Below are positions 1 to 64,000 of a stretch of 64,000 nucleotides of DNA, piece by piece. The DNA comes from Terricaulis silvestris (GTDB lineage Bacteria; Pseudomonadota; Alphaproteobacteria; Caulobacterales; Aquidulcibacteraceae), in the NCBI RefSeq assembly GCF_009792355.1, contig NZ_CP047045.1:992001-1056000 (forward strand), given 5' to 3'. The position numbers and the translations under genes were made by a program. Below the pieces are notes generated by a model that worked only from the letters and a program-made list of their open reading frames with translations, made no database searches and was not told the DNA's origin. Within the stretch, counting starts at the first letter, position 1. Every line of letters begins with the position of its first letter.

Positions 1-406
1 GCTTAAGCGCCGCCGTCTCGAACACGTTGGCCCACACGGTGAACACAGTTTCCGGCAACGCCGCAGCTTCCACCAGCGACAAGCCCTTCGGCACGGGCAG
101 CACCGAGCCTTCATGCGCGACGGCGTAGGTGGCGTAGCCGCCGCCCGCGAGCAACGCGCACACCTCATCGCCCTCGTGCCAGCGCGTCACACCCGGGCCG
201 ACGTTCTCGATCACGCCGGATACTTCGAGCCCCAACGTCTCCGGCGCGCCCGACGGCGGCGGATAGAAGCCAGCACGCTGCGTCAGGTCCGGGCGATTAA
301 CCCCGGCGGCCGCGACGCGGATCAGCACCTCGCCGCGTCCCGGCCTGGGGCGATCCACAACGGCGAGCGTCAGCGGCGTATCGGCGCCATGGATGATTTT
401 GCGCAT
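1..406 (-). CDS. NAD(P)H:quinone oxidoreductase, zinc-less MDR family (3' part missing)
   Basis: Reading leftwards from an ATG at 404-406 gives an open frame to the window edge, so only about 135 N-terminal residues are present. The segment GVNRPDLTQRAGFYPPP followed by a glycine-rich GroES-like domain is typical of the medium-chain quinone oxidoreductase (PIG3/QOR) family, which reduces quinones with NADPH. The segment near the edge (LPETVFTVWANVFETA) corresponds to the start of the cofactor-binding half. The NADPH Rossmann motif lies outside the window. It is divergent from the DUF1192 gene, with a 75-base shared promoter region. Confidence 0.85.
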   Translation of the reverse strand, partial: MRKIIHGADTPLTLAVVDRPRPGRGEVLIRVAAAGVNRPDLTQRAGFYPPPSGAPETLGLEVSGVIENVGPGVTRWHEGDEVCALLAGGGYATYAVAHEGSVLPVPKGLSLVEAAALPETVFTVWANVFETAALK

Positions 407-481
407 CGTGTCCTCCGAGCCGCCGCCCTTAAAAGGCGCGCGCATTTAGGATAGACTGATGGAAGAGGAGGTACGAGGCCG

Positions 482-682
482 ATGATCGACGACGATCCCT
501 TTGCTCCGCCGGTAAAAAAAGCTGTACCGCTGGAACAGCAGCTTGAGAACGCGTCCATCGACGAACTGGAGTTCCGTATCGAACGCCTCAAGACCGAGAT
601 CGCCGCTTGCGAAGAGGCGATCAAAGCCAAGCGCGCCCAGCGCGCCGCCGCAGATTCCGTGTTTGGCGGCGGCCGGTCTTAA
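482..682 (+). CDS. DUF1192 family small protein
   Basis: A 66-residue acidic/coiled-coil protein beginning MIDDDPFAPP with a long predicted helix (LENASIDELEFRIERLKTEI) matches the DUF1192 family of small alphaproteobacterial proteins of unknown function. The ATG is preceded by a strong GAGGAGG ribosome-binding site at about 467-473, which fixes the start. It sits 44 bases upstream of rcdA on the same strand, so the two are probably co-transcribed. No function can be assigned. Confidence 0.8.
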   Translation: MIDDDPFAPPVKKAVPLEQQLENASIDELEFRIERLKTEIAACEEAIKAKRAQRAAADSVFGGGRS

Positions 683-726
683 CCCATCCGGGCCAGCGGC
701 CTGTATATTGCGAAACTTCAGGCTGC

Positions 727-1245
727 ATGACCGACACGAACCAAGTTTCCCCAACGAGGGCGGGTTTCGACCCCAAGCGCGCGCTGGATTTCGCGCGCTC
801 GGAGATGTTTGACCGCACCTTTAAGGAAGGCATGGCGCTGGTTGAGGAAACCGCCGCCTATCTCGATGGCCCCGGCCGCGCCGCCTCCAAGCGGCTCTCG
901 CGCGGCGCAGCACTCGCCTACGCCGGCGAAAGCATGCGCCTCACCACGCGCCTGATGCAGGTGGCGTCTTGGCTCCTGGTCCAACGCGCGGTCCGTGACG
1001 GCGAGATCCAGATGGCCGAAGCCGCGAGCGAAAAATATCGCCTGATCTCGCGCGACAGCCAGCAGCCGCAAAGCTTCAACGGCGCCGACGATCTGCCGGA
1101 AGCGCTGAAGACGCTGATCATCCGCGGCGGCGCCATTTACGAACGCGTCCGCCGCCTCGATGAAACCATGTACGAAGGCAGCGCCGAGATCGCCAACCCG
1201 GTCAACGACCAAATGGCCAAGTTGAACGCGGTGTTCGGCCGCTAG
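727..1245 (+). CDS. rcdA: RcdA-like regulator of CtrA degradation (DUF1465)
   Basis: The 172-residue product matches the DUF1465/RcdA family: an N-terminal stretch (LDFARSEMFDRTFKEGMALV) followed by helical segments (LSRGAALAYAGESMRLTTRL; MQVASWLLVQRAV). In Caulobacter, RcdA is an adaptor that links cargo such as the cell-cycle regulator CtrA to ClpXP during the G1-S transition. The ATG at 727 is chosen because the upstream in-frame residues are non-homologous and arginine-rich. A short disordered N-terminus (MTDTNQVSPTRAG) precedes the helical core. Family assignment is strong; a role in CtrA turnover here is inferred from Caulobacter. Confidence 0.85.
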   Translation: MTDTNQVSPTRAGFDPKRALDFARSEMFDRTFKEGMALVEETAAYLDGPGRAASKRLSRGAALAYAGESMRLTTRLMQVASWLLVQRAVRDGEIQMAEAASEKYRLISRDSQQPQSFNGADDLPEALKTLIIRGGAIYERVRRLDETMYEGSAEIANPVNDQMAKLNAVFGR

Positions 1246-1259
1246 TCCTCCGCGCGCGC

Positions 1260-1291
1260 GGGGAGGTGCGGAGCGAAGCGAAGCGGAGGGG
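1260..1291. repeat. REP-like palindromic repeat (GGGGAGGTG...GGAGGGG type)
   Basis: The unit starts GGGGAGGTG, has an imperfect GAGCGAAGCGAAGC core and ends GGAGGGG. Two further elements with the same end boxes and different palindromic cores lie at 32121-32159 and, inverted, at 32191-32225. It lies between rcdA and the bidirectional terminator and has no coding potential. Confidence 0.55.
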
Positions 1292-1372
1292 CGCGTCGCC
1301 GCCTCAAAACAACTTTCCCCTCAGTCTCGCGCCATGCGCTCGACAACTCCCCGCTTCGCAGGGAGCGTGAAA

Positions 1373-1400
1373 AAGGGCGCCGGATTGCTCCGGCGCCCTT
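1373..1400. terminator. Bidirectional hairpin terminator between rcdA and rpmE
   Basis: A 12-base-pair perfect stem (1373-1384 with 1389-1400, loop TTGC) is flanked by A-runs on the left and AAAT on the right. It sits between the convergent rcdA and rpmE genes, so it can end transcripts from both sides. The T-tract is short on either strand. Confidence 0.7.
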
Positions 1401-1424
1401 AAATCTCTCAGCTCAAAGAAGGCC

Positions 1425-1658
1425 TCAGCCTTCCTTCTTCTTCATGAAGCCGCCGAACTTGTCGTTGAAGCGCGAGACGCGGCCGCCGCGATCGAGCAGC
1501 GTCTGGTTGCCGCCGGTCCAGGCCGGGTGCACTTTCGGGTCGATTTCGAGCGCCAGCGTCGCGCCTTCTTCACCGTAGGTCGAACGGGTCTTGAAGGTCG
1601 AGCCGTCGGTCATTTGGACCGTGATGAAGTGGTAGTCGGGGTGGCCGTCTTCTTTCAT
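1425..1658 (-). CDS. rpmE: 50S ribosomal protein L31
   Basis: The 77-residue product begins [20 protein letters not shown] and ends [14 protein letters not shown], the usual alphaproteobacterial L31. L31 bridges the large and small ribosomal subunits. It lacks the CxxC zinc ribbon found in zinc-binding L31, so it is the cysteine-free type. The start at 1658 is the first ATG consistent with L31; longer in-frame readings add non-homologous residues. A promoter with the CGCTTCC leader motif precedes it at 1699-1739. Confidence 0.95.
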
Positions 1659-1698
1659 GACCGGAATCCTGGCGGTCCGCCGATCGAGGGCGGGAAAA

Positions 1699-1739
1699 TT
1701 GGAAGCGGGGCTGATACCGGAAAGGCGCTGCGGTAGCAA
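1699..1739 (-). promoter_or_regulatory. rpmE promoter with CCCCGCTTCCA initial transcribed motif
   Basis: On the minus strand a -35 TTGCTA (1734-1739) is followed by exactly 17 bases, a -10 TATCAG (1711-1716) and directly CCCCGCTTCCAA (1699-1710). The same geometry occurs upstream of rpmJ and rplY and, in looser form, upstream of the 15721 lipoprotein gene. The transcript probably starts within the CCCCGC segment; this is inference. Confidence 0.6.
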
Positions 1740-1748
1740 GGGCGGGCG

Positions 1749-1928
1749 ATGATTTGGCTGATTTTGGCGGGCTTTGCGGGCATGGCGGCGGTCGGGGTCT
1801 CGGCGTGGGCGCGGGGTGAGCGCAAAAAAGTGGATGCAGAGGGCGAGGCCCGGCGTGCTCAATCTCAAATGGAAGCCGAGGAGTCGCGGCTGTTGGCCAA
1901 GCTGCGGAGCGAGAAAGGCGAGAGCTGA
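1749..1928 (+). CDS. Small single-pass membrane protein
   Basis: A 59-residue ORF starts at ATG 1749 with a hydrophobic N-terminal helix ([20 protein letters not shown]) followed by a charged coiled-coil-like tail ending KLRSEKGES. Its TGA overlaps the ATG of the DUF3052 gene (ATGA at 1925-1928), which implies translational coupling and supports its being real. Its product is probably anchored in the inner membrane with a cytoplasmic tail. I do not recognise a family. Confidence 0.65.
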
Positions 1929-2335
1929 TGCCGGCCGCCGGTTATTCCGGAACGCCATTGGCGAAGAAGCTCGGCTTCAAACCGGGCGAGCCGCTCTGGG
2001 CGTCCGGCATGCCGCCCTCCGTCAAGAAGGCGCTCGATGCGGAGGCTCATCCCCGCTATCTCGCGCGCCCAACCAAAGTGCTCGCCGCCGCGCACATCTT
2101 TCACAGCAGCGCCAAGCGACTAGCGACTGAGCTCGAAGGCCTGCGCCCGAAGCTCGCGCCCGACGGCATGATCTGGGTGTCGTGGCCAAAGAAGGCGGCG
2201 AAGGTCGATACCGACATCACTGAAGACACCATTCGCTCCATCGCGCTGCCGATGGGCTACGTCGATGTGAAGGTCTGCGCTGTGGATGAAGTTTGGTCCG
2301 GCCTGAAGCTCGTGATCAGGAAAGCGCTGCGCTAG
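1928..2335 (+). CDS. DUF3052 domain-containing protein
   Basis: The 135-residue product begins with [20 protein letters not shown], the characteristic opening of DUF3052 proteins. It continues with a central block ([20 protein letters not shown]) and a C-terminal [17 protein letters not shown] segment. Members are small soluble bacterial proteins without a firmly established function. The start ATG overlaps the stop of the upstream 59-residue membrane protein gene, so the pair is likely one operon. Confidence 0.8.
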
Positions 2336-2379
2336 CGGGCTAGGGCGCGCTATGTCCGATGAGGGAGGACGTCAGAAAA

Positions 2380-2943
2380 ATGATCGCGTCCGTCTTTGTT
2401 GGAACCAGCCTCGACGGGTTCATTGCACGCGCCGATGACTCTTTCGACTTCCTCCCGGAAGGCGGCGGCGAGCCGCACGGGTACGATGAGTTCATGGCCA
2501 GTGTTGGCGCGCTGGTCATCGGGCGGCGGACGTTCGACGTCGTACTCGGCTTTGCCGTCTGGCCCTTCGGCGGAAAGCCGGTCATCGTTCTCACAACGCG
2601 GCCGATGCCGTCCGTGCCTGCCGGCGCCGTGGTCGAACGCATGTCTGGAGAGCCGCGCGAGGTCGTCGCCGCTCTGAGCGCGCGCGGTATCGGCCATATC
2701 TATGTTGATGGAGGCGCCACGGTTCAGAGCTTTCTGCGCGCGGGGTGCATCCACCGCATAATCGTCACTCGCGCCCCGGTGCTGATTGGACAAGGCATCC
2801 CGCTATTTGGACCCTTGGCGAGCGATATCGTTCTGCGCCACATCGGCACGCGCCACTTTCAAAGTGGATTGGTGCAGAGCGAATATCACGTGGTTGGCGC
2901 TTCAGAACCTGGGCGCGACATCGAACCGCTTTGGCTCTCGTAA
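2380..2943 (+). CDS. Dihydrofolate reductase family protein (RibD C-terminal fold)
   Basis: The 187-residue product has the DHFR/RibD fold signature: IASVFVGTSLDGFIARAD at the N-terminus, LVIGRRTFDVVLGF in the middle and HIYVDGGATVQSFLRAGCIH near the end, the NADPH-binding GG region. Such stand-alone YyaP/YwjB-like proteins are NADPH-dependent reductases of mostly unknown substrate. ATG 2380 is preferred over 2359 because a GAGGGAGG site lies at 2361-2368, between the two. A second family member is at 47447-48139. Confidence 0.8.
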   Translation: MIASVFVGTSLDGFIARADDSFDFLPEGGGEPHGYDEFMASVGALVIGRRTFDVVLGFAVWPFGGKPVIVLTTRPMPSVPAGAVVERMSGEPREVVAALSARGIGHIYVDGGATVQSFLRAGCIHRIIVTRAPVLIGQGIPLFGPLASDIVLRHIGTRHFQSGLVQSEYHVVGASEPGRDIEPLWLS

Positions 2944-2947
2944 TCGG

Positions 2948-4162
2948 TTACGCCAGCGCCGGTTCTGGCTTCGCTTCAAGCTTGTGCTGCGTTTCCGGCA
3001 CAAAGCGCATCAGGAACGGATTGATCGCGATCGAAATCATCGCCGCGCCGAGGATGAGATTGTAGGTCTCCGCCGTCATGACGTTGAATTGCCGGCCCAG
3101 CCCCGCCAACACGAACGAGAATTCGCCGATCTGTGCGGTGCCAAACGCGATCAGCAAGCTCGACGCGCGGCCCTGGCCGAGCATCCGCATCGGCACATAC
3201 GCCAGCACGGCTTTGCCGATCACGATGACAGCGACCAGCGCGGCGATCGCCAATGGCTCACGTAGCAATACGCTCGGATCAAGCAGCATTCCAACGGCGA
3301 CGAAGAACAGCACCGCGAACGTGTCTCGGAGCGGCAGCGAATCCTCGGCCACCTTGTGGCTGAACTTGCTCCCGTTGAGGGCAAGCCCGCCCAGGAAGGC
3401 GCCGAGTGCGAAGCTGGCGTCGAACCAGAAATAGGCTGCGCCGGCGACGCCCAACGCCAGCGCTAGGGTGCCAAGCGAGAGCAGCTCGCGCGACTTGGTG
3501 TGCGCGATCTGGACAATCAGCCACGGAAAGAAGCGTCCGCCCACGATCAGCATCAGCGCCACGAAGCCCGCGATCTTGGCGAGCGTGATCCCCAGAGCGA
3601 TTGCGATGCTCAGCGGCGAGACGCTCGCGCCTTGGCCCGACGTCGCCGTGACCAGGGCAGGCAGCAAAACGATTGCCAGAATGATGATGATGTCTTCGAC
3701 CAGCAGCCAAGACACGCTGATCCGGCCTTCCTCCGTCTTCATCAGCCGGCGGTCTTCCAGCACGCGGAGAAACACGACCGTACTGGCGATCGACATGGCG
3801 AGCCCGAGCAGGATCGCCTCGGTCAACGGCATCGCGAACGCCAACCCAACGCCCGCGCCCATCGCGCCAACCAAAACGGTTTGAAGCAACGATCCAGGCA
3901 CCGCGACCCAACGGACAGACCAGATGTCATCCAGTGAGATTTTCAGCCCCACCCCGAACATCAGCAGGATCACGCCGATCTCGGAAAGCTGCAGCGCCAA
4001 TTCGACGTCAGCGGTGAAGCCTGGTGAGAACGGGCCAACGATGAAGCCCGCGAACAAATAGCCAACGATGGGCGAGAACCGCAACCGCTGGGCGACAAAG
4101 CCGAACACGAACGCAAGCACTATCGCGGCCACCAGGGTCGTGATCAGTCCGTGCTGCTCCAT
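2948..4162 (-). CDS. Cation:proton antiporter, Kef/CPA2 type
   Basis: The 404-residue protein has about twelve membrane segments with the CPA2 pattern: RLRFSPIVGYLFAGFIVGP, then ELALQLSEIGVILLMFGVGL, then ALGAFLGGLALNGSKFSHKV. It probably exchanges K+ or Na+ for protons across the inner membrane. It stops soon after the last membrane helix (KLEAKPEPALA), so the cytosolic TrkA-N/RCK domain of full-length KefB/YbaL (about 560 residues) is absent. It is convergent with the DHFR-family gene, 4 bases apart. Confidence 0.85.
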   Translation of the reverse strand: MEQHGLITTLVAAIVLAFVFGFVAQRLRFSPIVGYLFAGFIVGPFSPGFTADVELALQLSEIGVILLMFGVGLKISLDDIWSVRWVAVPGSLLQTVLVGAMGAGVGLAFAMPLTEAILLGLAMSIASTVVFLRVLEDRRLMKTEEGRISVSWLLVEDIIIILAIVLLPALVTATSGQGASVSPLSIAIALGITLAKIAGFVALMLIVGGRFFPWLIVQIAHTKSRELLSLGTLALALGVAGAAYFWFDASFALGAFLGGLALNGSKFSHKVAEDSLPLRDTFAVLFFVAVGMLLDPSVLLREPLAIAALVAVIVIGKAVLAYVPMRMLGQGRASSLLIAFGTAQIGEFSFVLAGLGRQFNVMTAETYNLILGAAMISIAINPFLMRFVPETQHKLEAKPEPALA

Positions 4163-4314
4163 GCTTGTCGCGCCGCCTCCTCAAAACGTGTGTGACCCAT
4201 AACGCACACCGGCGCGCTCGCGCGCAAGGCGAACGGCCAAGTTTTTCAACGTGCGGAACAGAATGCCGCGCTGCCCCGTTCTCGCCACAGATGGGATTCG
4301 AGGGCTGAAACGAA

Positions 4315-4803
4315 ATGACTAACGATTATGCGGTTTTTGGTAACGCCATAGCGATTCCACGTGAACCGGGCGATTTCCGCCGCGGCGAGCGGCTCGTGGT
4401 GTTGATGGGCGGCGCAGCACTCGGCTTGCTGGCCGGTTTGACGGGCGCGCTGGCGCTCGGCCGCATCGGTGTGTGGCCAATCGCGCTCGGCGCGCCGTTG
4501 TTCTTGTTTGCACTCTATCTTTCCGTTGCCACCGTGCGCGATGCGCTCGAGCGACGGGCCTTCGGCTGCGCCGCCGCGGCGAGCATGGTGGTCGCGTCGA
4601 TGCTGGCTTGGCCGGTGGCCGCGCTCTTCTTCCCGATGTCAGCGCTGATGTTCTGGACCGCGCCGCTTGCCGCGATGGGTTCACTGACGTTGTTGGCTTC
4701 CTGCTGGAGCGGCGCACAGAACACCGTGTACCGCGCTAGCGGCGAAGCCGCGATCGTGTGCGCTGCCGCCGGCTATCTCGGCATCACGCAGATCATGGGC
4801 TGA
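4315..4803 (+). CDS. Hypothetical multi-pass membrane protein
   Basis: The 162-residue protein has a polar N-terminus of about 25 residues and then five predicted membrane helices, for example VVLMGGAALGLLAGLTGALA and ALGAPLFLFALYLSVATV. An ERRAF loop separates two helix pairs. I recognise no family. Its last 11 bases overlap the convergent ABC1 kinase gene. Confidence 0.6.
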   Translation: MTNDYAVFGNAIAIPREPGDFRRGERLVVLMGGAALGLLAGLTGALALGRIGVWPIALGAPLFLFALYLSVATVRDALERRAFGCAAAASMVVASMLAWPVAALFFPMSALMFWTAPLAAMGSLTLLASCWSGAQNTVYRASGEAAIVCAAAGYLGITQIMG

Positions 4804-6130
4804 GGCCGACTGAGGCCAACGCCTCCGTCTGCCGCCGAGCCAATGTATCCGGCGAAAAGCCTTCAACGCTTTCGGCAAACATGTGTCCGAAGTTCAGTTC
4901 CGCGCGTAGGTGAAGGAATGCCGCGCCGAGCCCAATCGCGGCGCGGTCCATGAAGACGAACTCGCGCGGGATCAGCACGGGACCGAGCGTCTTGAGGCGC
5001 TTGCGCACCTCAAACGCCTCTCGCCGCCCATACTCAGCCGGCGGCACGTCGTCGGCGATGGTGCGGACACGATCGTCGAGCAGGGGGCCGTAGATAAAGC
5101 GCGCCCACATCGTCAGCGCCTCGATCAGCTCTGCATTGAGGTTCTTGAAGCCCCAGATCTCATAGGAGTACGCGATCTGACCCATGTCGCCGGCCCTGAG
5201 GCCACGCCACAGCCCGACAACACCTTCGAGAAAGCGCGGCGGGAAAATGCGCACGCAGCCGAAGTCGAGCAGTTGTAGCCGCTCGGCGTTTTCCGTCAGC
5301 GCGTAGTTACCCAAATGTGGATCGCCGTGGATGACGCCGTAATGCGTCATCGGTCCCCACCAGGCTTTGAACAAAAGCTCCGCGATCCGGTTGCGAAGCT
5401 CTTGCGGCTCTTCCAGCCAATGCATCAGCCCGCGGCCCTCAAGCCACGTCATCGTCAGAAGCCGTTTCGTTGAGAGCTCTTCCAACGGCTCGGGCACACC
5501 GATGCGCGGCTCATCCGCCAGCATGAGCGCGAACAACCGCATTTGCTTCAGCTCGCGCGCGTAATCGAGCTCTTCGCGGAGTCGCTCACCGACCTCGATC
5601 ACCGCCTCCGATGAATCGATCGAGCCATCCATGCTCTTGAACAGACCAAGCAGCGTGCGGAGCTGACCAAGATCAGCCTCCACCGCGCTCGCCATGTCCG
5701 GGTACTGCAGCTTGCACGCAAGCGCGCGGCCATCGTGTGCTACGGCGCGATGCACTTGTCCCAGCGACGCCGCCGCCGCCGCTTCGCGCTCAAACGATCT
5801 GACCTTGGTTTCCCAATCTTGACCAAGCTCGGCACGCATGCGGCGCTGCACAAACGGCCAGCCCATCGCTGGCGCGTGCGCCTGCAAAGTACGAAATTCT
5901 TTCGCGTACGCTTCGGGCAACAAATCCGGGATCGTCGAAAGCAGTTGCGCCACTTTCATCAGCGGCCCTTTGGAGCGCCCCAACGCCTGCCGCAACGCCT
6001 TGGCCAGCGCCGCGGAATCGCCGCCCATCATCCGCGCGCCAACGGCGCCCGACATATTCGCGCCGACGCTCGCCACACGCCCGATCCGCGCGGTGATGCG
6101 GTTGCGCTCTGGATCCTTCGGATCGCTCAT
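4793..6130 (-). CDS. ABC1/AarF (UbiB-like) atypical kinase
   Basis: The 445-residue product carries the ABC1 family blocks in order: an N-terminal KVAQLLSTIPDLLPEAYAKE, an alanine-rich nucleotide loop (AAAAASLGQVHRA), GVIHGDPHLGNYAL (catalytic loop) and LQLLDFGCVR (metal-binding DFG). Family members are ATPases or kinases connected to ubiquinone synthesis and lipid homeostasis. The usual KxGQ motif reads KVAQ, with Ala for Gly. No transmembrane C-terminal tail is evident, unlike E. coli UbiB. The true substrate is unknown. Confidence 0.85.
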   Translation of the reverse strand: MSDPKDPERNRITARIGRVASVGANMSGAVGARMMGGDSAALAKALRQALGRSKGPLMKVAQLLSTIPDLLPEAYAKEFRTLQAHAPAMGWPFVQRRMRAELGQDWETKVRSFEREAAAAASLGQVHRAVAHDGRALACKLQYPDMASAVEADLGQLRTLLGLFKSMDGSIDSSEAVIEVGERLREELDYARELKQMRLFALMLADEPRIGVPEPLEELSTKRLLTMTWLEGRGLMHWLEEPQELRNRIAELLFKAWWGPMTHYGVIHGDPHLGNYALTENAERLQLLDFGCVRIFPPRFLEGVVGLWRGLRAGDMGQIAYSYEIWGFKNLNAELIEALTMWARFIYGPLLDDRVRTIADDVPPAEYGRREAFEVRKRLKTLGPVLIPREFVFMDRAAIGLGAAFLHLRAELNFGHMFAESVEGFSPDTLARRQTEALASVGLSP

Positions 6131-6296
6131 GCGGGAAGGGACGTGGTGAACACAGCGTTTAGATAGAGCGAAGATAGGCTTACGATAATCGCATTCTGCT
6201 GTGCCATTTTAACGCGACCTGAACTCCTGATCCGTATGGTCCGCCCATGACCAGCGTTTCCGTTAGAGAAACGCGGCCAAAGAATTGGTGGGTACC

Positions 6297-7793
6297 ATGG
6301 GTAAGACGATCCTGATCGTCGATGACGATCCGGCGCAGCGCCGTCTGTTGCAGGCGGCTGTAGAGCGCAACGGTTTCCTGACACGCGCGGCTGAAAACGG
6401 CTCACAAGCCGTAGCTGCCGTCGATACGCACGCCGACATCGATGCGGTTCTGCTCGATCTCGTCATGCCGGGCATGAGCGGCCAAGAGGCCTTGAAGGAA
6501 ATCCGCATGCGCCGCGGCGATCTGCCGTGCATCGTGCTGACGGCATCGGGCGGCATCGACACAGTTGTGCAAGCCATGCAGGCCGGCGCCTGCGACTTCT
6601 TCGTGAAGCCCGCATCGCCCGAGCGCATCCTCGTTTCGATCCGCAACGCGCTCGAAATGTCGAATTTGAAAACCGAAGTCGGCCGGATGAAGAAGAAGGC
6701 CGCTGGCCAGCTCTCGTTCGACGATATGGTTGCGAACGCGTCCGTGATGGGCCCTGTGGTTCGCATGGGTCGCCGTGCGGCTGCCTCCAACATCCCGGTG
6801 TTGATCACTGGTGAGTCTGGCGTCGGCAAGGAAGTTCTGGCCCGCTGTATTCAAGGCGCATCTGAGCGCGCTGGCCGCCCGTTCGTTACCGTGAACTGCG
6901 GCGCGATCCCGGAAAATCTGGTCGAGTCCATTCTGTTTGGCCACACCAAGGGCTCCTTCACGGGCGCGACTGACAATCACGCCGGCAAGTTCGTTGAAGC
7001 CAATGGCGGCACGCTGTTCCTGGACGAAGTCGGCGAATTGCCGATCGATATGCAGGTGAAGCTGCTGCGCGTGCTTCAAGAAGGCGAAGTCGATCCGGTC
7101 GGTTCGAAGCGCCCGGTGAAGGTCGATGTTCGCATCGTCAGCGCCACCAACAAGGATCTGGCCAAGCTGGTCGCCGACGGCCGCTTCCGCGAAGATCTCT
7201 ATTACCGGTTGAACGTGTTCCCCATCGAAGCGCCGCCGCTGCGCGACCGCCGCGAAGACGTGCCGACGCTCGTCACCCGTTTTGTCGCCCGCTTCAACGC
7301 GGAAGAGGGCCGCAACGTGCGCGGCGCTTCGGAAGCGGCTATGCAGCTGCTGATGGACTTCGATTGGCCGGGCAACGTCCGCCAACTTGAGAACAGCGTC
7401 TTCCGAGCCGTCATCCTCTGCGAAGGCGACGTGCTGCAGCCGGAAGACTTCCCGCAAATCTCCGGCCTGAAGCCGCTGATGGCCGCAAATGACTCGCATC
7501 CCGCTGAAACGCCGGTCGCGGCCAACGATCACCACGTCATGCTGTCGCAAGCCGCGTTCGGCGCGGCGGTTGCGACTGCTGGCGACGTGACGCCGCAGCT
7601 GGTCGCGGTGTTCGACAGCGAAGGCCATCTGCGCCAACTCGAACAGATCGAACGCGATCTGATCGAACTCGCGATCGATCACTATGCCGGCCACATGTCG
7701 GAAGTCGCCCGTCGCCTCGGCATTGGCCGCTCGACGCTCTATCGCAAGCTCCGCGAATACGGCCTAGAAGAACGGGCAGTCGCGGAAGGCTAA
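6297..7793 (+). CDS. NtrC-type sigma-54-dependent response regulator
   Basis: The 498-residue protein has a receiver domain (residues 1-120, phospho-acceptor Asp54 in VLLDLVMPG), a AAA+ sigma-54 interaction domain with Walker A GESGVGKE, GSFTGA loop and Walker B GGTLFLDEVGELP, and a Fis-type helix-turn-helix (MSEVARRLGIGRSTLYRKLR). It activates RpoN-dependent promoters when phosphorylated. ATG 6297 (MGKTILIVDDD) is preferred to the TTG at 6285. No histidine kinase is adjacent, so its partner is elsewhere. The architecture resembles Caulobacter TacA, but orthology is not shown. Confidence 0.92.
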   Translation: MGKTILIVDDDPAQRRLLQAAVERNGFLTRAAENGSQAVAAVDTHADIDAVLLDLVMPGMSGQEALKEIRMRRGDLPCIVLTASGGIDTVVQAMQAGACDFFVKPASPERILVSIRNALEMSNLKTEVGRMKKKAAGQLSFDDMVANASVMGPVVRMGRRAAASNIPVLITGESGVGKEVLARCIQGASERAGRPFVTVNCGAIPENLVESILFGHTKGSFTGATDNHAGKFVEANGGTLFLDEVGELPIDMQVKLLRVLQEGEVDPVGSKRPVKVDVRIVSATNKDLAKLVADGRFREDLYYRLNVFPIEAPPLRDRREDVPTLVTRFVARFNAEEGRNVRGASEAAMQLLMDFDWPGNVRQLENSVFRAVILCEGDVLQPEDFPQISGLKPLMAANDSHPAETPVAANDHHVMLSQAAFGAAVATAGDVTPQLVAVFDSEGHLRQLEQIERDLIELAIDHYAGHMSEVARRLGIGRSTLYRKLREYGLEERAVAEG

Positions 7794-7804
7794 AGGATCA
7801 AACG

Positions 7805-8080
7805 ATGACGTTGCTGCTTGCTTGGGCCGGCATCAACGTCATCGCCTTTCTCGCGTTCGGTTGGGACAAGCGCCAGTCGATCCACCACGGCTCGCGTATC
7901 GCTGAGCGCACGCTCATCGCGCTCGCACTGCTCGGTGGCGCGCTCGGTGCGCTGACCGGCCAACAAGTCTTCCGCCACAAAACGCAGAAACAGCCATTCC
8001 GGCTGCTGCTTTGGTGCGCAGCGGTGATCAATATTTTGGCGGCGATCGTGCTGATCAGGTTCGATTGGATCGCCGCTTAG
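7805..8080 (+). CDS. DUF1294 family membrane protein
   Basis: The 91-residue protein has the DUF1294 pattern: an N-terminal helix, AFGWDKRQSIHHGSRIAERT and LLGGALGALTGQQVFRHKTQKQ with a conserved HKTxK, then a C-terminal membrane helix. It is an inner-membrane protein of unknown function. It begins 11 bases after the sigma-54 regulator and may be read through with it, and its 3' end overlaps the convergent membrane protein by 4 bases. Confidence 0.85.
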   Translation: MTLLLAWAGINVIAFLAFGWDKRQSIHHGSRIAERTLIALALLGGALGALTGQQVFRHKTQKQPFRLLLWCAAVINILAAIVLIRFDWIAA

Positions 8081-8520
8081 ACGGCGAGGTCGTCCAGCAT
8101 GGCCGCCATCGCGCGCGCTGCGCAGAACGTAGCAGCCAGCGCAACAACGATCATTGCGATCTGACTCTGGACAATATCGGCGACCGCCCGCGCTTGGATC
8201 GTGGCGCTATCTGCGCCGTGGCATTGATCGATGCAGATCGCTTCGGCGGCGGCTGGCATCTGCAGCCCCCAAAACGCCAGCGGACCTAGCACCAAGAACA
8301 CCAGCGCCGCCTTGATCCAGGGGCGGTCCATACTGGGAGACTCTCTGAGGAGCAAGAACGCAAGTGCAGCAGCGACTGCAAACGCGAGCCCGCCGCCTAA
8401 GTTCGCAACAAAGAATGAGGCGGGGCGGTGGCTCTCGAAGCCGTAGATACCGATGACCGAAAACGCCAAATTGCAGGCGCAGGCCGTGACGAACACAGGT
8501 TTTGCGATGCTTGCCAGCAT
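8077..8520 (-). CDS. Hypothetical four-helix membrane protein, copy 1 of a tandem pair
   Basis: The 147-residue protein has an N-terminal helix with a Cys-x-Cys (FVTACACNLAFSVIGIYGFE), three further helices, and an extracytoplasmic loop ICIDQCHGADSATIQARAVA between helices 3 and 4. ATG 8520 is chosen over the TTG two codons upstream. The upstream neighbour on the same strand (8549-9049) has the same architecture and loop, so the pair arose by tandem duplication. The paired cysteines suggest a disulfide or ligand-binding loop; no family is recognised. Confidence 0.65.
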   Translation of the reverse strand: MLASIAKPVFVTACACNLAFSVIGIYGFESHRPASFFVANLGGGLAFAVAAALAFLLLRESPSMDRPWIKAALVFLVLGPLAFWGLQMPAAAEAICIDQCHGADSATIQARAVADIVQSQIAMIVVALAATFCAARAMAAMLDDLAV

Positions 8521-8548
8521 CCCCAAACTTTAGCACCGCGTGCGCGGC

Positions 8549-9049
8549 TTACTCCTCACGATTGCGCGATTGCCGCGTTCCGCTGGCATACACGCGCATT
8601 GGCGCGCGTGCTGAACGAATTGCCATGAACAAGGCGACACACGCGATGATCGCGATCGCGAACTGAGCTTGGTCGATATCGAGCAGAAGGGAGCGTCGGA
8701 ACGCCGTCGCTTCCGCGCCGTAGCAGCCGCGCCCGATGCACGTGGTGTTTAACATGGCCGGCCAAACGAGCGTCCACCAAGCGAACGGACTGAGAAGCAG
8801 GAGCGCAACAGCGCTCTTCGCCTGAACCCGAGCCGGGCCGTGGCTCGCTTCCACAAGCGCGATCGCCAATGCAAGGGCGATTACCGAAGCGAGAGCGCCG
8901 CACACAAGGGCGATCGGATTGAGCCATTGAGTTAGGCTGGTGACAGGGGAGAAGTCCTGCGAAAAGTCGTAGCCGGCCGTTCCCGCAAACAGGGCGTTGC
9001 AGGTACAGGCCGCGACGCAGAAAGGAACGATCGTCCGACGATCAAACAT
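8549..9049 (-). CDS. Hypothetical four-helix membrane protein, copy 2 of a tandem pair
   Basis: The 166-residue protein opens with an N-terminal Cys-x-Cys helix (FCVAACTCNALFAGTAGYDF), as in its downstream paralogue. It shares the loop pattern TCIGRGCYGAEATAFRRS before the last helix (DIDQAQFAIAIIACVALFMA). A charged C-terminal tail (RVYASGTRQSRNREE) is extra. ATG 9049 is used in preference to an in-frame GTG at 9058. The genes are 28 bases apart and probably co-transcribed. Confidence 0.65.
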   Translation of the reverse strand: MFDRRTIVPFCVAACTCNALFAGTAGYDFSQDFSPVTSLTQWLNPIALVCGALASVIALALAIALVEASHGPARVQAKSAVALLLLSPFAWWTLVWPAMLNTTCIGRGCYGAEATAFRRSLLLDIDQAQFAIAIIACVALFMAIRSARAPMRVYASGTRQSRNREE

Positions 9050-9079
9050 CGAGGCCACCGTAACGCTCTTGGCGGCACA

Positions 9080-9454
9080 TCACTCGTCACGATCCCGCGA
9101 TGATGGCGGCGGGCGGTTCTTCCAGCCCAACGGCTTCTTCGTGGTCATCCCTTTGCGCTTCTTGCCGCGCGCCTTCGCGGCAATCTCTTTCAGCTTCACG
9201 GTTTGAAGCATCGAGAGCGCGTCTTCCTTGCGGCCCTTGCCCAAATCGTTGAACGCCGAACCGTACTTCTCCAGCCGCTTGTCGACCTCGGTGAGAAACT
9301 CGTTCTCCCACTGCGAATAGTCGACAACGCCTTCGCCCGGCTTCACTTCGCCGGTCTCGGGATCAATGGTCTCGGGCGCAGCGCTCTTGGCGGCCAGCTC
9401 GCGCACAATGCGCAGCGCCTTCCGGGTCTGCTTGGGATCGACGTCGCGCCCCAT
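9080..9454 (-). CDS. Conserved hypothetical basic/acidic protein
   Basis: The 124-residue soluble protein has a helical N-terminus (DPKQTRKALRIVRELAAKSA), an ETGEVKPGEG linker, a helix-rich centre and a very basic tail (KARGKKRKGMTTKKPLGWKN). Charge patterning suggests nucleic-acid or nucleoprotein contact, but I do not recognise a named family. The ATG at 9454 is the only early start. Confidence 0.6.
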   Translation of the reverse strand: MGRDVDPKQTRKALRIVRELAAKSAAPETIDPETGEVKPGEGVVDYSQWENEFLTEVDKRLEKYGSAFNDLGKGRKEDALSMLQTVKLKEIAAKARGKKRKGMTTKKPLGWKNRPPPSSRDRDE

Positions 9455-9485
9455 CGATCAATCTGTAACCAATGCAAACAGGCTC

Positions 9486-9592
9486 GTCATCCCGGCCGAC
9501 CGAAGGGAGAGCCGGGACCCAGGGGATCGTAGAGCTGTTTGTCTGCCCCTGGGTCCCGGATCGCGCTCCGCGCGTCCGGGATGACGGAGGGG
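9486..9592. repeat. Large palindromic intergenic repeat (CGTCATCCCGG type)
   Basis: CGTCATCCCGG at the left end is mirrored by CCGGGATGACG at the right, and GGGACCCAGGGG is mirrored by CCCCTGGGTCCC near the centre, so nearly the whole segment can fold into one long hairpin. This sequence type is common between genes in alphaproteobacteria. It may end transcription between gapR and the 9080-9454 gene or be a non-autonomous mobile repeat. Confidence 0.75.
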
Positions 9593-9600
9593 GTTAGCCG

Positions 9601-9879
9601 CTATATCTCGCCGAGGGCGTGCAGGTACAAGTCGCGCACGGTTTCCTGCTCTTCGCGCTCGGTGCGGTCCTGCTTGCGGTAGCGCACGACTTGGCGGAGC
9701 ACCTTGCTGTCGAAGCCGGTGCCTTTGGCTTCGGCGTAAGTCTCCTTGATGTCGTCGGAGATCGATTTCTTCTCTTCTTCGAGCTTCTCAATCCGCGCGA
9801 CGAGCTGGCGCAGTTTTTCCTGCGCGCTTTGCGTCAGCGATTGCGGGGCAACCGTATCCGTCCCACCAAAATCCGGCAT
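9601..9879 (-). CDS. gapR: GapR nucleoid-associated protein (DUF2312)
   Basis: The 92-residue product matches GapR over its length: a coiled-coil region (QEKLRQLVARIEKLEEEKKS), the conserved IKETYAEAKGTGFDSKVLRQ block and the terminal DLYLHALGEI. In Caulobacter, GapR binds AT-rich, overtwisted DNA ahead of moving polymerases and stimulates topoisomerases. ATG 9879 is used because the longer reading begins with a TTG only three codons upstream, and a GAGG sits just before the ATG. Confidence 0.93.
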   Translation of the reverse strand: MPDFGGTDTVAPQSLTQSAQEKLRQLVARIEKLEEEKKSISDDIKETYAEAKGTGFDSKVLRQVVRYRKQDRTEREEQETVRDLYLHALGEI

Positions 9880-9921
9880 GGTCCTCAACCTTCGTTTCGA
9901 GAATCGAATCGTTGATGAACG

Positions 9922-10887
9922 TTAGCCCTCGACGCGCGCCGCCGTCATCTCGTTGACACGCCGAATCGCCGCGAGAACGAGATCTGTCCTCAGCCGGTGC
10001 GGCATATGCCCCGTGTCCGGCGCAATCACGAGTTCCGCCGCCGGCAAATCGCTCGCCAAGGCGCGAGCGTGGCGCTTTGGCGAAACGATGCGATCCTTCT
10101 CGGCGGTGACGATGACCGCGGGTGTGTATAACTCGGCGTAGCGCGGCTGCTGCGCGCCGAACTCGGCACTGCTCGCGCATACGTCGTAGCCGTTGGCGCG
10201 AAACGCGTTTGGGCGGAAGAACAGCGGCACCGCGCCGTGTTCGAGATAATTCACCGGCACAGGCGCCGGCCAAAAATTATTGGCGACGCTCGCCGCACTG
10301 CGCGCCGGCGCGATCCACGGCACGAGCAATCCCGTGAACAACCCGCCCAGCACCGGCGTCGCCGAAAGCCGCGCCCACCACGCCGGCTTGCCAGGGTAGG
10401 GATGGCTTGCCGGTGCGATCAGCACGAGCCCCGACACGAGATGTGGAAAGTCGAGCGCAAGCCGAAGCGCAACGCTAGAACCGAGCGAGTGCGCGACAAC
10501 AAGCGCAGCACCTTTGCCGGTTTGCTCCAACACATGCGCCGCGATCTTCGCCTGCGACGCCATCAAATGTGCGCCGCGCTTCGCACGTCCTGAATAACCC
10601 AAGCCCGGCCGATCGTACGCAATCACGCGATGCAGCGGCGAAAGCTCATCGGCCAGTGGCCCCCAAAGTTCGAGCAAATTGCTGCTCGCGCCATGGATCA
10701 GCAGAACGCGCGGCAAGCCTTCCAGCCCCGCTTCGCGCACGTGCACTCGGACGCCATCAGCATCGATAAACCGCCCCGTCGGCGGAAACTGCGCTTCAAC
10801 GCGCCGGGTATAGGCGCGCGCGTTCGCGGCGAGCAGATAACCCGCCAGCGCGACCGCAGCTGCGATCGCAACAAGCCAAAGGATCAT
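9922..10887 (-). CDS. Membrane-anchored alpha/beta hydrolase
   Basis: The 321-residue protein has one N-terminal membrane helix (LWLVAIAAAVALAGYLLAA) and an alpha/beta hydrolase fold with oxyanion segment LLIHGASSN, nucleophile elbow AHSLGSS, acid in VTAEKDRIV and base in APDTGHMPH. The Ser-Asp-His triad is therefore complete. The substrate is unknown. Its start overlaps the stop of the TPR lipoprotein gene by 4 bases, so the two are translationally coupled. Confidence 0.85.
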   Translation of the reverse strand: MILWLVAIAAAVALAGYLLAANARAYTRRVEAQFPPTGRFIDADGVRVHVREAGLEGLPRVLLIHGASSNLLELWGPLADELSPLHRVIAYDRPGLGYSGRAKRGAHLMASQAKIAAHVLEQTGKGAALVVAHSLGSSVALRLALDFPHLVSGLVLIAPASHPYPGKPAWWARLSATPVLGGLFTGLLVPWIAPARSAASVANNFWPAPVPVNYLEHGAVPLFFRPNAFRANGYDVCASSAEFGAQQPRYAELYTPAVIVTAEKDRIVSPKRHARALASDLPAAELVIAPDTGHMPHRLRTDLVLAAIRRVNEMTAARVEG

Positions 10888-11441
10888 GCGTCGCGGCCGT
10901 CGACGCGGGGTTCGAGACGCCGCACGCCTTGCAGCGCGGTCTCGTAGTGCGGATGGATCGCCAGCGCCGCGCGAAACGCTTCAAGCGCCGCCCGCTGTTG
11001 GCCGAGTTCTTCGTAGATGAGACCCAAGCCAGCCAGCGCCCCAAAGTGGCGCGGCTCACGCTTCAGCGTTTCCTGGATCGCGGCGATGGCGCCGCGATAG
11101 TCCTCGGCCCGGTAGGCCAAGTTCGCGCGGCGGTTCCACGGCTCGGCATACTCCGGCGCCAGATCGCTGGCCTGATCCAAAAAGCGCCCAGCCAGTTCAG
11201 CGTCGCCGGCGGTCTCAGCCGCGGTCGCGCGCTCCAGCAGCACATTGACCGTCGGCGAGCCGCTGTCGGACCATTCCACCCAGATCGCCTGTTCGACCGG
11301 CGCTGCTACTGCCGCGTCAGGCGCTGCCCCAAGCTGCGCGAACAATTCGTCCAATTCGGGATTGGCGCGCATGGCGCGGTCGTTCGCCCCGCAAGCGGCG
11401 AGCGTTAAGGCAGCGGCGAGAGCTAGAACAAAGCGGCGCAT
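10884..11441 (-). CDS. TPR-containing lipoprotein
   Basis: The product begins MRRFVLALAAALTLAACGAN, a signal peptide with lipobox LAAC, so it should be lipidated and exported. After a spacer it has at least three tetratricopeptide units (DAELAGRFLDQASDLAPEYA; DYRGAIAAIQETLKREPRHF; GQQRAALEAFRAALAIHPHY), which are protein-interaction repeats. ATG 11441 is preferred to 11462 because it begins the signal peptide. It is the upstream gene of the coupled pair with the hydrolase. Confidence 0.82.
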   Translation of the reverse strand: MRRFVLALAAALTLAACGANDRAMRANPELDELFAQLGAAPDAAVAAPVEQAIWVEWSDSGSPTVNVLLERATAAETAGDAELAGRFLDQASDLAPEYAEPWNRRANLAYRAEDYRGAIAAIQETLKREPRHFGALAGLGLIYEELGQQRAALEAFRAALAIHPHYETALQGVRRLEPRVDGRDA

Positions 11442-11528
11442 TCGCGATTCAGTCGCGCTCATCTTACCTGATTTTCACGGTACCAGCGAGGGTGCTACGG
11501 CGCCTGTGGGCTCGAAATAGGGCCTAAT

Positions 11529-11654
11529 TCAGCCCTGCTTGGCCTTATAACGCGGATCGGTTTTATTGATCACGTAGACCCGGCCCTTGCGGCGCACGAC
11601 TCGGCAGTCCCGGTGACGGGCCTTGAGCGACTTGAGCGACGACTTGACTTTCAT
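11529..11654 (-). CDS. rpmJ: 50S ribosomal protein L36, zinc-free type
   Basis: The 41-residue product ([20 protein letters not shown], then [20 protein letters not shown]) is L36 of the ykgO-like type. It keeps only one of the cysteines that bind zinc in canonical L36, so it cannot form the zinc ribbon. ATG 11654 starts the homologous region; the longer reading frame upstream is promoter DNA. A clear promoter is at 11677-11716. Confidence 0.93.
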
Positions 11655-11676
11655 GGCCGAGATTTCCGGGGCGAAA

Positions 11677-11716
11677 TGGAAGCGGGGTGGATAGAGGCCC
11701 GCATCCTGCAAGTCAA
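11677..11716 (-). promoter_or_regulatory. rpmJ promoter with CCCCGCTTCCA motif
   Basis: On the minus strand, -35 TTGACT (11711-11716), a 17-base spacer and -10 TATCCA (11688-11693) are followed directly by CCCCGCTTCCA (11677-11687), about 23 bases before the start codon. It is the strongest of the examples with this architecture because the -35 is near consensus. Confidence 0.7.
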
Positions 11717-11784
11717 CAAGGCCCGCAGACCAACGTGGGGACGTTGCCGACGGCCCCCGACGCAAACTAGAGGCGTTAGGGGCT

Positions 11785-13269
11785 ATGATGAAGGGGTACC
11801 AGATGGCGCGGGGATTGGTTTTGGCGGCGGCGATCTCGCTGGCGATCGCCTGCGGGCCGACCTCCGTGGTGGCCCAGTCCCGCCAGCCGCCAAGCTTTCA
11901 ATCCTCCGGGAACCAGGCTTTTGACGAATGGCGCGACGATTTCGCCCGCCGGGCCGTCGAGCGGGGCCGGGATCCGGCCGTCCTGGCGCGCCTCCTTTCC
12001 GGGATCACCCCGGACGAGCGGGTGATCGAACTCGACCAGCGTCAGCCCGAATTCGTTTCTCCCGTCTGGGACTACGTGAACAATCGCGTGACCACACGCC
12101 GCATCGATGATGGCCGGGCGCTCCAGTCGGAAATCGGCGGCACGCTCCGCGATGTCGAGCAACGCTATGGCGTGCCCACTGGCATCATTCTCGGCATTTG
12201 GGGGTTGGAGTCGAACTACGGCGAAGCCGCTCTGAACTACGACGCCGCCGCAGCGCTTGCGACGCTGGCCTACGAAGGCCGCCGTCGGCAGCAGTTTGAG
12301 AACTATTTGATCGCGCTCGCCGAGATGGTCGAGCGCGGTTTGGCCGATCAGCAACAACTTCGCTCGTCATGGGCTGGCGCGCTTGGCCAGCCGCAATTCA
12401 TGCCGGACGTCTATCTCACCACCGCCGTCGATTGGGACAATGACGGCCATCGCGACATCTGGACCAATCGCGGCGACACCGCAGCGTCGATCGGAAATTA
12501 CCTGCAAGACCGCGGATGGCGCCGCGACGAGCCGGTGTTCGATGAAGTGCGCCTGCCGTCCAACTTCAACTACGCGCTCGCCGACAGCACGCTGCGCAGC
12601 GTCGCCGATTGGAGCGAACGCGGCGTCATGCGCGTCAGTGGCGGCGCCTGGCCCGGCAGCGAGCGCAATCTTCAAGCGCAACTCTTCCTGCCCGCCGGCG
12701 CTGAAGGACCGGCGCTGTTGCTGCACCACAATTTCGGAGTGATCCGCCGCTACAATAATTCCGACCGCTACGCGTTGGTCGTGGCGCTGCTCGCCCGAAC
12801 GTTCGATGGCGGCAGCGGTTCGCTCGCTGCGAGCTGGCCGACGCACGCCGGTTCGCTCAACCGCGAACAAACTCTGGAATTGCAAACCTTGCTGAACGGC
12901 CTCGGCTACGACGCCGGTTCGCCAGATGGCCTGTTCGGCACCAAGACGCGCGGCGCTGTCCGCCAATTCCAAGGCGACCAGAGCTTGGCCGCCGACGGAT
13001 TCCCCACTGCCGCCTTGCTGGATCAGATCCGCGTCCGCGCTGGAGTCACGCCAGAACCAGCGCGCGAACCGCGCGGCCTGCAGCGCGCCGGCATTCGCGA
13101 ACTGCAGCGCCTGCTCAATCGTCTCGGCTACAGCGCCGGCCGCGCTGACGGCGTCATTGGCGGCCGCACCCGCGACGCAATCCGCGATTTCGAACGCGCC
13201 CGCGGTATGGAAGTGCGGGGCCGGGCGACAGACGTTGTGCTCGAAGCGGCGCGCGCTGCCGCAGGCTAG
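11785..13269 (+). CDS. Lytic murein transglycosylase (MltB-like) with two peptidoglycan-binding domains
   Basis: The 494-residue exported protein has a signal sequence, an SLT_2/MltB catalytic domain (residues about 40-335) with catalytic Glu142 in [10 protein letters not shown] and a [14 protein letters not shown] block, then two PG_binding_1 domains ([40 protein letters not shown]). It cleaves glycan strands of peptidoglycan. A Cys near residue 23 gives an imperfect lipobox, so it may be soluble periplasmic or lipidated. Its end overlaps the convergent MFS gene by 4 bases. Confidence 0.9.
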
Positions 13270-14564
13270 GGATTTGTAGGATCGGTCGGCTGCGGCCCGT
13301 CCACGACGACGTTGCGCAGCCGGCGGCTCATGAGCGCAAACACCGTCATCCCGATGAGTATGCCCACGGCGATCAGCAGCGGCACGTTCATGCCGAAGCG
13401 TTCGTAAGCGACGCCCCCGATCAGCGGCGAAAACACAAAGCCCGCGCCGTTGGTCGCCACCACCAACCCTGCCGCCGCGCCTTGCTCATGCGACTTCACC
13501 GCAACCGAAGCGCCGCCGGTAAAGCCCGGTCGCGCCAAACCGGCGCCCAGGCCTTGCACCGCTTGTGCAACCAAAAGCGCGCCCAAGCTCGGCGCTACGA
13601 TTTGAATCCCGACGCCAAGCGCCAGCAATCCCGCGCCCCATGCCATCAGCGAACGCGGTCCCATCTGCAGTCGCGGCAACACCGCAAGCTGCGTCGCCAG
13701 GAGCGCCAGCGCATTGACCATGAAGCCTGCCGCCGTCAGCTCCGCGCCGCGGCTGCCTTCGACGCCGAGCCGGTCCATCGTGAACAGCCCAAACACTTGC
13801 ACCGTCACGCCCGCGACCACCGACAGTGCAAAGCCGTAGAGCAAATAGGCCGAAAGCCGCCTGTCGTTCATGAGCGCAAGCGATGCGCGCCATTCGCCGC
13901 GCGGCCGCTCGACCTTCGGCGGCGTGTTCTCTGGCAGATAACGCCAAATTGAAAACGCCGCGCCCGCCGCGAGCAAAGCGATCAGCCATATCGGAAACAC
14001 CAAGCCAACCCACGCCGCTAGCGCCGCGCAGATCGCCGGTCCGAACGCTTGGCCCAGAGCGAACGCAGAGGTCAGTCCCGCCAATTGCTCCGTGCGCTCG
14101 AACACCGTTGTGCGGTCGGCGATGTAAGCCTGCGCCGCGGGGCTCGAAGCCGAACCGAACGCGCCGAAGATCGAGCGCGCGAGCATCAACGCAACGAATA
14201 GCCCCATACCCACGAGGACGTTGTTCAGCCCCAACAGCACCACGGCGCCAAACGACGCCATCGACACCGCGTAAGCAGCAAGACCAAGCGCGGCGACCGG
14301 CTTGCGCCCGATGCGATCGGATAGGCGGCCCCAATAGGGGCTGGCAAACACCCACAGCAGCGCCGAGAGCGAGAAGATCCAGCCGACGCTGGAATCCGCC
14401 AGGTTGAGCTGACGCACCAAGGGCGGCGCGACCGCCAGCAGCATCGAATTGCCGGCGCCGATCACCAGCAGGCAGACGAACAGCAACCGGAATTGCCTGT
14501 TGCGCCCAATCGGTGCGTTCGCGGCCGCTTCGGCGTGCGGCAGGGGAGGTTGTGAATCCGGCAT
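13266..14564 (-). CDS. MFS transporter, drug-efflux-like
   Basis: The 432-residue protein has twelve predicted helices with the MFS motif A in the loop after helix 2 (PYWGRLSDRIGRKPVAALGL), a second inner-half repeat and the antiporter-type helix-5 segment (LTSAFALGQAFGPAICAALA). This is typical of TetA/Bmr-like proton-driven exporters in the inner membrane. The substrate cannot be told from sequence. It is divergent from motA across about 155 bases. Confidence 0.82.
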   Translation of the reverse strand: MPDSQPPLPHAEAAANAPIGRNRQFRLLFVCLLVIGAGNSMLLAVAPPLVRQLNLADSSVGWIFSLSALLWVFASPYWGRLSDRIGRKPVAALGLAAYAVSMASFGAVVLLGLNNVLVGMGLFVALMLARSIFGAFGSASSPAAQAYIADRTTVFERTEQLAGLTSAFALGQAFGPAICAALAAWVGLVFPIWLIALLAAGAAFSIWRYLPENTPPKVERPRGEWRASLALMNDRRLSAYLLYGFALSVVAGVTVQVFGLFTMDRLGVEGSRGAELTAAGFMVNALALLATQLAVLPRLQMGPRSLMAWGAGLLALGVGIQIVAPSLGALLVAQAVQGLGAGLARPGFTGGASVAVKSHEQGAAAGLVVATNGAGFVFSPLIGGVAYERFGMNVPLLIAVGILIGMTVFALMSRRLRNVVVDGPQPTDPTNP

Positions 14565-14719
14565 TAGGAATTGCGCTTGGGCTTACGCCCGCACCGAGCC
14601 CGCTCCAAGCGGTTGACGAGAAGGAAACTGGAAGTTTCTCGGTAACCGCAACGGCGCGTTAAGCGCGCTCGGGCATAAGCCGAAGGTTCAGCGGCTCTCA
14701 CGGTAAACGCGCGTTATCC

Positions 14720-15586
14720 ATGTTTCCCATTATCGGTCTCGTAGTTGTGTTCGGCATGGTGTTCGGCGGCTTTATGCTCGCCGGCGGCCACTTCGAAGTG
14801 CTGATCGAAGCCGCGCCGATGGAGTTCATGATGATCGGCGGCGCGGCCTTGGGCGCGCTCATCATTTCCAACGACATGCACGGCCTCAAGAGCGTCGGCG
14901 GCGGCGTCAGCAAGGTCATGGCCGGTCCCAAATGGGGCAAGAAGGATTATTCCGATCTGCTCGCGCTGCTCTTCCAGCTCACCAAGCTGATGAAGACCAA
15001 GGGTATCGTCGCGCTTGAAGCGCACATCGAAAAACCCAGCGAGAGCGCGATCTTTCAAAAGTACCCCAAGCTCTGCAAAGACCACTTCGTGGTCGATTTC
15101 ATCTGCGACACGCTGCGCATGATGACCATGAACCTCGACGACCCGCACCAGGTCGAGGACGCGATGGAAAAGCAGATCGAGAAACATCACCACGAAAGCT
15201 TGCACCCCGCGCATGCGCTGCAAGGCATGGCGGACGGTCTGCCGGCGCTTGGCATCGTCGCGGCCGTGCTCGGCATTGTGAAGACGATGGGCGCGATCAA
15301 CGAGCCGCCGGAAATCTTGGGCCTCATGATCGGCAAGGCGCTGGTCGGAACGTTCTTGGGCGTGTTTCTCGCCTACGGCATCGTCGGCCCGATCGCGTCG
15401 CGCCTTAATAGCGTGATCGAGCACGATGCTCAGTTCTACAAAATCATTCGTGATGTGCTTGTTGCGCACTTGCACGGCAACGCGGCGCAAGTTTCAGTAG
15501 AGATCGGTCGCGGCTCCGTGCCGTCGACGATGCAACCGAGCTTCGCACAGCTCGAAGAGTCGCTGGCGGCAGCGGTCGAGGCTTGA
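14720..15586 (+). CDS. motA: Flagellar motor stator protein MotA
   Basis: The 288-residue protein matches MotA throughout: membrane helices 1-2 (FPIIGLVVVFGMVFGGFMLA), a large cytoplasmic domain, and helices 3-4 (ADGLPALGIVAAVLGIVKTM; LVGTFLGVFLAYGIVGPIAS). MotA forms the proton-conducting stator with MotB and drives flagellar rotation. No motB is adjacent, which matches the unlinked motA and motB of Caulobacter. This implies a motile flagellated cell type. Confidence 0.95.
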   Translation: MFPIIGLVVVFGMVFGGFMLAGGHFEVLIEAAPMEFMMIGGAALGALIISNDMHGLKSVGGGVSKVMAGPKWGKKDYSDLLALLFQLTKLMKTKGIVALEAHIEKPSESAIFQKYPKLCKDHFVVDFICDTLRMMTMNLDDPHQVEDAMEKQIEKHHHESLHPAHALQGMADGLPALGIVAAVLGIVKTMGAINEPPEILGLMIGKALVGTFLGVFLAYGIVGPIASRLNSVIEHDAQFYKIIRDVLVAHLHGNAAQVSVEIGRGSVPSTMQPSFAQLEESLAAAVEA

Positions 15587-15638
15587 TGCCCTGACTCTGC
15601 GCTATGCAGATATGCATAGCCTTGTCCGCGCGTGCCGC

Positions 15639-15678
15639 TTGCCATCATGATTAATCCTTGGCATTGAGTCCGCTTCCG
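15639..15678 (+). promoter_or_regulatory. Promoter of the 15721 lipoprotein gene with related CCGCTTCC motif
   Basis: TTGCCA (15639-15644), a 17-base spacer and CATTGA (15662-15667) are followed directly by GTCCGCTTCCG. The geometry equals that of the rpmE, rpmJ and rplY promoters on the opposite strand, although the -10 box is weaker. Confidence 0.45.
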
Positions 15679-15720
15679 CGTTGGGGGCAGACCCCGGCGT
15701 TGAGACGAGGGGTAGAACCT

Positions 15721-15936
15721 ATGACGAAGTTCAAATTGGGCATGGCCGCTGCTGCCGCTGCCGTTCTCGCCTTCGGCGTCGCGGCCTGTGGCCAAACGAC
15801 GACCGTGGAAGAGCCGGCTGCTGTTGAAGAAGCTGCTCCGGAAGCTGCTCCGGCTGAAGCTCCGGCCGATCCGGCCGCTGCTCCGGCTGATCCGGCTGCT
15901 GCGCCGGCTGAAGGCGCCGCTCCGGCCACTCCGTAA
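15721..15936 (+). CDS. Small Ala/Pro-repeat lipoprotein
   Basis: The 71-residue product has a signal peptide with lipobox (AVLAFGVAACGQ) and a low-complexity mature part made of EAAP, EAPAD and PAAAPAD repeats rich in Ala, Pro, Glu and Asp. Such short acidic Ala/Pro lipoproteins probably act as extended spacers in the periplasm; no specific function is known. The internal CCGGCTG-type DNA repeats make it prone to length change. A strong hairpin terminator follows at 15965-15990. Confidence 0.75.
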   Translation: MTKFKLGMAAAAAAVLAFGVAACGQTTTVEEPAAVEEAAPEAAPAEAPADPAAAPADPAAAPAEGAAPATP

Positions 15937-15964
15937 TTTATTACGGACGGACGTAGTACTAGCG

Positions 15965-15990
15965 ATGGGCCGCCCGAAAGGGCGGCCCAT
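15965..15990 (+). terminator. Hairpin terminator after the small lipoprotein gene
   Basis: An 11-base-pair perfect stem (15965-15975 with 15980-15990) closes a GAAA loop, followed by TTGCGTT. The stem is very stable though the T-tract is weak. It separates the lipoprotein gene from mnmC. Confidence 0.75.
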
Positions 15991-16008
15991 TTGCGTTAGT
16001 CTGCAGCC

Positions 16009-17976
16009 ATGACGCGCCTACCGCCATCGCCGGAGCTGGCCTGGTCCGAAGAGGGCGTGCCGACGGCCGCAGCGTTCAACGACGTTTACTTTTCGAAGGC
16101 TGGCGGCCTCGCCGAAGCTGAAGCGGTGTTCCTGGCTGGCTGCGGCCTGCCAGACGCCTGGAAATGCAAGGATCGTTTCGCCATCGCCGAACTCGGATTC
16201 GGCACTGGTTTGAACGTCTTGGCGGCCTGGCGCGCCTGGAAAAAGACGCGACTACCTCATGCGATTTTGCATATCTCGACCATCGAGGCATTCCCCTTAG
16301 CAAGGGAGGATGCGGCCAGGTCGTTGGCGCATTTTCCTGAGGTCGCGGCCCTAGCCACGGCACTGCTCGAGCGGTGGCCCGTCCGCGCCTACGCGCCGCA
16401 GCGGCTCTGGTTTCCCGAGGACGGCTTTGCGCTCACCGTCTTCACCGGCGAAGCCGAAACGATCCTGGCCGGCCTCCACGGCCGCTTCGATGCCTGGTTC
16501 CTCGACGGCTTCGCTCCCGCTCGCAATCAAGCGATGTGGAGCGAAGCAATCGTCCGCCACGTTGGCCGCCTCTCAAACCCAGGCGCGCGTCTGGCAACCT
16601 TCACCGTCGCCGGCGCCGTCCGACGTCGCCTCGAATCGGCAGGCTTCGCTGTGGAGAAGAAACCCGGCTTCGGCGCCAAGCGCGAAAGGTTGGAAGCCAC
16701 GCTCAAACCAACCCTCTCCCTTGCGGAGAGGGTGGCCGCGCAGCGGCCGGGCCTTCGCCACGCCGAAGCGGCTTCGGCCGCGCAGGCGGGTGAGGGGCGT
16801 TCAGACGAGCAGGCGCCAGATCGAGTCCAGGCGTCGCTCTACCCCTACGCCCCAGCCAATCCCGCCCGCGTCGCCATCCTCGGCGCGGGCATCGCCGGCG
16901 CGGCCTGCGCCGAAGCGCTGACCCGTCGCGGCGTCGAAGCCATCGTCCTCGACGCGGCCCCCACGCTCGGCGACGGCGCCAGTGGCAACCCCGCTGGCCT
17001 CGTCATGCCGCGCCTTGATCGCGGCGGCGGTCCGCTCGCCGAACTCTTCCTGGCGGCGTACTTGAGCGCGATCGCTGCTTACGAACGCCTCGGCGTCTTC
17101 ACCCCATGCGGCGTCGAACAACGCGCCGACGCCGAAGGCGCGCTCGCCGATCTCCTCAACGATCCGTCCCTGCCTAGCGACTGGTTCGCGCCGCACGCCA
17201 ATGGCGCGCTCCACCCCCGCGCCGGCCTCGTCGACCCGCAAGCTGCGATCGCCGCAATGCTGCGCGGCGCTGAGCTTCAGCTGGAAGCGCCAGTCACGAC
17301 GATCGAGCGTTCCGGTGACGCTTGGATCCTCCGCGCGCCAGATGGCCGCGCTTTGCTCAAAGCCGACGCCGTCATCCTGGCCTGCGGCCCCGCGCTCAAA
17401 CAATTCGCGCCAGCGAGCTTCCTGCCCATCACGCTCTCGCGTGGCCAGATCGAGTGGGGCGAGGGGACGGGCCCGCCGCACGCCATCACCGACGGCGCCT
17501 ACGTCGCGCCGTTCAACAGAGGGATCCTTTTCGGCGCCACTTTCGATCGCGCCGAAGATCCGACGGCGCCCGAACCGAGCACGAAGTCGCGCGCGCGAAA
17601 TCTGGAAGCGCTGTCGCACCTCGCGCCGGCCATCGCGGCCAGCGTTCACGCTGCCACGCTGCGCTCGCGCGCTGCATTGCGCGCAACCACGCCAGATCGC
17701 GCGCCGATCGTTGGCCTTCTGCCAGATGCCGAAGCCTGGCTCGTGCAATACGCGGACCTCGCGCACGGCCGCGCGATAACCACAACCGCGCCGCCACCCG
17801 CACATCGCGGCGTTTACGTTATCGGCGGTTTGGGCGCGCGCGGCTTAACGCTAGCGCCGTTGCTTGCAGAACGCCTCGCCTCGGAAATTTGCAACGAACC
17901 CATGCCCTTATCGCAGGCGGCGCTCGATGCCGTTCATCCGGCGCGCTTCCTGCATAGGTCGCTCAAACGGCGTTAA
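16009..17976 (+). CDS. mnmC: Bifunctional tRNA mnm5s2U34 enzyme MnmC (MnmD methyltransferase + FAD oxidoreductase)
   Basis: The 655-residue protein has an N-terminal SAM methyltransferase domain (FAIAELGFGTGLNVLAAW; DAWFLDGFAPARNQAMW, residues about 1-230) and a C-terminal FAD-dependent oxidase with GxGxxG (VAILGAGIAGAACAEAL). It completes the mnm5s2U modification at the wobble position of tRNAs for Lys, Glu and Gln. Between the domains, residues about 235-263 are encoded by a palindromic repeat (16712-16797) that keeps the frame open. Confidence 0.92.
   Translation: MTRLPPSPELAWSEEGVPTAAAFNDVYFSKAGGLAEAEAVFLAGCGLPDAWKCKDRFAIAELGFGTGLNVLAAWRAWKKTRLPHAILHISTIEAFPLAREDAARSLAHFPEVAALATALLERWPVRAYAPQRLWFPEDGFALTVFTGEAETILAGLHGRFDAWFLDGFAPARNQAMWSEAIVRHVGRLSNPGARLATFTVAGAVRRRLESAGFAVEKKPGFGAKRERLEATLKPTLSLAERVAAQRPGLRHAEAASAAQAGEGRSDEQAPDRVQASLYPYAPANPARVAILGAGIAGAACAEALTRRGVEAIVLDAAPTLGDGASGNPAGLVMPRLDRGGGPLAELFLAAYLSAIAAYERLGVFTPCGVEQRADAEGALADLLNDPSLPSDWFAPHANGALHPRAGLVDPQAAIAAMLRGAELQLEAPVTTIERSGDAWILRAPDGRALLKADAVILACGPALKQFAPASFLPITLSRGQIEWGEGTGPPHAITDGAYVAPFNRGILFGATFDRAEDPTAPEPSTKSRARNLEALSHLAPAIAASVHAATLRSRAALRATTPDRAPIVGLLPDAEAWLVQYADLAHGRAITTTAPPPAHRGVYVIGGLGARGLTLAPLLAERLASEICNEPMPLSQAALDAVHPARFLHRSLKRR
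16712..16797. repeat. Palindromic repeat inserted in frame within mnmC
   Basis: The unit begins CCCTCTCC, pairs with GGAGAGGG at 16725-16732, continues with GGCCGC/GCGGCC arms (16734-16739, 16743-16748) and a CCGAAG/CTTCGG hairpin, and ends GGTGAGGGG. This is the layout of the proteobacterial intergenic repeat of the CCCTCTCCC...GGTGAGGGG type. Here it lies wholly within a coding region, in the linker between two catalytic domains. Confidence 0.75.
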
Positions 17977-17998
17977 ATTCGCGTTTGGGTTACCGGTC

Positions 17999-18772
17999 AT
18001 GGCTTTCGATGGCGTTTCTCGCGCTCACGGCGTGAGCTTCCTCAATCTCAATTTCAGCGCGCTGACGCTCGACACTGCTGTCGATGCGGTGGCCGCGCGC
18101 GCCAGCATTCCGAACGCCGCGTTCGCCTATGTCGCGACACCAAACGTGGATCACGTCGTCGGCCTCTCCAATGAACCCGGCCGTCGTCCGCTTTATGAAT
18201 CCGCATGGTTGCTGCTCAATGACAGCCGCATCCTGCGCAAACTCGGCGTCCACGCCGGCATCGATCTCCCGGTCGCCACCGGCGCCGATCTGGCCGAGCG
18301 CCTATTCGACGACGTCATCGATCGCCGCGAGCCGATTACGATTATTGGCGGCGACGAAGCTTCCATCGCCGAACTAAAGCGCCGCTATTATTTCACCGAC
18401 GTCCGCTGGTACCGCGCCCCGATGGGCCTGAAGCAAAAGCCAGAGGCCATCGTCCGCGCCGCCGCCTTCGCAGCCGCCCAACCGTCGCGGTTTACCTTCA
18501 TCTGCGTCGGCGCCCCGCAACAAGAAATGATCGCCTACGCCATCGCTCAACGCGGCGACGCGCGCGGGGTAGGGCTCTGCGTCGGCGCGGCGCTCGATTT
18601 CCTCTCCGGCCAAACGCAGCGCGCGCCCGCCTGGATGCGCAGCGCGGGGCTCGAATGGCTGCATCGTTTGCTGAGCGAACCGCAGCGCCTCTGGAAGCGC
18701 TATTTGGTCGACGGCCCCAAAGTGTTCTCGCTGTTCGCCGCGTGGCGCGCGTCGATCGCTTCGGCCAACTGA
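17999..18772 (+). CDS. WecG/TagA/CpsF family glycosyltransferase
   Basis: The 257-residue product has the GT26 signature: FAYVATPNVDHVVGLSNEP, a LLLNDSRILRKLGV segment corresponding to the (A/N)DG(x)G region, FTFICVGAPQQEMIAYAIAQ and a CVGAALDFLSGQTQRAPAWM block ending RLWKRYLVDGPK. Family members add a second sugar (such as ManNAc) to an undecaprenyl-PP-linked sugar in surface polysaccharide synthesis. ATG 17999 is chosen because residues encoded upstream overlap the end of mnmC. No polysaccharide cluster surrounds it. Confidence 0.85.
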   Translation: MAFDGVSRAHGVSFLNLNFSALTLDTAVDAVAARASIPNAAFAYVATPNVDHVVGLSNEPGRRPLYESAWLLLNDSRILRKLGVHAGIDLPVATGADLAERLFDDVIDRREPITIIGGDEASIAELKRRYYFTDVRWYRAPMGLKQKPEAIVRAAAFAAAQPSRFTFICVGAPQQEMIAYAIAQRGDARGVGLCVGAALDFLSGQTQRAPAWMRSAGLEWLHRLLSEPQRLWKRYLVDGPKVFSLFAAWRASIASAN

Positions 18773-20070
18773 CGCTGCCGCGCTTCGTCGAGCGGATAAT
18801 TCTGCAACGACCACATCGACAGCAAACACAACACAATCGGCACGCCGATGAACAGCGCGGCGAGCGTATTGAGCGCGGCCGTTGAGTTCACCGAGCCGTC
18901 CACCGCACTAAAGCCCACAAGGCCCAAGATCGCGTACGTGATCGGCCCCGCCGCGATGCCGAGCTTCGACGTCGTCAGCAGCAATCCGAAATAAAGCCCC
19001 GAGCGCCGCGCGCCGCAGGCAAGTTCGTCTTCGTCAACGACATCGGCCATCAGCGCCCGCGTCAACAGAACGCCGCCGCCTTGCGCCAACCCGGCAACGG
19101 CCATGTAGGGCCCGACGACGGCGAAATTCCCAGGCGGCAGGATCAGAAGCGGAAGCGTCGTCACTGCCGTGTAGATCAGCGCGCCCTGCAACGCGCGATC
19201 CTTGCCGAACTTGCGCGCCGCGATCCACCAAATTGGCACGCCGAGAAGTCCAGCCATAAAATATATTGCTAAGAGCGATTGAGACTCGCGTTCGAAGCCC
19301 AGCACCATCTGGAAATAGAATAGGAACAACCCGCCCGAGACGCCCTGCGCTACACCAAGCAACAAATCCGGCAGCAGCACGCGCTGTGCCGTCTTGTTCT
19401 GCAGCAACACGCGCAGCGATTGCTCAAGCGAAAGATGCGGCTGCGGCGGGCGCCGCTCTTCGCGCACCATGAGCGCCAGCAACGTCGTCGCGGGAAGCAA
19501 GAACAGCAACGTCCAACCCATTGCATGCACGGCGTTGGTGTTACTGCCGTCCGCGCTCTGCTGCGCCACGACGCCGGCGATCACCAGCATCAGCACTTGG
19601 CCAACCATGCTCGCGGTTTGCACCATGCCGAGCACATGCGTGCGCCCGTGATAAGTCGGGATGAGTTCGCCGGCCCAACTCAGGTGCGCGATGATCATCG
19701 CCGCGCCAACAAAGTAGAGCAGAAAGATCGTGACCCCGCCGACAGGCACGCTCGCGCCGGGCGGCAGCCCAAGAAACACCCACCAGATCATTGCCATGAG
19801 CGGCACGCACATTAACGCGAGCCAAAAGCGGCGGCGTCCGAATGAGGATTCGGTACGGTCCTGCAGGCCGCCCATCCATGGATCGATCAGCAGATCGAAC
19901 ACGCGCGCGCCGAGAAAGATCGCCGACACCGCGGCCAGCGGAATGCCCAAGTGCGACGCGAAGTAAGGCGGCAGAAAAATGATCGTCGGCAGCGAGAGCG
20001 CCAGCAGCGGCGCGGCCGGCGCGGCGAACGCCCCGATCTCCCAGTTCGATCGCTTCTTGGCTTCAGCCAC
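18700..20070 (-). CDS. MFS/GPH-family (sugar:cation symporter-like) transporter
   Basis: The 456-residue protein has twelve helices and GPH features: ARVFDLLIDPWMGGLQDRTE in the loop after helix 2 and DVVDEDELACGARRSGLYFG in the C-terminal half. Relatives carry sugars or other organic solutes with H+ or Na+. The start is set at GTG 20070 (VAEAKKRSNWEIG) because a GGAGG lies seven bases upstream at 20075-20079; the longer reading to 20112 lacks one. Its 3' end overlaps the convergent glycosyltransferase gene by 73 bases. Confidence 0.8.
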   Translation of the reverse strand: MAEAKKRSNWEIGAFAAPAAPLLALSLPTIIFLPPYFASHLGIPLAAVSAIFLGARVFDLLIDPWMGGLQDRTESSFGRRRFWLALMCVPLMAMIWWVFLGLPPGASVPVGGVTIFLLYFVGAAMIIAHLSWAGELIPTYHGRTHVLGMVQTASMVGQVLMLVIAGVVAQQSADGSNTNAVHAMGWTLLFLLPATTLLALMVREERRPPQPHLSLEQSLRVLLQNKTAQRVLLPDLLLGVAQGVSGGLFLFYFQMVLGFERESQSLLAIYFMAGLLGVPIWWIAARKFGKDRALQGALIYTAVTTLPLLILPPGNFAVVGPYMAVAGLAQGGGVLLTRALMADVVDEDELACGARRSGLYFGLLLTTSKLGIAAGPITYAILGLVGFSAVDGSVNSTAALNTLAALFIGVPIVLCLLSMWSLQNYPLDEARQRQLAEAIDARHAANSENTLGPSTK

Positions 20071-20135
20071 GCGTCCTCCCGCGCCCACCGCGCGGAGGCG
20101 TCTTCGCGCCACTCTCTACGAGCGGCGCGCGGCGA

Positions 20136-20921
20136 TCAAGGATGCAGCGCCCTCGTAAACTGAGGCATCAGGTTTGCGTTTGACGCAACGATAGCGCCCG
20201 ACTTCATGAAGTCGCCGCCATCGAGTTCCGCAACCGTGCCGCCAGCTTCGCGCACCAGCACGGCGCCCGCCGCGATGTCCCACACGTTGAGCCCGCGTTC
20301 CCAATAGCCGTCGACGCGCCCCGCCGCGACGTAAGCGAGATCAAGCGCCGCCGCGCCCCAGCGCCGAATGCCGGCGCTCCTGCCGATGACGCTTTCGATT
20401 TCCTTCAGCGACGTCTCGTGCCCCGGCTTGCCGTGAAATGGTGTGCCCGTGGCAAACAGCGCATCGCGCATGTCGGCGCGCGCCGCGACGCGTAAACGCT
20501 TGTCGTTCAGATACGCGCCCTGACCCTTCTCAGCCCAGAACAACTCGTCGCGCACCACATTGTAGACCACGCCAGCAATCAGCACGCCTTCGCGCTCGAG
20601 TCCGATCGAGATCGCGAAGTGCGGAAGGCCGTGCAGAAAATTCGTCGTGCCATCGAGCGGATCGACCAGCCAGCGATTGGTTTTGTCGGTGCCTTCAACG
20701 GCGCCGCGCTCCTCCATCACGAAGCCATAGCCCGGCCGCGCCTTGGAGAGTTCTTCGAACAGCGTCTTCTCGGCTTTCAGATCCGCCGACGACACGAAAT
20801 CGCTCGGCCCTTTGCGCGAGACCTGCAGGTTCTCGACCTCGCCGAAATCGCGCGCCAAAGCACGCCCCGCTTTGCGCGCGGCGGCGATCATCACGTTGAG
20901 GAGAGGGGAGGTCTGCGCCAT
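20136..20921 (-). CDS. suhB: Inositol monophosphatase family protein (SuhB-like)
   Basis: The 261-residue protein has the metal-binding motifs of the IMPase family: GYGFVMEERG, WLVDPLDGTTNFLHGLPHFA and NVWDIAAGAVLVREAGG. It hydrolyses myo-inositol-1-phosphate or related phosphates with Mg2+ and, as SuhB, can also act in rRNA maturation. It ends 66 bases from the next upstream start on the minus strand. Confidence 0.9.
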   Translation of the reverse strand: MAQTSPLLNVMIAAARKAGRALARDFGEVENLQVSRKGPSDFVSSADLKAEKTLFEELSKARPGYGFVMEERGAVEGTDKTNRWLVDPLDGTTNFLHGLPHFAISIGLEREGVLIAGVVYNVVRDELFWAEKGQGAYLNDKRLRVAARADMRDALFATGTPFHGKPGHETSLKEIESVIGRSAGIRRWGAAALDLAYVAAGRVDGYWERGLNVWDIAAGAVLVREAGGTVAELDGGDFMKSGAIVASNANLMPQFTRALHP

Positions 20922-20938
20922 GAGAGGCGTGGGTGCTA

Positions 20939-22156
20939 TCAGCGCGAGCGAGGCGCTTCAAGGCCGGACGCCTGCTGCAAGATGGCGCGCGCGGCCCAAA
21001 CGCCGCTAGCAAAGCAGCCTTGCAGCAAATAGCCCCCAGTAGGCGCTTCCCAGTCCAGCATTTCGCCGGCGACGTAGGTTCCGGGAACGGCGCGGAGTTG
21101 CAGGCTCTCATCCACTGCATTCCACGACACGCCGCCCGCCGTGGAAATGGCTCGATCCAGTCCGCGCGGTGCAATCACGCTAATGTGGACGGCCTTGATG
21201 AGGGCGGTGAGAGCCTTTGGTTCGCGCGGTGGCGGACCGCCTTCGTGCAAGAGGCCGATTGAGACCGGCGCGAGCCCCAACGTCTTGCGCAGCGTTGAAG
21301 AAAGAGAGTCGCCGGCCTTTGCGCGCGCAAGCTTGGCTTCAACCTCGCTGTAGCGAAGGTCAGGGCGCAAATCGATACGAATGATCGTTGGCGCTGTTTC
21401 GCGGAGGTCCGAGGAAAGCGCGTAGATCGCGCTGCCTTCGATGCCGTATTCCGTGATTACGGCTTCGCTACGCACGCCACGAGAGTAGTGGCGAACAGCG
21501 ACGCCCTTGAGCGGCTGGCCCGCGAAGCGGGTGCGGAAATGTTCGCTCCAAGCAATCTCAAATCCGACATTCGCCGGCTTCAGCGGCGCGATCTCGACGC
21601 CGTTCGCGGCAAGCGCGCCAACCCATCCGCCATCCGATCCAAGCTTCGGCCAACTCGCGCCGCCAAGCGCGAGGAGCGCCGCCTCCGCCGCGATCGTTTC
21701 GTGCGCACCGTCCTCGCGCTGAAACAACAGCGCGCCGCTATCATCCCAACCCAGCCACTGCATCCGCGTCCGGATCGTCACGCCCTGCGCCGCCAGCCGC
21801 GCCAGCCAAGCGCGCAGTAGCGGTGAGGCCTTCATCGCTTTCGGAAACACACGCCCACTGGAGCCAACAAACGTCTCTTGTCCCAGGCCTTCGGCCCACG
21901 CGATCAGATCACTCGGCGCAAACGCGGACAGCATCGGCTCAAGCCGCGCTCGCGCCGCGCCATAGCGAGCCATGAACCGCTCCGTCGGTTCGGAGTGCGT
22001 GAGATTAAGTCCACCGCGACCCGCCATCAGCAGCTTACGGCCAACGCTCGGCATGCGCTCGTACACGACAACGCGCGCGCCACCTGCGCTCAGCGTTTCA
22101 GCCGCGATCAGCCCGGCCGGTCCAGCGCCGATAACAGCAACCGGCGCATCACTCAT
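20939..22156 (-). CDS. NAD(P)/FAD-dependent oxidoreductase, BaiN/HI0933 (TIGR03862) type
   Basis: The 405-residue flavoprotein begins with a Rossmann FAD motif (VAVIGAGPAGLIAAETLSAG), has MAGRGGLNLTHSEP and a C-terminal YVAGEMLDWEAPTGGYLLQG block. These are the hallmarks of the HI0933/YhiN family. Physiological substrates of most members are unknown, although BaiN acts on bile-acid intermediates. Its start overlaps the VOC gene stop by 8 bases and the set 23216 to 20136 looks like one transcription unit. Confidence 0.85.
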   Translation of the reverse strand: MSDAPVAVIGAGPAGLIAAETLSAGGARVVVYERMPSVGRKLLMAGRGGLNLTHSEPTERFMARYGAARARLEPMLSAFAPSDLIAWAEGLGQETFVGSSGRVFPKAMKASPLLRAWLARLAAQGVTIRTRMQWLGWDDSGALLFQREDGAHETIAAEAALLALGGASWPKLGSDGGWVGALAANGVEIAPLKPANVGFEIAWSEHFRTRFAGQPLKGVAVRHYSRGVRSEAVITEYGIEGSAIYALSSDLRETAPTIIRIDLRPDLRYSEVEAKLARAKAGDSLSSTLRKTLGLAPVSIGLLHEGGPPPREPKALTALIKAVHISVIAPRGLDRAISTAGGVSWNAVDESLQLRAVPGTYVAGEMLDWEAPTGGYLLQGCFASGVWAARAILQQASGLEAPRSR

Positions 22157-22544
22157 GCAAGTGGCTGCACGCCTCGATCTTGTTGCCGTCCGGATCGCGG
22201 ACGAACGCGCCGTAATAGTCCGGATGATATTCCGTTCTCAATCCCGGCTTGCCGTCCTCGATGCCGCCTTGCTCAAGCGCCGCAAGATAGAATGCATCCA
22301 CCGCTTCTCGCGTCTTAGCGTTGAACGCGATATGCACGCCGTTGCCCATGCTCGCGGCCTGGCCGTTGATTGGCAGCTGGATCCAGAAATTCGGAAATTT
22401 TTCGCCGTAACCGACGCCAACCAATTGTCCGCCAAACTCAACCGGCATCACCGCCGTCATGCCCAGCGGCGCCAACACGGCGTCATAGAAATCCTTCGAA
22501 CGCTTCATGTTACTGACGCCGACGGATACGTGATCGATGCTCAT
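22149..22544 (-). CDS. VOC (glyoxalase/bleomycin resistance) family protein
   Basis: The 131-residue protein has the vicinal-oxygen-chelate pattern: MSIDHVSVGVSNMKRSKDFY at the start, HIAFNAKTREAVDAFYLAAL in the middle and YYGAFVRDPDGNKIEACSH at the end. Metal-ligand candidates are the early His and the late Glu. It is probably a metal-dependent lyase or isomerase, or a binding protein, of unknown substrate. Confidence 0.85.
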   Translation of the reverse strand: MSIDHVSVGVSNMKRSKDFYDAVLAPLGMTAVMPVEFGGQLVGVGYGEKFPNFWIQLPINGQAASMGNGVHIAFNAKTREAVDAFYLAALEQGGIEDGKPGLRTEYHPDYYGAFVRDPDGNKIEACSHLHE

Positions 22545-22556
22545 GCGCGAACTCCC

Positions 22557-23216
22557 TCAACGCCAACGCGCGAACCAATCCAGCGTGCGCTTCACCGCAA
22601 GCTCACGCGAGGCCGCGTCGTAATCATGTGAACCAGCACGGCAAAAGCCGTGTCCGGCATCGTAGAGATAGAGAGGGGAGTCCGGCGCCGCTAGGCGCAC
22701 GCGCTCGATATACTCCGGCGGAATCGAAGTATCTCGCGCTCCATAATGCAGCATCACCGGAACGCGCGGCTTGTTGTCGGTCAGATCCGCGATCAAGCGC
22801 CCGTAGAAGCACGACGCCGCCTTCAGCCCTGTGCATTGCGCCGTCGCCATCCAAGTCGCGGCGCCGCCGTAGCAAAAGCCGGTGACGTAGACAGGTTGCG
22901 GCAGTGCATCGATCGCGGCCTGGATATCCGAAACCACTTGCGGCCAAGGCGAGGCCATCACGGCGCCGATGCCCTTCTTGATCCCGTCCGGATCATGCGC
23001 CGCGTGAAAGTCCTTCTCCACCCGATCGAACAACCCGGGTGCGATCGCCGCGTATCCCGCATCCGCGAACACTTGGCACATCTCGGCAATGTGATCGGTG
23101 AGCCCGAATATCTCCTGGATCACCACCACGCCGCCCCTCGGCGCATCCTCGGGAGCGGCGGAAAGGGCAATGATTTTCGCGCCGTCTATGGCGCTTGTGA
23201 GCATCGTCTTCTGCAT
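22557..23216 (-). CDS. Dienelactone hydrolase family protein
   Basis: The 219-residue alpha/beta hydrolase has VVVIQEIFGLTDHIAEMCQV, the cysteine nucleophile elbow TGFCYGGAATW, the acid in LHYGARDTSIP and the His in LYDAGHGFCR. The Cys-Asp-His triad is that of dienelactone hydrolases, which open lactones in aromatic degradation, although many homologues act on other esters. It heads the likely minus-strand unit with the VOC, flavoprotein and phosphatase genes. Confidence 0.88.
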   Translation of the reverse strand: MQKTMLTSAIDGAKIIALSAAPEDAPRGGVVVIQEIFGLTDHIAEMCQVFADAGYAAIAPGLFDRVEKDFHAAHDPDGIKKGIGAVMASPWPQVVSDIQAAIDALPQPVYVTGFCYGGAATWMATAQCTGLKAASCFYGRLIADLTDNKPRVPVMLHYGARDTSIPPEYIERVRLAAPDSPLYLYDAGHGFCRAGSHDYDAASRELAVKRTLDWFARWR

Positions 23217-23307
23217 CGCCGCTCACTCGCACGAGTGCGCCGCGGCGTCGAGCCTAACCGTCAAAGCCACTGGCGCGACGGCTAGAGGAGGGCCATCGTC
23301 GGCGGTA

Positions 23308-24252
23308 ATGCGTGTCGCCGTCCTGATCTGCACGTTCGTTGCGGCGCTGTTCGCTGCCGTGCCCGCGCGGGCAGAATGCCTCGCCGCGCCGGACTTGCCG
23401 GCCGACGCCGCCGCCGGTCCCGCCGCGCACGACCGCCAGGGCCGCCTAGTCGCACCGGTGATGGTCAACGGCCAAGGCCCGTTTCGCTTTATCGTCGATA
23501 CCGGCGCCAATCGCTCGGTGCTCTCGCGCCGCTTAGCCGAGCAACTGGGACTCGTCCCGTCAGGCGTAGGTATGGTGCATTCCATCGACAATGTGAGCGA
23601 AGCGCCGCTCGCGTCGATAACGTCGTTGCGCTACGGCGCGCTCGATCTGCCTTCAGGCGCGACGCCTTTGCTCGAGGGACCGGTACTCGCGGGCGAAGAC
23701 GGTTTGCTTGGCGTCGATGGCATGCGAGGCCGGCGTCTGCGCATGGATTTCGAACGCCGCTGTATCGAAATCACGCCGGCGCGGAATGCCGGCATGCTGC
23801 GCGGCTGGGAAATGGTGCGCGGTGAATTGCGCTTCGGCCATCTTGTGATGGTGCGCGCCGCGGTGCGCGGCGTCCGCGTCAATGTCCTGATCGACACGGG
23901 CTCCGACACGTCGCTGGCCAACACGGCGCTGCAGGAAGCCTTGCGCACCCGCATGCGCGATAGCGACGAGGCCTTCGGCGCGCCGCGTGCGTTCACCGCG
24001 GGCCAAACCGTAGTGCTCGACAACATCATGGTCATCTCGCAGCTTTCGATGGGCGAACTCGAACTGGACAACGTCGCCGCCTATGTCGGCGATTTCCACA
24101 TCTTCGCGCTGTGGGACCTGCTGGAGGATCCGACGCTTCTCATCGGCATGGACGTGCTTTCGCAGACCAAAGGCCTGGCCATCGACTACGACCGCGCACG
24201 CGTCTTCTTCGATCTCGGCGACCGCCGCCGCGGCCGCTGGGCGGTCAATTAG
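23308..24252 (+). CDS. Retropepsin-like double-domain aspartic protease, copy 1
   Basis: The 314-residue exported protein (signal peptide MRVAVLICTFVAALFAAVPA) has two retropepsin-like units: FRFIVDTGANRSVLSRRLAE in the first half and VNVLIDTGSDTSLANTALQE in the second, each followed by a hydrophobic LLGVDGM/LLIGMDVL segment. The two Asp residues can form an intramolecular active site. It should act in the periplasm. ATG 23308 begins the signal peptide; longer readings run into the opposite-strand hydrolase gene. A close paralogue follows directly. Confidence 0.85.
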   Translation: MRVAVLICTFVAALFAAVPARAECLAAPDLPADAAAGPAAHDRQGRLVAPVMVNGQGPFRFIVDTGANRSVLSRRLAEQLGLVPSGVGMVHSIDNVSEAPLASITSLRYGALDLPSGATPLLEGPVLAGEDGLLGVDGMRGRRLRMDFERRCIEITPARNAGMLRGWEMVRGELRFGHLVMVRAAVRGVRVNVLIDTGSDTSLANTALQEALRTRMRDSDEAFGAPRAFTAGQTVVLDNIMVISQLSMGELELDNVAAYVGDFHIFALWDLLEDPTLLIGMDVLSQTKGLAIDYDRARVFFDLGDRRRGRWAVN

Positions 24253-24326
24253 CCCGACTGCATTTCGCACGAGAATGTGAAGGGGCAGCTGCTGGCGCAA
24301 TCGCCAAACCGTGCAATCATCCGCGC

Positions 24327-25298
24327 ATGGGAGGACTCGAACGGACTACGGCGGGGGCCGCCGTTTCGATGTGGTTGGCGCTCTCGGGCGCGGCCAGCGC
24401 CGAGTGCGTCGCCGCGCCAGAACCTGCACCATCGATGACCCCAGTAGCAGCGGATACCGCTGCCGCCACCATGCAGCGCGACTATAGCGGCCGCGTCATA
24501 GCGCCGGTGATGGTCAATGGGCAGGGCCCATTCCGCTTCATCGTCGATACCGGCGCCAATCGCTCGGTGCTGTCTTCTGCGGTCGCGGAGCAGCTCGGCT
24601 TGATATCCACAAGCGTCGGCGAAGTCCATTCGATTGCGAGCGTCGCCTTAGCGCCGCTTGTGAATGTCGATTCGATCACGTTTCAGGGTTTGCGGCTTGA
24701 GAGCGCCGCCCTCCCGGTCATGGATGGTGGCGCGCTTAGCGAGCATGGCATTCTCGGCGTTGACGGATTGAGAGGGCACAGACTTCGCATCGATTTCGAG
24801 CGCGGCTGCATGGAAATCATGCGAGATGCGCACGCCGCGCCCCAGAACTGGTGGTCAGTGCAGGGCGAACTGCGCATGGGCAATCTTCTGCTTGCGCGCG
24901 CAACCATCGACGGCGTTCCCGTCAATGTTCTCATCGATAGCGGCTCGGATGTTACGCTGGCCAATCACGCCCTAAGAACCGCCCTCGGTCGCGCGCGCCA
25001 GCGTCGCGCCACGATGTTTCTTGCGACCTCGACCGACTCCGGCAGCCACCGATTCACCGATTTCTCTCTGCGTCTCCCGGACGTGCGCATGGGCGAGTTG
25101 ACCATTCGTAACCTGAACGCGTATCCTGCCGACTTCCACATATTCGATTTGTGGGGACTTCAGGACGAACCCACTTTGCTGATCGGCATGGACGCGCTTT
25201 CGCAAGTCGGCGCCATGGAGATCGACTACGCCAATGCGCGGCTCTTTTTCCGCCGCGAGCGCGTCGAGAGTGGCCGGGCGCGGCTGCGGGCCGACTAA
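24327..25298 (+). CDS. Retropepsin-like double-domain aspartic protease, copy 2
   Basis: The 323-residue exported protein repeats the layout of the upstream gene: FRFIVDTGANRSVLSSAVAE, then GILGVDGLRGHRLRIDFERG, then VNVLIDSGSDVTLANHALRT and LLIGMDALSQVGAMEIDYAN. The second motif is DSG rather than DTG, which is still compatible with catalysis. It starts 74 bases after copy 1, and the spacing and similarity indicate a tandem duplication with divergence of the middle parts. Its 3' end overlaps the convergent MFS gene by 4 bases. Confidence 0.85.
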   Translation: MGGLERTTAGAAVSMWLALSGAASAECVAAPEPAPSMTPVAADTAAATMQRDYSGRVIAPVMVNGQGPFRFIVDTGANRSVLSSAVAEQLGLISTSVGEVHSIASVALAPLVNVDSITFQGLRLESAALPVMDGGALSEHGILGVDGLRGHRLRIDFERGCMEIMRDAHAAPQNWWSVQGELRMGNLLLARATIDGVPVNVLIDSGSDVTLANHALRTALGRARQRRATMFLATSTDSGSHRFTDFSLRLPDVRMGELTIRNLNAYPADFHIFDLWGLQDEPTLLIGMDALSQVGAMEIDYANARLFFRRERVESGRARLRAD

Positions 25299-26509
25299 GC
25301 CTTCAGCGTCAGCCGGCCACGCTCGGTCCAGAGCACCGCGCCCAGCGTCGCTAGGCCCGCCAGAAACAATCCGAGCGCAAACGGCCCGACCGTTCCGTCA
25401 AACGCCCGCGCAATCAGCGCCCCCAACGCAGCGCCGCCCGCCGATGTCATCGCGCCAAATACCGCCGACGCCGATCCGGCGACGCGCCCCATCGGCTCCA
25501 TCGCCAGAGCGTTAAAGTTGGACGATGTCAGCCCGATCACGCTGAACGTCAGCGCCAGCAGCACCATGAACGCCAAGAACGATACGCCCGTCGTTAGAGT
25601 CAGCGCCGTGAACACAAACCCCATCGCCGTGAACCACAGCGTCATGGTGTGGGAAATCCGGCGCATGCCGTGACGCACCACGATGCGCGAATTGAGGAAT
25701 GTGCCGATGGAGATCGAAATCGCGATCGCCCCAAATGCAATCGGGAAGGCGGCGCCGAGATCGTACACGTCGACAAAGATCTGCTCGGCCGCCGTGATGT
25801 AGGCAAACAGCGCCGCCGTGATAAACACGGTTGCGATCATGTAGCCCACCATTTGGCGATTGCTCAGCACAGTTGCGTAAGCAGCCAATATGGCGCCTGG
25901 CCGAAACGGCGTGCGGTTCTCGTGGCGCAGCGTCTCCGGCAGCCGCCACATCGACCAGGCCGTGATCGCGAGCGCGTAAAGCAGCAAACCTCCGAAGATC
26001 CAACGCCACGGCGCGACGAATAGAATGAGCTGACCGATACTCGGCGCAACGATCGGAACCACCATGAAGATGGTCATCGCCATCGACATCACCTGCGCCA
26101 TGCGCCGGCCTTCGGTGAGATCGCGCACCACCGTCACCGCGATCACCCGCGTCGCACCCGCGCCCAAGCCTTGTAGCGCACGCGCCGCGAGAAAGAGCTC
26201 GAAGGTTGGCGCCACAACGCACAGCACCGAGCCCAAGATATAGATGCCCAGCGCAGAGATCAGCACGCTGCGCCGCCCGAACGCATCGGCCAGCGGCCCG
26301 TACACAAGCTGGCTCACGCCGAACAGAGCTATATACGCCACTACGACGAGTTGGCGGTCGTTGTCGTTCGTCAGTCCGAACGCGCGCCCGATGTCGGGCA
26401 ACGCCGGTAGCATGATATCGATCGCCAGCGCATTCAGCGCGGAAAGCGTCGCCACCATGGCGACGAGCTCGGGCGTGGAGAGTGGCCGCTTGGGCGCAGC
26501 CTCACGCAT
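25295..26509 (-). CDS. Multidrug efflux MFS transporter, Bcr/CflA type
   Basis: The 404-residue protein has twelve helices and the Bcr/CflA pattern: ALAIDIMLPALPDIGRAFGL in helix 1, LVYGPLADAFGRRSVLISAL (motif A) and ARALQGLGAGATRVIAVTVV. Relatives export bicyclomycin, chloramphenicol or sulfonamides using the proton gradient. The substrate here is unknown. Its start overlaps the ychF stop by 8 bases, so it is downstream in that unit. Confidence 0.85.
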   Translation of the reverse strand: MREAAPKRPLSTPELVAMVATLSALNALAIDIMLPALPDIGRAFGLTNDNDRQLVVVAYIALFGVSQLVYGPLADAFGRRSVLISALGIYILGSVLCVVAPTFELFLAARALQGLGAGATRVIAVTVVRDLTEGRRMAQVMSMAMTIFMVVPIVAPSIGQLILFVAPWRWIFGGLLLYALAITAWSMWRLPETLRHENRTPFRPGAILAAYATVLSNRQMVGYMIATVFITAALFAYITAAEQIFVDVYDLGAAFPIAFGAIAISISIGTFLNSRIVVRHGMRRISHTMTLWFTAMGFVFTALTLTTGVSFLAFMVLLALTFSVIGLTSSNFNALAMEPMGRVAGSASAVFGAMTSAGGAALGALIARAFDGTVGPFALGLFLAGLATLGAVLWTERGRLTLKA

Positions 26510-27599
26510 TGAAGCGGAAATGCATCACGTCGCCTTCCTTGACGACGTACTCTTTGCCTTCAAGCCGCATCTTGCCGGCTTCCTTGGCGCCGACCTCGCC
26601 GTTGAAGGTGATAAAGTCGTCATAGGAGATCGTCTCAGCGCGAATGAAACCCTTTTCGAAATCGCCGTGAATGACGCCCGCGGCCTGCGGCGCCGTCCAA
26701 CCCTTCTGGATCGTCCACGCGCGCGCTTCCTTGGGGCCAACCGTGAAGTATGTCTGCAGGCCAAGCAGATCGTAGCCGGCATGAATGAGCTTCGTCAGCC
26801 CCGGCTCTTGGAGGCCGACAGTTTCCAGAAACTCTGCCTGCTCTTCGTCGCTCAGCGCCGCGATCTCGGCTTCCAACTGCGCGCAAATCACCACGCACGC
26901 CGCGTGCTCTTGCTTTGCGCGCTCCTGCACCCGCGCCGTGTGCGCGTTGCCGCCGGCAGCATCTGCTTCGTTGACGTTGCACACGTAAAGCACGGGCAGG
27001 GCGGTCAAGAGCTGCAGCATCTCGAACGCCTTTTGCTCTTCGGTCGCGCGTTGGGTCAGCCGCGCCGGCTTGCCGTCTTCCAGCAGCGCCTTGGCGCGCA
27101 GCACCAGTTCCAGCGTGAGCTTCGACTCTTTGTCGGCGCCCTTGGCTTTCTTCTCGAGATTGCTGACGCGCTTATCCAAGCTTTCCAGATCCGCCAGCAT
27201 CAGCTCGGTCTCGACCGTCTCCAGGTCCGCGATCGGATCGATACGGCCTTCGACGTGTGTAATGTCGTCGTTCTCAAAACAGCGGAGCACGTACACGACA
27301 GCGTCGCATTCGCGAATAGTGCCCAAGAACTGATTGCCCAGCCCTTCGCCCTTCGACGCGCCGCGCACCAGCCCCGCGATGTCGACGAAATTCATCCGCG
27401 TGGGAATGATCTCCTTCGACTTGGCGATCGCCGCCAGCTTATCCAGCCGCGGCTCAGGCATCGCCACTTCGCCCACGTTCGGCTCGATCGTGCAGAACGG
27501 ATAGTTCGCCGCCTGCGCTGCAGCCGTCTTCGTTAACGCATTGAACAGCGTCGACTTGCCGACGTTCGGCAGCCCCACGATGCCGCACTTGAAACCCAT
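26502..27599 (-). CDS. ychF: Redox-regulated ATPase YchF (OLA1)
   Basis: The 365-residue protein starts MGFKCGIVGLPNVGKSTLFN (P-loop), has NYPFCTIEPNVGEVAMPE and FVDIAGLVRGASKGEGLGNQ, and ends with a TGS domain (AGVIHGDFEKGFIRAETISY...YVVKEGDVMHFRFNA). It belongs to the Obg-related family but prefers ATP. It binds ribosomes and affects stress responses. Length and ends match the family. Confidence 0.96.
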   Translation of the reverse strand: MGFKCGIVGLPNVGKSTLFNALTKTAAAQAANYPFCTIEPNVGEVAMPEPRLDKLAAIAKSKEIIPTRMNFVDIAGLVRGASKGEGLGNQFLGTIRECDAVVYVLRCFENDDITHVEGRIDPIADLETVETELMLADLESLDKRVSNLEKKAKGADKESKLTLELVLRAKALLEDGKPARLTQRATEEQKAFEMLQLLTALPVLYVCNVNEADAAGGNAHTARVQERAKQEHAACVVICAQLEAEIAALSDEEQAEFLETVGLQEPGLTKLIHAGYDLLGLQTYFTVGPKEARAWTIQKGWTAPQAAGVIHGDFEKGFIRAETISYDDFITFNGEVGAKEAGKMRLEGKEYVVKEGDVMHFRFNA

Positions 27600-27675
27600 G
27601 TGTCTGAAGTCCTTGAAATGTGTGCGGATGACCTAGCCCAGCACGCGTGATACTTGAAGCGCCAGGGAGGCCCCA

Positions 27676-28095
27676 ATGCTGACAAAGCTAATAGCCGCCA
27701 TTGCATCGCTCGGTTTCGCCGCGCTTATCGCCGCACCCGCCGCAGCTCAGATCGACCGCAGCCCCGGCGCTATGGTGGGCCACTGGACCGGCGTGATCGC
27801 CGAGAACGGCGACATCCCACAGTACACGCTCTCGGTTCACATCAACCTCGACCGCGACGGCGATCCGGTTGGCAAGGTTGAGTACGATGCTTTTCCCTGC
27901 GCCGGTGTTTGGACCGATGCACGCCGCCAGGGCGAGCGATGGACGCTACAGGAGACAATCACCGAAGATGTCGATCGCTGCGCTGTTCACGTGGTGATCA
28001 CAATCGAGCAGCAGAGCGCCAACAGCTTGGAAGTATCGCTGCAACCCGTGGGCAACGATGGCTCGCCATCGACAGGCATGCTCCAGCGGCGCTAA
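27676..28095 (+). CDS. Hypothetical secreted protein
   Basis: The 139-residue product has a signal peptide (MLTKLIAAIASLGFAALIAA...AAAQ) and a mature part beginning with a MVGHWTGVI block, a layout found in several beta-rich exported proteins. Two cysteines (FPCAGVW and VDRCAVHV) could form a disulfide. GGGAGG at 27665-27670 is the ribosome-binding site. No named family is recognised. It overlaps the convergent TPR gene by 4 bases. Confidence 0.65.
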   Translation: MLTKLIAAIASLGFAALIAAPAAAQIDRSPGAMVGHWTGVIAENGDIPQYTLSVHINLDRDGDPVGKVEYDAFPCAGVWTDARRQGERWTLQETITEDVDRCAVHVVITIEQQSANSLEVSLQPVGNDGSPSTGMLQRR

Positions 28096-28835
28096 CCGCG
28101 TCCTAGCGCTTTCGCCGCCAAATCGCGCCATACACGCGCTTCCGGCCGCAGCGGCGGTGCGATCTTCTGCAAGCGGCGCTCAATCTCGGCCATGCCGATC
28201 TCGGCATCTTCCCTGCGTCCCAGCTTCGCCATGAACGCCACATAGCGCGCGCCGCTTTCCAATCCTGGCACCCGATCCGCCGCGAAGCGATACGCATCGT
28301 CGGCTTCTTCGTTGCGGCCCAAGCCCTCGTAAGCGCGCGCAAACGCCAGCGCGACAACCGGTGTCGAGCCCTCGCGGCCGAGCGCTTTAAGCTGCTCCAA
28401 GCGCTGCACCGCCCCCGCGTAGCGCCCAAGCTCAAGCAACGCATTGGCGTGTCCCATTAGAATGGTCGGGTCTTCAGCCCAGTGTCCTTCGACACAAAGC
28501 GCCCACTGCGCCTCGGCATCGCTCCAACGTCCGAGCGCCTCGGCGGCCTGCGCCACCTTCATGCGATTGCCGACAGTTGGCGTGTCCTCAAGCGCGCGCA
28601 TGGCGTTGCGAAAATCGCGTTCTGGATCGAGCGCCTGGCGCGCCGCCTTGCCGACATTGCGCGCGGTGCGCCCGCCCATCATGTCCGGCAGCATGACAGC
28701 GAAGAAGTAAAACGCCGCACCCAGCGGTCCGCCGATCACGAGGATCCAGAGCCAGTACATTTGCTGGCCGGTCCGCACCACGTGTAGGGCGCAGATGATC
28801 GACGGAATCCACGTGATCAGTAGAGCGATCGGCAT
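28092..28835 (-). CDS. Membrane-anchored tetratricopeptide repeat protein
   Basis: The 247-residue protein has two N-terminal membrane helices (ALLITWIPSIICALHVVRTG; LWILVIGGPLGAAFYFFAVM) resembling the small PLDc_N membrane domain, then a cytoplasmic part with four to five TPR-like units, for example EDPTILMGHANALLELGRYA and EGSTPVVALAFARAYEGLGR. ATG 28835 is chosen because the extra 45 residues upstream are arginine-rich junk. TPR parts mediate protein contacts; the partner is unknown. Confidence 0.75.
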   Translation of the reverse strand: MPIALLITWIPSIICALHVVRTGQQMYWLWILVIGGPLGAAFYFFAVMLPDMMGGRTARNVGKAARQALDPERDFRNAMRALEDTPTVGNRMKVAQAAEALGRWSDAEAQWALCVEGHWAEDPTILMGHANALLELGRYAGAVQRLEQLKALGREGSTPVVALAFARAYEGLGRNEEADDAYRFAADRVPGLESGARYVAFMAKLGRREDAEIGMAEIERRLQKIAPPLRPEARVWRDLAAKALGRG

Positions 28836-28984
28836 GTTCGGTCGTCTTCCCCCAAAGCGCGCGCGTGCCGCGTTTTCATACGGAAATTCGTTTCGGTTGC
28901 GAAGAGAAGCAGTGCTTTTGCTTGGCGCTCGCCGCGAACGCCTGTACCGCGAATCGTCAGATATCCACAAGACGAGGAGCCCCG

Positions 28985-29326
28985 ATGGCTCAGCACCGCT
29001 GGAATCGCCGCTTCTTTCAAGACGCCGACGCGCCCCCGGACAACCTCGTCTATTTCGAACCCGACCGCATTCGCCGCCGCCGTTTCGCCGAACGTGAGCG
29101 CGAAGGGCGCCGCGCCGAAGAGACCGACCGCAGCGGCTCTGAGCGCCACCTCGAACGCGCTGCCAAGCGCTTGAAGCATGTCAGCGCAATCGACCGCGTT
29201 CTCTACGTGCCGCAATGGGATATGGCGAAAGCCGAGATCGCAATGCGCAAAGCCGGTGTTACCGGCTCGGTCAGCAATCTTTGCGGTACCCGCCGCAAGA
29301 TCGTGCGCGCGGGAAGAACGCGCTAA
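28985..29326 (+). CDS. Hypothetical basic protein
   Basis: The 113-residue protein is very rich in Arg and Glu (RIRRRRFAEREREGRRAEET), with a C-terminal part containing VLYVPQWDMAKAEIAMRKAG and a basic tail. It starts at the ATG in CCCCGATGGCT after a weak GAGG. Low hydrophobicity and high charge suggest RNA or DNA contact. No family is recognised. It is convergent with pth, overlapping by 4 bases. Confidence 0.55.
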   Translation: MAQHRWNRRFFQDADAPPDNLVYFEPDRIRRRRFAEREREGRRAEETDRSGSERHLERAAKRLKHVSAIDRVLYVPQWDMAKAEIAMRKAGVTGSVSNLCGTRRKIVRAGRTR

Positions 29327-29934
29327 GGCGTCTCGTCCTTCTGCTGACGCGGATTGGCTTTCACCGCCGGCGCAAGGCGCAACACTTCGCCCTGAAACTT
29401 CTCGTCCTCGCCTTGCGCCAGCAACGGCGCAGACTGCGCCAAAGCGTCGAGCAGCTTATCGACCCATTCGCGTTCACTCTTGGCGAAGTCGCTGAGCACG
29501 TGGCCTTGCACCATGTCGGCATGTCCGGGATGCCCGGTGCCTAAGCGCGCGCGGCGGAAGTTATCTTCGTCGAGCCAGGCCGCAATCGAGCGCACGCCGT
29601 TATTGCCGGCAGCGCCACCGCCCGTCTTCATGCGAAAGCGTCCGGGCGCGAGATCGATCTCGTCGTAAAACACGACGATATCCTTCGGTGCGATCTTGTA
29701 GAAGCGCGACGCCTCCGCCACCGCGTGCCCGCTGTCGTTGTAGTAGGTCTGCGGCTTCATGATCAGCGCGCGCACGCCGCCAATCGCGCCTTCGCACACT
29801 TCGCTGCGAAACTTCTTCTTCCACGGCCCAAAGCCATGCGCGCGCGCAATCGCGTCGGCTGCCATGAAGCCGATATTGTGCCGGTTGCCCGCGTATTTCG
29901 CGCCCGGATTGCCGAGGCCGACGAGGAGCAGCAT
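29323..29934 (-). CDS. pth: Peptidyl-tRNA hydrolase
   Basis: The 203-residue protein begins MLLLVGLGNPGAKYAGNRHN with the catalytic His in the NRHNIGF motif, and has the family blocks KPQTYYNDSGHAV, VFYDEIDLAPGRFRMKTGGG and NNGVRSIAAWL. It frees tRNA from prematurely released peptidyl-tRNA. It lies 41 bases downstream of rplY, the common rplY-pth arrangement, with a hairpin between them. Confidence 0.96.
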   Translation of the reverse strand: MLLLVGLGNPGAKYAGNRHNIGFMAADAIARAHGFGPWKKKFRSEVCEGAIGGVRALIMKPQTYYNDSGHAVAEASRFYKIAPKDIVVFYDEIDLAPGRFRMKTGGGAAGNNGVRSIAAWLDEDNFRRARLGTGHPGHADMVQGHVLSDFAKSEREWVDKLLDALAQSAPLLAQGEDEKFQGEVLRLAPAVKANPRQQKDETP

Positions 29935-29948
29935 GGTCGCCTTCTAAG

Positions 29949-29966
29949 CTTCCCTGTTGAGGGAAG
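29949..29966 (-). terminator. Intergenic hairpin between rplY and pth
   Basis: A 7-base-pair stem (29949-29955 with 29960-29966) with a four-base loop lies between rplY and pth. No T-run follows on the minus strand, so it is more likely an attenuating or RNA-processing hairpin than a full terminator. Confidence 0.4.
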
Positions 29967-29975
29967 GGAAGGCGC

Positions 29976-30641
29976 TTAGCCTTCCTTCTTCTTCTCGTCG
30001 CCGGCGGCGGCATCGCCTTCCGCCACTGCTTCACCTTCCACCGGCGCTGCGGCGGTCGTGGTCGTCGGTTCGACTTCGGCCTTGCGGCCGGCGACGGTCG
30101 CAACCGTGAAGTCGCGGTCGCGGATCACAGGGCGCGTGCCTTCCGGCAGCGTGACCTGCGAGATGTGGAGCGAGTCGCCGATGTCCATACCGGTGAGGTC
30201 GACGACGATCTCTTCCGGAATCTTGTTGGCTTGGCACTTCAGCTTGATGGTGTGGCGAACGACGTTCAGCACGCCGCCGCGCTTCAGGCCGGGGCTGTCG
30301 CCGTGGTTTTTGAAGTGCACGACGACGTCGATGGCGATCTCGGCGTTTTCTTCGACGCGATAGAGGTCGACGTGGATCGGCTTGTCGGTCACCGGGTGGA
30401 ACTGGATCGCGCGCGGGATCACCGGCTGCTTCTCGCCTTGGTGGATCAACTCCACCATGTGCGAGAGGAACTTGCCGGAGCGGAGCGCCGTCTCGACGTC
30501 CTTGGCCTTGATTTCGATCGGGATCGAGCCGCGCTTGCCGCCGTAAAGGACGCCGGGGATCAGGCCGGAATTGCGGGTCGCGCGAGCGCCGCCGGTGCCG
30601 ATTTTTTCGCGCTTTTCAACGTTCAGAACAATGCCAGCCAT
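29976..30641 (-). CDS. rplY: 50S ribosomal protein L25/general stress protein Ctc
   Basis: The 221-residue protein has the L25 5S-rRNA-binding domain (IGTGGARATRNSGLIPGVLY; residues 1-95) and the C-terminal TL5/Ctc domain (SLHISQVTLPEGTRPVIRDR), with an acidic Ala-rich tail (AAGDEKKKEG). It binds 5S rRNA in the large subunit. The ATG at 30641 opens MAGIVLNVEKREKIG. The promoter at 30680-30719 overlaps the end of the upstream hydrolase gene. Confidence 0.95.
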   Translation of the reverse strand: MAGIVLNVEKREKIGTGGARATRNSGLIPGVLYGGKRGSIPIEIKAKDVETALRSGKFLSHMVELIHQGEKQPVIPRAIQFHPVTDKPIHVDLYRVEENAEIAIDVVVHFKNHGDSPGLKRGGVLNVVRHTIKLKCQANKIPEEIVVDLTGMDIGDSLHISQVTLPEGTRPVIRDRDFTVATVAGRKAEVEPTTTTAAAPVEGEAVAEGDAAAGDEKKKEG

Positions 30642-30679
30642 GGCCTTCGAGCCTTCAAATTCCGGGGCGCCGGTAAAAA

Positions 30680-30719
30680 TGGAAGCGGGGCTTCTAGCGG
30701 AAGGCCGGGATTACTGCAA
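30680..30719 (-). promoter_or_regulatory. rplY promoter with CCCCGCTTCCA motif
   Basis: On the minus strand, -35 TTGCAG (30714-30719), 17 bases, and -10 TAGAAG (30691-30696) are followed directly by CCCCGCTTCCA (30680-30690). The -35 lies inside the last codons of the upstream hydrolase gene (stop at 30711), so rplY-pth can be expressed independently of it. Confidence 0.65.
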
Positions 30720-31637
30720 GGCGGGCCCCCGCGTCGGATCGGGGTCCGCTGGCTGGGTCGCGGGCGGGGCCGCCTCTTCCCGGCCTTCGGCCTCCGCGAT
30801 GGCCTGCTCCATGGCTTCCCAGAGCGCCGGGACGCAGCAGGCGTTCAGAAAATGGTCCCCGCCGGGGACGGTGATCAGAGTATGGCCGTACTCGGCCGCG
30901 ATGCGCTGATCGGCCTCGAGGGGGACGAAGGTATCGTTGTCCCCGTGCAGGAAGACGATGGGCTGCTGTAAGCCCCGGAGCGCCGGCCAGACTGCGGGCA
31001 GCTGCGGCCGCTGGGTGGTGATCTCGGTAATGGCGTTACGAAGATCGCGCTGCAGCAGGGGCCGGACGATCTGGCCGACGCCGATCATGCGCCGCGCGGT
31101 TGGGCCGCGATCGCCGAAGAAGGCTGACACCAGCACCATCGCATCGACCCGGTCCGGGTAGCGCTGCGCCATCAGAGTCGCGACCGGTGCGCCGAAACTT
31201 TGGCCTACGAGCAGCACGCGCTGGCCGGGCCGCGCTTCCAACATCGGCGCCAGCGCCTCGGCTTGTTTGGCGATATCGCGGACAGCGTTTTGCGGCTCGG
31301 AGGTTCGGAAGCCTGGTCGGTCGGCCACGATCATCTCGCGCGTCGCTGGCGCTGCGGCGATGGTTGGCGCCCAGTATTCGCTCCAGGACGGCGTGCCGGT
31401 GATGATGACGATCTTCCAGCTGGCCTCGGGACGGGCGGCGGTTTGCAGCGCTGAGATGCGCCAATGCTCCGGCACGCCCGCGGTGAAGTCGATCCGCTCC
31501 ATCGTGCCGGCTGGGTAGTCGCCCGAGGTCGGAAACCTATCCGGCCCGTCTTCCGGCGGCGACCCCGCGCACGCGGCGGCGACCAGGCTCAAAGCAAGGA
31601 TGGCGATGTGGGAGAGGAGCCTGCGCATCAGCGCCAT
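30711..31637 (-). CDS. Alpha/beta hydrolase lipoprotein
   Basis: The 308-residue protein has a signal peptide with lipobox (ALSLVAAACAG), a conserved strand before the oxyanion hole (WKIVIITGTPSWSEYWAP), nucleophile elbow LLVGQSFGAPVATLMAQ, acid in FLHGDNDTFVPLE and His in VPGGDHFLNACCVPAL. The triad is complete, so an active periplasmic or outer-membrane serine hydrolase is likely. A Pro-rich tail (APPATQPADPDPTRG) follows. A start at the second Met (31628) is equally possible. Confidence 0.82.
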   Translation of the reverse strand: MALMRRLLSHIAILALSLVAAACAGSPPEDGPDRFPTSGDYPAGTMERIDFTAGVPEHWRISALQTAARPEASWKIVIITGTPSWSEYWAPTIAAAPATREMIVADRPGFRTSEPQNAVRDIAKQAEALAPMLEARPGQRVLLVGQSFGAPVATLMAQRYPDRVDAMVLVSAFFGDRGPTARRMIGVGQIVRPLLQRDLRNAITEITTQRPQLPAVWPALRGLQQPIVFLHGDNDTFVPLEADQRIAAEYGHTLITVPGGDHFLNACCVPALWEAMEQAIAEAEGREEAAPPATQPADPDPTRGPALQ

Positions 31638-31725
31638 GTAGCTATTTCCGCCCGGCGCGTCATCCGCCGGTCGGCGAACGCGCAGCCGCGTGCGACGCCG
31701 CGAGGCGCAGGTTGAGGATTTTTCT

Positions 31726-32089
31726 GCTCCAAGTGGGAGCCGGGGCGCGTGGTTCGCGCTGAGTAGTCTCTAGGGTTTCCGCCTTCGCTCTTGCGAGCTT
31801 CGGCGGACTGCGCGTCACACGCGCCCCGTATCCGATCGTTTTTTCCCGGCCTGGGACGAGGAGTCGCCTTCTGCTCGTTGCTTTCAAGGCGGTGTGAGCG
31901 CCTCTCGGCTTAGCTCCATTCCCAGTTCGCCGGTGCTCGTGGGCAAGGCTTCCGAACCTTGGACTCTTCGGTTTCATTCCCCGAAGACAAACCCCACCGA
32001 CCGTGTCCACACATTCCAAAGTTTCGGAGCTCTTCGAAATCTCCCGTGTGCGGACGGAGACACTGTACGCGCGGTGTCAATTCGGTCGG
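31726..32089 (-). ncRNA. Candidate large structured RNA of unknown family
   Basis: No credible protein is encoded here, yet the minus strand can fold nearly throughout. Helices (plus-strand positions): 31997-32003/32083-32089 (7 bp); 32059-32063/32074-32078; 32005-32012/32046-32055; 31965-31971/31981-31987 (7 bp); 31944-31948/31957-31961; 31920-31925/31851-31856 plus 31914-31917/31860-31863; 31865-31870/31886-31891; 31742-31751/31818-31827 (10 bp); 31755-31759/31810-31814; 31779-31783/31802-31806 with inner 31787-31790/31795-31798; 31726-31730/31736-31740. Two loops are GNRA on the minus strand only (GCAA at 31791-31794, GAGA at 31903-31906), and one hairpin has a symmetric GAA/GAA internal loop. 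Ends are approximate. Hallmarks of RNase P, tmRNA, SRP RNA and group I/II introns were looked for and not found. Confidence 0.55.
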
Positions 32090-32111
32090 ATAGATTCCTG
32101 CTCCGCTTGTG

Positions 32112-32280
32112 CTCACCCGATAGGGGGAGCTGTCATCGCGCGAGCGATGACTGAGGGGGCAGCGCCCTTGTTTACAAGCCTTTGCGCTCTCCCCTCCGTC
32201 GCGCGCGATGCGCGCGACACCTCCCCTAACGGAGGGAGGACGAGGCCAGAGTGTGGGATAGAGGGCGGCTCTATCCTCCC
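32112..32280. repeat. Cluster of REP-like palindromes downstream of kup
   Basis: Three stems lie side by side: 32132-32139/32144-32151 (8 bp, flanked by GGGGGAG and GAGGGGG), 32198-32206/32210-32218 (9 bp, flanked by CCTCCGT and ACGGAGG), and 32256-32263/32269-32276 (8 bp, GGATAGAG arms). The first two share end boxes with the repeat at 1260-1291, in opposite orientations; the third may act as the kup terminator. No gene is seen here. Confidence 0.6.
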
Positions 32281-32296
32281 ATTTTCCGTTTTGGCC

Positions 32297-34216
32297 CTAG
32301 ATGGCCACCTGGTTTCCCAGTTCCACGACGCGCGACGTGGGAATATGGAAGAACTCGGTCGCGTTGGTGGCGTTGCGCGCCAAGAAGATAAACAGCAAAT
32401 CCTGCCGGAGCGGCATGGCGCTCTTCGGCGTCGGCACGAGCGCGCGCCGGCTCAGGAAGAACGACGTTGTCATAATGTCGAACTGCAGCCCGTGATCGCG
32501 CGCGAGCGCCAGTCCACGGCCGACATTCGGCGTTTCCATGAAGCCGAACGTGAGCGTGACGAGATGTACGTCGGGGCGCAGGGTTTCGATCTTGACCCGT
32601 TCAGCCTCGCTCGCCCGTGGCGAGGCGGAAGACTTGATCGTCAGCAGCACGATGTTCTCGTGCAGCACCTGATTGTGCTTGAGATTGTGCATCAGCGCCG
32701 TCGGCGCCGAGTTTGGATCAGCGGTGAGAAACACCGCCGTTCCGCGAACCCGAAGCGGCGGCGATAGAGCGAGCATCTCCATAAGCGCGCCGATGCCGGC
32801 TTCTTGCCGAGTTCGCAACTGAAGCAAGTTTGAACCGCGAACCCAGGTCCACATGATGATTATGAAGACGCCAGCGATAACCAATGGCACGAAACCGCCA
32901 CTGAACAGTTTCAGCATGTTGGCGCCAAGGAACACCGCCTCAAGGAGAATGAACGGCGCCATTAGCGCGATGGCAAACCACAGCGGTCGCTTCAACACCT
33001 TCCAGATCGCGAGTACCGCCAGCAGCGACGACGTGATCATCGCGCCGATCACTGAGACGCCGTAGGCGCCGCCGAGCGCGCTCGACGAACCGAAGACGAA
33101 GGTTAGAAACAGCACGCCCGCCATCAGCATGTAGTTCACCTGCGGCATATAAATCTGACCGTATTGGCGGGCCGAGGTTTGCAAAATCTGCATGCGCGGC
33201 AGCAGTCCAAGTTGGATGGCTTGCTGCGTGAGTGAGTAGGCCCCGGAAATGACCGCTTGGCTCGCAATGATCGTCGCCATTGTCGCCAGAACAACAAGCG
33301 CGGGTCGCCATTCTTCGCTCGGCATCAAGAAGAACGGATTGGACAGCGTCGCAGGATTAGCCAACACCATCGCGCCTTGGCCGAGATAGTTGAGTGCAAG
33401 GCACGGAAACACGAGCCAGATCCAGCCAGCGGCAACCGGCTTGCGTCCGAAATGGCCCATGTCGGCGTAGAGGGCCTCCGCGCCGGTGACGGTCAAAAAC
33501 ACCGAGCCAAGAACGACGAAGCCCAGCAGGCCGTGGTCCATCATGAAGGTCGCCGCGTTGAGGGGATTGAACGCCGCCAGCACACCCCAATCGTCGCTCA
33601 AATGCATCAGGCCGAGCCATGCAAGCGCGCCAAACCAGACTACACATATCGGCCCAAACCAGGCGCCGACGCGGCCGGACCCTGTTCGCTGCACCAGGAA
33701 GAGAACGACAAGGATTGTCAGCGTAATCGGCATAATGAACGGTTCGATCCGTCCGGTGAGTTGGGGAAGGACCGCAAGTCCTTCGACCGCGGACAGGACC
33801 GAGATCGCGGGCGTCAGCATGGCGTCGCCGTAGAAGAGTCCGGCGCCGAGCACGCCCATCAGAAACAAGAAGGGCGTGCGTTTGCCGAGAGCACGCTGGA
33901 CGAGGGCCATCAACGAAAGCGTGCCGCCTTCTCCGCGATTATCGAGGCGCAGGAGGATGAAGACGTACTTCAGCAACACGATTGCGATCAGCGCCCACAG
34001 CATCAGCGAGATCACGCCGATCACGTCCGTGCGCAAAACCCCACCCTGCGTGTGCGCTACGTGAGCGATGGACTCTCTGAAAGCGTAAAGCGGGCTGGTG
34101 CCGATATCGCCGTAGACGACCCCGATCGCAGCGATCGCCAGGGTCCAGAACCCGGCCTTCCGGTGGGTCTCAGCGGAGGGCGGCGCGACGGGCGTGGACG
34201 TGGCAGGCTTATGCAA
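32297..34216 (-). CDS. kup: Kup potassium uptake permease
   Basis: The 639-residue protein matches Kup/Trk-type K+:H+ symporters: GVVYGDIGTSPLYAFRES in helix 1, TPAISVLSAVEGLAVLPQLT, twelve membrane helices and a C-terminal cytoplasmic domain ending RVVELGNQVAI. The start is placed at TTG 34216 because GGAG lies eight bases upstream and the length then matches the family; an ATG at 34312 would overlap the divergent kinase gene. Neighbouring KdpDE-like genes point to K+ or turgor control. Confidence 0.93.
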   Translation of the reverse strand: MHKPATSTPVAPPSAETHRKAGFWTLAIAAIGVVYGDIGTSPLYAFRESIAHVAHTQGGVLRTDVIGVISLMLWALIAIVLLKYVFILLRLDNRGEGGTLSLMALVQRALGKRTPFLFLMGVLGAGLFYGDAMLTPAISVLSAVEGLAVLPQLTGRIEPFIMPITLTILVVLFLVQRTGSGRVGAWFGPICVVWFGALAWLGLMHLSDDWGVLAAFNPLNAATFMMDHGLLGFVVLGSVFLTVTGAEALYADMGHFGRKPVAAGWIWLVFPCLALNYLGQGAMVLANPATLSNPFFLMPSEEWRPALVVLATMATIIASQAVISGAYSLTQQAIQLGLLPRMQILQTSARQYGQIYMPQVNYMLMAGVLFLTFVFGSSSALGGAYGVSVIGAMITSSLLAVLAIWKVLKRPLWFAIALMAPFILLEAVFLGANMLKLFSGGFVPLVIAGVFIIIMWTWVRGSNLLQLRTRQEAGIGALMEMLALSPPLRVRGTAVFLTADPNSAPTALMHNLKHNQVLHENIVLLTIKSSASPRASEAERVKIETLRPDVHLVTLTFGFMETPNVGRGLALARDHGLQFDIMTTSFFLSRRALVPTPKSAMPLRQDLLFIFLARNATNATEFFHIPTSRVVELGNQVAI

Positions 34217-34279
34217 GGGCGGTTCTCCGATGCGTCCGCCTTCGCACGCCTCGGCATAAAGATTCCATGTGGTTGAAGC

Positions 34280-35803
34280 GTGCCTCCGGAACGGACATCT
34301 ATAGGCCGACATTCCGTGACGTTTCCGCCGTCCCCGCCCTCGCGTTTCAGGCCGTTCCTTGGAGCGGCGCTGGTGACATGCGTGTTGATCGCGCTTGCAG
34401 CGTTGCTTGCACGAGCCGCCGAGGCTTGGCTCGATCCGCAGAGCCTCGCGCTCTTTTTTGTGGTGCCTATCGTTGTCGCGGCGATCCGCTACGGCCTTTG
34501 GGCGTCGCTTGGAGCGGCTCTGCTCAGCGCCCTGGCGATCAACTATCTCTATGTCGAACCGCGCTACACATTCGTAGTTGCCCGTGCGCAGGATGCCGCA
34601 GCGCTTTTGTTGTTTTCGCTGGTCGGCGCGCTGGTCAGCGCCATCGCCGCTCGTGCGCGCGCGGCTGCGCTCGACGCAGAGCGGCGCGCAAGGGAAGCGC
34701 TCTTGCTGCAGAGCCTCGCCACGCGTTTGGCCGCGAGCGGTGCGGAGGACGAAATAGCCGACGCCGTCGTCGATAGTCTGTCCGCCTTAAGCGGGCGGGC
34801 GGCGCTGTTGGTGGATGCGAGCGATCGCCATTGGGGCAGTGGCTTTGGCGATGCCGCCCGGGCCGCCGCGCGTTGGTCGATGAGCACCAAGCAGCCCTTC
34901 ACGCCCTCCCTCGATGCGCCCAGCCCTTCTTCATGGGCGTTTTGGCCCGTGGTGTTTGCTGGCCGCAGCGAAATGGCCCTTGGCGTCAACGCCGCCGAAC
35001 CTCTGGCGCCGGAGATTCGACGGGCCGCCGAGCAGATCACCGCCCAAGCCGGTGTTGCGATGGAGCGCGCACGCGTGGCCCGGACCGCGGAAGCTGCGCG
35101 CCTCGAAGTCGAACGCGAACGATTGAAGACCGAACTTCTAGCCGGCGTCTCACACGATCTGCGCACGCCGTTGTCGATGATTGTTTTCACGTTGCAGAGC
35201 CTGCAGCGTTTCGCCGCCGATCACCCGCCTGAGACCCGCGACGAACTTCTCGCCTTGGCAGAGGCCGAGGCGCGCCGGCTGGCGGAAATGGTCGATACCT
35301 TGCTCGACGCGTCGCGCATTGGCGTTGCTGCCGCACCCGTAAGGATCGAAACAATCGCGCCCAGAGATCTGATCGCCCGACTGCGGGCAGAGTATGCGCC
35401 CTCGGCGAATATCGTTGACGCGCAGGTGGCGGAGAATCTGCCTCTGATCTCAGCCGACCTGGAACTCGCGGTGCGCGCGCTGGCGAACGTCGTGTCAAAC
35501 GCACTGCGTCATGGCGGCGCGCCGGTTCGGATCGTGGCCTCACGGCGCGGCGGAGAAGTGGTGATCGAGATCAGTGATACCGGGCCAGGCCTTGGCGATG
35601 ATCCGGCGCGACTGTTCGAGCGTTTCGTGCGCGGCGCCCCTGATGATGGCCGCGCACCCGGCCTCGGTCTTGGCCTCACCATGGCGCGCAGATTTCTCGA
35701 AGCCCAAGGCGCCCGCATTGTCGCCGCCAACCGGCCGGAAGGTGGCGCGGTGTTCACCATCACGTTCGCGGCCGCCGTCAAAGAGGTCGTTTATGTTGGC
35801 TGA
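34280..35803 (+). CDS. KdpD-like sensor histidine kinase lacking the N-terminal KdpD/Usp domains
   Basis: The 507-residue protein has a DUF4118-type block of membrane helices (residues about 28-120, ending NYLYVEPRYTFVVARAQD), a GAF-like region, HisKA with His292 (ELLAGVSHDLRTPLSMIVFT) and HATPase motifs NVVSNALRHGG, DTGPGLG and GLGLGLTMARR. The DUF4118 pattern is specific to KdpD. The roughly 400-residue cytoplasmic N-terminal domain of full KdpD is missing. GTG 34280 or GTG 34316 may start it. It overlaps the regulator gene by 11 bases and is divergent from kup. Confidence 0.85.
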   Translation: MPPERTSIGRHSVTFPPSPPSRFRPFLGAALVTCVLIALAALLARAAEAWLDPQSLALFFVVPIVVAAIRYGLWASLGAALLSALAINYLYVEPRYTFVVARAQDAAALLLFSLVGALVSAIAARARAAALDAERRAREALLLQSLATRLAASGAEDEIADAVVDSLSALSGRAALLVDASDRHWGSGFGDAARAAARWSMSTKQPFTPSLDAPSPSSWAFWPVVFAGRSEMALGVNAAEPLAPEIRRAAEQITAQAGVAMERARVARTAEAARLEVERERLKTELLAGVSHDLRTPLSMIVFTLQSLQRFAADHPPETRDELLALAEAEARRLAEMVDTLLDASRIGVAAAPVRIETIAPRDLIARLRAEYAPSANIVDAQVAENLPLISADLELAVRALANVVSNALRHGGAPVRIVASRRGGEVVIEISDTGPGLGDDPARLFERFVRGAPDDGRAPGLGLGLTMARRFLEAQGARIVAANRPEGGAVFTITFAAAVKEVVYVG

Positions 35804-36485
35804 AATCTGCGCGCTCATCGTCGAAGACGACCCTGCCTTTCGCCGATCGCTCTCAACAACGCTAAAGGCAGCAGGTTATCGCGTTGTCGAAGCCGGCGCG
35901 TTGGCCGACGCGACACGCGCCATTGCCCATCACTGTCCGGCCATTGTGTTGGTGGACCTCGGCTTGCCGGACGGCGACGGCCTCAGCCTTATCGCCGCCA
36001 TCCGCCGCGACGCATGGACACCGATCGTCGTCATCTCAGCGCGTGACGCCGAAGCCATGAAAGTCGCCGCCCTCGACGCCGGCGCGGACGACTATGTCAC
36101 CAAGCCCTTCGGTGTCGATGAATTGCTGGCGCGCGTGCGCGCGGCGCTTCGCCACGGCGTGCAGAGTGGGGGTGCGCCGCCGACGGTCCACACTGGCGCG
36201 CTCGCAATAGATCTCGCCGCGCGCGTGGTCCGGTTGAGTGGGAAGGAGATTGACCTCACACCAAAAGAATACGCCATACTAGCGCATCTCGCCGCGCGCC
36301 TTGGCGCGGTCGTGCGGCACGGTGAGCTCCTAAAAAGCGTGTGGGGATCAGAACGCGCCGATGTCCAATACTTGCGCGTCTATATCAGTCAGCTGCGCGG
36401 GAAGCTCGAAGCCGAGCCCAACAACCCTCGCTACATCATCTCTGAACCAGCAGTTGGCTATCGCTTAGTCCAGTCTTCCCAATGA
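35793..36485 (+). CDS. KdpE-like OmpR-family response regulator
   Basis: The 230-residue protein has a receiver domain with Asp55 (IVLVDLGLPDGDG) and Lys in DYVTKPFGVDELLARV, then an OmpR winged helix (IDLTPKEYAILAHLAARLGA; VRVYISQLRGKLE-type helix; ISEPAVGYRLV). ELLKSVWGSE resembles KdpE. It starts inside the end of the kinase gene, so the pair is co-translated. With no kdpFABC nearby, a direct target is not evident; kup is the nearest K+ gene. Confidence 0.88.
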   Translation: MLAEICALIVEDDPAFRRSLSTTLKAAGYRVVEAGALADATRAIAHHCPAIVLVDLGLPDGDGLSLIAAIRRDAWTPIVVISARDAEAMKVAALDAGADDYVTKPFGVDELLARVRAALRHGVQSGGAPPTVHTGALAIDLAARVVRLSGKEIDLTPKEYAILAHLAARLGAVVRHGELLKSVWGSERADVQYLRVYISQLRGKLEAEPNNPRYIISEPAVGYRLVQSSQ

Positions 36486-36524
36486 CCGTTTGCGGCGAAT
36501 GGCGGATTACGCCGCGCCGTTATG

Positions 36525-37460
36525 TCACTCGAACAGGCTGGAAACGCTCTGCTCATTTGCGATCCGCCAGATTGCGTCGCCCATCAGCGCGGCGACGGAA
36601 ATCACGCGGGCTTTCTCGCACTTGGTCTTGCGGCCGTTTGGGTCGATCGAGTTGGTGATGACGAGCTCTTTCAGCTTCGACTCGTCGATCCGCTTCGACG
36701 CGCCGTTCGAGAGCACGCCGTGGGTGATGTAGGCGGAGACAGACTTCGCCTTTTCCTTCAGCAGCGCTTCAGCGGCATTGCAGAGTGTGCCGCCGCTGTC
36801 GACGATGTCGTCGATCAGAATGCACTCGCGGCCTTCGACGTCGCCGATAATGTGCATCACTTCGGAGACGCCGGCCTTCTCGCGGCGTTTATCGACGATG
36901 GCGAGATCGGCGCCCAACTTGTTGGCCAACGCCCGCGCTCGCACCACGCCGCCAACGTCCGGAGACACGACCATCAGCTTGGTCGTGTCCTTGCAGGTTT
37001 CGCGAATGTCGCGTTCTAGCACGGGCGTGGAGAAGAGGTTGTCGGTCGGGATGTCGAAGAAGCCTTGGATCTGGCCGGCGTGGAGCTCCAGCGTCAGCAC
37101 GCGATTGGCCCCGGCGGTGGTGATCAGGTTCGCAACAAGCTTCGCCGAGATCGGCGTGCGTCCACCGACTTTGCGATCCTGCCGGCCGTAGCCGTAATAG
37201 GGGATCACCGCGGTGATGCGCCGCGCCGACGCGCGCCGCAGCGCATCGATGCCGATCAGCAATTCCATCAAGTGATCGTTGGCCGGATACGACGTCGACT
37301 GGATGAAGAACACATCCTCGCCGCGTACGTTCTCCTGAATCTCGACGAAGACTTCGTTGTCTTTGAACCGCTTGAACTCCGCTTGCGCCAGCGGCGTGTC
37401 CAAATGGTCCGCGATCGACTGAGCGAGCGCGACGTTCGAGTTGGCGGCGAGTAGTTTCAT
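36525..37460 (-). CDS. prs: Ribose-phosphate pyrophosphokinase (PRPP synthetase)
   Basis: The 311-residue protein has the PRPP synthetase motifs: [58 protein letters not shown], and the PRPP loop [20 protein letters not shown]. It makes PRPP from ribose-5-phosphate and ATP for nucleotide, His and Trp synthesis. ATG 37460 starts the conserved region. Confidence 0.96.
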
Positions 37461-37592
37461 GGGAAGCGGGCCCCGTCGCGTTCCGGATGGCCGTGTCTCT
37501 ACTCCGCGACTCGGCAGACGCGAAAGCTTTTGCTGCACATTTATGAAGGGAAAGCGCGCCGTGTCGCAGCCGCCACACGGCAGGGCGCACCC

Positions 37593-38366
37593 CTACGGCG
37601 TGTAATCGGCGCCGGAATAGAGTGCGGCGGGCGCGCCGGCCTGCTGCGCCCACATCTGGTCGCCATAGCTGAAGTGCCACCATTCGTTCGGATTGGAGGC
37701 AAAACCGGCCTCGCGCATCAGCCAATAGAGCAAACGCCGGTTGGCCCGCGCTTCCTCGGCGGAGAACGAGAACGCGGCGTCGGTCGCGGCGCCTTCGAAA
37801 TGAGCAGTGTGGGCGATCTCGGAAGCGTCATCGAACAACGACCCCATCCACAGCGGATCGCCGCCGCGCCAGCGGATGGTGAGATCAATGGCGCCGCCAG
37901 TGGCGTGCGGCGAGGGCGCATCGGCACCGGCGCTTGGGGCGGCCCAGTACGTTTCGACCTGCGCCAGCAATGCATCGCCGGAGAGCGAAGGATCGCGTTG
38001 CTTCAGCACACGCGGAAACCACTGGTCGTGGAAATAGATTTGAACCGCTTGCGGGCGCCATGCATCGAACACCCACAGCTCAAGCTCAGCCGCCGCCAGT
38101 TTCGCGTTCACATCGCGCAAGCGTTTCGCCGCGCCTTCGCGCATAGCGATGACATCGATCGCGCCAGGTACAGCGTGATAGTAGGGCGGGTTGCGGGTTG
38201 AAGCGTAATAGTTCTCGCCGGCGATGTCGAAGGCATCGGCGCGGACAATCGGCTCTTTGTTCGACGCGCCGCTGACATCGATCGGAATGTCGCGATACCC
38301 GCGCTTCTCGCGCGGCGCTGGGATCGGCTTTTCGCGCAGCGCTTGCAAAGTTCCAAACACGCTCAT
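37593..38366 (-). CDS. M15D D-alanyl-D-alanine dipeptidase (VanX/DdpX-like)
   Basis: The 257-residue protein has the zinc motif SPHATGGAIDLTIRW (SxHxxGxAxD) and the second motif EWWHFSYGDQMW with the catalytic Glu and third ligand His. WVFDAWRPQAVQIYF matches the family's conserved Arg region. It hydrolyses D-Ala-D-Ala, probably for recycling of cell-wall peptides rather than vancomycin resistance, since no vanHA is present. It follows pgeF by 9 bases. Confidence 0.88.
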   Translation of the reverse strand: MSVFGTLQALREKPIPAPREKRGYRDIPIDVSGASNKEPIVRADAFDIAGENYYASTRNPPYYHAVPGAIDVIAMREGAAKRLRDVNAKLAAAELELWVFDAWRPQAVQIYFHDQWFPRVLKQRDPSLSGDALLAQVETYWAAPSAGADAPSPHATGGAIDLTIRWRGGDPLWMGSLFDDASEIAHTAHFEGAATDAAFSFSAEEARANRRLLYWLMREAGFASNPNEWWHFSYGDQMWAQQAGAPAALYSGADYTP

Positions 38367-38375
38367 GCATGCACG

Positions 38376-39137
38376 CTAGAGCGCGATGGCGGCGCAATTC
38401 CGGCCATAGCCCGGTTCCTTGCGATGCACGCTGCGGCGGTGGCTGAAGAGGCGGCTTTCTTCTGTGTAAGTATCGAGCGGCAGCGTTTCGATCTCCACCA
38501 CCCCCGCTTGCTTCAAACGATCGGCGCAGAACTCTGGCAGATCGAACAAGCGTCGGTCGCCTTTGCCAGGAACAAAAAACCGCGCAAACCCCGCATCACG
38601 CGCGAGGAACGCCGCCTCAAACTCGGGTCCAACCTCATACGAGCGCTGATGAATGCACGGCCCGATCGCCGCTGCGATCCGCGTTGCGCCATGTTCGCGC
38701 ATCAGCGCTACGGCGCTTTCCAGCACGCCACCCAACGCGCCCTTCCACCCCGCATGCGCCGCGCCGATCACGCCGGTGTCCGCATCCGCCAGCAGCACCG
38801 GCGTGCAATCCGCCGTCAGCACCGAAATTGCCAACCCGCGCACCGTCGTCACCAGCGCATCCGCCTGCGGCCGCTCACCTGTCCACGGCGCATCCACAAA
38901 CGCCGCGTTCGGCGAATGCACCTGATGCACGCCGATCAGATGCGTCGGCTCGACGCCCATCGCCTGCGCAATCAGCGCGCGGTTGTCGGCAACAGCGACC
39001 ACGTCGTCGTCCGATCCCGTGCCCGCATTGAGGCTCGCGTAGATGCCGCGTGACACGCCGCCTTCGCGTCCGAAGAATCCATGCCGCACGCCGGCCAACA
39101 CGTCAGCGTGAAACGCCGGAGGGGAGGCCGCGCTCAA
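38376..39137 (-). CDS. pgeF: Peptidoglycan editing factor PgeF (YfiH, laccase-domain)
   Basis: The 253-residue protein has family blocks HGFFGREGGVSRGIYASLNA, HLIGVHQVHSPNAAFVDAP, VLTADCTPVLLADADTGVIG, AAHAGWKGALGGV and IGPCIHQRSYEVG, including the Cys and His metal ligands. PgeF corrects misincorporated residues in peptidoglycan precursors in E. coli. Its position beside a D-Ala-D-Ala dipeptidase fits a cell-wall role. Confidence 0.92.
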   Translation of the reverse strand: MSAASPPAFHADVLAGVRHGFFGREGGVSRGIYASLNAGTGSDDDVVAVADNRALIAQAMGVEPTHLIGVHQVHSPNAAFVDAPWTGERPQADALVTTVRGLAISVLTADCTPVLLADADTGVIGAAHAGWKGALGGVLESAVALMREHGATRIAAAIGPCIHQRSYEVGPEFEAAFLARDAGFARFFVPGKGDRRLFDLPEFCADRLKQAGVVEIETLPLDTYTEESRLFSHRRSVHRKEPGYGRNCAAIAL

Positions 39138-40177
39138 AATCCCGCCGGCGCCGGCAAGTTCGGGCTCGAAATGCAGATTACTTTGAACAACGCCCCCATC
39201 TGCTCAACATGCGTGAGCCGATGCACTTCGCGGCGGAGGCGTTCGCTGTGTTGCGGGTTGGCTTGCGCGAGCGCATCGGCGCGGACCTCAAGCCCCAGCG
39301 TGCGCAAGAATTGTCCTTGCGCGATCGGGCCGTGCACGGCGAGTCCTGCATTCTCCGCCAACGTGGCCAGCCGGCCGAAATCGACATGCGCCGTTAGGTC
39401 CGCTTCGCCCGGCGCATCAAGCACATCGACTTTCTTGTGGTTCTTCAGCGCTTGCAGTGTGTCCGCGCCCTCGGGCCGCACGTAGCCATAGTCAATAAAC
39501 AGCGCGCGCCCTGGCGCTTCGTGTAAGCGCCGCTCCAACTCGTACACGACGGCCTCAAGCGCCGGCGCAATCTCACGCACCGCGCCGATCTCGTCCTCAG
39601 TTTCCTCAGCGCCAATCGGCGCACTCAAGCCGAAGATCAGTGCGCCAACTTCATCTGCGCCCACCAGCTTCTCATGCCAGCCTTCCTCGCCGCGCACGAA
39701 CTGGCGCACTGGCAAGCAGTCCAGAAACTCATTCGCCACGATCAGCGAAGGCCCGGGCGGCGCATCGTCCAAGCGCACCGTCCATTCCGCGTCCGGTACG
39801 CGCTCAGCTTGCTCGTCGCGCAACGGCGCGCTTGTCTCCACCAGCACGATGTTCGAGTTTTCGCCGAAACCCGGAATGCCGCGCGTCGCGCGCAGCATGT
39901 CCTGCATCAGCACGCCACGGCCTGGGCCGATCTCGATGAAGTTGAACGCGGGCTTGCCGAATGCGTCCCATTCGTGTGCGCACCAGAGACCGATCAGCTC
40001 GCCGAACATCTGGCTTGCTTCGGGCGCCGTGAGGAAATCCGCGCTGGCGCCGCCGATTTGCGGGCGCGTCGCGTAATAGCCGTCCTCCGGATCGTACAAA
40101 CACGCCGCCATGAATTCCGCGACCGTCATCGGCCCGTTTTCACGGATGTGTTCGACCAATCGCTCGCGCAGGCTCAC
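39134..40177 (-). CDS. MidA/NDUFAF7-family SAM-dependent methyltransferase (COG1565)
   Basis: The 347-residue protein carries the family blocks GPMTVAEFMAACLYDPEDGY, GASADFLTAPEASQMFGELI, NFIEIGPGRGVLMQDMLRAT (SAM site) and LIVANEFLDCLPVRQFVRGE. The mitochondrial homologue methylates a complex I subunit arginine. It overlaps lgt upstream and pgeF downstream by 4 bases each, so the three are translationally linked. Confidence 0.92.
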   Translation of the reverse strand: MSLRERLVEHIRENGPMTVAEFMAACLYDPEDGYYATRPQIGGASADFLTAPEASQMFGELIGLWCAHEWDAFGKPAFNFIEIGPGRGVLMQDMLRATRGIPGFGENSNIVLVETSAPLRDEQAERVPDAEWTVRLDDAPPGPSLIVANEFLDCLPVRQFVRGEEGWHEKLVGADEVGALIFGLSAPIGAEETEDEIGAVREIAPALEAVVYELERRLHEAPGRALFIDYGYVRPEGADTLQALKNHKKVDVLDAPGEADLTAHVDFGRLATLAENAGLAVHGPIAQGQFLRTLGLEVRADALAQANPQHSERLRREVHRLTHVEQMGALFKVICISSPNLPAPAGF

Positions 40178-41211
40178 GCCGCCGCCAGCTTCGGTTGCTT
40201 CAGTGCACGGTTGATCAGCCAGACGCCGAGCAGGATCATTGGGATTGAGAGCAGCATGCCCATGGTGATGACGCCGCGCAGCGCCTCGGGCATGTGCGCG
40301 TCAGGTTCACGCACCGTTTCCAGCAGCGCGCGGAAGAGGCCGTAGACCACCAGGAAAATGCCGACATTCATGCCAGGGCGGCGCAGGGTGTCGTATTTCA
40401 GCGTCGCGATGTTGATGATTGCAAACAGTGCGATGCCTTCAAGCGCGGCCTCGTACAATTGGCTGGGATGGCGGGGCTCGACGCCGGCGGGGCAGACACC
40501 GCCGCTTTGGTCGCGCAGGCGATCGTTACAGAAGATCATGCCGAACGGACTGTCAGTGACGCGGCCCCACAATTCGCCGTTGATGAAATTGGCGATGCGG
40601 CCAAAGAACAACCCGATCGGCGCCGCCGCCGCGGCGACATCGCCCAAGTGCAGCAGATCGACTTTGTCCGTCTTCGCCTTGGTGCGCGCCGCTTCCACTT
40701 CGGTTTTCAGAATCCATTTGTCGCCAAGCCGTGTGTATTCGCTGTCTTTGCCGTCCGGCGCTTTCTCGACGGCGTGCTTCGCCGCGAGCTTTTCGTATTG
40801 CTCTTCGTTGACGTGCGTTTGACGCGAGAACCACCACGCTGCCACCGCGACGCCAAGCAAGCCACCGTGGAAGCTCATGCCGCCTTGCCAGATCTGGAAG
40901 ATTTCCAGAGGCGCGGTCCACAGCATGTTGGTTTTGTAAAACAGCACGTAGCCCAAGCGTCCGCCCAAGATCACGCCGAGCGTTGCCCAGAATAGAAAGT
41001 CATCCGCTTGAGGTACGCTCATCGCGGGCCGGCCTGGCGCCCAGAGCTTGTCGCGGCGGATCAGCCACACCATCCAGCGCCAACCGAGAACAAGGCCGAC
41101 AATGTAGGCAAGCGCATACCAGCGCAGGTGAAACGGCCCGAACCCGAAGATCGGCGGAATCGTTAGCGCCGCCGGATCGATGTTGGGGAATGTGATGGCT
41201 TCGAGGATCAC
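40174..41211 (-). CDS. lgt: Prolipoprotein diacylglyceryl transferase with a charged insert
   Basis: The 345-residue membrane protein has Lgt motifs: FGPFHLRWYALAYIVGLVLG, the HGGLLG motif (GGMSFHGGLLGVAVAAWWFS), the signature GRIANFINGELWGRVTDSPF and RHPSQLYEAALEG. It attaches diacylglycerol to lipobox cysteines. A strongly charged stretch of about 50 residues (THVNEEQYEKLAAKHAVEKA to TKAKTDKVDLLH) replaces the short loop between two helices, which makes it longer than typical Lgt (about 260-300). Confidence 0.94.
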   Translation of the reverse strand: MILEAITFPNIDPAALTIPPIFGFGPFHLRWYALAYIVGLVLGWRWMVWLIRRDKLWAPGRPAMSVPQADDFLFWATLGVILGGRLGYVLFYKTNMLWTAPLEIFQIWQGGMSFHGGLLGVAVAAWWFSRQTHVNEEQYEKLAAKHAVEKAPDGKDSEYTRLGDKWILKTEVEAARTKAKTDKVDLLHLGDVAAAAAPIGLFFGRIANFINGELWGRVTDSPFGMIFCNDRLRDQSGGVCPAGVEPRHPSQLYEAALEGIALFAIINIATLKYDTLRRPGMNVGIFLVVYGLFRALLETVREPDAHMPEALRGVITMGMLLSIPMILLGVWLINRALKQPKLAAA

Positions 41212-41289
41212 CCGGACTCACCCTTGGCTGTTAGGCCGCATTGCGCGGCTTTGGGCGGTTTCATAGACACCTCCCAGGGAACGATCCAC

Positions 41290-41544
41290 ATGCAAACGCA
41301 AAGCTCCGTGTTTGACGACCTCGCCCGGCTGATGACGGGCGCGATGGGCATGGCCCAGGGCATGAACGAGGAAGCCAAGGGCTTCATGCGCGCCCAGGCC
41401 GACCGTTTCGTAGCAGAAATGGACCTTGTAGGCCGCGACGAGTTCGAAGCCGTCAAGCAGCTTGCGGCAGACGCCCGCGCCGAAGCCGACGACCTGAAGG
41501 CCCGCGTCGCAGCGCTCGAAGCGCTGCTGAAGGATCGAGCGTAA
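41290..41544 (+). CDS. UbiK-family accessory protein (BMFP coiled coil)
   Basis: The 84-residue protein has an amphipathic N-terminus (SSVFDDLARLMTGAMGMAQG) and a C-terminal coiled coil with the BMFP-type block VGRDEFEAVKQLAADARAEA followed by LKARVAALEALL. UbiK assists ubiquinone biosynthesis proteins and binds membranes. ATG 41290 follows AGGGA nine bases upstream. It is divergent from lgt. Confidence 0.82.
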   Translation: MQTQSSVFDDLARLMTGAMGMAQGMNEEAKGFMRAQADRFVAEMDLVGRDEFEAVKQLAADARAEADDLKARVAALEALLKDRA

Positions 41545-41719
41545 ACGAAGTTCTTGCGTCGATCCCGCGGAACTCTGCGCCGTTAAGTTTCGCGAAATAC
41601 TCAAAGCGCTTAGCTAGTGATCGGGGCTTTGATTCGACGCGCTTTCAATGCGCGCATCCAAGGCGAAGAGATCGGACCGGCAGACCACGGGGCTATGGAG
41701 GCCCTAAGGGGGACGCTTC

Positions 41720-42226
41720 ATGGATCTCTATCTCGACGACGAAGTCGAAATCTCGACAGACCCGATGGACACGGTTGAGACGGTGCTGAGCGCCGACGAC
41801 CGCTTCAAATCCGAACGCGCCGAGGATGGCGATGTCCATTTCAGCTTCAAATGCTCGACGGGCGAGACGGTCGGCTATTTCAGCTATCGCGGCGAGCTGC
41901 CGGCGTTGCTGTTCACGCTGGGCTTCGATCTGCAAGCGCCGGTGTCGCGCCGCGCCGAAGCGGTGCGCCTTGCTGGTTTGATCAACGAAAATCTCTGGCT
42001 CGGCCATTTCGATGTCTGGTCCGATGACGGCACGATCATTTTCCGCCACGCCATGCCGATGATTGGCCGCGACGAAATCTCGATCGGCGAAGTGCAAGCC
42101 ATGTGCGCCGCTGCTCTCGACGCCGCCGAACGGTTTCAGCCTGCGTTTCACTTCCTCATTTTAGGCGGAATGTCGGCGGACGATGCCTCGCAAGCGGCAT
42201 TGTTCGAAACCGTCGGAGAAGCGTGA
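41720..42226 (+). CDS. YbjN domain-containing protein
   Basis: The 168-residue protein contains the YbjN pattern: ETVLSADDRFKSERAEDGDV, ALLFTLGFDLQAPVSRRAEA, INENLWLGHFDVWSDDGTII and EISIGEVQAMCAAALDAAER. The fold resembles type III secretion chaperones, and YbjN affects motility and stress responses in E. coli by an unknown mechanism. Its TGA overlaps the GTG of proC, so the two are coupled. Confidence 0.85.
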   Translation: MDLYLDDEVEISTDPMDTVETVLSADDRFKSERAEDGDVHFSFKCSTGETVGYFSYRGELPALLFTLGFDLQAPVSRRAEAVRLAGLINENLWLGHFDVWSDDGTIIFRHAMPMIGRDEISIGEVQAMCAAALDAAERFQPAFHFLILGGMSADDASQAALFETVGEA

Positions 42227-43041
42227 GCTTAGACTCTCCTTCGATTGCACTGGTCGGCGCGGGCGCCATGGGCGGCGCGCTGGTGCGCGGCTGGATTGAA
42301 GCCGTGCGCAAGGGCGGGGGCCTGACGCTCACCGTTGTTGAGCCGAACTTCGATCCTGAACTCGAACGCGAACTCGACGCCGTCGGCGCCGTGCTCAATC
42401 CGCCGGACCCCGGTCCGGTGGATGTCGTCGTGCTGGCGGTGAAGCCGCAGACCTTTGCAGCTGCTGCAGAAGCGACGCGCAAATTCGTCGGCCCCGACAC
42501 GCGCGTGCTCTCAATCATGGCGGGCGTCACCATCGACACGCTCTGCCGCGAACTGAACGCCACGCGCGTCATCCGCAGCGTGCCCAACACGCCGGCGCGC
42601 ATTGGCCGCGGTGTTACAGCTTACGTTGCATCGCCCGCGTGCACTGAAGAAGATCGCGCGCTGATCGAGCAATTGCTTGAACCGCTTGGCACGGTCGAAC
42701 CCATCGCCGCTGAGCGTTTGATGGATGTGGTCACAGCCGTCTCCGGTTCCGGCCCCGCTTACGTCTTCCTGCTCGCTGAAGTGCTCGCTGCCGCCGCGGA
42801 GCAGGAGGGCTTGGATAAAGACACCGCCATGCGTCTCGCCAGCCGCACCGTTGCCGGCGCCGGCGCGCTGATGCTGGAGACCGGCGAAACCGCCAGCACA
42901 TTGCGCAAGCAAGTCACATCGCCCGGCGGCACCACCGAAGCCGCGCTTGACGTGCTGGCGTCCGCTGACGGCCTCGGCCCACTGCTGCGCCGTGCCGTCT
43001 CTGCTGCAGCGCAGCGTTCGCGCGATCTCGGCAAGCGCTGA
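42223..43041 (+). CDS. proC: Pyrroline-5-carboxylate reductase
   Basis: The 272-residue protein starts at GTG 42223 (overlapping the ybjN stop, with GGAG seven bases upstream). It has the NADPH motif IALVGAGAMGGALVRGWIEA, LVVKPQ-type VVVLAVKPQTFAAAA, and the C-terminal signature SASRTVAGAGALM-like region followed by LRKQVTSPGGTTEAALDVLA. It makes the last step to proline. The conserved TSPGGTT loop confirms the family. Confidence 0.96.
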   Translation: MSLDSPSIALVGAGAMGGALVRGWIEAVRKGGGLTLTVVEPNFDPELERELDAVGAVLNPPDPGPVDVVVLAVKPQTFAAAAEATRKFVGPDTRVLSIMAGVTIDTLCRELNATRVIRSVPNTPARIGRGVTAYVASPACTEEDRALIEQLLEPLGTVEPIAAERLMDVVTAVSGSGPAYVFLLAEVLAAAAEQEGLDKDTAMRLASRTVAGAGALMLETGETASTLRKQVTSPGGTTEAALDVLASADGLGPLLRRAVSAAAQRSRDLGKR

Positions 43042-43098
43042 GCGCAACGCCTTTTCACCGCCACACGTTTTTGGCAGAACGCGGCCCAGGACGGGCAA

Positions 43099-44049
43099 GT
43101 GGCTACACTCGATTTCGCACCAGGCAACACCACGCAGCGCGGCGCGTGGATCAGGGATTTCCAACTCGTGGACGGCTACGTCCACGTCAAATCCACCGGC
43201 GTGCGTTTCAAGAACGACTGGCAGCTCTGGAAGGATATCGGCCGCTGGTTCACGTATTACGCGTTCGTGCGGCTGCACGGGCTGTGGTCGCACCTCAGCG
43301 GCAAGACCGGCCCGCGCATTTACTTCACGCCGCACCGCCCGCGCCCTTGGTACATACTCTGGGCCGCGACGATCTGGGGCGGCATGCGCTTCGCCAACTC
43401 ACCCGAAGCCGCCGACGCGGCGATCTATTTCGAAGATCAGACTCAAGCCAGTCCGCCACCGCCACACCACGCGCGCGCGTTCAACTTTGGCGTTGGCAAT
43501 GTGTCCAAGACTTACGTTGCCGAAGCAATGGAGCGTGCCTTCGGCTATCCGCTCGCGCTCGATCCAACGACGCACTTCGGCGAAGCCGTTGAGAAAGGGG
43601 AGGGCAACGGCTTGCACGATGGCCACGTCGTGCAATGCCCAACCGCGCGGCTCGAAGGCAAGAGCTATCAGCGCGTGATCAAGACAGAAGGCGCAGATGG
43701 CTGGGCCCACGATCTCCGCACCGCGTGTGTTGGCGGCAAGCCGGTCGTTGTGTTCGTCAAGAAGAAGCCCGCTAGCGCGCGCTTCTCGATCCAGAACAGC
43801 AGCGTCGTTGTGAAAAATCCCGGCGAGGTGTTCTCACGGGCGGAGCTCGCGCAGATCGAAAGTTTCTGCGCCGAGATGAAACTCGATTGGGGCGGCCTTG
43901 ATGTGCTCCGCGAACACGAGAGCGGGCGGCTCTACGTTGTCGACGTCAACAAGACAGACACCGGACCTGCTGTGGTGCTGAGCTGGAAAGACCGGGCGAG
44001 GGCGACAACGCTGTTGTCGAATGCGCTGCGGAGCATGGTTTTGCGCTGA
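43099..44049 (+). CDS. ATP-grasp-like protein of unknown function
   Basis: The 316-residue soluble protein has an N-terminal region unlike known families (RGAWIRDFQLVDGYVHVKST) and a C-terminal half with ATP-grasp-like elements: GKSYQRVIKTEGADG, a VVVFVKKKP strand and LDWGGLDVLREHESGRLYVV followed by DVNKTDTGP, which resembles the metal-binding Asp/Asn segment. A ligase role is inferred only. GTG 43099 is the start, after a weak AGGA. Confidence 0.55.
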   Translation: MATLDFAPGNTTQRGAWIRDFQLVDGYVHVKSTGVRFKNDWQLWKDIGRWFTYYAFVRLHGLWSHLSGKTGPRIYFTPHRPRPWYILWAATIWGGMRFANSPEAADAAIYFEDQTQASPPPPHHARAFNFGVGNVSKTYVAEAMERAFGYPLALDPTTHFGEAVEKGEGNGLHDGHVVQCPTARLEGKSYQRVIKTEGADGWAHDLRTACVGGKPVVVFVKKKPASARFSIQNSSVVVKNPGEVFSRAELAQIESFCAEMKLDWGGLDVLREHESGRLYVVDVNKTDTGPAVVLSWKDRARATTLLSNALRSMVLR

Positions 44050-44054
44050 TATGG

Positions 44055-44219
44055 AGCGCCGGCGCCCTCGCCGGCGGTTTGTGCGCGGCGCCGCCCTTCG
44101 ACAGGCTCAGGGTGACGCCATTGTTAGCGTTCGCTCCATCGCCTGCAGTAGCGTCAGCCTGAGCTTGTCGAAGGCGAAGCGGGCCAAGAGTGCCGGCGAG
44201 GACGCCGGCGCTCCATAGG
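44055..44219. repeat. Nested compound inverted repeat
   Basis: The outer arms are GGAGCGCCGGCG...CTCGCCGGC at 44055-44079 and the mirrored GCCGGCGAGG...CGCCGGCGCTCC at 44192-44217. Between them is a second, different inverted repeat: CCTTCGACAGGCTCAGGGTGA at about 44096 and its complement CCTGAGCTTGTCGAAGG at 44157-44175. The outer type recurs alone at 52862-52957, so the inner element appears to have inserted into an outer-type element. Confidence 0.75.
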
Positions 44220-44221
44220 CG

Positions 44222-45148
44222 CTAGCGCTTCACCGCCACCACACCCACAACCGCGATCCGCTCCACGTCGGCGTAGTCTTCGCGCTCCAGCTCTTCGCCG
44301 AACACGTCCGGATCGATCTCGCCGTAGAGGACATCGAAATCCGCCAACGCTTCCAGAAGCGCATTGCGCAGCGGATCATCGCCACCGACCATGGCGCTGC
44401 CAGTGTAGAGCGCAAACACGCCGCCGGACTCTAGCCGCCGCGCCGCCTCTTGCGCCCAGCGCACCGACATCGCTCCGCCATGCATGCCGCCGCCGTCGCG
44501 ATAGGCGCGGCGCGCCGGGTCGGCGATGTAGGGCGGGTTGGCGATGATCAGATCGATCGGCTCCGTCACGCCGGAGAGCGCGTCGCACTCCACGAACGCC
44601 GCGTCCTCGAACCCCGCCGCTTCCCAATTCGCCCGCGCCAACTCAAGCGCCAGCGGATTGATGTCCGTCAGCGTCACCTTCAGCGGCGGCAGTGAGCGCA
44701 CCGCCGTCAGCGCCCCAATCCCGGACCCCGCTCCGATGTCCACCACATGCGTCCGCGCCGGCAGGTTCGGCAGCGTGTCCATCAGGAAATTCGCATAGCG
44801 ATAAGAGTCAGGCCCGAAGAACACCGAGTCCGATCGCGTGGTTGGAAACGCCGAGTGCAGGAAGAAATTGTCCTCAAGGCTCGACACCCGGACCAAGCTC
44901 CGCAGCATTTCGCCGCCTCGTTCCTCCAGCATATCCGCGCCGCGCAGGAACGATAGCAGGGTGTCGTCCACCACGCCCGGCGCGAACGGCAGGCTCCAGC
45001 CGAACACGTCGCGCAGATCTTTCGCCTGCTGCTTGCCTTCACGCGCGATCACGCGCGCATGCGTGGCGGGCGTTGGCGTGATGAAACGGTACTCGCGCTG
45101 CTTCAGCGTCAGCAGCAGCCCCTTGAGCGCAGCGATCTTCTCGCTCAC
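44222..45148 (-). CDS. Class I SAM-dependent methyltransferase (HemK-like NPPY motif)
   Basis: The 308-residue protein has SAM motif I VVDIGAGSGIGALTAVRSLP, acid ligand LTDINPLALELAR and the amino-methyltransferase motif LIIANPPYIADPARRAYRDG. NPPY enzymes methylate planar nitrogen, as in Gln of release factors or adenine. The start is GTG 45148, which overlaps the upstream gene's stop by 4 bases. Partner context suggests it acts with the diiron protein; the substrate is unknown. Confidence 0.8.
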   Translation of the reverse strand: MSEKIAALKGLLLTLKQREYRFITPTPATHARVIAREGKQQAKDLRDVFGWSLPFAPGVVDDTLLSFLRGADMLEERGGEMLRSLVRVSSLEDNFFLHSAFPTTRSDSVFFGPDSYRYANFLMDTLPNLPARTHVVDIGAGSGIGALTAVRSLPPLKVTLTDINPLALELARANWEAAGFEDAAFVECDALSGVTEPIDLIIANPPYIADPARRAYRDGGGMHGGAMSVRWAQEAARRLESGGVFALYTGSAMVGGDDPLRNALLEALADFDVLYGEIDPDVFGEELEREDYADVERIAVVGVVAVKR

Positions 45149-46062
45149 GCCGGCGCCGTGCTGCCGTCGCCGCCCCAAAAGTGGCGGCGGTAGGCCTCGA
45201 AGCAATCCGCGCCGCACTGCAGCCGCATCAGCGCGCCTTCAGCGATGTAGCGCGCACATTCCGGCTTCTCGGCCACCAGAGAGTAGTGCACTTCGCGGTT
45301 CCACGCTTCCGAATGCTTCACATCCAGCACCGCGTGCAGATCAAAGTAATGCCGCGCCTTCGCGGAAATCTTCAGCCGCCGCAGCGCTTCGCTCACCAGC
45401 GCCGCGCGCCCGGGCGCCGTCAACTCGATCACGCCCAGCGCGCCGATAGCGTGATATGCATACGCCCGGTTCGTCGCCAACGCCGCCATCGTATTGCCGA
45501 GCGCCAGCGACGGCGCGAGCGTCGTCTCAATCTTCGGCGTCACGCCCATCGCAAGCACGAGCGCATCCAACATCGGCCCGTGCATGCCCTTGGCGTTGCC
45601 GCGCCCCATCTCGTCCCAATAATTCCGCGCCAGCTCCAGCTTCGCCTGCACCGGCGCCTTCACCTGCGCCATCGCTACCAGGTCATCGAACCCGGCCTCG
45701 CCCGCCGCTTCCTGCTCGACGAACCAACGCATCTCATCTTTTGTGGCTCGCGCCGCCAGCCACGGGAAGAGGGCGTCACCTTGCCCTGGCCCATTCTCCT
45801 TCAGGGCCTCGTACCACTCCACGAACGGCCCAGGCTTTGTCGGCGCCCGCGTCGCACGATCCGCCTGCGCCGCACGTGTCGTTTCAACGAACGCGATCTC
45901 CTCGGCCCGCATCGCGTGCTCAGCGTCGAGCGCCGCGCGCCAGTCCTTGCCTGGCGTTTGCGGCGCCAGCCGCGCACGGTTCCAGCATGCCAGCTTCGCC
46001 TGCAGCTCATGATCGTGGTGCGGATGCGGTCGCAGCCGTCCCGCCAGTGTACCGTCCGCCAT
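45145..46062 (-). CDS. Iron-containing redox enzyme, haem-oxygenase-like fold
   Basis: The 305-residue all-helical protein resembles the iron-containing redox (Haem_oxygenas_2) family: conserved Glu/His positions appear in LDAEHAMRAEEIAFVET, ATNRAYAYHAIGALGVIELT and ARHYFDLHAVLDVKHSEAWN. Members such as those that modify fatty or amino acids use a non-haem diiron centre. ATG 46062 follows GGAGG, about 11 bases upstream. It is the first gene of a coupled pair with the methyltransferase. Confidence 0.75.
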   Translation of the reverse strand: MADGTLAGRLRPHPHHDHELQAKLACWNRARLAPQTPGKDWRAALDAEHAMRAEEIAFVETTRAAQADRATRAPTKPGPFVEWYEALKENGPGQGDALFPWLAARATKDEMRWFVEQEAAGEAGFDDLVAMAQVKAPVQAKLELARNYWDEMGRGNAKGMHGPMLDALVLAMGVTPKIETTLAPSLALGNTMAALATNRAYAYHAIGALGVIELTAPGRAALVSEALRRLKISAKARHYFDLHAVLDVKHSEAWNREVHYSLVAEKPECARYIAEGALMRLQCGADCFEAYRRHFWGGDGSTAPA

Positions 46063-46176
46063 GTTATCACCCACCTCCTGCGCTGCGCGTCCCGTTACCG
46101 TGGCGCGCCCGCTTGACGGGCAACTCCAAGCCGGGGCTTGATCGCTTGGCAACTCAAATTCGCTGTCTGGAGTTTC

Positions 46177-46788
46177 ATGTCCGCTGCACTCGACTCTGCC
46201 ATCCGCCGTGATCTCGCCCGTGCGGCGCTTTCACTTGCCGCTTCAAGCCCTTGGCGAGAAGTGACGCTGGTCAAGCTCGCGGACGCAGCAAACCGTCCGA
46301 TGTCGGACTTTTACGGGGCCTCGCTGGGCGAGGCGGTCGATTGTGTCGAAGAAGCGTTCGACCGTGCGATCGCAGACAGCACAGACGCCCTCGATCCCGC
46401 TCAAAGCGTCCGCGACCGCCTGTTCGAACTCATCATGCGCCGCTTCGAAGCCATGGAGCCGCACCGCCCCGCCGTGCTCGGTATGGAGCAGGGGCAGGAC
46501 CGCGATCCGACGTTGCTCGCGTCAGCGCACCAACGCCACGTCCGCTGCGCCCGCTGGGTGCTGGCGCTCGCCGGCCTCGAAGCCGACGGCATGACCGGCC
46601 AAGCCCGCGCCCAAGGCCTCGGCGTCATCATCGGCCAAGCCCGCGCCGCCTGGCGCGGCGACGATGCCGGCGACTTCGCCAAGACCATGGCTTCGCTCGA
46701 CAAGAACCTCCGCCGCGCTGAGGAGATGTTCGGGCGCTGGGCTGGGTTTGATGCCAAGCCGAAGGCCGACGACGCGGCGGCATCGTGA
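46177..46788 (+). CDS. COQ9/TetR-like helical protein
   Basis: The 203-residue protein has a TetR-like N-terminus (IRRDLARAALSLAASSPWRE then VTLVKLADAANRPMSDFYGA) and a C-terminal helical domain. The COQ9 family, which binds lipid in ubiquinone biosynthesis, has the same fold. Charged DNA-binding residues in helix 3 are few (DFYGASLGEA), so a DNA-binding role is less certain. ATG 46177 follows TGGAG. Its stop overlaps the cupin GTG. Confidence 0.65.
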   Translation: MSAALDSAIRRDLARAALSLAASSPWREVTLVKLADAANRPMSDFYGASLGEAVDCVEEAFDRAIADSTDALDPAQSVRDRLFELIMRRFEAMEPHRPAVLGMEQGQDRDPTLLASAHQRHVRCARWVLALAGLEADGMTGQARAQGLGVIIGQARAAWRGDDAGDFAKTMASLDKNLRRAEEMFGRWAGFDAKPKADDAAAS

Positions 46789-47129
46789 CAAAGCTGCACG
46801 CTGTGCGCGGCGCCGACGCCACAGACGAAGCCCCGATCGCCGCCGATCGCCTTGTCGAGGGCGCGCCGATGACGCGCACCAGCATCGACTATGAGGGCAA
46901 CGAGAAGGTCTACGCCGGCGAGTGGAGTGCCGATGTCGGCGCGTGGCGCGTGAAATACGAAGAATGGGAATTTTGCCACCTGCTCGAAGGCGCGTGCGAG
47001 CTTGTCGGCGATGATGGCGAAACGCAGCGCTACGCCGCAGGCGACAGCTTCATCATCGAGCCGGGTTTCATCGGCGTGTGGCGCGTCACCGCGCCGATGA
47101 AGAAGCGTTTCGTCATCCGCTACGACTGA
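46785..47129 (+). CDS. Cupin domain protein (DUF861/EutQ-like)
   Basis: The 114-residue protein has the cupin_3 pattern: YAGEWSADVGAWRVKYEEWE, FCHLLEGACELVGDDGETQR, YAAGDSFIIEPGFIGVWRVT and a final VIRYD. It is a single small beta-barrel, possibly a metal-dependent sugar or amine binder. The start GTG overlaps the upstream TGA, so it is translated with the COQ9-like protein. The substrate is unknown. Confidence 0.8.
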   Translation: MTKLHAVRGADATDEAPIAADRLVEGAPMTRTSIDYEGNEKVYAGEWSADVGAWRVKYEEWEFCHLLEGACELVGDDGETQRYAAGDSFIIEPGFIGVWRVTAPMKKRFVIRYD

Positions 47130-47244
47130 AGCTCACAGCAAACTGCAATCCATCTGCGCCGCGTGCTTGCCGTTAACCGATTGGTCAGCGCTTGTTTACG
47201 TTTAGCGCGCAAATATGAACGCGCATTAGCCAGAAGGCGTGGTC

Positions 47245-47457
47245 ATGTTCAGTTCCACCTTGAGCGACATGAAGCAAGTCATGCGATCCGCATGGCACTC
47301 GCAATACCGGGTTTGGGCGGGCCTGGCGTTCATGGCGCTCGCGATGGTCTCCATCCAATACGACGAAGTCGTCGCTCCGAAGGTTCACGGCTTCTCCGAC
47401 GGGTTCGGCGCCATCGCCAGCGATATGAGCCGCCGCCTCACCAGCTTCACGCTTTAG
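47245..47457 (+). CDS. Small membrane protein
   Basis: The 70-residue protein has one hydrophobic segment (WAGLAFMALAMVSIQYDEVV) between a polar N-terminus (SSTLSDMKQVMRSAWHSQYR) and a short amphipathic tail. ATG 47245 is preferred to the GTG two codons upstream. The gap before it contains a GTTAACC half-site resembling a CtrA box, but the spacing does not match TTAA-N7-TTAA. It overlaps the convergent DHFR-family gene by 11 bases. Confidence 0.5.
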   Translation: MFSSTLSDMKQVMRSAWHSQYRVWAGLAFMALAMVSIQYDEVVAPKVHGFSDGFGAIASDMSRRLTSFTL

Positions 47458-48139
47458 GCTTAGGCCCGATCTCCCGGTTCAGCTTCTCGCGGCGCGCCAC
47501 TTCCTGCGGCGTGGGCGGGTCCATCGCGTAGTCGGCGGTCTGCACGTCGCCATCGCGCACGTAATGCGCTACGATCAGCCCGTTCGGGGACACCTTTGCC
47601 GACGCCACCTTGAAGTGCCCCGGCCGTGCACCTTCGCCGAACAGCTTCTTGCCCGAGCCCAGTACGACCGGGAATGTGAACGTCCAGATCTCGTCGATCA
47701 GGTCTTCGGCCAGCAGCGTCTGGATCAGGTCGGAGCTGCCTTGCGTCACCAGCGCCGGCCCGTCTTCCTGCTTCAGCTTGGCGACGTCCTTAGCTGCGTC
47801 ACGCAGCACGACCGTGCCCTTCCACGGAAACTCCAGCTCGCCCTTGCGCGTAACCACGTACTTCGTGATCGCGTTGAACTGCTTGGCGACCACATCGTCC
47901 GGCCCGCCTTCGGCGTACGGCCAGTGCGAAGCAAAGATGTCATAGGTGCGCCGGCCCAGCAGCAGGTCGTAAGGCTCGTTGAGCATCTTGGTGATCTCTT
48001 CGCCGAACACCGGATCGTCGCCCAGCGCCGCGACCCAGCCGCCGTACTTGAAGCCGCCCTCCCAGTCCTCCTGTGGCCCGCCAGGCGCCTGCATCACGCC
48101 GTCTAGGGAAACGAAAGCGCCTGTGATGATCTTCCGCAT
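47447..48139 (-). CDS. Dihydrofolate reductase family protein (RibD C-terminal fold)
   Basis: The 230-residue protein opens MRKIITGAFVSLDGVMQAPG and has PYDLLLGRRTYDIFASHWPY, VVTRKGELEFPWKGTVVLRD and LVTQGSSDLIQTLLAEDLID, the YyaP-like DHFR-fold pattern with an NADPH-binding region. ATG 48139 follows GGAG eight bases upstream. Substrate unknown; it is only distantly similar to the 2380-2943 protein. Confidence 0.85.
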   Translation of the reverse strand: MRKIITGAFVSLDGVMQAPGGPQEDWEGGFKYGGWVAALGDDPVFGEEITKMLNEPYDLLLGRRTYDIFASHWPYAEGGPDDVVAKQFNAITKYVVTRKGELEFPWKGTVVLRDAAKDVAKLKQEDGPALVTQGSSDLIQTLLAEDLIDEIWTFTFPVVLGSGKKLFGEGARPGHFKVASAKVSPNGLIVAHYVRDGDVQTADYAMDPPTPQEVARREKLNREIGPKPKA

Positions 48140-48239
48140 GATCAAATCTCCTCGGTTCTGATCCTAGGACGAACCAGCCCGGCTGATCCCGACATCCGTT
48201 AACGTCTCATCCAGCGGCGCGCTCCAAGGTTCCCACCGC

Positions 48240-49709
48240 ATGGCGCAGCATTTCGACCTCATCGTCATCGGCTCCGGTCCGGCAGGCCGGCGGGCCGCCG
48301 TGCAAGCCGCCAAGCTCAAGAAATCTGTTCTCGTGATCGAGAAGGGGCGGCGCGTTGGCGGCGTTTGTGTGCACACCGGAACGATCCCGTCGAAGACGCT
48401 CCGCGAAACCGTGCTCAATCTCTCCGGCTGGCGCGAGCGCGGCTTCTACGGTCGCGCCCACCGCAACAAAGAGCACATCACCGCCGAAGACCTCCGCCGC
48501 CGCCTCGCGATCACGCTCGACCACGAAGTCGAAGTGCTTGAGCACCAATTCTCCCGCAACAACGTGGTGTGGACCGCCGGCAGCGCGCGCTTCGTGGGCG
48601 CCCACGCCATCGAAGTCACCGGCGAAACCGGCGACGTCCGCCACTATCATGGCGACAGCGTGATCCTCGCCGTCGGCACTTATCCGCACCGGCCTGCGCA
48701 CATCCCATTCGACGGCGAAAACATCGTTGATGCCGACGAGATCCTCGATCTGAAGAAGCTGCCGCGCTCGCTCGTGGTCATTGGCGCGAGCGTCATCGGC
48801 ATCGAATACGCCACCATCTTTTCTGCACTGGATGTGAAGGTCACCGTGATCGAGCCGGGCGCGAGCCTGCTCGGCTTCGTTGATCGCGAACTGGTCGACG
48901 AATTCGTCCACGATCTCCGCGACCGCGGCATGAGCCTGCGGTTCAACAGTAAAGCCGTCAGCGTCGAAAAGCTTGGCGAGGCATGCCTCGTGCAGCTGCA
49001 TGACCAACGTCAGATCGCCGCCGATATGGTGCTGTTCGCCGCCGGCCGAGCCGGCGCGACCGCATCGCTCAATCTCGAAGCCGCCGGTCTCGCCGCCGAC
49101 GATCGCGGTCGCATCGCCGTTGACAAAGCCACCTTCCGCACCGCCGTGCCGCACATCTACGCGGTCGGCGACGTCATCGGCTTTCCCTCACTCGCCTCCA
49201 CGTCAATGGAGCAGGGCCGCATCGCGGCGTGCCACGCCTTCGGCGCCGAAGCGCACGCGCCGCCGGAATTTTTTCCGTACGGCATCTACTCGGTCCCCGA
49301 AATCTCCACCGTCGGCATGACCGAAGAGCAGGTGCGCGAAAAGGGCATCCCGTACGAGGCCGGCATCGCGCGCTTCCGCGAAACCTCGCGCGGCCACATC
49401 ATGGGCCTCAATTCCGGCTTCATGAAAATGATCTTCGCGCTCGATACGCGGCGTTTGCTCGGCGTCCATATCGTGGGCGAGGGCGCGACCGAGTTGATCC
49501 ACATCGGGCAAGCCGTGCTCAATCTCGGCGGCGGCCTGGACTATTTCGTCGAGAACACCTTCAACTATCCAACCCTTGCCGAAGCCTACAAGATCGCCGC
49601 CCTCGACGCGTTCAACCGCATGCCCGCGCGCGAAAAGCCCGCGGTGCATGATCTGCAGGAAATCGCGCTCCTCGCCGCCAAGCGCATCGCGAAAGCGGCG
49701 CGCGGCTAA
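48240..49709 (+). CDS. sthA: Soluble pyridine nucleotide transhydrogenase
   Basis: The 489-residue flavoprotein has FAD motif FDLIVIGSGPAGRRAAVQAA, a VGGVCVHTGTIPSKTLRETV segment with only one of the two redox cysteines of disulfide reductases, NAD motif SLVVIGASVIGIEYATIFSA and dimerisation motif NTFNYPTLAEAYKIAALDA. Loss of the second cysteine with this architecture is the SthA signature. It moves reducing equivalents between NADPH and NADH. Confidence 0.92.
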   Translation: MAQHFDLIVIGSGPAGRRAAVQAAKLKKSVLVIEKGRRVGGVCVHTGTIPSKTLRETVLNLSGWRERGFYGRAHRNKEHITAEDLRRRLAITLDHEVEVLEHQFSRNNVVWTAGSARFVGAHAIEVTGETGDVRHYHGDSVILAVGTYPHRPAHIPFDGENIVDADEILDLKKLPRSLVVIGASVIGIEYATIFSALDVKVTVIEPGASLLGFVDRELVDEFVHDLRDRGMSLRFNSKAVSVEKLGEACLVQLHDQRQIAADMVLFAAGRAGATASLNLEAAGLAADDRGRIAVDKATFRTAVPHIYAVGDVIGFPSLASTSMEQGRIAACHAFGAEAHAPPEFFPYGIYSVPEISTVGMTEEQVREKGIPYEAGIARFRETSRGHIMGLNSGFMKMIFALDTRRLLGVHIVGEGATELIHIGQAVLNLGGGLDYFVENTFNYPTLAEAYKIAALDAFNRMPAREKPAVHDLQEIALLAAKRIAKAARG

Positions 49710-50746
49710 GCCGGCTTCCGCTTCCGCCGCGTCGGCGCGCGAGCCATCGCCGGCGCATCATCGTTCACCGGCCGTGGCATCGGCCCAAGCACGGCCTTCG
49801 CCGCGCGATCAATCGCGCGCTCCCAGCGGGCCGAGTGCCGAAGCGGCAGCCCGAACTTCCGCGACATCGCGACGAACACCAGCTCCGGCACATCGACATC
49901 GCATGCGCGCTCCAAGCCTTGGAAGCCTGGCGATGAATTGGCCTCGCAAATCCGATACGCCGTCTTGTCGAACAGAATATCGATCCCCGCCACATCGAGC
50001 TGCAATTCGCGCGCGACCTTCACCGCGAGCTCCGCCATCGCCGGCGGTGGCGCAAACGGCATCGCCGCACCGCCGAGCGAAATGTTCGACTTGAAACCGC
50101 CATCGGTCGAGCGCCGCTCCATGGCGGCGACGGCCTTGCCGTCCACTACCAGCACGCGCACGTCGCGGCCGTGGCTGGCTTTGATGTATTGTTGAAACAG
50201 GAAATCCTGCCCCTGCGCCGCGCCGTCGAGCAGATTGGCTAGATCATCGAACTGAGCGCGGTTCTCGCACAGCATCACGCCCGCGCCGCGCGTGCCGCGC
50301 AGCTTCTTCACCACCACCGGAAAGCCGATCTCGCGCTCGACCAAGCCGACATCGACGGGAAACTTGCCGAGGATCGTCTTCGGGATCGGCAGCCCTGCGC
50401 CAGCTAGCACTTGCAAGGTATGCAGCTTGTCCGCCACCGCTTCGATCGCCGCCGGCGGATTGACGATGGCCACGCCCTGGCGCTCGAAGTGCCGCAGCAC
50501 GGCGAGGGTGAAATACGATGTCTCGCTGCCGGTACGCGGAATAATCAGGTCTGGCTTGCGAAGTTCGCGGCCCTGATAAATAGCGGACCATCCGCCCAGG
50601 GAATCCACCACCAGGTCGAATTCGCTCGGTTTCAGCACATGCAATTCGATATCGAGCGCCTTCGCCGCTTCCTGGAAACGGAAAACCTCGTGTGCTTCAG
50701 GCACGTTGGGCCCGAGGTCTCGATTGAAAAATAACCAGCAGCGCAC
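49706..50746 (-). CDS. RimK-like ATP-grasp ligase
   Basis: The 346-residue protein has an N-terminal pre-ATP-grasp domain (MRCWLFFNRDLGPNVPEAHE), DLIIPRTGSETSYFTLAVLR, KLHTLQVLAGAGLPIPKTIL, VVVKKLRGTRGAGVMLCENR and metal ligands VAGIDILFDKTAYRICEANS. These match the RimK/LysX group that adds amino acids (for example glutamate) to proteins or peptides. A basic Pro/Arg tail follows. It overlaps the convergent sthA end by 4 bases. Confidence 0.85.
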   Translation of the reverse strand: MRCWLFFNRDLGPNVPEAHEVFRFQEAAKALDIELHVLKPSEFDLVVDSLGGWSAIYQGRELRKPDLIIPRTGSETSYFTLAVLRHFERQGVAIVNPPAAIEAVADKLHTLQVLAGAGLPIPKTILGKFPVDVGLVEREIGFPVVVKKLRGTRGAGVMLCENRAQFDDLANLLDGAAQGQDFLFQQYIKASHGRDVRVLVVDGKAVAAMERRSTDGGFKSNISLGGAAMPFAPPPAMAELAVKVARELQLDVAGIDILFDKTAYRICEANSSPGFQGLERACDVDVPELVFVAMSRKFGLPLRHSARWERAIDRAAKAVLGPMPRPVNDDAPAMARAPTRRKRKPA

Positions 50747-50864
50747 GGAAATCTCCCCAGGGCGTTCGTTATCTACGCCCCAATATGGGATTAGGTTCCC
50801 AATTCGTGCCTAGCGCGAAGCAGGCGAGGCTAATTTTACGACACCGACGCTACGGTTTTGTGAC

Positions 50865-51752
50865 CTAGCGGACGGGCCGATCTTCTCCCATCACGGTGAC
50901 ACGTTCCACGACGCGTTCGTGCGGCCAGTAGTCCAGCACGCCATAGTGCTGCGTCGCGCGATTGTCCCAAAACGCTATGGCGTTCTCGCTCCAGCGGAAG
51001 CGCATCTGATACTCAGGCGCTTTCACGCGATCGAGCAGGTATGCCAACAGCTTTTCAGCCTCATCGTCCGGCAAGCCAAGGATACGGCCTGTGAACACGT
51101 GATTGACGAAGAGATGCTTCTCGCCCGTCTCGGGATGGCGGCGCACCATAGGATGAACCATCAGCGGATAGTCTTGGCGTAGTTCGGCGGCCTTTTCTTT
51201 CGAGACGCGATAGCCGTAGCTGCGGATGATGTCGTGCTCGGCATCGAGCGCATCGATCTTCGTTTTCACGTCGGGCGGCAGATCGGAATAGATCGCCGCC
51301 GTATCCGCGAAGATTGTGTCGCCACCGAAGACCGGCATTTTCCGCATGCGCAGAATGCCCGCCATCGACGGCTTCTCACGGAACGTCACGTCGGTATGCC
51401 ACTTGTTGGCGGGCCGCGCGATTGGGAAGACCTTGTCGCTGATCTTCATGCCGTCCGCGGCTTCGATGAAGAGAATTTCCGGAAAGCCCGGCACTGTCGC
51501 TGTCACCGGATGGCCTTCAAGGTCGCCGAAATACCGGCCAAAGCGCACGTGATCTTCGTAGGAGATGTCTTGGTCGCGAAAGAACAGCACCTTATGCGAG
51601 AGCAGCGCCTCGCGGATGGCGGCGACGTCGGCCGACGTTAGCGGCTTGGTCAGATCGATGCCGGATACCTCAGCGCCGAGCAGCGGCCCAGTCGGCGTCA
51701 CGACAATCGACGTGGCCGCGTCGCGTGAGGCGGTTGCTGTTGTGCTCGGCAT
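50865..51752 (-). CDS. TauD/TfdA-family Fe(II)/2-oxoglutarate dioxygenase
   Basis: The 295-residue protein has the TauD motifs: [20 protein letters not shown], the metal HxD in [20 protein letters not shown], and the distal His and Arg in [20 protein letters not shown]. It hydroxylates an organic substrate such as taurine, a sulfonate or a related acid with O2 and 2-oxoglutarate. ATG 51752 is preferred to 51905 because the longer N-terminus overlaps the divergent oxygenase. No sulfonate transporter is adjacent. Confidence 0.88.
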
Positions 51753-51876
51753 GAGTTCGTCCTCTCGTTGCCTGGGGAAATCATGTAAGCTGAAATCCAC
51801 AGCGCCAAGGTGCGCGGCTACCCGCTTACGGATAGCTTCGCGTGTCACATGGGCGCCTGGTGCGAGAGGCGAGTGC

Positions 51877-52860
51877 GTGCGCGAAGCGAGATTGCCGAGC
51901 ATCAATGTCGCGCCGCTTCTGCAGAGAGACGCGGAAACGGTGGCGAAAACCGTAGCTGAGATCGGTGCAGCGTGCCGCGACCTCGGCTTTTTCTACGCCA
52001 CGCATCACGGCATCAGCGCCGACACTTTAGCGCAGCTAAATGCAAGCAGCCGCGCCTTCTTCGCGTTGCCTGAAGCGGAGAAGATGAAAATCGAAATGGC
52101 GCGCGACGGCCGCGCGTGGCGCGGCTACTTCCCACTGGGCGGTGAACTCACGTCCGGCAAGCCCGACCGCAAGCAGGGGCTCTATTTCGGCGAAGAGCTC
52201 GGCGCGCGCGATCCGCGCGTCGCAGCTGGCTTGCCGCTGCATGGCGCCAATCCCTTTCCCGAAGCTGTCCCAACACTCAAACCCGCAGTCCTCACCTTCA
52301 TGCGCGAAGCCGAACGCGCCGCGCATGCGATCATGGAAGGCGTCGCGCTCAGCCTCGGCCTCGACTCGCAGTACTTCCGCCGCACCTACACCGCACAGCC
52401 CACACTGCTCTTCCGTATCTTCGAGTATCCCGCCGACGATGGCGAAAGCTGGGGCGTCGGCGAACATACCGACTACGGCTTGCTCACGCTGCTGGCGCAG
52501 GATCAGCACAGTGGCCTGCAGGTGAAGACGCCACAAGGCTGGATCGAAGCGCCGCCGATTGAAGGCGCGCTGGTCGTCAACATCGGCGACATGCTCGATC
52601 GCCTCACCGGCGGACTCTACCGCTCCACGCCGCATCGCGTGCGCAATGTCAGCGGCAAGAGCAGGCTCTCATTTCCATTCTTCTTCGATCCAGGCTGGGA
52701 CGCCGAAATCGTCCCGCTGCCTGAGCACGCCAACGCGACCGACGACAGCCGCGAACGTTGGGATCGCGCCAACGTTCACGCATGGTCGGGCACGTATGGC
52801 GACTACCTGCTCGGCAAAGTGTCGAAGGTGTTTCCGGACTTAGCGAAGGGCGTGAGCTAA
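51877..52860 (+). CDS. Isopenicillin N synthase-family Fe(II) oxygenase
   Basis: The 327-residue protein has [20 protein letters not shown], metal HxD in [20 protein letters not shown], a second His in [20 protein letters not shown] and the RxS 2-oxoglutarate-binding Arg-Ser. The start is GTG 51877 (GAGAGG seven bases upstream), since [10 protein letters not shown] is the usual N-terminus of the family. The family hydroxylates small molecules; the substrate is unknown. It is divergent from the TauD-like gene. Confidence 0.85.
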
Positions 52861-52861
52861 T

Positions 52862-52957
52862 ATGGATCGCCGGCGCCCTCGCCGGCATGCGGTGTGTCAA
52901 CTGCCGCTATTGAGCCGGTTGAAACGAAGAGCCGGCGAGGGCGCCGGCGGTCCAGAT
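52862..52957. repeat. Palindromic repeat, outer-type copy
   Basis: GGATCGCCGGCGCCCTCGCC at the left end is mirrored by GGCGAGGGCGCCGGCGGTCC at the right end, with a central spacer of about 50 bases. The arms match those of the outer element at 44055-44219, without the inner insertion. It lies between convergent genes and could act as a bidirectional terminator. Confidence 0.7.
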
Positions 52958-54313
52958 TCAACGCGCCGGCATCATCTCGACGAGCGATCCGCCCACCGAC
53001 ATCGCGATCTGCGGAAACACTTCCGCGAGATTTTTGTCGATGCCCATGTAAAGCGGATTGGCGGGAGTCAGCGCTCCGATGCGCAGTTTCACCGGCGTGT
53101 TCAAGCTTGCAGCTGCACGCTGCACCAAAGCTGGGATGAACGTGAGGTGCGCGCCGCCGCCGGCGAGCACGACGTCGACGACGTCCGCATTCACCGCCTG
53201 TGCGCGCTCTAGCACTGGCTTCAAGCTGTTCGCGATGGTGCCGGCCAGCGCGCCGAGATACTGGCGAAAGCGCTCGTATTCCATCAGGTCGCTGGCGCGG
53301 ATCGCCAGCGTGCGCCAACCCAACCGCAGCTGGCACTTGCCTGTGCGCAGCAGCTCACGCTTCAAATCCCGCGCCGCCAAGCGCGCGATGCGAGAAATCT
53401 TCAAATCCTCTTCCGAGCCTTTGACCACGTGCGCCTTGGTCAGCATGAGCTCGATCAGAATGCGGTCGATCTCATCGCCCGCTAGCGCGCTCGCGTGGCG
53501 CGCTTCCTTGATCTCGCCGAGCGTGGGCGGATCGACGGTTTCATCGAACTCGAACGCTGCGATGTCGGTGGTGCCGGCGCCCATGTCGAACACCATCACG
53601 AACCGCGTCGGCGCGTTGGTGAAGGCCAGCGCCGCCGCCGCCGCGGCGTGCGGTTCGAATACGCCGGTTTCCAATCGCCCATCGCCAGGATTGGCCGCGG
53701 CCTTGTCCAGCGCATCCTTGCACTGCGCGATCGAGATGCCGGCGGGCCCAAGTAGCAGATGCCCCAGCTTTTCCGAGATCGCGGCGGACTCGTTGAAGAT
53801 GCCTTCGAACATGCGCTCAACGCCGCTGCCCGGTCGCCATACCGGGCTGGTGTAGCGTCGCGGGGCATAGATTGCGGCGTTCGGAATGTTGGGCGCGAGA
53901 TCGATGGCTTCGCGGATCAGCTGATCGAGATACGCCAGATAGAGCGCGAGCGCGTCGCGCTGCTTGAACGTGCCGGTCGGATCAACGGAGGGCCGTAGCT
54001 TGGAATTCAGCGCTTCCTCGATGTTGCGTGCGCCCAGCACCGTTTTGAACGAGAGCAGGGGATCGCGTGCATCCTCGACGCCGCGCCGCGCATGCTCAAA
54101 CGCTGTGGGGCCGAAGAACAGCCGCCCGCTATCGACGTAGAGCACCGAAGGCGTCAGTAGCGGATGGTCGCCGCCGGAAATAGCGCCAATCGGCAACGGC
54201 TTAACGCCGACTTCAAGCGGCAACAGAGGGTCCAAGCAGATCGCCGCCTTCGACAACGCGGTGCCGAAGTCGATGCAAATCCGCGCCCGTGAGATGTCGC
54301 CGCCGTCCGCCAT
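52958..54313 (-). CDS. Hsp70-like ATPase domain protein
   Basis: The 451-residue protein has the actin/Hsp70 nucleotide motifs: phosphate-1 ARICIDFGTALSKAAICLDP, phosphate-2 FVMVFDMGAGTTDIAAFEFD and adenosine VDVVLAGGGAHLTFIPALVQ. It also has a middle region (DALALYLAYLDQLIREAIDL; LAGDEIDRILIELMLTKAHV). It stops at about the end of an Hsp70 ATPase domain, so the peptide-binding domain is missing or very short. It lies 62 bases downstream of the EnvZ-like kinase gene. Confidence 0.75.
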   Translation of the reverse strand: MADGGDISRARICIDFGTALSKAAICLDPLLPLEVGVKPLPIGAISGGDHPLLTPSVLYVDSGRLFFGPTAFEHARRGVEDARDPLLSFKTVLGARNIEEALNSKLRPSVDPTGTFKQRDALALYLAYLDQLIREAIDLAPNIPNAAIYAPRRYTSPVWRPGSGVERMFEGIFNESAAISEKLGHLLLGPAGISIAQCKDALDKAAANPGDGRLETGVFEPHAAAAAALAFTNAPTRFVMVFDMGAGTTDIAAFEFDETVDPPTLGEIKEARHASALAGDEIDRILIELMLTKAHVVKGSEEDLKISRIARLAARDLKRELLRTGKCQLRLGWRTLAIRASDLMEYERFRQYLGALAGTIANSLKPVLERAQAVNADVVDVVLAGGGAHLTFIPALVQRAAASLNTPVKLRIGALTPANPLYMGIDKNLAEVFPQIAMSVGGSLVEMMPAR

Positions 54314-54375
54314 GATCCGCCCGAATTCCCGGCGGCGACCTTATTCATTCTTCGCTGCAATGGAAGCGGGTTGAC

Positions 54376-55695
54376 TCACGCTGGTCGGGGTAACCGCAGC
54401 ATAGCCCGAAGGCCGCCGAGCGGGCTTGGACTCAGGAAAATATCGCCGCCATGGCTGCGCGCGACATCGCGCGCGATGGCCAGTCCCAAACCCACGCCTT
54501 TCTGATTGCGCGAACGCGTCGCATCGAGCCGTGAGAAGGGGCGGAATGCTTCCTCGTACAGTTCCTCGGGAATTCCGGGTCCGTTATCATCGACAGAGAC
54601 TGTCACGGCGTTTTCTTCGCCCTTCACCATGACGCGCACCTTATCCCCATGCGCCGCGGCGTTATCGATCAGATTGACGAGGCAACGCTTCAGCGCGCGT
54701 CCGCGCGCCGGCGCGTCGACTTCGCCAGATTGCTCAATTGCAATGTCGGCTCCATCGCGTGTTGAATCCGCCACGACCTCTGTTGCCATGGCGCCAACGT
54801 CCACCATTTCCGGGGCCTCTTCCCCCAGGCCTTTGGCAAAGGCGAGGTATTCCTCCAGCGTCTCTTCCATGTCGGCCAAGTCGCGTTTGGCGGCGTCTAT
54901 CTCCTCGGACTTTGGCATCAACGCGAGCTGAAGCTTGAGCCGCGTCACAGGCGTGCGCAGATCGTGACTCACGCCCGCCAGCAATTGCGCGCGCTGCTCC
55001 ATCAGCCGCTGCACGCGCTCGCGCATGTTGAAGAACGCGCGCGTCGCACTGCGTACTTCGCGCGCGCCGCGGACGCGGAACGTGCCGCTATCGTCGCCGC
55101 GTCCGAACTGCTCCATTGCGTCCGCGAGCTTCTCGATTGGCCGCACCTGGCCGCGCACGAATAGGATCGACACGAGGCAGAAGAACACCGTGCCCGCCAT
55201 GATCCACATCACGAACAGCGGCCCTGAACGCGCCTGCACCCGATCGAAATCGGTGCGAAACTCAAACACGCCGCCGGTCGTCGGCACGCGCAGATAGACG
55301 AGTCCATCGCGGCAGGTCGGATCGTACCAGATCGGTCGCCCGAACTCGGCGTCGAGCGGTTCGAGCAGATACCGGTCAATGTAGAGCGAACGTGAACGCC
55401 CGCCGCACCGCTCGCGCTCCAGTGGCGCGGTGTCAAAAGAAAGGCTCATGCGTAACGGCGCGCTCGCGATGCGCCGCACATACGCCAACGTCGCCGGCGT
55501 GGGGTTCGCTTCGTAGGTTTGCAGCAACAACGTCACGTCCGACGCCACGGCCTGGCTCATGCGCTTGGATTGAAAGCGCCAGTGATCGTCCAGGAAGACG
55601 AGCGTGATGATCAGCTGCAGCAACGCCGCCGGCACGATGATGATCAGCGCGGTGCGCCAATACAAACCGCGCGGCAAATAATCCCGAAGTCGCAT
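54376..55695 (-). CDS. EnvZ-like sensor histidine kinase
   Basis: The 439-residue protein has an N-terminal membrane helix, a periplasmic sensor of about 120 residues, a second helix (PLFVMWIMAGTVFFCLVSIL), a HAMP linker, HisKA with His244 (LLAGVSHDLRTPVTRLKLQL) and HATPase motifs NLIDNAAAHGD, DDNGPGIPEE and GVGLGLAIARDVAR. EnvZ-type kinases sense osmotic or envelope signals. Its likely partner, an OmpR-type regulator, is about 2.3 kb away at 58007-58711. It begins one base after the membrane glycosyltransferase stop. Confidence 0.9.
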   Translation of the reverse strand: MRLRDYLPRGLYWRTALIIIVPAALLQLIITLVFLDDHWRFQSKRMSQAVASDVTLLLQTYEANPTPATLAYVRRIASAPLRMSLSFDTAPLERERCGGRSRSLYIDRYLLEPLDAEFGRPIWYDPTCRDGLVYLRVPTTGGVFEFRTDFDRVQARSGPLFVMWIMAGTVFFCLVSILFVRGQVRPIEKLADAMEQFGRGDDSGTFRVRGAREVRSATRAFFNMRERVQRLMEQRAQLLAGVSHDLRTPVTRLKLQLALMPKSEEIDAAKRDLADMEETLEEYLAFAKGLGEEAPEMVDVGAMATEVVADSTRDGADIAIEQSGEVDAPARGRALKRCLVNLIDNAAAHGDKVRVMVKGEENAVTVSVDDNGPGIPEELYEEAFRPFSRLDATRSRNQKGVGLGLAIARDVARSHGGDIFLSPSPLGGLRAMLRLPRPA

Positions 55696-55696
55696 C

Positions 55697-56893
55697 TTAC
55701 CTCTGAGGCGCCGGAGCGAGCACGGCGCTCCAAACCGCCGATACCTTGGTGTGGCGCGACATCACCGTCCACAGCGCAGCGCCCAGCACGGTGAGCGCCA
55801 AACCGAACGTGACGATCCGGCCGGTATAATCGGCGAGGTCGGCGAGGTTTCCAACCAACACCAGCACACAAAGCCAAAGCAGCGCGCGCATCACCCACTT
55901 GCCCGCACCCGGCGCCCGCGCCGAAAGCACACTCGCCATGGCGATCAAGCCCGGTCCCAACAGCCAATAATCCTGCGACATCAGCCGAGGGTTCACCAGA
56001 ATGCCCAAGCTCAAACCGAGCAACGCGCGATCGTCGTCATTGAGCTCCAAGCCCTCTGCCAGCGTCAACCCCGCCAGCGTCATCACCACGCCGTAGCCCA
56101 GATACCCAACCTTCACTGCAGTCGAATCCATCGTCGCGCCAAGCACGCTCATCCAGCCCAGAAACGCTTCGCCCGGCCGGTCTTCGTAGATCACGTAGGT
56201 GACAAGCTCGGTCCATTGCTCTGCATACGGCCCGCCTTGCCAGAACAGATACGCCGCCGGCGCAAGCCCCAGCAGGATCGTCAGCACCGCGTAGCCGATG
56301 CGCTTCCATAGCGGCCAGCGCGCCAGCAGAAACACCATCGCAAACGTCGCAAACAGCGGCTTCACGATCATCGCCAGCGCGATTGCAAACACCAACACGA
56401 TCGGCCAGCGTCGCAGGATCGTTGCCGCCACGCCGATGAAGGCGTGCAGCACCACCGCGACATTGCCCCAATAGATCGCGCTCCCGGTTATGAACGCGCC
56501 GAACCACGCGCGCCGATGCCGTGCGCCCGTGCCGCCGCGCCCGATCATGATCCACAGCAGCGAAAGCACCGCGAGCACGAACAGCGGCGCGTAGATCATC
56601 ATCAGTCCACGCTGCCCAAGCTCGGCCAGCGGATACGCGAACGCCTGCGCCACCCACGGATGATAGATATACATCGCCGCATGCATGTCGGGGCAGGCGA
56701 GGTTGACGTCGTACATCGGCTGGCCAGCGAGATGCTTTTCCGCCGCGCACGCCACCGCCTGATAATCGCCGAACCAGTTCGATTGCTTGATCGCGCGGCT
56801 GATCACGCCTGAGAGCGTCGGCAGCCAGAACAGCAAGCTCAGCGCGAACACCTTCCAGCCGGCGTTCTTACTCGCGTCAGTGTTGTCCGCCAT
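55697..56893 (-). CDS. Multi-pass membrane protein, GT87/DUF2029-like
   Basis: The 398-residue protein has about ten membrane helices. An early extracytoplasmic segment NWFGDYQAVACAAEKHLAGQ resembles the DUF2029/GT87 acceptor loop, which carries the catalytic Asp, and MYIYHPWVAQAFAYPLAELG follows. GT-C enzymes of this kind use polyprenyl-phosphate sugars. ATG 56893 is chosen because earlier residues are non-homologous. Assignment to GT87 rests on topology and these segments only. Confidence 0.6.
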   Translation of the reverse strand: MADNTDASKNAGWKVFALSLLFWLPTLSGVISRAIKQSNWFGDYQAVACAAEKHLAGQPMYDVNLACPDMHAAMYIYHPWVAQAFAYPLAELGQRGLMMIYAPLFVLAVLSLLWIMIGRGGTGARHRRAWFGAFITGSAIYWGNVAVVLHAFIGVAATILRRWPIVLVFAIALAMIVKPLFATFAMVFLLARWPLWKRIGYAVLTILLGLAPAAYLFWQGGPYAEQWTELVTYVIYEDRPGEAFLGWMSVLGATMDSTAVKVGYLGYGVVMTLAGLTLAEGLELNDDDRALLGLSLGILVNPRLMSQDYWLLGPGLIAMASVLSARAPGAGKWVMRALLWLCVLVLVGNLADLADYTGRIVTFGLALTVLGAALWTVMSRHTKVSAVWSAVLAPAPQR

Positions 56894-57002
56894 GGCGCCG
56901 CGTTCCCCCAACTGGCGCAACGCTAAACCAGCGCCGCCATATGCGCTAGACTTGGACGGATGCGCGGCGCTATGCCCTTCGCGTCGTTGGTGAGGCGCAA
57001 AC

Positions 57003-58028
57003 ATGAGTGACGATCTGCGCCCGCCCAGGCCCACCGAGTACACGCTCTCCGTCGTCGTGCCGGCATACAACGAAGCAGAAACGCTCCCCGAATTGCATCG
57101 CCGCTTGACCAGTGTGCTCGATACGGTCGGCGCGACCTGCGAAGTCATCTACATCAACGACGGCAGTCGCGACAAAACGATCGCCGTCATGCACGCGTTG
57201 CGCACGCAGGACTCGCGCGTCACCGTAATCGATCTCTCGCGCAACTTCGGCAAGGAGATCGCGCTCACCGCGGGCCTCGATCACGCCCGTGGCCACGCCG
57301 TCATCGTCATCGACGCGGACTTGCAGGATCCGCCCGAACTGATCCCGCAATTGATCGACGAATGGAAAAACGGCTTCGACGTTGTCTATGCCAAACGCAT
57401 CGCCCGCGACGGCGAAACTGCGTTGAAGAAATTTACCGCCGCCGCGTTCTACCGCGTCATCCGCGCCATCTCGCGCACGCAAATCCCCGCCGACACCGGC
57501 GACTTCCGGCTGCTCAGCCGCCGTGCTGTTGATGCGCTGAAACAGATCCGCGAACGGCATCGCTTCATGAAGGGGCTGTTTGCTTGGATTGGCTTTCCGC
57601 AAAAGGCCGTCGAGTACAAACGCGACCCGCGCCACGCTGGCACGACCACCTTCAACTATTGGAAGCTCTGGAATTTCGCCATCGAAGGCATCACGTCTTT
57701 CACGACCGGCCCGCTGAAGTTCGCAACTTATGCCGGCGTGTTCGTGGCCTTCGTGTCGTTCATCTACGCGCTCGTGATCGTCTACGAGACGCTGGTTCAT
57801 GGCAATCCGGTGCCTGGCTATCCGTCTTTGATGGTCGCCGTGCTTTTCCTCGGTGGCGTGCAACTACTCTGCATCGGCATCATGGGCGAATATCTCGGCC
57901 GGCTCTTCAACGAGTCCAAGAACCGGCCGCTCTATCTCGTGAACGAATACTCGCCTGCGCCGTCAATCGCGCACGGCATCCCCGAGCCCGCGCCGCAAAA
58001 CGCGCCTCAATCCGCCGCCAGCCGATAA
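57003..58028 (+). CDS. Polyprenyl-phosphate glycosyltransferase, GT2 (DPM1/GtrB-like)
   Basis: The 341-residue protein has a GT2 catalytic domain (LSVVVPAYNEAETLPELHRR; VIYINDGSRDKT; IDADLQDPPELIPQLIDEW; ADTGDFRLLSRRAVDAL) followed by two C-terminal membrane helices (TYAGVFVAFVSFIYALVIVY; LMVAVLFLGGVQLLCIGIMG). It makes a polyprenyl-phosphate-linked sugar for later transfer outside the membrane. It is divergent from the GT87-like gene by about 110 bases and overlaps the OmpR-like gene by 22. Confidence 0.9.
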   Translation: MSDDLRPPRPTEYTLSVVVPAYNEAETLPELHRRLTSVLDTVGATCEVIYINDGSRDKTIAVMHALRTQDSRVTVIDLSRNFGKEIALTAGLDHARGHAVIVIDADLQDPPELIPQLIDEWKNGFDVVYAKRIARDGETALKKFTAAAFYRVIRAISRTQIPADTGDFRLLSRRAVDALKQIRERHRFMKGLFAWIGFPQKAVEYKRDPRHAGTTTFNYWKLWNFAIEGITSFTTGPLKFATYAGVFVAFVSFIYALVIVYETLVHGNPVPGYPSLMVAVLFLGGVQLLCIGIMGEYLGRLFNESKNRPLYLVNEYSPAPSIAHGIPEPAPQNAPQSAASR

Positions 58029-58711
58029 CCGATGCCGCGCACCGTCTGCAGAAAAATCGGCGCGCGCGGATCGGCCTCAACCTTCCGGCGCAGCCGTGTC
58101 ACTTGCACATCCACAGAGCGTTCAAGCCCCGCGCTCGTGCGTTTGGCCAGCTCTTCGCGGCTCACAACTTCGCCGGGTCGCGCCGCCAGGATGCGCAGCA
58201 TCGCCACTTCCGCTTCCGTCAGGCGCACCAATGCGCCTTCGCGCGAAAGCTCGCCCCGCGCACCGTTGAATGCAAACGGCCCGAACGTCACCACCTCCGG
58301 CGTCTCACCGCGCCCATTCACCGAGCGGCGCAAGATTGCGTTGATGCGAAGCGCCAGCTCCGCCGGCTCGAAAGGTTTGGCCACATAGTCGTCGGCGCCG
58401 ATCTGCAGCCCGCGAATGCGATCTTCCGGCATGCCGCGTGCGGTTAGCAGCACGATCGGCACCTTTGAGCTTTTGCGCACGCTTTCGGCCAACGAAAAGC
58501 CGTCCTCGACCGGCATCATCACGTCCAAGATCAGGAGATCGAAATCCATCGAGCCGAGCAGCTTGCGCGCGCCCGCCGCGTCACCCGCCGCAGACACGCG
58601 CGCGCCGGCCTGACTGAGGTAGCGCTTCAGCAATTCACGGATACGATCGTCGTCGTCGACCAGCAGGAGATGAGGTGGGCGGTCGAGTGCGTCGAAGGTC
58701 GCGGCGGTCAT
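58007..58711 (-). CDS. OmpR-family response regulator
   Basis: The 234-residue protein has a receiver domain (LLLVDDDDRIRELLKRYLSQ, phospho-Asp63 in LILDVMMPVEDG, Lys in DYVAKPFEPAELALRI) and an OmpR winged helix (VVSREELAKRTSAGLERSVD then VQVTRLRRKVEADPRAPIFL and VRGIGYRLAAD). It is the best candidate partner for the EnvZ-like kinase at 54376, being on the same strand with two unrelated genes between them. It overlaps the convergent glycosyltransferase by 22 bases. Confidence 0.9.
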   Translation of the reverse strand: MTAATFDALDRPPHLLLVDDDDRIRELLKRYLSQAGARVSAAGDAAGARKLLGSMDFDLLILDVMMPVEDGFSLAESVRKSSKVPIVLLTARGMPEDRIRGLQIGADDYVAKPFEPAELALRINAILRRSVNGRGETPEVVTFGPFAFNGARGELSREGALVRLTEAEVAMLRILAARPGEVVSREELAKRTSAGLERSVDVQVTRLRRKVEADPRAPIFLQTVRGIGYRLAAD

Positions 58712-58916
58712 TTGCGGCAGCCCTGCGCCAAAGCGCCTGACGGCGAAGCATTCATGCGCATTTTAGCGCCATTGAGGGCACAAAATTCCATCAGACCGGC
58801 TGGTTGATTGACAGACATGTCCTACATCACCCAAGAACGCTCAAAACCAACCCTGTGGACCATGCCTTGGAGCAAGGCCGGTCGGCAAGGGCATTCTAGC
58901 AGGAAGGAACACGCTT

Positions 58917-59786
58917 ATGCCGGCTTTCGACGATCGCGACGGCTACGTCTGGATGGACGGCGAATTCCTTCCGCACCGCGACGCCAAGGTGCATGTCCTC
59001 ACCCACGCGCTCCACTATGCGTCATCCGTGTTTGAAGGCGAGCGTGCTTACGGCGGCGTCGTGTTCAAGAGCCGGGAGCACAGCCAACGCCTCCACAACT
59101 CAGCGAAGCTGCTTGGGTTCTCGCTTCCGTACAGCGTCGAAGAATTGGATCGCGCCAAGGCCGAGCTGATCAAAAAGCAAGGCTGGGAAAATTGCTATCT
59201 CCGCGCGCTGGCTTGGCGCGGCTCCGAACAGATGGGGGTCTCTGCCAAGCGCGACGACGTGCATGTCTCGATCGCTGCTTGGGAGTGGGGCGACTATTTC
59301 AAGGACAAGATGAAGGGCGTGCGGCTGATGATTGCGCCGTGGCGCCGTCCGGCGCCTGACACCGCGCCCTGCCAATCGAAAGCTGCCGGCCTCTACATGG
59401 TCTGCACGCTCTCGCGCCACGCCGCGACCGACGCTGGCTTCGACGACGCCATGATGTTCGACTGGCGTGGCCAAATCGCCGAAGGCACTGGCGCCAACAT
59501 CTTCTTCGTGCGCGAAGGCGTTCTGCACACGCCAACGCCGGACTGCTTCTTGAACGGCATCACCCGTCAAACCGTAATCGCGCTCGCCAAGAAGGCGGGG
59601 ATCGAAGTGGTGGAGCGCGCCATCTGGCCGAACGAACTCGCGAACTTCTCGGAAGCGTTTCTCACCGGCTCCGCCGCCGAGATCACCCCCATCCGCGAAA
59701 TCGCCGGCCTGCCGTTCAAGCCATCGACGCTGACCGAGCAGATCATGGCGGACTTCTCGGCGCTTACTCGGCGCGCGAATAAATAG
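58917..59786 (+). CDS. ilvE: Branched-chain amino-acid aminotransferase
   Basis: The 289-residue fold-IV PLP enzyme has YVWMDGEFLPHRDAKVHVLT, HALHYASSVFEGERAYGGVV, AAGLYMVCTLSRHAATDAGF, DDAMMFDWRGQIAEGTGANI and FLNGITRQTVIALAKKAGIE. The catalytic Lys is in SKAAGLY. It makes Leu, Ile and Val from their 2-oxo acids. AGGAAGGA precedes the ATG. The 205-base upstream gap contains no clear attenuator. Confidence 0.94.
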   Translation: MPAFDDRDGYVWMDGEFLPHRDAKVHVLTHALHYASSVFEGERAYGGVVFKSREHSQRLHNSAKLLGFSLPYSVEELDRAKAELIKKQGWENCYLRALAWRGSEQMGVSAKRDDVHVSIAAWEWGDYFKDKMKGVRLMIAPWRRPAPDTAPCQSKAAGLYMVCTLSRHAATDAGFDDAMMFDWRGQIAEGTGANIFFVREGVLHTPTPDCFLNGITRQTVIALAKKAGIEVVERAIWPNELANFSEAFLTGSAAEITPIREIAGLPFKPSTLTEQIMADFSALTRRANK

Positions 59787-59789
59787 CGC

Positions 59790-60572
59790 TCAGGTCCGCG
59801 CGTTTTTCGTCGCCCACTCCAGCGCGTAGTCCGCGACTTCTTCCCAGCCCGGCTCGCCGCAGAGATAGTGTGAGCGGTCTTCGTACACCTTGAGCTCCGT
59901 CAGCGACGCGGCGCGTCGCTGGTGCTTGAAGATGTCTTTGGTCATGCCGAGCGGTGCGATGTGGTCTTTGCCGCCGCCGATCAGAAGCATGGGCGGGCGC
60001 ACTTTGCTGTCCCACGTGATGGCGCCAGCGCCGCCCGACACGACGCCGTCCCAATAGACCTTGCCCGCCGTCGGCACGACGTAGTGCTCGAAATGATAGT
60101 CGACCTGATCGCGCGGCAGCCCATTGGCGAACTTGTCAGCGAAGAATGATTTCATCATCGAGATCACTTTGCCGCCACTGAAGGGGTCGCCCAGCACCGG
60201 CAACGCATTGATCGCGCCTTCGATCGGAATGCCCACGCCCGGTGTCGGCGCGGGATCGATTGCGACAGCGGCAACGCCCAAGCCTTTGTCCGCCAAGTGC
60301 ATCGTGAAGACGCCGCCGGCCGAGTGACCCATGATGATCGGCTTCTCGTCCAAGTCAGCAATGATCGCCTCGTAGTGTGCGACGATCTCCTTTGGCCCGT
60401 AATGAATGAGTTCTTTGCGCGGATGTGCTTTGAGTTCGACCGGATCGCCTTCGTCGCCTGGCCAGTCCGGTGTCACGACTTTGAAGCCTTTGGCCTCGTA
60501 ACGCGTCTTCCAATGTTCCCAGCTCTTGGAATTCAGCCAAGCACCGTGAACCAAAAGAATCGTGCGCGTCAT
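59790..60572 (-). CDS. Alpha/beta hydrolase
   Basis: The 260-residue protein has LLVHGAWLNSKSWEHWKTRY, nucleophile elbow IIMGHSAGGVFTMHLADKGL, acid in LLIGGGKDHIAP and His in YEDRSHYLCGEPGW. The triad is complete. Proteins of this type are often esterases of unknown specificity. It begins 131 bases from the divergent membrane-protein gene and ends 3 bases from ilvE. Confidence 0.85.
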   Translation of the reverse strand: MTRTILLVHGAWLNSKSWEHWKTRYEAKGFKVVTPDWPGDEGDPVELKAHPRKELIHYGPKEIVAHYEAIIADLDEKPIIMGHSAGGVFTMHLADKGLGVAAVAIDPAPTPGVGIPIEGAINALPVLGDPFSGGKVISMMKSFFADKFANGLPRDQVDYHFEHYVVPTAGKVYWDGVVSGGAGAITWDSKVRPPMLLIGGGKDHIAPLGMTKDIFKHQRRAASLTELKVYEDRSHYLCGEPGWEEVADYALEWATKNART

Positions 60573-60703
60573 GGTCGTCTCCCATCGGCTTGCAGTTCAA
60601 CGTTATGAACCGGCCACGCGCGGAACAAGCGAAAATGAGATGAAGTCGGAACTCACGTAGCGGCGCCGCGTTACCGGGCAGCAATTCGGCCGGAGACACG
60701 CAC

Positions 60704-61354
60704 ATGGTCGCCTACAGATTTGATCCCGACTATACCATCGCGGGGCGCCACTACGCGCATCCGCTCATCCAGTGGCCAACGATTGTCGCGGGCGCAGTCG
60801 CCGCAATCGCCATCGGCTTTCTCCTGAACATGCTGGGCCTCGCCATCGGCGCCAGCGCCTTCAATCCCTACGAGATCAATAACCAAGACGAGACCATCTC
60901 CATCGGCGGCGGTCTATTTGTCATGTTCGCTCAACTCGTTGCATTTCAGGTCGGGGCCTACATCGCGTCACGCGGCGCGCGCTATCCTGACCACTTCGGC
61001 GGCCTGCTCACTGGCTTCCTGGTGTGGGCGTTTGCTGTCGCTGTCGCCGTCACGCTCGCGACCTTTGCCGCGTCCGGTGCCGTCAGCGGTGACTCGCTCC
61101 CGTCCGGTGTCGCCGAAACCATCGGCGAACTGAGCGATGCAACCGACGGGCAGGGCGCCAACGCCTCGGATCTCGCCACCGCCGGAGACACCGCCGACGC
61201 CATCGCCGCGCTCTCATGGTGGACTGTCGGCGCGCTCAGCTTGGGCCTTGCCGGCGCCGTCGCTGGCGGCTGGCTCGGCGCGCATCACCCGACATGGGAA
61301 GGCCGTCCGCGTCTCGACGACGGCGTTCCGTATCAAACCACCCCGCGCGTTTGA
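60704..61354 (+). CDS. Hypothetical membrane protein
   Basis: The 216-residue protein has four predicted helices (WPTIVAGAVAAIAIGFLLNM; GGGLFVMFAQLVAFQVGAYI; VWAFAVAVAVTLATFAASGA; WWTVGALSLGLAGAVAGGWL) with an Asp/Ser-rich loop between helices 3 and 4 and a short C-terminal tail. I recognise no named family. A 30-residue protein follows 12 bases downstream. Confidence 0.65.
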   Translation: MVAYRFDPDYTIAGRHYAHPLIQWPTIVAGAVAAIAIGFLLNMLGLAIGASAFNPYEINNQDETISIGGGLFVMFAQLVAFQVGAYIASRGARYPDHFGGLLTGFLVWAFAVAVAVTLATFAASGAVSGDSLPSGVAETIGELSDATDGQGANASDLATAGDTADAIAALSWWTVGALSLGLAGAVAGGWLGAHHPTWEGRPRLDDGVPYQTTPRV

Positions 61355-61366
61355 GGAGAGTGCATC

Positions 61367-61459
61367 GTGGAAGAACTGGGTAAAGGCTGTCTCCTCTGGG
61401 TCATCGGTATTCCGCTGCCGATCATCATCCTGCTTTTCTTGTTTGGAGTGCTGAACTAG
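61367..61459 (+). CDS. Very small membrane protein (30 residues)
   Basis: GTG 61367 opens a frame for 30 residues: a charged MEELGKGC start and a membrane helix (LLWVIGIPLPIIILLFLFGV). GAGGAG lies eight bases upstream and the frame ends at TAG 61457-61459. Proteins with this MEELGKGCLLW start and a following PxPIIILL helix recur in proteobacteria. It lies 12 bases after the membrane protein gene, so it is probably co-expressed. Confidence 0.6.
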   Translation: MEELGKGCLLWVIGIPLPIIILLFLFGVLN

Positions 61460-61887
61460 GTTTTCGGATTGGCGGCGTCGTCGTCGCCAACCAGGAAGTG
61501 CCCGTGCATCGCGGCAATCGGCTGCCCGCGTTCGCCTTGCCAAGCTTCGGCTTGCACATTGGCGATGCGGCGGCCGATTTTTATGACCTTCGCCCGCGCA
61601 AACGTATCCACAGGCTTGCCTGATCGCAGATAGTCAAAGCCAACATCGATCGTCTTAGGAAATTTTGCGCTCTTGGACGCGATCGCTAGCTGCGTAATCG
61701 CTGTCAGCTCCATCAGCGCGCCCACCACGCCGCCATGCAGTGCTGGCAACAGCGGATTGCCGAGCAGATGCTCGGAGTAGGGCAGCACGAGCGTCAGCTC
61801 ATCGCCCTTCAGCTCCGCGCGCACGCCCAGAAACGTCGCATACGGGATCCGCGCCAGCGCCGCCGTGAGCTGCTCTTGCGGCGTCAC
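61456..61887 (-). CDS. PaaI-family thioesterase (hotdog fold), copy 1
   Basis: The 143-residue protein has the PaaI/4HBT signature: LLGNPLLPALHGGVVGALME and TIDVGFDYLRSGKPVDTFAR, with the HGG motif at the helix. It hydrolyses acyl-CoA thioesters. It overlaps the upstream second thioesterase by 4 bases, and the two together form a tandem unit. Confidence 0.85.
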   Translation of the reverse strand: MTPQEQLTAALARIPYATFLGVRAELKGDELTLVLPYSEHLLGNPLLPALHGGVVGALMELTAITQLAIASKSAKFPKTIDVGFDYLRSGKPVDTFARAKVIKIGRRIANVQAEAWQGERGQPIAAMHGHFLVGDDDAANPKT

Positions 61888-62366
61888 GACTTTTTCTCCG
61901 TTAAATTCGCGCCGAACTTCCGTGTCGCGTTGACCATGAAGGTCGCCGTTGCGTGCGCAATCGGATTGCCCGCGTCATCCTCGAACGCCACAGCGCGCAC
62001 GAACGCCACGTTGCGCCCGATCTTGTAGCAATGCGCTTCCGCCAGCACGTCCCGCCCCGGCGTTGCGCCGCGCATGTAATCGATGCGGATGTCGATGGTC
62101 GCCACCATCGACGGCTCCTTCATCGCCAACACCGCCGCCATGCCGCAAAGCTGATCCAGGAACGTCGTGATCACGCCGCCCGCGATCACGCCCGTTTCCG
62201 GATCGCCCACCAGCTCAGGCTTGTACGGCGCACGGCCCCAAACGTGATTGCCCTCGAGTTTGGTCACCTCAAAGCCCAGCGCTCGGCCCTGCGGTGTCCA
62301 TTTCATCATGGCCTGAATGCGCTCGAACACGTCGCCGCCTTCGCCGTAGTGAGTTTCGCTGGCCAT
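61884..62366 (-). CDS. PaaI-family thioesterase (hotdog fold), copy 2
   Basis: The 160-residue protein has the same fold: ETGVIAGGVITTFLDQLCGM and ATIDIRIDYMRGATPGRDVL. The catalytic region reads AGGV instead of HGG(V/A). It is the first gene of the tandem pair and is divergent from the TetR gene, with the palindromic operator between them, which suggests regulation by that TetR protein. Confidence 0.82.
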   Translation of the reverse strand: MASETHYGEGGDVFERIQAMMKWTPQGRALGFEVTKLEGNHVWGRAPYKPELVGDPETGVIAGGVITTFLDQLCGMAAVLAMKEPSMVATIDIRIDYMRGATPGRDVLAEAHCYKIGRNVAFVRAVAFEDDAGNPIAHATATFMVNATRKFGANLTEKKS

Positions 62367-62411
62367 TGGCCGGTGCTAGCAGCGCCCGCTGCGCCCCGCC
62401 ATCAGATGAAA

Positions 62412-62444
62412 TTGACGTAACGTCATTTTTGTGGTCGCTATACT
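62412..62444. promoter_or_regulatory. Palindromic operator TGACGTAACGTCA and promoter elements
   Basis: A perfect odd-centred palindrome, TGACGT (62413-62418), A, ACGTCA (62420-62425), lies in the gap between the divergent thioesterase and TetR genes, followed by a TATACT-like -10 at 62439-62444. The spacing from TTGACG to TATACT is 21 bases, too long for one standard promoter, so the promoter assignment is weak. The palindrome is a likely binding site for the adjacent TetR protein. Confidence 0.5.
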
Positions 62445-62472
62445 GTCACGGGGAACGGTTCGGGGAGCGGGA

Positions 62473-63093
62473 ATGAGCGAGACGGCAACGATCGAGCCGC
62501 TAGGCAAACGCGAGAAGACCAAGGCGGCCAACCGCCAGGCCATTCTCATCGCCGCGCGCGCCGTGTTTGCGCAGCTCGGCTACGAAGCATCCACGGTGCG
62601 CGACATCATCCGGGGCACCGATCTCGCGTCCGGCACCTTCTACAATTACTTCCGTTCGAAAGAAGAAGTGTTCGAAGCGCTGGCCGATGACGGCGCGCGC
62701 CGCTTCCGCCCGATTCTCCGTATGGCGCGGGAGAACGCCAAGAGCTTTGAGGATTATCTGTACAGCGCCTTCGTCGCCTATTTCCGATTCATCGTGGAGG
62801 ACAATCGCGCCGAGGGCCGCCCGATCGACGAACGCCGCCCGCACGTCCTGCGCATGGACACGCCGGAGATGGTCTCAGTCTATCAGGAAGTGCGCCAAAG
62901 CCTGGAAGAATCGATCGCACGCGGCGACGCACCGCGCGTTGACGCAGACTATCTCGCTTGCGCTTGCATCGGCGCTGCGCAAGAGGTGGGTGCGGCGATG
63001 CTGCGCCGCTCACCTCCGGACATAAAAGGCGCGTCGGATTTCGCGACCGGCCTGATCCTGAAGGGTCTCGTCGGCGCGGCGCGCAAGGACTGA
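62473..63093 (+). CDS. TetR-family transcriptional regulator
   Basis: The 206-residue protein has a clear N-terminal HTH (KTKAANRQAILIAARAVFAQ, then LGYEASTVRDIIRGTDLASG and TFYNYFRSKEEVFEALADDG) and a ligand-binding helical C-terminal domain. ATG 62473 begins the protein. Divergent orientation from the thioesterases and proximity to an HSL-type esterase suggest it responds to acyl-CoA or a related lipid signal; this is inference. Confidence 0.88.
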   Translation: MSETATIEPLGKREKTKAANRQAILIAARAVFAQLGYEASTVRDIIRGTDLASGTFYNYFRSKEEVFEALADDGARRFRPILRMARENAKSFEDYLYSAFVAYFRFIVEDNRAEGRPIDERRPHVLRMDTPEMVSVYQEVRQSLEESIARGDAPRVDADYLACACIGAAQEVGAAMLRRSPPDIKGASDFATGLILKGLVGAARKD

Positions 63094-63118
63094 CCGAAGA
63101 AGAAGAGGTACGAACCCC

Positions 63119-64000
63119 GTGTCCTGGCTGCGTAAGACGCTCGCCCAACTTGCATTATCGCGCTCCGAAGCCGCGTTGCTCAAAGCCTCCGGCGGCGAAC
63201 CCCGCACCGTGCGCGGCATGACGCTGGACCCGCGCTTTCAATTCATCGAAGCCAAATCACGCGAACGCGGCGTCGATTGGGAGGCGATGACTCCTACGCG
63301 TCTACGCGAACAAGCCAACATGGGCACCGCCACGTTCGGCGGCTCTGCTGTCGGCGGCGTGCGCATTGAGAAAATCTACGTCACCGGCCGCAGCCATTCC
63401 GTGCCGTGCCGGCTCTATCTCCCGACCGTGCGCGACAATTCCGCGGCGATGATGGTGTATTACCACTTCGGCGGCGGCGTGATCGGCACGCTGGAAGATT
63501 GCCATCGCCTTTGCAGCATGATCGCGAAGGAAGCTGGCGCGCCGGTTCTCAGCGTCGACTATCGCCTCGCGCCCGAATACAAATTTCCCGCCGGACTCGA
63601 AGACGCGATGGCCGCGTACTCGTGGGCCGTCGACAACACCGCGCGCTATGGCGCGCCGGTGAAGAAGGCCGCTGTCGGCGGTGACTCGATGGGCGGCAAT
63701 TTCGCCGCCATCGTCGCGCAGGAATTTCGCACCTCGAAGCCGCCGGTGCTGCAGCTGCTGATCTATCCCGGCCTCGACCTCGTCAGCGACACGCCCTCGA
63801 TGCACGATTTCGCCGATGCGTTCCCGCTCACCAACGACACCGTCGATTATTTCATGAAGCAATACCTGCCCGAGAGCGCGGACCCTTCGGATCCGCGCGT
63901 CTCGCCTGGCCGCGCGCAAGACCTTCGCGGCCTTGCGCCGGCGCTAATCTACACTGCCGGTTTCGACATGCTGTTGGATCAAGGCGCCGCCTATGCGCAT
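63119..64000 (+). CDS. HSL-type alpha/beta hydrolase (esterase/lipase), C-terminus missing
   Basis: The open frame from GTG 63119 runs to the window edge (294 residues). It has an N-terminal cap, oxyanion motif reading YYHFGGGVIGTLEDCHRLCS, nucleophile elbow AAVGGDSMGGNFAAIVAQEF (GDSxGG) and the acid region LIYTAGFDMLLDQGAAYA. The catalytic His lies beyond the edge. AGAGG precedes the GTG. It follows the TetR gene by 25 bases, so it is probably in the same transcription unit. Confidence 0.85.
   Translation, partial: MSWLRKTLAQLALSRSEAALLKASGGEPRTVRGMTLDPRFQFIEAKSRERGVDWEAMTPTRLREQANMGTATFGGSAVGGVRIEKIYVTGRSHSVPCRLYLPTVRDNSAAMMVYYHFGGGVIGTLEDCHRLCSMIAKEAGAPVLSVDYRLAPEYKFPAGLEDAMAAYSWAVDNTARYGAPVKKAAVGGDSMGGNFAAIVAQEFRTSKPPVLQLLIYPGLDLVSDTPSMHDFADAFPLTNDTVDYFMKQYLPESADPSDPRVSPGRAQDLRGLAPALIYTAGFDMLLDQGAAYAH

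Follow-up and report, generated by a model that had tools for sequence, protein, structure and literature searches.

A dispersed family of structured RNAs in Caulobacterales whose letter-switching palindromic loop suggests self-association

Two minus-strand genes of Terricaulis silvestris, a kup-type potassium-transporter gene (32297-34312, Pfam K_trans) and an alpha/beta-hydrolase gene (30711-31637), flank positions 31726-32089 of the window, the whole stretch of 64,000 nucleotides that was analysed, and the question arises what this interval specifies. The original prediction had placed it between kup and a hydrolase gene, as the K_trans match and the gene coordinates bear out, and had proposed that its minus strand folds into a large multi-helix RNA of unrecognised type. 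Within 31640-32120, the minus strand has a more stable fold than shuffled sequences (z -3.9, 0 of 100 shuffles as good), while the plus strand shows a weaker folding excess (z -2.5, 1 of 100 shuffles). Homologues with both-side changes in the helices were found, no Rfam family matched, and the proposal of a large RNA of unrecognised type is upheld: the RNA is a real conserved fold and belongs to a multi-copy family without a match in Rfam 15.

A search of the whole window against Rfam 15 at the gathering score gave no match for the RNA region, and a search of 31600-32320 with E values up to 10 returned only chance-level matches to microRNA, flpD and cow-rumen models. Twenty further loci, searched with E up to 1, matched microRNA models only. 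The Rfam models of group I and group II introns, RNase P, tmRNA, SRP and 6S RNA did not match the RNA, nor did any known catalytic RNA family, and ARAGORN found neither a tRNA nor a tmRNA in the window. Known RNA families were rejected on the strength of these Rfam 15 and ARAGORN results. The covariance models of OLE, ROOL and GOLLD, all three of which presumably have Rfam models, were likewise absent from the matches in the Rfam 15 scans. The original prediction had named an Rfam search and a search for homologues with compensatory base changes as checks; the former returned no known housekeeping RNA, and the latter found homologues and, by an R-scape-like script, compensatory changes. No paper on the RNA family was found in the open-access literature as judged by title and the start of the abstract; such absence is no proof, and the novelty of the family rests on the Rfam 15 and open-access literature searches. 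Another GC-rich inverted repeat (32133-32212), in the interval between the RNA and the kup-type gene, is the source of the chance-level microRNA matches.

The family is dispersed within genomes. Searched by blastn with 491 bases, the organism's own genome yielded 19 matches, fragments among them, and covariance models built for the 3' domain (R1) and for the 5' domain (R2) delimit about 13 distinct loci there (11 by R1 above 75 bits and two more by R2). Within the genus, R1 matched 27 of 30 genomes, including all 20 of good quality; genomes with any match had between 1 and 24 of them. Some weak matches represent the same place on the opposite strand, since the 3' stem is nearly palindromic. 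Across the order, matches were obtained in 34 of 398 sampled genomes, from three of 59 genera and two families; in one of the other genera, 6 of 15 genomes matched. A sample of 385 genomes of the class, searched with stricter filters under which distant relatives may be missed, yielded the own genome only. When 84,980 species genomes were scanned for an exact motif, 22 stretches came up, and the titles of all of them name alphaproteobacterial MAGs (Alphaproteobacteria, Hyphomonadaceae, Caulobacteraceae or Caulobacterales). The window copy had no blastn match in phage and plasmid collections, an exact motif was found in no viral contig, and none of five viral stretches with a second motif was confirmed by R1; phage or plasmid cargo was rejected on these grounds.

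RNAalifold applied to 26 copies gave 80 pairs, 42 of which show at least one both-side change. In an alignment of 40 copies (A6), the consensus together with the loop palindrome described below comprises 107 pairs, 64 with both-side changes, and 91.8% of the cells are paired. In each of five measures the real alignment exceeded all 500 shuffles, and slid versions of the structure were 37-42% paired. No structure was imposed when the copies were aligned, but the consensus was itself drawn from A6, which favours it over its slid versions. For A6, 41 of the 75 R2 matches were chosen and 40 copies entered the final alignment. Their ends were set by pattern in 38 cases and by hand in three (L194, L249, L291), L054 was left out, and five ends were corrected. 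The 34 R2 matches outside A6 mostly have a lower score or a different or longer middle, although L043, L044, L174 and others outscore the weakest one kept, and type II copies, which carry a GCUAGC loop, are poorly covered by R2 and missing from A6. Covariation was compared with a phylogenetic null by our own R-scape-like script (FastTree tree, Fitch substitutions re-placed, G-test with APC, 60 nulls). Six pairs of A6 columns passed the threshold of E<=0.1, each canonical to at least 97%: 73-217, 75-215, 167-183, 193-210 and 33-34 (E 0) and 164-186 (E 0.07).

From 5' to 3', the RNA consists of helix P1, a first hairpin, a long-range helix, a helix with two hairpins, a variable centre and a 3' domain with a 12-bp stem, all on the minus strand. 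P1 forms the 5' end (32048-32055 with 32005-32012), with both-side changes in six of eight pairs and 88% of cells paired, and is followed by the first hairpin (32035-32046 with 32016-32026; 89% of cells paired, both-side changes in two of ten pairs). The long-range helix (31998-32003 with 31833-31838) is paired in 98.8% of cells, shows both-side changes in three of six pairs and is complete in 23 of 26 copies. A 7-bp outer stem had been proposed instead for the same strand (31997-32003 with 32083-32089); only 10 of 26 copies have all of its pairs, both-side change is limited to a single cell, and it was dropped in favour of the pairing with 31833-31838. In the helix 31993-31997 with 31938-31942, two pairs are significant against the phylogenetic null, as is one pair in the hairpin 31956-31961 with 31943-31948. 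The second 7-bp stem of the original prediction, 31981-31987 with 31965-31971, is a conserved hairpin with both-side changes (one pair at E 0, one at E 0.07), and its loop reads GGAGUGAAA in most aligned copies and GGAAUGAAA in the window copy.

The variable central region is closed by the helix 31929-31933 with 31846-31850 (95.5% of cells paired, a both-side change in one of five pairs). In the 3' domain, the terminal 12-bp helix (31817-31828 with 31741-31752) and an inner helix (31810-31814 with 31755-31759) belong to the consensus of 40 copies, and the perfect 10-bp stem noted earlier (31742-31751 with 31818-31827) is a segment of the former. The alignment of 26 copies also shows a conserved strand, AGAGACUACUCA, inside this domain (31760..31771). 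Of the two GNRA loops that had been reported, GCAA is present (GCUC-GCAA-GAGC, 31787-31798), and a GNRA loop stands at the matching columns in 23 of 40 copies (GAGA 17, GCGA 5, GCAA 1), the window's own row being out of register at these columns. The other, a GCC-GAGA-GGC hairpin, was placed by eye in the variable part, as was a reported GAA/GAA internal loop, which lies within the variable part of the window copy. Copies from another bacterial family of the order (L205, L208, L210, L211) have recognisable parts in the same order, judged partly by eye, with larger inserts. In the middle of two RNAs (L174, L175), tandem short hairpin units with a GTAGCGATGTTTCGCG core are inserted in one loop; single units occur elsewhere.

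The extent of the RNA was determined from its surroundings. Homologous copies, the consensus fold and covariation point to a predicted noncoding RNA of about 330 nt (31726..32056, minus strand), which probably runs from about 32056 to about 31726, since 32083-32089 falls in a promoter-like stretch; its start is inferred from a -10-like box and its 3' end from where the homology of recent copies stops. Copies across the family measure roughly 330-480 nt. The -10-like box reads TACAGT in the window (32062..32067, minus strand), and 30 of 40 copies have a hexamer with at least four of six matches to TATAAT, placed at -7 or -8 relative to the first column of the alignment. In 27 of 40 copies this offset carries TANNNT, whereas control offsets reach 3 of 40 at most (mean 0.4), and the box reads TATAAT (L205) and TATAGT (L210) in copies from another bacterial family. 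A conserved TATCCGAC (32085..32092, minus strand) takes the -35 position, separated from the -10-like box by 17 nt, and is not TTGACA-like; an ATCCNNC-like motif, a looser form of a TATCC(G/C/T)AC-like motif, occupies this place in 33 of 40 copies. A plain scan of the region detected no sigma-70 consensus promoter. The arrangement suggests that each RNA copy has its own promoter.

At the other end, a terminal hairpin, GCUCC-CACUU-GGAGC (31726..31740, minus strand), is not followed by a U-run, and a simple terminator scan of the region detected no U-rich or terminator-like site. The homology border of recent copies lies at or near this hairpin in all five copy pairs inspected. With regard to the strand, G-U outnumbers A-C by 152 to 52 cells on the minus-type strand, counted over 92 pairs that come from folding both strands and are at least 75% Watson-Crick. 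Because G-U exceeds A-C and the -10-like box lies just upstream, the minus strand is the RNA strand. The earlier preference for an RNA read on this strand over a DNA palindrome is supported by this asymmetry, by the fixed place of the -10-like box on one side and by the long-range covarying helices.

The apical loop of the first hairpin carries a palindrome. Immediately 5' of a conserved CGA it holds six bases that read GAGCUC in the window copy (32027..32032, minus strand), a proposed symmetric kissing loop. Hexamers were counted in 72 of the 75 R2 rows, two rows judged misplaced and one identical row having been dropped, within a fixed distance range and with CCGG accepted beside CCGA. They were readable in 65 rows, and seven of the 72 had none at the expected place. 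Strict palindromes make up 61 of the 65 (GACGUC 26, GAGCUC 22, GCUAGC 7, GUGCAC 3, GCAUGC 2, GUCGAC 1), and 63 are self-complementary if wobble pairs are allowed (GAUGUC and GGGCUC, one each); UGCUAC and AUCGAC are not self-complementary. Six of the ten distinct hexamers are strict palindromes. In a first reading of the loops, an earlier CCGA in L054 gives a non-palindrome.

Within A6, the two central bases of the hexamer are CG in 20, GC in 19 and UG in one of the 40 copies, without a mismatch, and these adjacent bases are the columns 33-34 that covary above the phylogenetic null. Shifting the register by one to five bases left 0 of 40 strict palindromes, and at -6 there were 19 of 40, from a largely fixed TTCGAA. 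Both-side changes at hexamer positions 2 and 5 are few in the 40-copy set (two cells), and the wider set of copies adds GCUAGC, GCAUGC and GUCGAC. On the tree, parsimony counts 11 switches at the centre dinucleotide, where 200 shuffles gave a mean of 15.0 and a minimum of 10. Switches of the loop dinucleotide are frequent, and some could stem from recombination between copies. No second exact copy of the hexamer was found in any of the 40 RNAs. Since adjacent bases cannot pair within one molecule and a second copy of the hexamer is absent, pairing between two molecules is the simplest reading, and because the letters change yet self-complementarity stays, self-association of the RNA through a symmetric kissing loop is strongly suggested. 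Among the 12 loci read in the window's genome, three loop sub-families are found (GAGCUC 4, GACGUC 5, GCUAGC 3). It is conceivable, though we consider it doubtful, that several sub-families in one cell, each palindrome pairing only with itself, constitute a self-sorting code supplied by dispersed and possibly mobile RNA genes.

We also analyzed the genomic context of the copies. A Pfam scan of 28 neighbour proteins of part of the copies revealed unrelated proteins (MazG, FtsK, ammonium transporter, carboxyl transferase, sigma-70, ribosomal S2, BipA, methyltransferase, enoyl-CoA hydratase, NDK and others; four of the 28 had no Pfam match), and transposase, integrase and reverse-transcriptase domains were not among them. 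Regulation in cis is unlikely because the genes beside the copies are unrelated. Several RNA loci are common to more than one species, and beside mazG a copy is kept in four. The R1 parts at this locus are 78-91% identical to each other, compared with 52-67% to the best paralogue among the loci compared (none for G007). Relative to G011, the RNAs of G001, G007 and G020 are 96%, 94% and 92% identical, the mazG coding sequences 89%, 85% and 86%, and the spacers 41%, 53% and 51%. That the RNA evolves more slowly than the genes around it is evident at the mazG locus only; in one sister pair the RNA is 96.7% identical, the adjacent gene with its flank 96.0% and the spacer 66.9%. A downstream coding-sequence value of 0.44 between G011 and G020 was taken to reflect different genes, as the gene was not recovered there.

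Outside the mazG locus, orthologous loci often have RNAs that are less alike than paralogues. The four species that keep an RNA beside mazG have a type II copy there, and on contig 8 of a further genome, G025 (L310:387-1211 and 2432-3029), about 1.2 kb separates mazG (88% identical) from a type I copy, a possible replacement of the RNA. As orthologues are often less alike and a copy of a different sub-family lies near the G025 mazG, RNA copies are subject to gain, loss or conversion. In G025, two copies share 99.3% identity across 598 bp and have unrelated flanks. The gene region beside one G001/G011 copy has matches in seven other genomes that stop there, with no adjacent RNA match, a comparison to which contig ends may contribute. 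The G001/G011 copies had been considered recent duplicates with unrelated flanks, which was rejected when they were found to be orthologous. In G241 and G372, several copies lie within about 160 bases of contig ends.

Other repeats were seen near the RNAs. A GGATAGA...TCTATCC palindrome follows the kup-type gene in the window (32256-32276), and similar ones precede several RNA copies, which suggests a separate intergenic repeat of the genus. An inverted repeat of about 100-130 bp (GCAGGTTGGAGCGCG...CGCGCTCCAACCTGC) stands immediately ahead of an RNA copy at L038:3718-3850 and also upstream of the RNA in L037, L039, L040, L041 and others, though not at the window copy; in G025 it is also found as a free-standing 134-bp repeat.

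Taken as a whole, the data are probably best explained by 31726-32056 (minus strand) being a member of a dispersed, self-associating, trans-acting noncoding RNA family. This explanation builds on the observed homology, conserved fold, strand, multi-copy dispersal and strong conservation at one syntenic locus. Dispersed RNA genes, each behind promoter-like sequence, would specify the structured RNA, whose copies would associate via the symmetric kissing loop; the likely product is a homodimer, or else a larger RNA assembly of the kind described for OLE or GOLLD. This homo-oligomer would be the functional unit and may work in trans as an RNA or RNA-protein scaffold, not as the leader of an adjoining gene. 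The main rival, which we regard as rather unlikely, is a selfish non-autonomous mobile element whose RNA structure serves its own spread by an enzyme supplied in trans (a transposase, reverse transcriptase or recombinase), with no function for the host. The many dispersed copies are in keeping with such an element, some of the 1 to 24 matches per genome being double-strand duplicates, and so are the near-identical G025 pair with its unrelated flanks, the end of homology on the 3' side, close to or at the terminal hairpin in the five pairs examined, the copies at contig ends in G241 and G372, as expected of near-identical repeats, and the locus with an RNA in two sister species and no adjacent RNA in seven other genomes. 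Against it stand the absence of transposase, integrase or reverse-transcriptase domains from the 28 neighbour proteins (four without a Pfam match), retention at the same locus in four species with an RNA that changes more slowly than the genes there, and a -10-like box that stays near TATAAT. Both can be true, as a selfish element is compatible with a trans-acting, self-associating RNA.

The remaining alternatives carry far less weight. A DNA-level repeat or palindrome cluster of the REP/BIME or MITE type, non-functional as RNA, is disfavoured and very improbable: adjoining inverted repeats (GGTTGGAGCGCG type) and GGATAGA/TCTATCC palindromes do occur beside several copies, but the strand asymmetry of G-U over A-C, the fixed side of the -10-like box and the long-range covarying helices speak for an RNA. 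That the RNA is a cis-regulatory leader or riboswitch of the downstream hydrolase gene, upstream of which it lies on the same strand in the window and likewise in G001, is largely refuted. According to a sequence profile, it is directly upstream in only 2 of 21 strong hydrolase orthologues, on account of which this candidate was rejected; G002 has a further, partial match only, about 0.9 kb upstream. Convergent genes follow some other copies, neighbours are unrelated, and in the part of the copies compared no conserved downstream gene in the same orientation, as for a riboswitch, was found. A divergent housekeeping RNA or intron (RNase P, tmRNA, SRP, 6S, group I or II) would fit the size and the GNRA loops, yet it is hardly credible given the chance level of all Rfam matches (E<=10 for the window copy, E<=1 for 20 loci) and a copy number that varies among genomes.

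The dispersed, probably self-associating RNA is of interest for several reasons. Large self-assembling bacterial RNAs are few and their roles mostly open, and the family adds a candidate without an Rfam 15 match, present in many copies per genome within one bacterial order. Its natural loop variants provide ready matched and mismatched kissing loops, with which RNA self-association in cells is directly testable. The findings also suggest that a large structured RNA may disperse like a repeat family yet stay strongly conserved at one locus.

Among known large RNAs, OLE belongs to extremophilic Firmicutes, and GOLLD and ROOL are larger than the present RNAs. In contrast to OLE, the palindrome is here a hexanucleotide near the 5' end, the RNA has many copies per genome, its hosts are Caulobacterales and no Rfam model matches; it differs from GOLLD and ROOL in having no Rfam match and, for the window copy, no phage or plasmid blastn match. 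As the loop signature is alike but no model matched in the Rfam scans, we do not file the family as a member of OLE or GOLLD. Dispersed structures of another kind are the mobile/repeat sequence candidates (MRSC) of a GC-IGR survey, described there as often lying beside transposase-type genes, with a single long stem as the example (PMC11109978). The present family resembles them in having several copies per genome, including recent copies with unrelated flanks, but it has a complex fold and promoter-like sequence, and the 28 neighbour proteins scanned for part of the copies show no association with mobility genes such as transposases. The smtA motif or Soda Lake RNA (HRC-65-1) of the same survey is similar in its size of over 350 nt, its restriction to a genus and its covariation, and is set apart by its description as occurring only in Thioalkalivibrio, upstream of smtA (PMC11109978). 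A close likeness is that to OLE, described as a homodimer with a symmetric kissing loop whose palindromic tetranucleotide switches from GGCC to GAUC or AGCU, since both are large structured bacterial RNAs with a letter-switching palindromic symmetric loop (PMC12286853). GOLLD and ROOL, described in the same source as nanocages, are likewise large ornate RNAs with intermolecular loops (PMC12286853). The covariance of immediately adjacent loop bases is the argument put forward there for symmetric kissing loops in OLE and GOLLD (PMC12286853). Palindromic covariation of a symmetric loop that includes adjacent bases, as in such homo-oligomeric large RNAs, is found in the present family, and the switches of an internal GC/CG dinucleotide in GOLLD L21a (PMC12286853) are a signature of the kind seen in A6 columns 33-34.
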